Source: Agelas oroides
Taxonomy: Eukaryota > Porifera > Demospongiae > Agelasida > Agelasidae
Direction: 5' to 3'
DNA: 64,000 nucleotides
NCBI GenBank assembly: GCA_949130485.1
Contig: OX422184.1
Span: forward strand, 1,160,943-1,224,942
A model generated the notes under the pieces. It searched no databases and was not told the DNA's origin. It saw only the letters and a program-made list of their open reading frames with translations. Made by a program: the position numbers and the translations under genes. Positions 1 through 64,000 of this stretch are shown here, piece by piece (the stretch's first letter is position 1; each line of letters begins with the position of its first letter).

Positions 1-243
1 CCCATTGAAAACTGCTCATTTTTTGCCTCCCAAGACGGTCCCATGATGCCCCGGCTGATATGCGGTCAAAACGATCCCGTGCAGGGCTGGCTCGCTATCG
101 GCGGTCAAGACGTCCCCGCGCCAGTCGCCATTTACAAAAAACACGTGCCCCTACCTTTCCGAACCGGCTATGCCCTCATCCCCTTCACAGACGGCGCCAC
201 CACATGGACAGTCCACATGACATGTAATGATGTACAAACATGA
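1..243 (+). CDS. C-terminal end of a heparinase II/III-like protein (partial)
   Basis: Frame 1 is open from the first base of the window to a TGA at 241-243 and encodes 80 residues, so this is the last part of a gene or exon that begins outside the window. The peptide contains a Gly-Trp followed by a short loop, then PAPVAIYKKHVPLPFRTGY, which resembles the C-terminal beta-sheet of the heparinase II/III superfamily (G-W-x-S-x-x-Y then P-A-P-V-L and L-P). The stretch is clearly more GC-rich than the AT-rich DNA that follows. Family assignment rests on pattern memory only; no catalytic residues lie in this fragment. Confidence 0.4.
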   Translation, partial: PIENCSFFASQDGPMMPRLICGQNDPVQGWLAIGGQDVPAPVAIYKKHVPLPFRTGYALIPFTDGATTWTVHMTCNDVQT

Positions 244-270
244 AAGCCATGTTTTGTCTCTGTTGTGATG

Positions 271-506
271 TCATACGTACTTTTTCAACATAAATACAAA
301 ACTGAACTTTAGCAATAGTCTCGCAAGCCATATTTCTGGCGCTTCTCCGACTGAAAATAAAATTTTAAGAAATTGGCTGGCTTGTGAAATACGTACTCTT
401 TTTCAACATAAATACAAAACTGAACTTTAGCAATAGTGTCGCAAGCCATATTTCTGGCGCTTCTCCGACTGGAAATAAAATTTTAAGAAATTGGCTGGCT
501 TGTGAA
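271..506. repeat. Direct tandem duplication, about 117 bp x2
   Basis: The segment from about 271 to 387 is repeated almost exactly at about 388-506; both begin with TACGTACT(C)TTTTTCAACAT and end with TTGGCTGGCTTGTGAA. It lies just downstream of the partial gene at 1-243 and has no coding signal. Confidence 0.85.
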
Positions 507-526
507 ACAAACATTGAGGGTTATTT

Positions 527-702
527 CAGATACATGTATAATTTTTCAGATACATGTATAATTTTTCAGATACATGTATAATTTTTCAGATACATGTATA
601 ATTTTTCAGATACATGTATAATTTTTCAGATACATGTATAATTTTTCAGATACATGTATAATTTTTCAGATACATGTATAATTTTTCAGATACATGTATA
701 AC
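527..702. repeat. 20-bp minisatellite, about 9 copies
   Basis: The unit ATTTTTCAGATACATGTATA is repeated head to tail about nine times with almost no divergence. Nothing else is recognised between 703 and 963. Confidence 0.95.
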
Positions 703-963
703 TTTTCAGCATTTGTTCCCATTAACGTGTTGACTACCCTGGGATCTGTATTGTAAACGTCAGTAAATTCCTTGGAAACTACTGCCTCTCCTTGAGGTGT
801 ACAAGCAAAATTTTTGCCCCAGGAATCACCGGGGATACGTACCAGTCGAGTAGTACTACACTGCTAAATTGAATAGCAACATGCCGTTAGCAACAGAATG
901 TTATAATTCACATGCTATAGACTCTTTTCTGAACATGTGGCATTTACATCATATATTATTGGA

Positions 964-1471
964 TAGCCTCGTTCCCAGTCCTTCAATCACAGCTAACGCG
1001 GTGGAAGGCCTGGTAAAACTCCTACGTAGAATGACGTCAGGTGGACGTAGGACTTTTGGAGGCGTGGTACTTTCAGTCTATATAGGAACTACGCTAAAGC
1101 CGGCGCTATTGCAGACAGGCGTTCAACAACGACAGAGCAGTACATGTGCCTGACAGATGCATAAAGGACGTCTGAAGCCAGGGAATACATGTACACAAAA
1201 GGACATTTATTCCCTGGCTTCACGGACGTCCTTTATGCATCTGTCAGGCGGCATCCTGAACCCGAGAAGTAACACCAGACTGTTCTGCCGTTGTTGAACG
1301 CCTGTCCGCGATAGCGCCTGCTTTAGCTTAGTTCCTAGACTGAAAGTACCACGCCTCCAAAAGTCCTACGTCCACCCTTACGTCCACCTGACGTCATTCT
1401 ACGTAGGAGTTTTACCAGGCCTTCCATGATCCACCGCGTTAGCTGTGATTGAAGGCCTGGGAACAAGGCTA
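964..1471. mobile_element. Long fold-back element (hairpin family) with 9-bp target duplication
   Basis: The two halves (about 964-1190 and 1207-1471) are imperfect reverse complements: TAGCCTCGTTCCCAG at the left end, its complement at the right, with a short spacer near 1190-1206. The element is flanked by an exact 9-bp duplication, ATTATTGGA, at 955-963 and 1472-1480. It is the largest member seen here of a hairpin family found throughout the window. It has no transposase, so it must be moved in trans. The 9-bp duplication suggests a Mutator-like enzyme (inference). Confidence 0.85.
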
Positions 1472-1840
1472 ATTATTGGAGGTCAGTATTGATCCATTTA
1501 GCATGCTGGCGCCGAGTGACATAATTGGCTATAAGTGTACCACAGTGATGATGAAAGGGTCAGACAGGGAACCCTAAGTCAGCTACACTTCTAATTGTTT
1601 TGACACAATCGCTGCAATCACCCAACAGTCTTTGCCCTACAGTACATGTTACCATGGGAACCAGAGGCTCAGAAAGGGGTCTCCACTAGCCTCAGGGTTT
1701 TGTCAGAATCCACACCCTAACCAGGAGCTCATGAACTGCACTTTGCAGCGCTGATAAGCTCCTGGCCAATTCTTCCACTAATGGAGAGTAAATAGCTCAA
1801 TATAAGACCCGACAGTAGCTACACACACACATCAACGTAC

Positions 1841-2221
1841 CTTTCTTTCTCCCAAAAACACGATGAGTGTTATCAGCGAGATGAAGGCCATGAGCACGCA
1901 CACAGAATACAGCAAACTTTGCTGTTGGCGGTAGACAGAGTTCTTGTACAATTGTTCCAATTCCTTCACTCTGAATTTCAAACGCAGGGGACGAAATACC
2001 CACTCGCTGTCTCGTTTTTTCCTAAATCTTCGGCTCTTCGCAGCCGGCCCGGCCGCGGCTAAATCTTGCAGGCCGAAACCCGGAGAAGGCGGCTCTTCCT
2101 CTCCATTCTCAAATTTTAGCTGCCTGGAGGGGTTCGGAGGAGACAAGAGGACGCCTTCTGTGGACGCGTCTTCTGTTTCAGGCTTCACGCCAGTCACAGA
2201 GGCTACACTGTCGTCAGCCAT
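1841..2221 (-). CDS. First exon of a membrane adenylyl cyclase-like protein
   Basis: The exon starts at ATG 2221-2219 in a strong context (AACATGG) and ends at a GTACGT donor (1840-1835), encoding about 127 residues. An upstream in-frame ATG at 2269 is possible. The N-terminal ~75 residues are acidic and Pro/Ser-rich, followed by a basic patch RRFRKKR. Then comes FRVKELEQLYKNSVYRQQQS leading into one hydrophobic segment (LLYSVCVLMAFISLITLIVF). In vertebrate ADCY5/6 the first transmembrane helix is likewise preceded by a motif of the type F-x-S-x-x-L-E-x-L-Y-x-x-Y-F-x-x-x-x-Q-S. That similarity supports a class III cyclase, but the catalytic domains would lie to the left and are not visible. 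Another multipass protein cannot be excluded. Confidence 0.5.
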
Positions 2222-4295
2222 GTTGTGGGTGAGGTCGTGTAGTTTTACGGAAAGTATACGGAGCACCATCCTCCAGCTTTGTTAAGCCCCGCCCCCAACT
2301 TCCGACTTGAATAAAATTGTCATCTCCTCGGTGTAAGGGCCCAAGTAGTTTCATTGAGCACTTCCCTATCTCATGTATCCGCAAGAGAGGATAGGGGGTC
2401 TGGACTAGGTGTGTGCACCCACTATCATATGCCATCATGGGTCATTCCAGCGCAAGTGGATTACTCACCTCACCACTGGATATAGCCTATAGTTTCCGTA
2501 GGCTATATTATCCATGCTTGTGTTCAGATTCAATCTTAGAGCACGAAAGTTTAGAGATTGTCCTGGGAGAGCGTGGGACAGGGCTTTGTATATTTACCTT
2601 CACTATTATCATCCCTTAGTCTCGTTCCCACGACCCTCGGTACAGTACACGCACTGGGGGTCTGGGAACGAGACTAACCATCCCAACATTAAGTCTAAAC
2701 ATGCATGGACAGCGAGATGATTCCTTGAATATTTGAAATGAAAATACTCATACACAAAACTCCATCAAATGATATATCATAGTCTCTTTTTTTTTTGAGG
2801 GTAAAAAAAACAAAAAACACGATATGTCTGTATGCATGCATAAGGTTACGTATGAGACTGGTGCAGAGGTCATAGGTCATTGTAGGTTTGCACACTCTTC
2901 TTCCAACCTATCATGAAGAACAGGAAGTGAAGTGATGTAGATCTTTAGCCCCGCCCCCTAGCCTCGTCCCCAATAAACATTTTGGTCTTGAGAGATCTTT
3001 TTCTGGTATATCTATGCTCAAGAGTGCATAAGAACAGGTGGCTTGAGTATAAGAGCATGTAACTCCAATGGAAGCCGTAGTCCGGTCAAAATATTGAACT
3101 GTACTAAAAATAGAACACCCAGTCACATGCTTAGCAACAATGGCTAATGTCTATGCAACATGCACAGTACGTATTACCGAGAGCGCATAAGAACGGGCAG
3201 CTAGAGTAAGAGCGTGTAACTACGTAAAATTCGAAACCGGGCGGAATTTACCGCCAGTACTAAAAATAGTAACACGCACTGCGCACGCTGCGTTGACATA
3301 AGCCCTTATGCATTGTTGCTAAGCGCACACGTGACCGGATGTTCTATTTTTAGTACCGTTCAATAATTTTGCCCGGACTATGGGCTTCTATTGGAGTTAC
3401 ACGCTCTTACTCTAGCCGCCTGTTCTTATGCGCTCTTGGTATTACTGATTTTAGTACTGGTGATAAATTCTGACCAGTTTAAATTTTATGGTAGTTGTAC
3501 ACTCAAGCCACCTGTTCTTATGCGCTCTTGTTGTGCTCATAATTGACGAAGCATACACACACACTCTAGCTTGTGACCAAAACATTGTTAAACTGAAAAT
3601 GATTAACTTTTGTCTAAATTTGCTCACAAACACTCAATCACAGTTAAAAACTACATCAATATTTCATAAGTAGATTAACAGAGTATATAGCAACAAAGTT
3701 TCGATTTAGTCTCTGCCGCATTCCCAAGCCTTTGCTGGCCACCCTCAGTATCAATGGAAGCCATCATGGAGGTCGCAAAGGCCCAGGTGCTTCTAGACTT
3801 ACAGTTACATGGCTAGACCCAGCCTCGTACCCAGGCTCCTCCCCATGCAGAAAAACGCTTTTCTGAGGAGGAGGCTGGGTACGGTTATAATGCTTCCAGT
3901 ATGTTAGTACTAGTGTGCAAAGCACATATCTGTGTGCATAAGTTTGCAAGACTAGAGGGGTCTGCGGTATGCTCCTCCTTCTCAGGAGATGTTAACAATT
4001 ATACGCTGCTGAGGTTGCTCCTGAGGACATTTGAATCACAGTAATACATAGCACATACTGCGCAGCTGCATGTAAACATAAGCCATTGTTGCTAAGGACC
4101 GGGTGTTCTATTTTTAGTACGGTGACCGGACTATGGGCTTCTATTGGAGTTACACGCTCTTACTCAAGACGCCCCGTTCTTATGCGCTCTTGAGAAGGCT
4201 ATGGCCTCGTTCCCAGGTTCCATACAGTCTTCCGTCACTTGCTTTCTCTGGTCCTGCCAGCCATAATAGCTAACTGGCCTCAAAAGAAGACTCAC
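2222..4295. other. Repeat-rich gap; 3' end of the NHERF-like gene expected here
   Basis: This stretch holds a hairpin element (2617-2676) and several copies or fragments of a TIR family whose ends read roughly GAGCGCATAAGAACGGGC and GAGTAAGAGCGTGTAACTCC (about 2985-3130, 3177-3440, 4075-4195). The terminal exon or exons of the NHERF-like gene should lie here, but I could not identify them. I see no convincing ERM-binding tail. Confidence 0.5.
2617..2676. mobile_element. Short hairpin element
   Basis: TAGTCTCGTTCCCA pairs with TGGGAACGAGACTA across a short loop. The flanks ATCATCCCT (2608-2616) and ACCATCCCA (2677-2685) agree at 7 of 9 bases, as expected for an aged 9-bp duplication. Confidence 0.7.
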
Positions 4296-6782
<2,487 letters not shown>

Positions 6783-7397
6783 TAGCACTAAAACGAGACA
6801 CCGCGTCTTCACAAGACGATAGAAAGAACGGGAGATTCTGTTTCAACCTCGCCCTGGGCTTTCAAAACACTCTTCGTAGTAATTGCCTTTTGTGATCTCT
6901 CCTACGCCCGGTTGCTACGCTCCACCGTTTGCGAAATGACAACAGTTTGTGCAGTTCCGCCCCTCCCAGCTACAAAGTGGGTGTGTCACCTTTGCATAGG
7001 AATACGGACATATTCGGACTTAGGTCGGAATAAATATCCGGATGCTACACTCCAGCATATCAGGGGCCCGCAGACTGCCAGTAAGTACTACGGCTGCCGT
7101 CTACGACTACGGTTCTGAGCTAGCTAAAGCAGAGCTGTAAAGTGGAGTGTCTGTAAGTTCATAGCCAGCCTAAAGCTACCTAGTCTCTCTAGCCAGGAAG
7201 CTGGACTAGTCCGGACCCCAAACCCTTCTGGCTGGGAAGGGTCTCGAGTCCAGACTAAAAGACTGGTAAGCTATACATGCCATAAATAGCAACATGAATG
7301 TCTCTTCACATTTCTAGTTGTGACCTGCTGCTTAAATTTTTGGTTGCCGTCCCTCCTTCATCTGCCTTTGATTTGCCGTGATCACTTCAGCTGGCCT

Positions 7398-7450
7398 TAG
7401 TCTCTCATGGCCAGACCCAATTCCGGGTTGGGTCTGGCCACGAGAGACTA
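7398..7450. mobile_element. Short hairpin element
   Basis: TAGTCTCTCATGGCCAGACC pairs with its near-perfect complement ending GAGAGACTA. The flanking 9-mers AGCTGGCCT and AGTCATCCT agree at only 5 positions, so the target duplication is uncertain. Confidence 0.6.
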
Positions 7451-7734
7451 AGTCATCCTTTGATCACTATCACTTTGATCAATTTGATCTGCCTTAATCA
7501 ACCCTGATCATTTCGATCAGAAATTTTGTAGTCCAATCAGATTGCAGAACACGCAATTACAACATACTGATGTCCGCAGATTGGGTCTGGCTATGTGAGA
7601 CTAAGTCGGCCTTTGATCACAATCACCCTCAATCACTTTGATCTACCTTAATCAGCCCCAATCATTTCAATCATAAGAACGATAACCAGTAATGAGAGAC
7701 TACGTGTCTGTAATGTCTACCAGGGTTTCATATA

Positions 7735-7960
7735 AGATTTTTTCCTGGGGGGTGGGGGGATGTAGATGCTTGCAAAGGGTGCATGCGCATGTTGGTGCAC
7801 CCGCTAAGGACAAGAAACGTCAGATTCAGCTATAATACTATAATTATGCTCCCTATTGTAGCTGTTGAGGCAATTATGACATCATAATTTTCAAATTTCT
7901 AGGGGGGAGGAAATCCCAGTGCCCCCCCCTCCCTCTGTATGAAACCCTTGTCAACCTACG
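7735..7960. repeat. Dispersed repeat, inverted copy at about 58808-59060
   Basis: The sequence containing TTTCAAATTTCTAGGGGG, TGAGGCAATTATGACATCAT and GGGTGCATGCGCATGTTGG recurs in reverse orientation at 58808-59060, sharing the poly-G/C tract, the TGTCATAATTGCCTCAACAG segment and the GGTGCACC segment. No coding capacity is seen. Confidence 0.75.
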
Positions 7961-8229
7961 TCAACCAATCATCAACCAATCATTGCTTGTAGTGTCTATC
8001 TGGAGTCCTGAATGCTCGTGTAGTTGGAAACTTACCACTTGGTGCTCAGGATGAAGAGCACGTGCAAGAAATGTAACAAAATGCGTTCTTTCAAGTGGGG
8101 ATGAAATATGGTTTTTTAGACCTCCCTTCTCATATAAGTAGACAATGACGTCATTCATGTGATAAATCTCCCAGGTTTTCCTTCTCCATTTTTGCTTACT
8201 ATAAGAGATAAAAAAAATGGATGGCAGAG

Positions 8230-8332
8230 TAGCCTCATTCCCAGGCCTCACCCGTTTTATCTTCCATTTGTGTTCCGCTCCTGTGTTTTGCAAATGGAAG
8301 GTAAAACGGGGGAGGCCTGAGAACCAAGGCTA
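8230..8332. mobile_element. Hairpin element with 9-bp target duplication
   Basis: TAGCCTCATTCCCAGGCCTC pairs with GAGGCCTGAGAACCAAGGCTA. The flanks are ATGGCAGAG (8221-8229) and ATGGCGGAG (8333-8341), 8 of 9 identical. Confidence 0.82.
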
Positions 8333-8410
8333 ATGGCGGAGAAGGCCTGGATGGCGGAGAAGGCCTGGGAACGAAGATATGAGTTACCCAATTATCATTA
8401 CAGTATAAGT

Positions 8411-8469
8411 TAGTCTTGTTCCCAGACCCTCGGACTCAGAGTCTTGCAGAGGGTCTGGGAACGTGACTA
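8411..8469. mobile_element. Hairpin element with 9-bp target duplication
   Basis: TAGTCTTGTTCCCAGACCCT pairs with AGGGTCTGGGAACGTGACTA. The flanks AGTATAAGT (8402-8410) and AGTATAAAT (8470-8478) match at 8 of 9 bases. Confidence 0.82.
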
Positions 8470-8550
8470 AGTATAAATAGAATGATGTAAAGAATCAGTT
8501 AATCAATTTTATATCTCATGGTGGATAGGTTGGAACTTGAAGGGTGAACG

Positions 8551-45082
<36,532 letters not shown>

Positions 45083-45723
45083 CTATTAATGTACACATAG
45101 ACAGACATTTGTATATTATTTACCAGTTCACTGAGTTTCTTTGCCTGTGTTGTGTGTACAAGCAAGTTAATATTCTCAAACTTGTCAAATGTACTGTGGC
45201 ATTCTGGCCCAGGATTTAAGCTGTGCGTGTGCAGGAGGAGGGGCCGGGACCAGTGACGCGTTGGTTGGGCCATCATGCATGCAGGCTGTGTTTCTTTGAA
45301 GCACATGTACAGATCACCATAGGCCTATACAGGGGGCATGCATGAAAATTTTGATTCTGGATCGAACTTGCATGCAGTTTATTTGGTATAATTTATGCAA
45401 TTGCTAGGGAATTTCCCAGAGTCCCCATGCACACCCCATGCATGAAACTCTGATTCCTACATGTTTAAAATTTAAACAATTTGTATAGGCCTGGGATTTC
45501 CCAGGGTCCCCATGCACCATTCATCCTTGAAACTGATTCCTATACGTTTTAAATTCGAACAATTGTATGTCCAGGTATACCTGTAATAACAATCAGAAGG
45601 ACTGTATACAGAATTAATTACTTCCACAAACAATGCCAGTATTTCGAACAACCATAACAATTCCAATCACCAATGCACTTAGTCATGTGACCAAACACAA
45701 GTAACTGGAGTTCAGTCCTTCAG
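45083..45723. other. Convergent intergenic region between TGFBRAP1 and the F-box gene
   Basis: 640 bp holding the 3' UTRs of two genes that face each other. It contains two related AT-rich segments near 45340-45480 and 45480-45580 (each with CCCAGRGTCCCCATGCAC and GATTCCTA), and TTTATT at about 45379, a possible poly(A) signal for the minus-strand gene. Otherwise nothing is seen. Confidence 0.6.
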
Positions 45724-48700
45724 TCACGACCACCCCCACTCTTCTGGGTCTGAGAACTCATCACTGAACATTGCTGGGTCATCAGCAGTGAGAAAATCCT
45801 CAGCTCTGTCCAGGAGGAAGCTTGAGGTGGCAGACGGGTGGTAGTCTAGCGAGGAATCACCTTCCAGTTTGCTGCTGGGGAGTATGCTTGATGGTGGTTC
45901 TTCGTCATCGTCCCAACACTCCTCTGTTAGGGGAGCTGTAACCATAGACAATATTTTCAACTGTATCAGTATACAAGCATTAATGAACCACAGCTCCCTG
46001 GAAAAAAAAAAGGCATGCATGTAAGCCTACAATAGAAGGATGTTAAACAGACCCACTGCTGCACAGGATGTGTTTCAGCTAATACCAGGGACTAGCCTTG
46101 TTCCCAGGCTTTCCCACCATCCAGTTGTTAATCGCTTGCAATATGCAAAAATGGAGGGTGCAAGCGATCAAAAACTGGACGGTGGGAAGGCCTGGGAACA
46201 AGGCTAACCAGGGACATGCATCAGCTGGGGTGAGCAGGAAATGGAGACTGCTGTATCCTCTGCATGCAGGCAATGTAGTCAGGTGGCAGCAGATTAAAGC
46301 ATCTCAAAGGTAGCAGCAAGTTCCAAGAGGCAGCATAAATCCTAGATCAGCATGCTTTGCACAAGTGATTCACTGTTAAATTTGTTGAAAAGACCTTGTG
46401 CTTTCTAGTTAGGTGGAGTTGCTTCATGTAACAGCTACACTACGTACGTATGTCCATGAAAGGGTCATAGTCTGCACAGAGGGAATGCACAGAGAGGTCA
46501 TGGAGGCTGATGACAGCTCCAGTGGCAGCTGCAAACTGCATCGCCACATCACTATCCACACCAGTTCCTACAACACAAATATCATGAGATATTGCTCAGA
46601 ATAAAAGTATATAAGTTCACAACTATATATCACAGCTACATTTCTATGCAGAACTTGTATGTCTTATATCAGTACCTGGAACTTGTGTTTTCCCTGACCA
46701 TACAGGAGGGGAAAAGGAAAAGCACATTCCCTCCTACTTCATGGCCTGTCTAAGAGGCTAACCATTGGTCTTGAAACAATATCCTGATCTTGTTCACAAG
46801 TCTGGGACTACATCCTTCTAGACTCTATTTAGACACCCAGTACACTATAAAAATTAATATCAAGTGCATGTAATCCATTTTGTGGTGGAGATGCCTGATA
46901 TCACAGACAGCTGATATCACTGACAGCTGATATCACAGACGGGCTGATATCACAGATGACTGATATCACAGACGGGCTGATATCACAGATGACTGATATC
47001 ACAGACGACTGATATCACAGACAGCTGATATCACAGACAGCTGATATCACTGACAGCTGATATCACAGACGGGCTGATATCACAGATGACTGATATCACA
47101 GACGACTGATATCACAGACGGGCTGATATCACAGACGGCTGATATCACAGACGGCTGATATCACAGACGACTGATATCATAGATGGGCTGATATCACAGA
47201 CAGCTGATATCATAGACATATGTATACATACTTATGTAGTCAGACTTTCACAACTTATATAATTATACTAGCATGCAATCAGAATATAAGCTTTGGTGAA
47301 ACCACAAAAATAAAAGGCAAAAGGAACTGCATTACGTATAGTCGTATACCTCCCACCAGCAGTCTGAAGTCCTTCTGCCCTGCCTCCCTCATGTATAGCA
47401 AGCTCTCCTGAAATGCATACACAGTCTTGTTGGAGATACGCAGACAACCACAAGCATCAAGCTCCTCCAGGCGTGTGCACTTCTCAGCAATGTAGCAAAG
47501 AGCTATGGTACAGTTTGAGAGAGAAGTGTAATACAGTCAAGTTCATGTGCAATCAATGAACCACATTATTTTGTTGCCTATATACCGTATAGCCGGAACA
47601 TTTGACAGGGAATTAAATTTGGTGGTCGGGGTTGAAACTGCCAAATTAAAATACGCCAATATAATTTTTTACACAACGTGTAATGAAGTAATGGATGTAG
47701 TAGCGCTCTTGGCCCCATCTGGTGCCCCTCTACACGGCTGTACATGTAGCTAGTTCAGCGCAAGCACGCTGCCAATTTTATTTCTTGTAAATTTGTGAAC
47801 TCATGGCTTTGTTCAAGTACCTCAAGCAAGAGACGACAACGCTCCTTGATAAACGAACCTGAGATGCCACCGCCAAATTTAAAAATTCCGTCAATATTTT
47901 TTTATAGTCGGTTTGGGGCCAAACTACCAAATTTAAAGACTGTCAATATTTCCGGCTATACGGTACTTAAGTGCTTGAGCATCTTGCTTCAGTTGGAATG
48001 TTTGTTGTTTTGAAGTGAAAATTGGTAATGTGTGCGAACACATTGAACACAGTGTACACACTTGCTTGAATACCTTTGTCAGATATCCCTGCACAAGCTC
48101 TTGCAATAACCTTCTCCAACTCTCCCAGGCCAGCCACACACATCAACCCAGCATCTGTCACCTACAGTAACAGACGCGTGTAAAAAAAAGTCAGGTTTTT
48201 TTCAGTGTTGTTTTAGTATAGGGTTTGTGCTTTTAATTTAGTTATAGTTTTTGGATATGGAAATACTTTTGGTTTAGTTATAGTTTCCCGGTTTTACAAA
48301 ATTTTTAGTTATAGTTTCAATTACTAAAACCCCTTACTAAAAGGTATTTAGTTACAGTTATCAGTGAAAATAGGCTGTTTTCTGTTTTAGTATAGTTATG
48401 GTTTCTTCTTGTATGTTTTAGTTATAGTTACCAGCTTAGCAAAAATTTTTAGTTAGTTGTAGTTTTGGTTAACTAAATTTTAAAAAGGCCATACTAAAAT
48501 GCATTTAGTTAAAGTTATAGTTAACTAAAACAACACTGGTTTTTTTCTTCTTGAGACAAATAGTAGATCAGTTCATGACATGAGTTCCGACCTGGTTGCA
48601 GTAGCTGATGGTGAGGTCTGAGAGATGTGCACATGCTGTCAGACATTGCAGGCCAGCATCACTGATGTTGTAGCATGCCTCACATGACAGCTTTCTACAG

Positions 48701-51700
48701 AGGGTACACATATATAAATACATACACAATAAAGTTTATCAAGAGTGCATGATGACTTAACCCTCCGCAATAAGAATGATGTCATCATGCACTCTTGAGT
48801 TTAAGAATAGGTCGAAGAGAGAGCTAAGGATATGAGGTGTGACCGCCTGTGCTCTAACTAATTATGGGTGCTCTAGCAACGTTCACACATCATACTCCAT
48901 GCCAAAATTATGCTATACACAATGAAAATAATGTTCCCTTGGTTCCTCGTCTTGGTTTATGAAACCGTGGTACATGTAGACTAAGCTATCCTGCCAGCTT
49001 CATTTTCACATTTTGAAAACAAAACTGCAAATGTTCGTGTCTACAGTATCTTCTGCTGTTCAAAACATTGCCACTAAAGTTTGTTTCAAGCCATAAGTCA
49101 GTCAGTCCATACCTCAGATCTAGGCAATTTCTTCCCACTGCAAACAACACTTCATCACTGAATGCTATTTGTCTATCCACCACAAGAGTGCTCTAAAGTA
49201 AAGAACACAGACACATACATATAAGGTGTTATTAAAAACACAAAGTTTCACGTAATGTACACTGTTAAAACTTACAATTCTTTCTAGATTTGCTATTGTC
49301 ATCATGTCGCTAGTTTTAACTGTAGAGTGGAGAAAATAGGAGTTCAATACACTATCCCCCTTCTGTATGGCTATTTCTGACTTGGAATGCACTTTTAAAT
49401 AACAAGACTAATAAAATGAAACTGTACCGCACATACCACTCTCATTGAGTCCAGAGAAATACAGTTCCTTTAAATTCCGGCAGTACTGCAAAGTAAGGCA
49501 ACAAACAGGCAATTAGTGGTGAGTATGGGCAGCAATAACTATGTAGACACAAACATTTGCAATTGTTAGTGAAAATGAAGCTGAAGATGATGTTAATATC
49601 CACCTACCACTATATACATGCAACAGAAACTGACATTATATTTAGTGCTGCTCATAATTCCCAGCAATCTAAACAACATACTGTCCACACTGGATATAGT
49701 ACCTAATGTCCTATATTGGGATGTAAGGATCAAAACATTATCTACACTTGAACATTGTAAATATATTTGCCGTCAGCTTATTGAAACATAAACACATAAA
49801 CACAGTAACCTGTGATACTTCCCACTGACCATATGCCCAACTAATGTGGCATTGTGTATTTCTACTGAGAGTTGAAAGTTAAGAGGAGGTATGTACTTTA
49901 ACATAGAGCTTATTTGACTTAATATAGCTCAATGCTTGTATATGCTACTGCTACCAAACATTAAGAATGAGCAATTATTGTCTGTGCTTAGGCAGTGTAA
50001 GTGGCTAGATTATTGATTAACCGTAAAAAGTTGTTAGCAGCATAATTAGAGCACATAGTAGCTGGATGATTACAAACAAAAATCAAAAACATAAAAAAAA
50101 AACAATGTCCTGTTCGGCAACCTAAATCAGCTCAAAAAAGAAATCCAAACCTAGTTTCACAGTCAACATTAATATGTACAAAACTTAGCAAATTAATATA
50201 GATCAGCTGCAGTGTTGTTACTGTACACTGACTACAGTTTCAAAAGTTTTGGTTTAAATTTACTGCACATAGAGTTCCACTATCTCAACTGGGGTATCTT
50301 CGTTTGTTAGAGCCTCGTTCCCGCAAATCCTCATCTCAATATCATTGGTGGTTTTCTCTCCAACGTCCTTGCAGAACCACGGAGGGGTGTTGAAACTACA
50401 ACAGGTACTCTGAGGGCCACACCCCTTTCCATCCCAAAGAGGATCGTTACTGTAGAACCGATTAAACTCAAAGGTGTTTTGAGATCCAGTCTCACAAAAG
50501 TAGTCACTACTGATGAACGTTGGAATGGCTGTATCTGGAAGGGACTGTTGAGCGTGGGTACAAGGACAAATGAATCGATCAGACGCCCTTTCATCAATTG
50601 CTGCAGCAAAAGTCCAAATGTGCTTTCTTGTGGGTGAGCCATGTGTCAGGCTAACTCCATCCACATAGACGTCATTGAGTGTTAAGCTATTGTCTCTCTG
50701 ATATTGGTAGAAAGCATTTGGAGAGGAAAACTGATACCCGATAATCTGACCACATACTTTACGGTATGGCACTCCACCAATACGAAATACAACTGATGAG
50801 CATCCTGGGACTTCGATGTTTCTCCCACATGATCGCTTTGGGTCTGTGATGAGTTTAAGTCCTGTTGGACACTGCTCTGTAGGACTAGACATGTTTAGTT
50901 TTACTACTCTTGTCCAGCCAGTTGGATTGCCTTGAAATTGTGAGGTGAGATCACAGAAAACTTTAATGGCAGCACCACTACTGTTCTTCACCCAGTAGTA
51001 ATCAGATTCTCTCCCAAATCCCTCTGTGGCAATCTCTCTGCATGAGTTTGCAGGGAATGCTGGAGCCTTGCCTGTGAGCTTGCTCTGTAGGAGATCATCT
51101 AGAGAGTCTTCTATAACCTCCTTAAGTAAGCTGGTAGCTTCCTCAAAAGTTTCTTGGAGGATAGCCGGCACATTCTGGTCAGGCTCACTGGGTCGGGAAG
51201 TACAATTCCTGATCGTAGAAATTCTGTCACCTGCAGAAGGAGTACACAGAAGGCCAGTTCAGTCAGAGAAGCAGCAGGTGTAACACTATACACAAGGAAC
51301 ACTAAAGATGGTTAAATTCTACTTCCAGAGGGCAAATGTGCAATCAAGAAACAGCTATACCTTTCACCTTGAGAGAAGCAGCTTCTTTTATCTTTCGGCA
51401 CTAACGGTAAGGACTCGATGTAGCCCTTACTAGCCAGCTGCACTGCATGCAGACTGCAACTCTTGCCTTCCAGAAGTGAAGCCACACTTCATGAAAACCA
51501 TCCATACACCACTGGAAGACCTACATCACAAGCTCTGTGTACATGCACATGTGGTTTTTCTTTCATCTCATGTTTACTGAACACTCAAACCTTTCATCTC
51601 ATGTTTACTGAACACTCAAACCTTTCATCTTGTGTTTACTGAACACTCAAACTGTTAAGGTCATCCAGTGGGAGTATGTGGACCCATCATACATACATAC

Positions 51701-54700
51701 CTACCTACCACCCACCATGATAAATTTTCAACCATAAACAGTGAAAGAGGAGCCTTCTGTGCATGTAAACAGTACATCACATACCTGGAGTGGAAGAAGC
51801 TGCAAGCATTGAATAGCTAGCTTGAAATCCTTTCTGGTTGAGGATTCCATCAGTAGAAAGCTCAACTGTGATTGCATTCTTGGTAGACTGGTAGTGTAGA
51901 CGTCTTGCATCCATCTCTCCACTTAGTTCAGTTATTACTGTGTCCACAACACAGTATGCCCCATCACACACCTTCACAGTATCGATACCAAGTTCAGTGC
52001 TGAAATCACTAAAGTTCAGTTGAACCAAAAATCCGGGTGGAGCATTGATAGTCCAAGTACAGTGCAGGTGTCTGGAGTAGTTGGATGGATAGTTTGGAGA
52101 CTGGATGGTGGTAGGGCGAGCTGCAGAGAAGTTTCCTCCACAAGAACCTATAGTAAGAGAAATTAATGAATGAACAAGATATGTAGCTTCACTTCCAGCT
52201 TTTTGGCCACTACACAGTGTCACTTCTGTGTACTTCAAGTGATGGACAGTGCTACTGAGTAGGGATAAAGAAAAGTTGAGATAGTATCACCCCAAGCAAT
52301 ACTATAAAATAATGTGAGTGTTTAAATAAGCGATTAATGCATAGAACGGCAATATTTAAATTCGCAAATATTTAACAACCACCGAAATGGGTGCGATCTG
52401 TGGGTGGGGTTTCATTGAGGATTACGCTATAGCTAGCAGCAATACTCGAGTTCGGGCACCATTGGTGGAGATACTACCTCATGGCAGCTGGCTTCGTCAA
52501 CTACTGGTTACTGGCTGTAGCATTACGGTTATAGACTTTCTATACCACCATGCTTCATGTGACACGCATGCATATAGATATGATGGAGGTGTGTGGTATG
52601 TAGTGTTGTTTTAGTTACTGTTTTTCTATTTTAGTTTTAGTTACTTTGCATCCACAAAACTAGTTTAGTTGTAGTTTTAGTACAGTTCCTAAAATCTTAG
52701 TTTTTTTGTAGTTGAGTTTTAGCGTCAAGTACTAAAATGCTAACCTGTTACTAAAACATATTTTAGAGATAAAGTAGTTGACAAAATATCTACCTACTCA
52801 GACTACCCTTTGAGAACACGTTCTGAGTGTGGGTTGGGTGTGTTTTGTAATCAAGGTGTATACTCAATATGGGGGGGGGGGGGGGTAGGAGTGCACTGTG
52901 TACATACTAATGCAATGGCTGGAAATAATTTACACAAGTTCTATAACTTGATGAATTTGTGTAGTAATGCACTTGTTACCTGTGATATACAGCAGCTGGT
53001 TTGGGGTGGTTGATCTGAAGGCAGAAGGTAGTGTGTTGAAGTTGAGTGCACCCTTTGTGGATTCACTGGTTAGCCTCCTTTTGAGCTCATCTGGAGATAT
53101 CCAGGGTTCCTGCTGCAGGTGTACAGCTGCAATTCCACTGACAAGTGGAGTTGCCATGGACGTGCCACTGAGGAACTTGGTACATGTCGTACAAGTGTGG
53201 TCGGCTGCTAGAATACGGCTTCCTGGAGCAAAGATATCGACACACGGTCCATAGTTTGTGGCAAAATAGAGACCGTCGCCATTAGCGGTACCGCCCACTG
53301 TGATTGCGTATCGTGAACTTGCCGGGGATCGCTGACACGCATCTGCTTGATCATTTCCAGCAGCGACAACTACAATTATCCCACGAGAGTGCAGAGATTG
53401 AACAGCTGAATTCACTGACCGCGTAAACCCTCCACCAAGAGACATGGACACAATGGCAGGACGGTTTCGCTCTGATATCACCCTAGCAACGTAGTCTAAG
53501 CCATCAAGAACAGTAGTCCATGGTCCACGATTTTGGCAGTCTAAAACTCTCACACTATAAATAGTTGCTTTCTTGGTGCTGCCAAATGTCTTTCCAGCTG
53601 CTAGGCTAGCCACATGGGTGCCATGTCCAAAGCAATCAGAGCCACGCTGGGGTGGCGAGGCAGACGAGAACACATCCATGGGATCATAGCCGGGGTAGCG
53701 TGCCCGATTCTCAAATTCTTCATGTTGATAGTTCACACCGGTATCCAGGACGTAGATGTCTACTCCTTCACCACTTCCAACGGGCTGATAGGATAGGTCC
53801 AGTGGAAGTGTTTGCTCGTCAAGTCGGTCCAGGTGCCAAATAGGGGCAGGGACTTGTGTACCAGTAGCCATTGTCTCCTCCTCAATGTACTCTATGTCAG
53901 GTATCATACGCACCTACCAAGACCAAGAATATTAGATAGTAGTGTTACTGCTTCCAATGTGACGAGGAATAGCTCAATGATAATCAGATACTTTGTTTAC
54001 CAATGCAAGCATACTACTTAACAGTTAGAAATTCCCTCTAACGTGAGCGCCCTGGAATTTGAAAGAAATAAAATGTTGATAATTGTCCTGATCAACCAAA
54101 GCATTTAACTCAGGTTGAGTGTACCTTTTTTAAAACTAGCTTTCTGCAGTTAAACTGATGGCATCTACTTCTTATGTGTACTCACCGCATGCAGTGCGTA
54201 AGATGAGAGCTTGACAGTGAAAGCCTTGGCCACTCTGGTGACTGATCCGTACACCTTTGCACCATCTGCCATCTGCACCACCTGCTGAAGGACACTCTGA
54301 AACTTTGCAGCCATGGTGGCTTGTTTCAGTACAACAATGTAGCAGCCTGTCTTTTCCGCATCTCCAGTTGCATGCAGTACAGGACAGCGACGAGCCTCAG
54401 TGGCACCGAGTAGTGCAACTGCCACTAAAATACAGCAAATGAATGCTGCTAGCCCCATTTGTGCCAGAGTTTCGGAGTGTGTCGGTACAGTATGACTATT
54501 TCTTAATGTTCAAATGCAAACAGTCCACACGATGCCTCTGTAGACCAGCAAGAAGACTCTCCAATTACCGTTGATAACTTTTTTGCAGTTGATGTAGCTC
54601 AAATAGCTATATATACAGTTAAACTATGTAGACAGTCCTTCGGGAGAACAGCAGTAAAATAGCCTTTTGCTGCTAGCTGAAGTTTCTTTATGCGCTTATC

Positions 54701-57700
54701 ATCTACTACACATTCAAGTATTTCTTTTTTATAGAACTGTGAAATCTGTCAAGCATTCCACACTAAAAAGCCTATGTTTGCACTTGTATGGTGGAAATAG
54801 CATCACGTTTGCAGCACGTGGAGTGAAATACACTCCAAATAAAGCATGTTTGGAAGTGAATGTGCTCACGTTTGTGACATTGGATCCTCACCATTTATGT
54901 GTTTGCATTAACCAAAATTGAGAGTGGGAGGATTCTCAGGAGAGAAGACAGCTAAAAGACGTTGCCAAACTAACAATCAGTATGCTTACATCCATATTTG
55001 GTGATCTCTGAAGTCATAATACAACATGCATGGTTTCAAGTGGGAGGAACTGATGTAACAGGTTCACACACATGAGAGAGAGATTGGTGAGTAGGAGGTC
55101 GCAACAAAGACAATATAGATCCAGTTCCTATGTTAGTTGGCACAACAGAGGAAGAGGGAGGGGTGGGTAGGAAATTTAACATAGCTCCAGTTCCTGTGTT
55201 AGTCAGCACAACAGAGGAAGAGGGAGGGGTGGGTAGGAAATTTAACATAGCTCCAGTTCCTGTGTTAGTCAGCACAACAGAGGAAGAGGGAGGGGTGGGT
55301 ATGAAATTAAATATAGATCCAGTTCCTGTGTTAGTCAGCACAACAGAGGAAGAGGGAGGGGTGGGTATGAAATTAAATATAGATCCAGTTCCTATGTTAG
55401 TCAGCACAACAGAGGAAGAGGGAGGGGTGGGTATGAAATAACAACAAAGGCAGTAGATAAAGTTCTCAAGTTTGAAGTTAGCATGACTCAGTTTTGAGTA
55501 CTGACAACTACACATGTAACTGATGAGAAATTAATAAACTAGAGTTAGGGCTGCATGGGGAAATTCATGTCCTACACAACTGCCACTAACAGTGTGACAG
55601 AGAGGCTACACGTACCACTGCATGCTAGCTCCAATCAATTGCAGCTAGCTGTAGAGAAGTAGAGAACCTACCCAGAAATGGTGTCATAGTCTTTTGATAG
55701 GCCTAGCTATATAATAGATGGCTAGCATTCTCGCTGGTATACTTATGTTTATAGCCGCCATTCTCAATAATAGTAGGCAGAAAAATGAACAGCAAAACAT
55801 ATAGCTGTCTGATTAATTAATTAATCGTTAAGCTGGGATTACACATGCACATCATTGTCTATAGGTGTACATTGTCTATAAGTGTACTTACCGCCATATA
55901 AACAACACACGCCAGTGCTTGTGCATATGCGACTGGTAGCCTCCATTGAACAGCAAAACATACTGGAGTCTGATTACTTCATTAAATAAGGTAATAGGAT
56001 AGTTATGCATGCACAAGTGCGGACAGTAGAGTGATAAACCTTGTTTAGGTTCATGCCATGGCCTGTGTGCTGTGACCTGATACTTCACTGGTAAAGCTAT
56101 AGCTATACAACAGTTCAATGCTGCTTGCTCACGCTCGCGCCTCAATGTTCTACATTCGCCTAGTTAAATAAGGTAATAGGATATTTTCATGGGGTCTACC
56201 TCATGGTTGCTATGGCAATTTACGTATACATACCTCTGAGAGTTGCCTGATGGAGGTGCCGGTGAGTTGCTGGCAATGGTTGATGTCTAGCATTTCAAGG
56301 GCTGGACTCTGCTTCAGAAGGAAGGCAAGACCTTGATCTGCCAGCTAGCACATGCACACAGTGTGTATTGAAGAAGATATAACTTGAATCATCGCATGAA
56401 CTACATATTGATTATGTATTTCCAATATCTGTAGTTTTTCAATCCACATGGTCAGATAGACAGACACAGATGGACAGACACAGATAGACAGACACACATA
56501 GACAGACACAGATGGATGATAAAGCAAACTGGATCTATTAACTCTAATGAGGATAAAAGTCACTTTACAAACCTTGTCACAATCTCTGAGAATCACGGTT
56601 TTCAATTTGCTTCCTGTTCTGTGAAAACACTGCATCAAAAAGAACATTAGGCGGCCATATATACATACATACATACCTTAAATACATACATACATACATA
56701 CCTTAAATACATACATACATACATGCATACATACATACATACATACATACAACTACCGTATGTAGATCGGGAAATTAAATGGAAACACTGCATCATTATG
56801 TGCGCATACATACATACATACACACGTATAATAGTTACATTCCCCAGACGGAGCAGCATAAGCCCAAAAGGCAAATGCTGTTCTGTCTGGGGAATGTAAC
56901 ATATTTGTCAGATGTTACCCCTAGCAACCCACTGCCACACCCATTATCACCTCCACCCATTCCACTTTGTGTTATTCAAGCTAAAAAAAATTGGTTGCTA
57001 AGCAACATCCAACAAACATACAATCATATCTACTTATATAATACAAGGGAGTTCAAACTGCACCATAGAATAGTGTGGGGCTTGCACGGGCTAACAATAC
57101 TGACCTGTCCACTAACTCTTCTGTTGCCTGCAACATTCAATATCACTAGAATAGTGTGGGGCTTGCTCGGGCTAACAATACTGACCTGTCCACTAACTCT
57201 TCTGTTGCCTGCAACATTCAATATCACTAGAGTAGTGTGGGGCTTGCTCGGGCTAACAATACTGACCTGTCCACTAACTCTTCTGTTGCCTGCAACATTC
57301 AATATCACTAGAGTAGTGTGGGGCTTGCTCGGGCTAACAATACTGACCTGCCCACTAACTCTTCTGTTGCCTGCAACATTCAATATCACTAGAATAGTGT
57401 GGGGCTTGCTCGGGCTAACAATACTGACCTGTCCACTAACTCTTCTGTTGCCTGCAACATTCAATATCACTAGAGTAGTGTGGGGCTTGCTCGGGCTAAC
57501 AATACTGACCTGTCCACTAACTCTTCTGTTGCCTGCAACATTCAATATCACTAGAATAGTGTGGGGCTTGCACGGGCTAACAATACTGACCTGTCCACTA
57601 ACTCTTCTGTTGCCTGCAACATTCAATATCACTAGAATAGTGTGGGGCTTGCACGGGCTAACAATACTGACCTGTCCACTAATTCTTCTGTTGCCTGCAA

Positions 57701-60700
57701 CATTCAATATCACTAGAATAGTGTGGGGCTTGCTCGGGCTAACAATACTGACCTGTCCACTAACTCTTCTGTTGCCTGCAACATTCAATATCACTAGAGT
57801 AGTGTGGGGCTTGCTCGGGCTAACAATACTGACCTGTCCACTAACTCTTCTGTTGCCTGCAACATTCAATATCACTAGAATAGTGTGGGGCTTGCTCGGG
57901 CTAACAATACTGACCTGTCCACTAACTCTTCTGTTGCCTGCAACATTCAATATCACTAGAGTAGTGTGGGGCTTGCTCGGGCTAACAATACTGACCTGTC
58001 CACTAACTCTTCTGTTGCCTGCAACATTCAATATCACTAGAATAGTGTGGGGCTTGCACGGGCTAACAATACTGACCTGTCCACTAACTCTTCTGTTGCC
58101 TGCAACATTCAATATCACTAGAGTAGTGTGGGGCTTGCTCGGGCTAACAATACTGACCTGTCCACTAACTCTTCTGTTGCCTGCAACATTCAATATCACT
58201 AGAGTAGTGTGGGGCTTGCACGGGCTAACAATACTGACCTGTCCACTAACTCTTCTGTTGCCTGCAACATTCAATATCACTAGAGTAGTGTGGGGCTTGC
58301 ACGGGCTAACAATACTGACCTGTCCACTAACTCTTCTGTTGCCTGCAACATTCAATATCACTAGAGTAGTGTGGGGCTTGCACGGGCTAACAATACTGAC
58401 CTGTCCACTAACTCTTCTGTTGCCTGCAACATTCAATATCACTAGAATAGTGTGGGGCTTGCTCGGGCTAACAATACTGACCTGTCCACTAACTCTTCTG
58501 TTGCCTGCAACATTCAATATCACTAGAATAGTGTGGGGCTTGCACGGGCTAACAATACTGACCTGTCCACTAATTCTTCTGTTGCCTGCAACATTCAAGT
58601 ATTCCAGGTCACTGAAATTATGCAGCGCCCACCACAAGCTGCACAAGAGGGAAAGACCACTTTGTGTACTAGTCAAGTATGTGCTAATGTGTTCATACGT
58701 TATACCATAATCTTTGAGTTTTGTCTTCCCCAAACTCCTTATTGCTGTTTATATTTCCATGGAAACAGAAGTCTACCTTCCTTTTTAGGATGAACTATTG
58801 CACAGCAGGGTTTCATACAGAGTTCCCCCCCCCCCCCCCCCCAGAAATTTGAAAATTATAATGTCATAATTGCCTCAACAGCTACAATAGGGTATACAAC
58901 ACAATAACAAGGTACAGCATAAGTATAGGCATAATAATATAATGCACTATAGCTGAATCTGACGATCCTTGTCTTTAAATGTCCAGAATTTCGTTAAATC
59001 TAGTGGGTGCACCGACACGTGCATGCACCCTTTGCACGCATGTACATTTCCTGCTCCCAGGAAAAATTCAATCCTGCACAAGGTCTTTTAGGTTTGAAAG
59101 TATGCCCACTTGTTTGTGTGCGTATAACTTTGAGTAAATCACCAACTCAACTCTTGTCTCCATCCCCACCTTAACAATACGAAAGAATGTTTACTATACA
59201 TGCATACAAGAGTGTATAAGAACAGGCAACTCGAGTAAGAGTGTGTAACTCCAATAGAAGCCCATAGTTCGGTCAAAATTATTGAACTGTACTAAAAATA
59301 GAACACCTGGTCATGTACTTAGCTACGCAGTACATGTTACTATTTTTAGTACTGGCAAGAAATTCGGACTGGTTTCAAATTGTACGGAGTTACATGCTCT
59401 TACTCAAGCAGCCCATTCTTATGCACTCTTGATGCAATGGAGGGGCAAAATTTGCTGTGGCCGGCCAAGGAGAAGCTACTGACATGTTTTTATGAAAGAT
59501 GCTGTGACAAAGAGTTTTACCATTTTTCTCCCACTTGATGGGAGCCGCTCATCTTTAGCCACTTCATCTGGCTGCACCGCTGAGTGAGAAGCTTGAAGGA
59601 GGTCTGTGTCACTGATACCCCAGACAGATCCAGCTTGACAAGTTTGGGGCAGTACATGCCTAAGAGGGAGAGAATGAAAATCACAGAAAGTTCATCCCAG
59701 CTCTCTCACAGACTTGCACACAAACATCACGTCTCCAGCCGGATATCCCCACCCAGCTTTTGGCATTTTTACATGCTGCAAGCAACAAAAGACTGGATGG
59801 GAGCCTGAGAAAAAAGGCTGGTAATTAAGTTGCACGTGGCAACTGTGGCTGGTATAGTCATGTGGATATCTAAGGAAAAATAAAGGCATTAAATCTCTGG
59901 ATCTATATACATGTAGATGCTCTCATTAATTACGTTGTCATGGTAAGGTCATGATAGTTTCGTGAGGTATCAGGATGGTGTTTTGAAAGTCTCACAATGG
60001 CTATGCTATTAATGTCGAGTACCATAGATCAGGAAAATTTCGCTGTTAAAAAATTTTTTCAGATCAAGCGAAAATTTAACACCACAAAAATTTTTCGTGC
60101 GAATTATTTTAATGTGAAAATTTCCCAATCTACGGTATGTGATAATTTGTGCCCAAACCTTCTCATGTCTTAGTACTGCAAGTGACAAAACCAGACGGTA
60201 GGCATGGGAACAAGACTACAAGCAATAATACATATATGTTCCATCCACACAATTTACGTACCAATAAGGTCCAGGGCATAGTCTGTAAGTAAGTGGGGAG
60301 AGCCACACAGGTCCAAGCTCTGCAACTGTCTACATCCCTTCTTCAGCACAGAGTGCAGGATATTGTCTGTCAGACCTATATACACAAGACACACAGACAT
60401 TGGACTCCATTGTCATGTGCCTAACAGACCAGTCTGTTTGTAAAGTGTGTCTCTAAGTGTTGTATTTGCCCGAAGAACTAAAGCCCCATTTACACTTAAA
60501 TGGGGCTTTCAAATTGGTTTACTTTTAAACCGATTTGGCCAAACCACATCATTATGCGGTTTACAGAAAGCGGTTTCTAAAGTGCATTAGGGGGGGGGGG
60601 GTTACACAGCTGCCCTAAACTGATTTGAAACTTAAACCGCTATTGTAAACGGGCTTAAGACCCTTCATTGCAAAAGTACGATGAAGTTTTGTGCACTCGG

Positions 60701-63700
60701 AGATTATTCACTCACGAACACCTTCGTATAATATACCTGTACAATCTTTAGCCCGAGAGACTGGTTGTCCGAGGTCTAGACTACTAGAAACTCATAGCCT
60801 AAATACAATACGTACTTCCATATTTTCCTCTGAAGGAAGAAAAGACATTCCTGAAGCTCAGAGTCTTGGTTGACTTCCACAGCAGTCCAGCAACCCGGTA
60901 CCACTTCCTGCACACTGTATAGAGACACAACAGTGCTCTTGCTAAGGTGCACAGTGATATTCTCAGTGTTCAGCTCATCGTATCGCTTCTCTCTATGTTC
61001 ATTCAGTTCATTTCAAGTACCTCTTTCAATCTTGACTACGTCTTTCAGCCCAAGGTAGGAGAATATGTGCATCAGAATGTCGTCATTCAGTTCTGGCAGA
61101 CTGGAATGGGAATGGAAATATACACACATAAGGCCAAGTAAAATAGTTTCTCATCAATTTACAAGTCCAGATTAGGCACGCAGAGAGGAATGGGAATGGA
61201 AATATACACACATAAGGCCAAGTAAAATAAATTATTAGTTTCTCATCAACTTACAAGTCCAGATTAGGCACGCAGAGAGGAATATTAATTTTATTTTTAT
61301 GTTCAATCAGTTGATTATGTGATCCTGGGGAGATTGCCCGTTGTACGCCACAACAGAATCTGTTTGATATTGGTCTGGCAAAGTGGTTCCCTGATTGAGC
61401 ACACCTCGTAGTAATATAGCTGGCTAGTTACGTATTTGTTTATAAACATGTAGTTGTAAATAAAACGTTGTGTATGCCGGCTGAAGAGTGTACGCAAGGG
61501 GATGAGAAACTAACAATTTATTTTACTTGGCCTAATAACTATGCAAGTCAAACTGCACTCTCAGAATGCTCAAAGAACCTACAGTGATCTAGCTAGTGTG
61601 TAGGCAACAGTTTTTCGAGTTGATCACTGTACTAGCCTCATTCCCAGGCCCCTCCCAGATTTTATCTTGCAGCTGTGGAGAAAAATCGGGGAGGGGCCTG
61701 GGAACGAGGCTATCACTGTACAGCTGTAGAACTAACTGTGAAACTTTGTTACAACACAACATAAAAAGTCAACAAGGGGAACTAAGGAATCAATGACAGT
61801 CAGTCACACCTACCCTAGCCTCAAACCCAGGCTTTCAATTCCGGATCCTTGTCTTGCAGCTTTGACAAAACCCGGAACGGAAAGTGTGGGTTTGAGGTCT
61901 CATTTACCCTTTGTCCTTGTCATTCAAGTCAGTGGCTTGCAGTACTCCTGTGATTGTCTGAACATCTTTGCTAGCTGCACTTCTTGAAACATCTTCAAAC
62001 TGCTCATCAACTTTCCACTCGTCTTGCTCCTCCTCCCTGTCTGTAGTTCCAGCTGCCTGCTGCAAGTTTCTTAGAGCTCTTAGCCTCTTTGCAGTCTGGG
62101 GTCGTGACACACGCATCAATCTGCATCAGGAAATATGATCATTAGCCCTTGTTATGATCATAAGTCTATGCATTTGTGAACGAGTGCAGTAAATGGTACA
62201 GTCCATCAAGGCACGCCCATAGTAAAAAGGAAGTGTCATTATATATGTCCCACTGCAAGAACATGCTTAGTGTTTTAGTCAATAGCCTTGTACACAGGCT
62301 CCTCCCCTGCAGGAGCCTGTGTACAAGGCTATCAGCCAATACACTTGCATGAAATGAAGAACGCATGTGCGAAACATGTTCCTTCAATGGGGGACCCCTA
62401 TACCACAGCCCAAGTGTCACCTTCCATCCAAGATCAGCTCTTGTTCTGAGGCATTGAGAGCCAACTCTGCAGAATCTACACTTTGGAAGGTCACAAATCC
62501 TATGCTGTGTGTGTGTGTGCATTCATGTGTGTATACAAATCAATGAACCACATCTCCTAGAAAAAAGGCAGGCCTAGATGTTACACAGAGTCACCCACTG
62601 TACATGACGTGTTTCTGCAAATACCGGCCTCATCATGCATGTGTGCAGGTGTGCATGTGTGCAGGTGTGCAGGTGTGCATGTGTGTGCATATGCATGTAT
62701 GCATATATGTGTGCAGTATGTGTGTATACATCCGTGTGTGTGTATGTGTGTGTGCGTGCACATGCATGAACATGTGCGCATGTGACATCATCAAATACAT
62801 GACATGACGTGTTTCTGCCAATACTGGCCTCATCATGCATGTGTGCAGGTGTGCATGTATGCATATATGTGTGCAGTATGTGTGTATACATCCGTGTGTG
62901 TGTATGTGTGTGTGTGCATGAACATGTGCACGTGACATAATCAATAGGGTAATATAATTAAGGCTGACTCCTGGCCCTTTCGATATACTAATGTGGTTGT
63001 CTTCAGTCTTGCATACATGCATGCAAGACTGAAGACAACCACATATAGCCATGCAGTACATTAGCCTTGTTCCCAGACCTTCAGTACGGTACACGCACTG
63101 GGTCTTGCTGAGGGTCTGGGAACGAGGCTAGCAGTACATACACTGCTACAGCTCACCCTCGAGACCATCCCTTCATGTGGTCCTTCACCACCTGACAATA
63201 AGCAACTGACCCAAACTCAGAGAAAAATTCAGCTAGCTCTCTCTCCTTCACCTGGAGTGGGATGTATAAACTTTATTGTTAAGATGAAAATGGCATTATA
63301 ACAAGCTCCTTTTCGCTTTCCTCTAATTTGCCATGGTTTACAAATTTTTGGTATAGTACAGAGGTAAGGCCAGGCAAAGTAGATATATTATTTCGCATCA
63401 GCGCCTGCTTCATCTGAGACCCGCTTCCTCAACTGTCGTTATCTCCTTCCAAACTATGTCACACACACTTTCAATGGTTGTAGCATGGTAGATTTGCCGT
63501 AGATTTGTATAGAAACAAATAATGATTAAATGGCCACCTGCTCACCTGACACAAATCGAGTAAGTGGCTGTTGCGAAACAAGACTGAAATCGACTTTTGC
63601 CTGGCCTAAAAATACACAAGTCAGTAGTATGACTTAGAATATGGGCAAAACACTAGTGCTCAAAATAATCGGTCTTATTTCTATACTTGAAATGTTGTAA

Positions 63701-63927
63701 ACTTAATATGGTACTAGAATATTGCTACCACATGGTTGGATTATTTTCTGACGTCACAGTAGGTGTGGCAGACCACACGTGGTGAGATGAAGAACTGAAA
63801 TGCTACCTTTCATTTTACGGTTCCTGCATACTAGAACTGCCACATAAAGCGCACTTACTCTATAGCTTATGTTTCCGACAAATATTTTGCAGGGGTTGGG
63901 TCCGCCCTTCTGCTGTCTTTTCGCCAT
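45724..63927 (-). CDS. RRM / F-box / leucine-rich repeat protein (FBXL-like, 652 aa)
   Basis: Exons (minus): 63859-63927, 63157-63251, 62421-62504, 61908-62120, 61021-61100, 60816-60914, 60262-60375, 59521-59659, 58563-58611, 56573-56629, 56234-56344, 49437-49485, 49276-49319, 49113-49192, 48592-48694, 48074-48161, 47350-47502, 46448-46567, 45724-45935. All splice sites are GT-AG and all phases agree, giving one frame from ATG 63927 to TGA 45726-45724. An RRM fills about residues 14-95: RNP2 KIFVGNI, helix ERELAEFFSEFGSV, RNP1 GIGFVTF, last strand GRLMRVSRP. After a charged linker comes an F-box at about 155-195 (LPELNDDILMHIFSYLGLKD, then VCRKWYRVAGLLWKS). Cysteine-type LRRs follow to about residue 560 (e.g. 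CRQLQSLDLCGSPHLLTDYA; ALEMLDINHCQQLTGTSI; CEACYNISDAGLQCL). The tail is acidic and ends EEWGWS. An F-box with LRRs normally recruits substrates to an SCF ubiquitin ligase; the RRM suggests an RNA-linked target (inference). Optional 60-bp exon at 63546-63605. Confidence 0.88.
46093..46206. mobile_element. 114-bp hairpin element with perfect 9-bp duplication
   Basis: TAGCCTTGTTCCCAGGCTTT pairs with its complement ending GGGAACAAGGCTA. The flanks ACCAGGGAC at 46084-46092 and 46207-46215 are identical. In the last intron of the F-box gene. Confidence 0.92.
46880..47218. repeat. TGATATCACAGAC minisatellite, about 19 copies
   Basis: Units of 16-17 bp (TGATATCACAGACGGGC / TGATATCACAGACAGC / GATGAC) with GATATC at the centre of each, in the intron between 46567 and 47350. 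Confidence 0.93.
47583..47965. mobile_element. TIR element, TACCGTATAGCCGG ends
   Basis: TACCGTATAGCCGGAA at the left is complementary to TTTCCGGCTATACGGTA at the right. The interior has a direct echo of the ends (AATTTGGTGG / CCAAATTTAAA). It shares the outer TACCGTATA with the MITEs at 24772 and 30995. Located in an intron of the F-box gene. Confidence 0.78.
48740..48797. mobile_element. 58-bp CAAGAGTGCAT hairpin element
   Basis: CAAGAGTGCATGATGAC pairs with GTCATCATGCACTCTTG (one bulge). The flanks AGTTTAT / AGTTTAA agree at 6 of 7 bases. Same family as 40405-40952. Confidence 0.72.
50260..54458 (-). CDS. Secreted subtilisin-like (S8) protease with CUB and fibrinogen-like domains, 846 aa
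   Basis: Four exons with matching phases: 54186-54458, 52980-53913, 51785-52147 and 50260-51230. The signal peptide is MGLAAFICCILVAVALLGAT. An I9-type propeptide occupies about residues 38-92 (GCYIVVLKQAT and later VAKAFTVKLS). The S8 domain of proteinase K type spans about 115-400 with the catalytic triad Asp148 (VLDTGVN), His188 (GHGTHVA) and Ser343 (GTSMATP), plus the oxyanion Asn278 (AAGND). A CUB domain at about 404-523 starts SCGGNFSA and has the IQSPNYPSNY motif and paired cysteines. The C-terminal ~280 residues begin CREIATEGFGRESDYYWV and include KVFCDL and GWTRV, like the first half of a fibrinogen domain. They continue into a Cys-rich region (PLWDGKGC, CCSFNTPPW) that I associate with sponge and cnidarian secreted proteins. 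Probable extracellular or vacuolar protease. It lies within an intron of the F-box gene, same strand. Confidence 0.9.
54459..56233. other. 5' flank of the subtilase gene within the F-box gene intron
   Basis: The subtilase promoter should lie just right of 54458. The region also holds a 66-bp minisatellite (55114-55440) and AT-rich DNA. A CTCACGCTCGCGCC repeat end occurs near 56130. No exon was recognised. Confidence 0.5.
55114..55440. repeat. 66-bp minisatellite, 5 copies
   Basis: The unit contains GTTAGTCAGCACAACAGAGG and AAGAGGGAGGGGTGGGTAGG and ends ATAGCTCCAGTTCCTGT. It is nearly identical between copies, and the 66-bp length keeps frames open (artefact ORFs on both strands). Confidence 0.93.
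57064..58602. repeat. 19 x 81-bp array copying an LRR exon half plus its splice donor
   Basis: The array abuts the F-box gene's LRR exon 58563-58611. On the minus strand each unit holds TTGAATGTTGCAGGCAACAG, AAGAGTTAGTGGACAG and then GTCAGTATTGTTAGCCC, i.e. the 3' part of that exon, its donor (CAG|GTCAGT) and the first part of the intron. Unit spacing is exactly 81 bp (e.g. 57145, 57226 ... 58522), with only a few variable positions (A/G, ctCg/caCg). Since 81 is 27 codons the frame stays open on both strands for over 500 codons. Confidence 0.93.
58808..59060. repeat. Dispersed repeat, inverted relative to 7735-7960
   Basis: Starts GTTTCATACAGAGTTCCCCC, contains GAAATTTGAAAATTATAATG and CATAATTGCCTCAACAGCTA, and ends in the GTGCATGCACCCTTTGCACG segment. 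Located in an intron of the F-box gene. Confidence 0.75.
59207..59431. mobile_element. TIR element of the CAAGAGTGTATAAGAACAGG family
   Basis: CAAGAGTGTATAAGAACAGG and GAGTAAGAGTGTGTAACTCC at the left are inverted at the right (TTACATGCTCTTACTC...TTATGCACTCTTG). The flanks ATGCATA / ATGCAAT share ATGCA. The element ends 90 bp from an F-box gene exon (59521-59659). Confidence 0.75.
61633..61712. mobile_element. 80-bp hairpin element with perfect 9-bp duplication
   Basis: TAGCCTCATTCCCAGGCCCC pairs with GGGGCCTGGGAACGAGGCTA. The flanks TCACTGTAC at 61624-61632 and 61713-61721 are identical. Confidence 0.93.
61816..61900. mobile_element. Hairpin element inserted at a splice donor of the F-box gene
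   Basis: TAGCCTCAAACCCAGGCTTT pairs with GGAAAGTGTGGGTTTGAGGTC. The flanks CACCTACCC (61807-61815) and CATTTACCC (61901-61909) agree at 7 of 9 bases (two transitions). The right flank contains the donor GG|GTAAAT of the exon 61908-62120 (minus); the left flank carries a second donor-like GG|GTAGGT. Confidence 0.78.
62283..62331. mobile_element. 49-bp hairpin element
   Basis: TAGCCTTGTACACAGGCTCC pairs with GGAGCCTGTGTACAAGGCTA, a near-perfect hairpin. The flank comparison is ambiguous by one base (TTAGTCAAT / TCAGCCAAT). Confidence 0.75.
62603..62935. repeat. Direct repeat with TG-rich interior
   Basis: GACGTGTTTCTGCAAATACC, followed by GGCCTCATCATGCATGTGTG and a TGTGTGCAG-rich stretch, occurs at 62603-62790 and again, shortened, at 62805-62935. 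In the F-box gene intron between 62504 and 63157. Confidence 0.85.
62991..63044. repeat. Perfect 54-bp palindrome
   Basis: ATGTGGTTGTCTTCAGTCTT(GCAT) is followed by a 6-bp loop and the exact complement. It lies 18 bp from the hairpin element at 63062 and does not share its termini, so it is a different hairpin. Confidence 0.88.
63062..63130. mobile_element. 69-bp hairpin element with perfect 9-bp duplication
   Basis: TAGCCTTGTTCCCAGACC pairs with GGTCTGGGAACGAGGCTA around CTTCAGTACGGTACACGCAC. The flanks GCAGTACAT at 63053-63061 and 63131-63139 are identical. It ends 26 bp from the exon 63157-63251 of the F-box gene. Confidence 0.93.
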
Positions 63928-64000
63928 TTAGCACTGCACCTCGTGAGGTCAAAGTTTACCAGCAACCTCGTCGCACGCGCGCGCGCATCGCCACGCCCAC

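Follow-up and report, generated by a model that had tools for sequence, protein, structure and literature searches.

Why should one exon of a gene be followed by eighteen further copies of its own 5′ splice site, and does such a row serve the protein, its splicing, or neither? The question is raised by a gene of the sponge Agelas oroides located in the window analysed here, i.e., the whole stretch of 64,000 nucleotides, which is part of a 26-Mb contig in the one assembly used (genome 259 Mb). Based on splice signals and homology rather than transcripts, we modelled this gene on the minus strand from 63927 to at least 56234, with 11 exons in consistent splice phases (Table 1). The spliced 11-exon product recovers the Pfam families RRM_1 (2.8e-16), F-box-like (5.1e-11) and LRR_4 (3.8e-07), and, when the array is left out, a continuous LRR protein is read across the junction of exons 9 and 10. 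The splice from 58563 to 56629 described in an earlier note on this DNA is the one by which these two exons are joined in frame in our model; the limits which that note gave for exon 9 (58563-58611) are corrected by the model to those of a 76-bp exon.

Table 1. Parts of the RRM/F-box/LRR gene and of the array at the end of its ninth exon (positions are those of the window; a slash marks the exon/intron boundary)
Feature	Position	Strand	Basis
Exons 1-8: RRM, F-box and first LRRs	59521..63927	-	gene model
Exon 9, 76 bp; its 3′ part is array unit 0	58563..58638	-	splice-phase-consistent gene model
Authentic 5′ splice site, GTCAGT after CAG; highest consensus match among the gene's 11 donors	58557..58562	-	
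81-bp tandem array, 18.9 copies	57066..58598	-	TRF, 98% matches
Extra CAG/GTCAGT copies, n = 18, 81-bp spacing, all in phase 0	57099..58481	-	
Exon 10 (CFHRTGSKLKTVILRDCDK), acceptor partner assumed for all donors	56573..56629	-	gene model
Exon 11 (LRR), last exon found	56234..56344	-	gene model

The occurrence of an RRM and an F-box in a single gene model (63927-60816) is accompanied by consistent phases, and the exons of both domains are kept in a duplicate of the gene; such a pairing is not known among human F-box proteins. The duplicate is in tandem, about 17 kb away, and is truncated at its 3′ end: positions 59320-64000 of the window correspond to C2:1237563-1241957, with 84-98% DNA identity in the main pieces, and the copy ends in intron 8, upstream of the array-bearing LRR exon. 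A tblastn search with exons 9-11 in the 20 kb beside the window yielded nothing convincing. Since the partial copy stops before exon 9, it supplies no array-free relative to prove the ancestral state; dating the array by means of this copy was dropped on the same ground.

The array itself is composed of units that each hold about 36 bp of the exon 9 tail, the donor, and the rest of about 45 bp of intron and junction. A single base separates the final 36 bp of exon 9 from the most frequent unit, and the 18 complete units show variation in only 4 columns. The donors, 19 with the authentic one included, are placed exactly 81 bp apart, with the first G of the first at 58562 and that of the last at 57104. 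Thus, tandem, near-identical units situated between model exons 9 and 10 constitute an intronic minisatellite, in which, as in the human gene IFI6, a copied donor is found in every unit (19/19 with CAG/GTCAGT). The amplified donor agrees with the consensus at 8 of 9 positions, as against 5-7 of 9 in the gene's other ten donors. The 81-bp array with in-frame CAG/GTCAGT donors had been described in the earlier note and is borne out by TRF and by our dissection of the unit; the 19 copies reported there as lying beside the exon are indeed 19 in total, but this count takes in the authentic exon end, leaving 18 extra. In a genome search that passes over very common words, a 251-bp piece of the array matched a single locus. 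The order of unit types gave no sign of a higher-order structure: the longest repeated block was 3, a value reached in 1928 of 5000 shuffles. The unit junction, TCTA/GTGATA/TTGAATG, may have come from the exon's own TCAGTGA via an 8-bp loss, as one alignment allows.

With 81 bp making 27 codons, the sense frame passes through the array without a stop, just as the earlier note had read it in the frame of the exon. When joined to exons 10 and 11, all 19 donor choices are in frame and stop-free through to exon 11, with products of 379 to 865 residues; the alternative donors therefore keep the frame, as is the case in IFI6. Full retention of the array meets a stop at codon 834 (i.e., after 833 residues), just past the array and before exon 10. 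The open frame is in itself unremarkable, because openness by chance is high and the array can be read without a stop in one antisense frame as well (a 643-aa ORF, 56779-58710 on the plus strand). When the exon tail and donor are held fixed and the rest of an 81-bp unit is filled at random from the genome, the native frame is free of stops in 11185 of 20000 trials; letting the unit length vary lowers this to 3759 of 20000 (about 0.19), and units excised about each of the gene's 11 donors give 2728 of 30683. Hence, the open frame was rejected as evidence for coding. Furthermore, of the four variable columns, read in the sense frame, three alter the amino acid and one is synonymous, so that purifying selection on the translation of the array is not visible.

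We consider it probable that the array is a young intronic minisatellite, born of a duplication over the exon/intron boundary, with splicing mostly at the first donor and the downstream donors as possible in-frame alternatives. The contents of the unit, the exact spacing, the presence of only 4 variable columns and the 19 in-phase donors all argue for this reading. A tandem duplication over the boundary of exon 9 and intron 9 would have copied the exon tail of about 36 bp together with its 5′ splice site and the beginning of the intron, and unequal exchange or slippage would then have expanded the array to 19 units. As a rule, exon definition favours the donor closest to the exon when several are equal; accordingly, most transcripts should be normal, with the first donor, which adjoins the exon, probably used in most of them and the rest of the array leaving with the intron. 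Use of a donor further downstream would only add n × 27 residues, without a frameshift, and an array of stop-free 81-bp units with no other consequence would be tolerated; this tolerance is the likely reason for its persistence.

The array can be placed as a large example of something already known, namely the exon-end donor minisatellites. The human gene IFI6 (6-16, G1P3) is said to have been described by Turri et al. in 1995 as holding a minisatellite with multiple splice donors. In IFI6 and in the F-box gene alike, a minisatellite at the end of an exon supplies several donors; the genes are unrelated, and, unlike the IFI6 unit, which has 12 bp and adds 4 residues, that of the F-box gene has 81 bp and would add 27 residues. 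Moreover, the use of downstream units with the production of isoforms is reported for IFI6 in the available part of PMC4526556 (also cited in the available part of PMC2572611), whereas the F-box array is known from genomic sequence alone. The portion of PMC2812944 at hand gives 27 cases of a human intron modified by tandem repeats; of the 10 that fall in coding sequence, 9 are in frame (Table 2 therein). In these segmentally duplicated human genes, too, minisatellites expanded over exon/intron boundaries, altering splicing mostly in frame; however, according to the same portion, those repeats vary between paralogues, are supported by transcripts and average 4 × 30 bp, as against a 19 × 81 bp array seen here in sequence only. 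Likewise, in one published case, as far as the accessible account goes, a tandem duplication over a splice boundary carried the splice signals along; there, a single duplication made a new intron, whereas the F-box array multiplies the donor alone and implies no new intron. The VNTR6-1 of TERT intron 6 is comparable in being an intronic minisatellite, with the splicing effect being that of TERT, where the excerpted text of PMC11830802 attributes it to G-quadruplexes and not to copied donors. A few searches of the open-access literature, with no taxon named, returned no report of the F-box array locus in the parts of the texts that they covered. Rows of identical donors such as these amount to a natural experiment on the choice of the 5′ splice site by the spliceosome, in which strength and context are equal and position alone differs. 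If downstream donors were used, the number of units would directly set the length of the protein.

We also uncovered a second such array in the same genome. In the UPF1 orthologue (C11:330475-331399), eight GTGAGT donors follow each other in exactly 54-bp steps at the end of an exon reading NGSMPQRLYQ/GTGAGT. The 54-bp unit is in frame and encodes 18 residues (VSGLVTRLNGSMPQRLYQ), and its variable columns are all synonymous (3/3; the chance of 3/3 synonymous transitions is P about 0.04); the antisense frames of this array are closed (0/3 open). This array of eight donors, with its in-frame unit and wholly synonymous variable columns, is new here. Splicing at its first donor, over a 675-bp intron, gives together with the neighbouring exons 117 residues that align gap-free to human UPF1 (E 3.3e-59), from which it follows that the first donor yields the conserved protein. 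In a genome search, the three UPF1 exons gave one strong match each, along with weaker helicase relatives elsewhere. If the array is retained, the reading frame meets a stop codon within the intron. UPF1 drives nonsense-mediated decay, which gives the case an added significance: the driver of this decay would itself meet an intronic stop upon retention of its own array. Given this second array, such rows seem to be an accident that recurs in a genome rich in minisatellites rather than a device private to the LRR gene.

Against the young-minisatellite reading stands the fact that the units of both arrays are open and multiples of three, for which the chance in UPF1 is 4451 of 20000 (about 0.22) and in the F-box gene about 0.19, together with the synonymous nature of all the UPF1 columns. 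When the transitions of the two arrays are pooled, with the nonsynonymous F-box transversion left out, 4 of 6 are synonymous (P 0.12). The F-box array had been given as open, and that of UPF1 was opened after its unit, divisible by 3, looked open; as both were picked for openness, the frame-selection figures overstate the case. Hence, selection keeping the frame in exon-end donor arrays is a lead and not a result. Were the fully synonymous pattern to be found in more cases, downstream donors would have to be used.

Of the alternatives, the one that survives best holds that the downstream donors are used often enough to produce several isoforms with one, two or more extra 27-residue units, so that unit number acts as a dial for protein length, and that selection keeps both the length and the frame of the unit. 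It draws on the 19 in-frame donor choices and on the second in-frame array in UPF1 with its synonymous columns, as well as on two precedents in the available parts of their sources, i.e., the use of downstream repeat units as donors in IFI6 transcripts (PMC4526556) and the in-frame majority of the human coding-sequence cases (PMC2812944). With a single synonymous column out of four in the F-box array, the pooled transitions as given above, frame evidence biased by the way in which UPF1 was chosen, and only two certain cases, we regard this alternative as unlikely. Its extension, according to which exon-tail minisatellites form a class kept in frame and open by selection with their downstream donors in use, and of which UPF1 (18 residues, 8 donors) and the F-box gene (27 residues, 19 donors) would be members, appears distinctly unlikely. 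If it were true, constrained genes like UPF1 would carry a variable-number, splice-selected peptide insert.

Another alternative is that a row of U1-binding sites lowers or delays the splicing of intron 9, or else yields a poison cassette, thereby tuning the level of the mRNA. The decoy 5′ splice sites proposed in the earlier note stand as anatomy, in that the 19 donors are equivalent, in phase and the gene's best match to the consensus. Each unit holds an acceptor-like CTAG, from which exons of 41 nt starting with TGA would arise; in the first unit, where this acceptor is at 58522, the resulting 41-nt cassette brings an immediate stop at codon 324. An intronic VNTR also alters the splicing of TERT, as per the excerpt of PMC11830802. 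However, the distance from a donor to the next cassette acceptor leaves an intron of only 40 nt, and as a regulatory device we find the row improbable.

The latent LRR solenoid envisaged in the earlier note, by which a new solenoid would have been born with the array retained as coding sequence and folding as LRRs, is most improbable, and was rejected on account of a partial LRR_6 match, the strands predicted by AlphaFold2, the antisense control and the Foldseek result. The features inviting this idea are the open sense frame, a 27-residue unit with the spacing LxxLxVxxNxxV and an LRR_6 score of 34.9 bits, summed over the repeats of the array translation. The best LRR_6 stretch, however, covers only profile positions 3-14 of 24 (12/24) and not a whole repeat, and it lies in the half of the unit derived from the exon. 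The same translation scores 38.1 bits with an unrelated bacterial secretin family, and the antisense translation exceeds the cut-off of an unrelated DUF family with 31.8 bits; summed repeat scores are thus misleading here. The structure prediction that the earlier note had called for, run with AlphaFold2 on the single sequence of exon 9 and eight-odd units (pLDDT 88.5), gave two strands per unit and no helix, i.e., no LRR fold, although for perfect repeats a prediction from one sequence carries little weight. We read the model as a beta-solenoid, a prediction that is unreliable for perfect repeats; its antisense control also came out as an all-strand repeat (pLDDT 81.3), and the available part of PMC11795689 reports that AF2 predicts beta-solenoids with confidence when a random sequence is perfectly repeated. 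Foldseek returned 57 PDB matches to the sense model at E<=10 and none of them (0/57) at E<=0.001. Beta-solenoids, a curli subunit among them, head the matches, and one among the best 50 of 57 comes from a complex containing an LRR inhibitor (8ikw_B, E 4.6, probability 0.01). Retention would also run into the stop before exon 10. Nothing here shows the array making a new protein fold.

The young-minisatellite reading is further favoured by the density of minisatellites in this genome. A total of 284 kb, comprising 20 sampled stretches of 10 kb, the window and the 20 kb beside it, contains 28 minisatellites at the chosen cut-offs; in a manual count of those with a period divisible by 3, the F-box array included, one or more frames are open in 7 of 10. 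The array at 14524-15514, with about 90 copies of an 11-bp unit and all three plus-strand frames open, is a further example of how common open frames are in arrays here. Genome-wide, three AG/GTRAGT-like octamers in a row were compared with the reversed pattern, giving 42 v 29, 124 v 126 and 228 v 192, figures that count matches and not arrays; a clear donor enrichment in arrays was not found with these patterns, which is likewise in keeping with the young-minisatellite reading. The UPF1 array is one of three inspected among the arrays listed, others of which lie on C1, C3, C4, C5, C6, C9, C13 and C14, with further ones on C2 and C11. Two further candidates were rejected by eye as exon-end arrays: one on C8 (C8:9552560, 48 bp), with no exon in 301 bases and outer copies devoid of AGGT, and one on C2 (C2:20896820, 39 bp), which in 271 bases does not lie at an exon end in the orientation of the donor. 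The arrays on C11, C8 and C2 were chosen for open units divisible by 3, and consequently cannot test for a frame bias.

Other repeats are found elsewhere in the window. A 66-bp array of 4.9 copies (55115-55439) lies downstream of exon 11 of the RRM/F-box/LRR gene; its units, read on the strand of the gene, display a pyrimidine-rich stretch followed by mostly CTGACTAACAYAG/G, thereby resembling 3′ splice sites in series, and the last of them runs into an open frame of 37 codons. Four similar long open frames (20865-24328, 29184-30542 and 35354-36778) constitute a local gene family, both scanned members of which match 2OG-FeII_Oxy_3, and minisatellites at 22274, 29044 and 35119 are situated near some of these frames.
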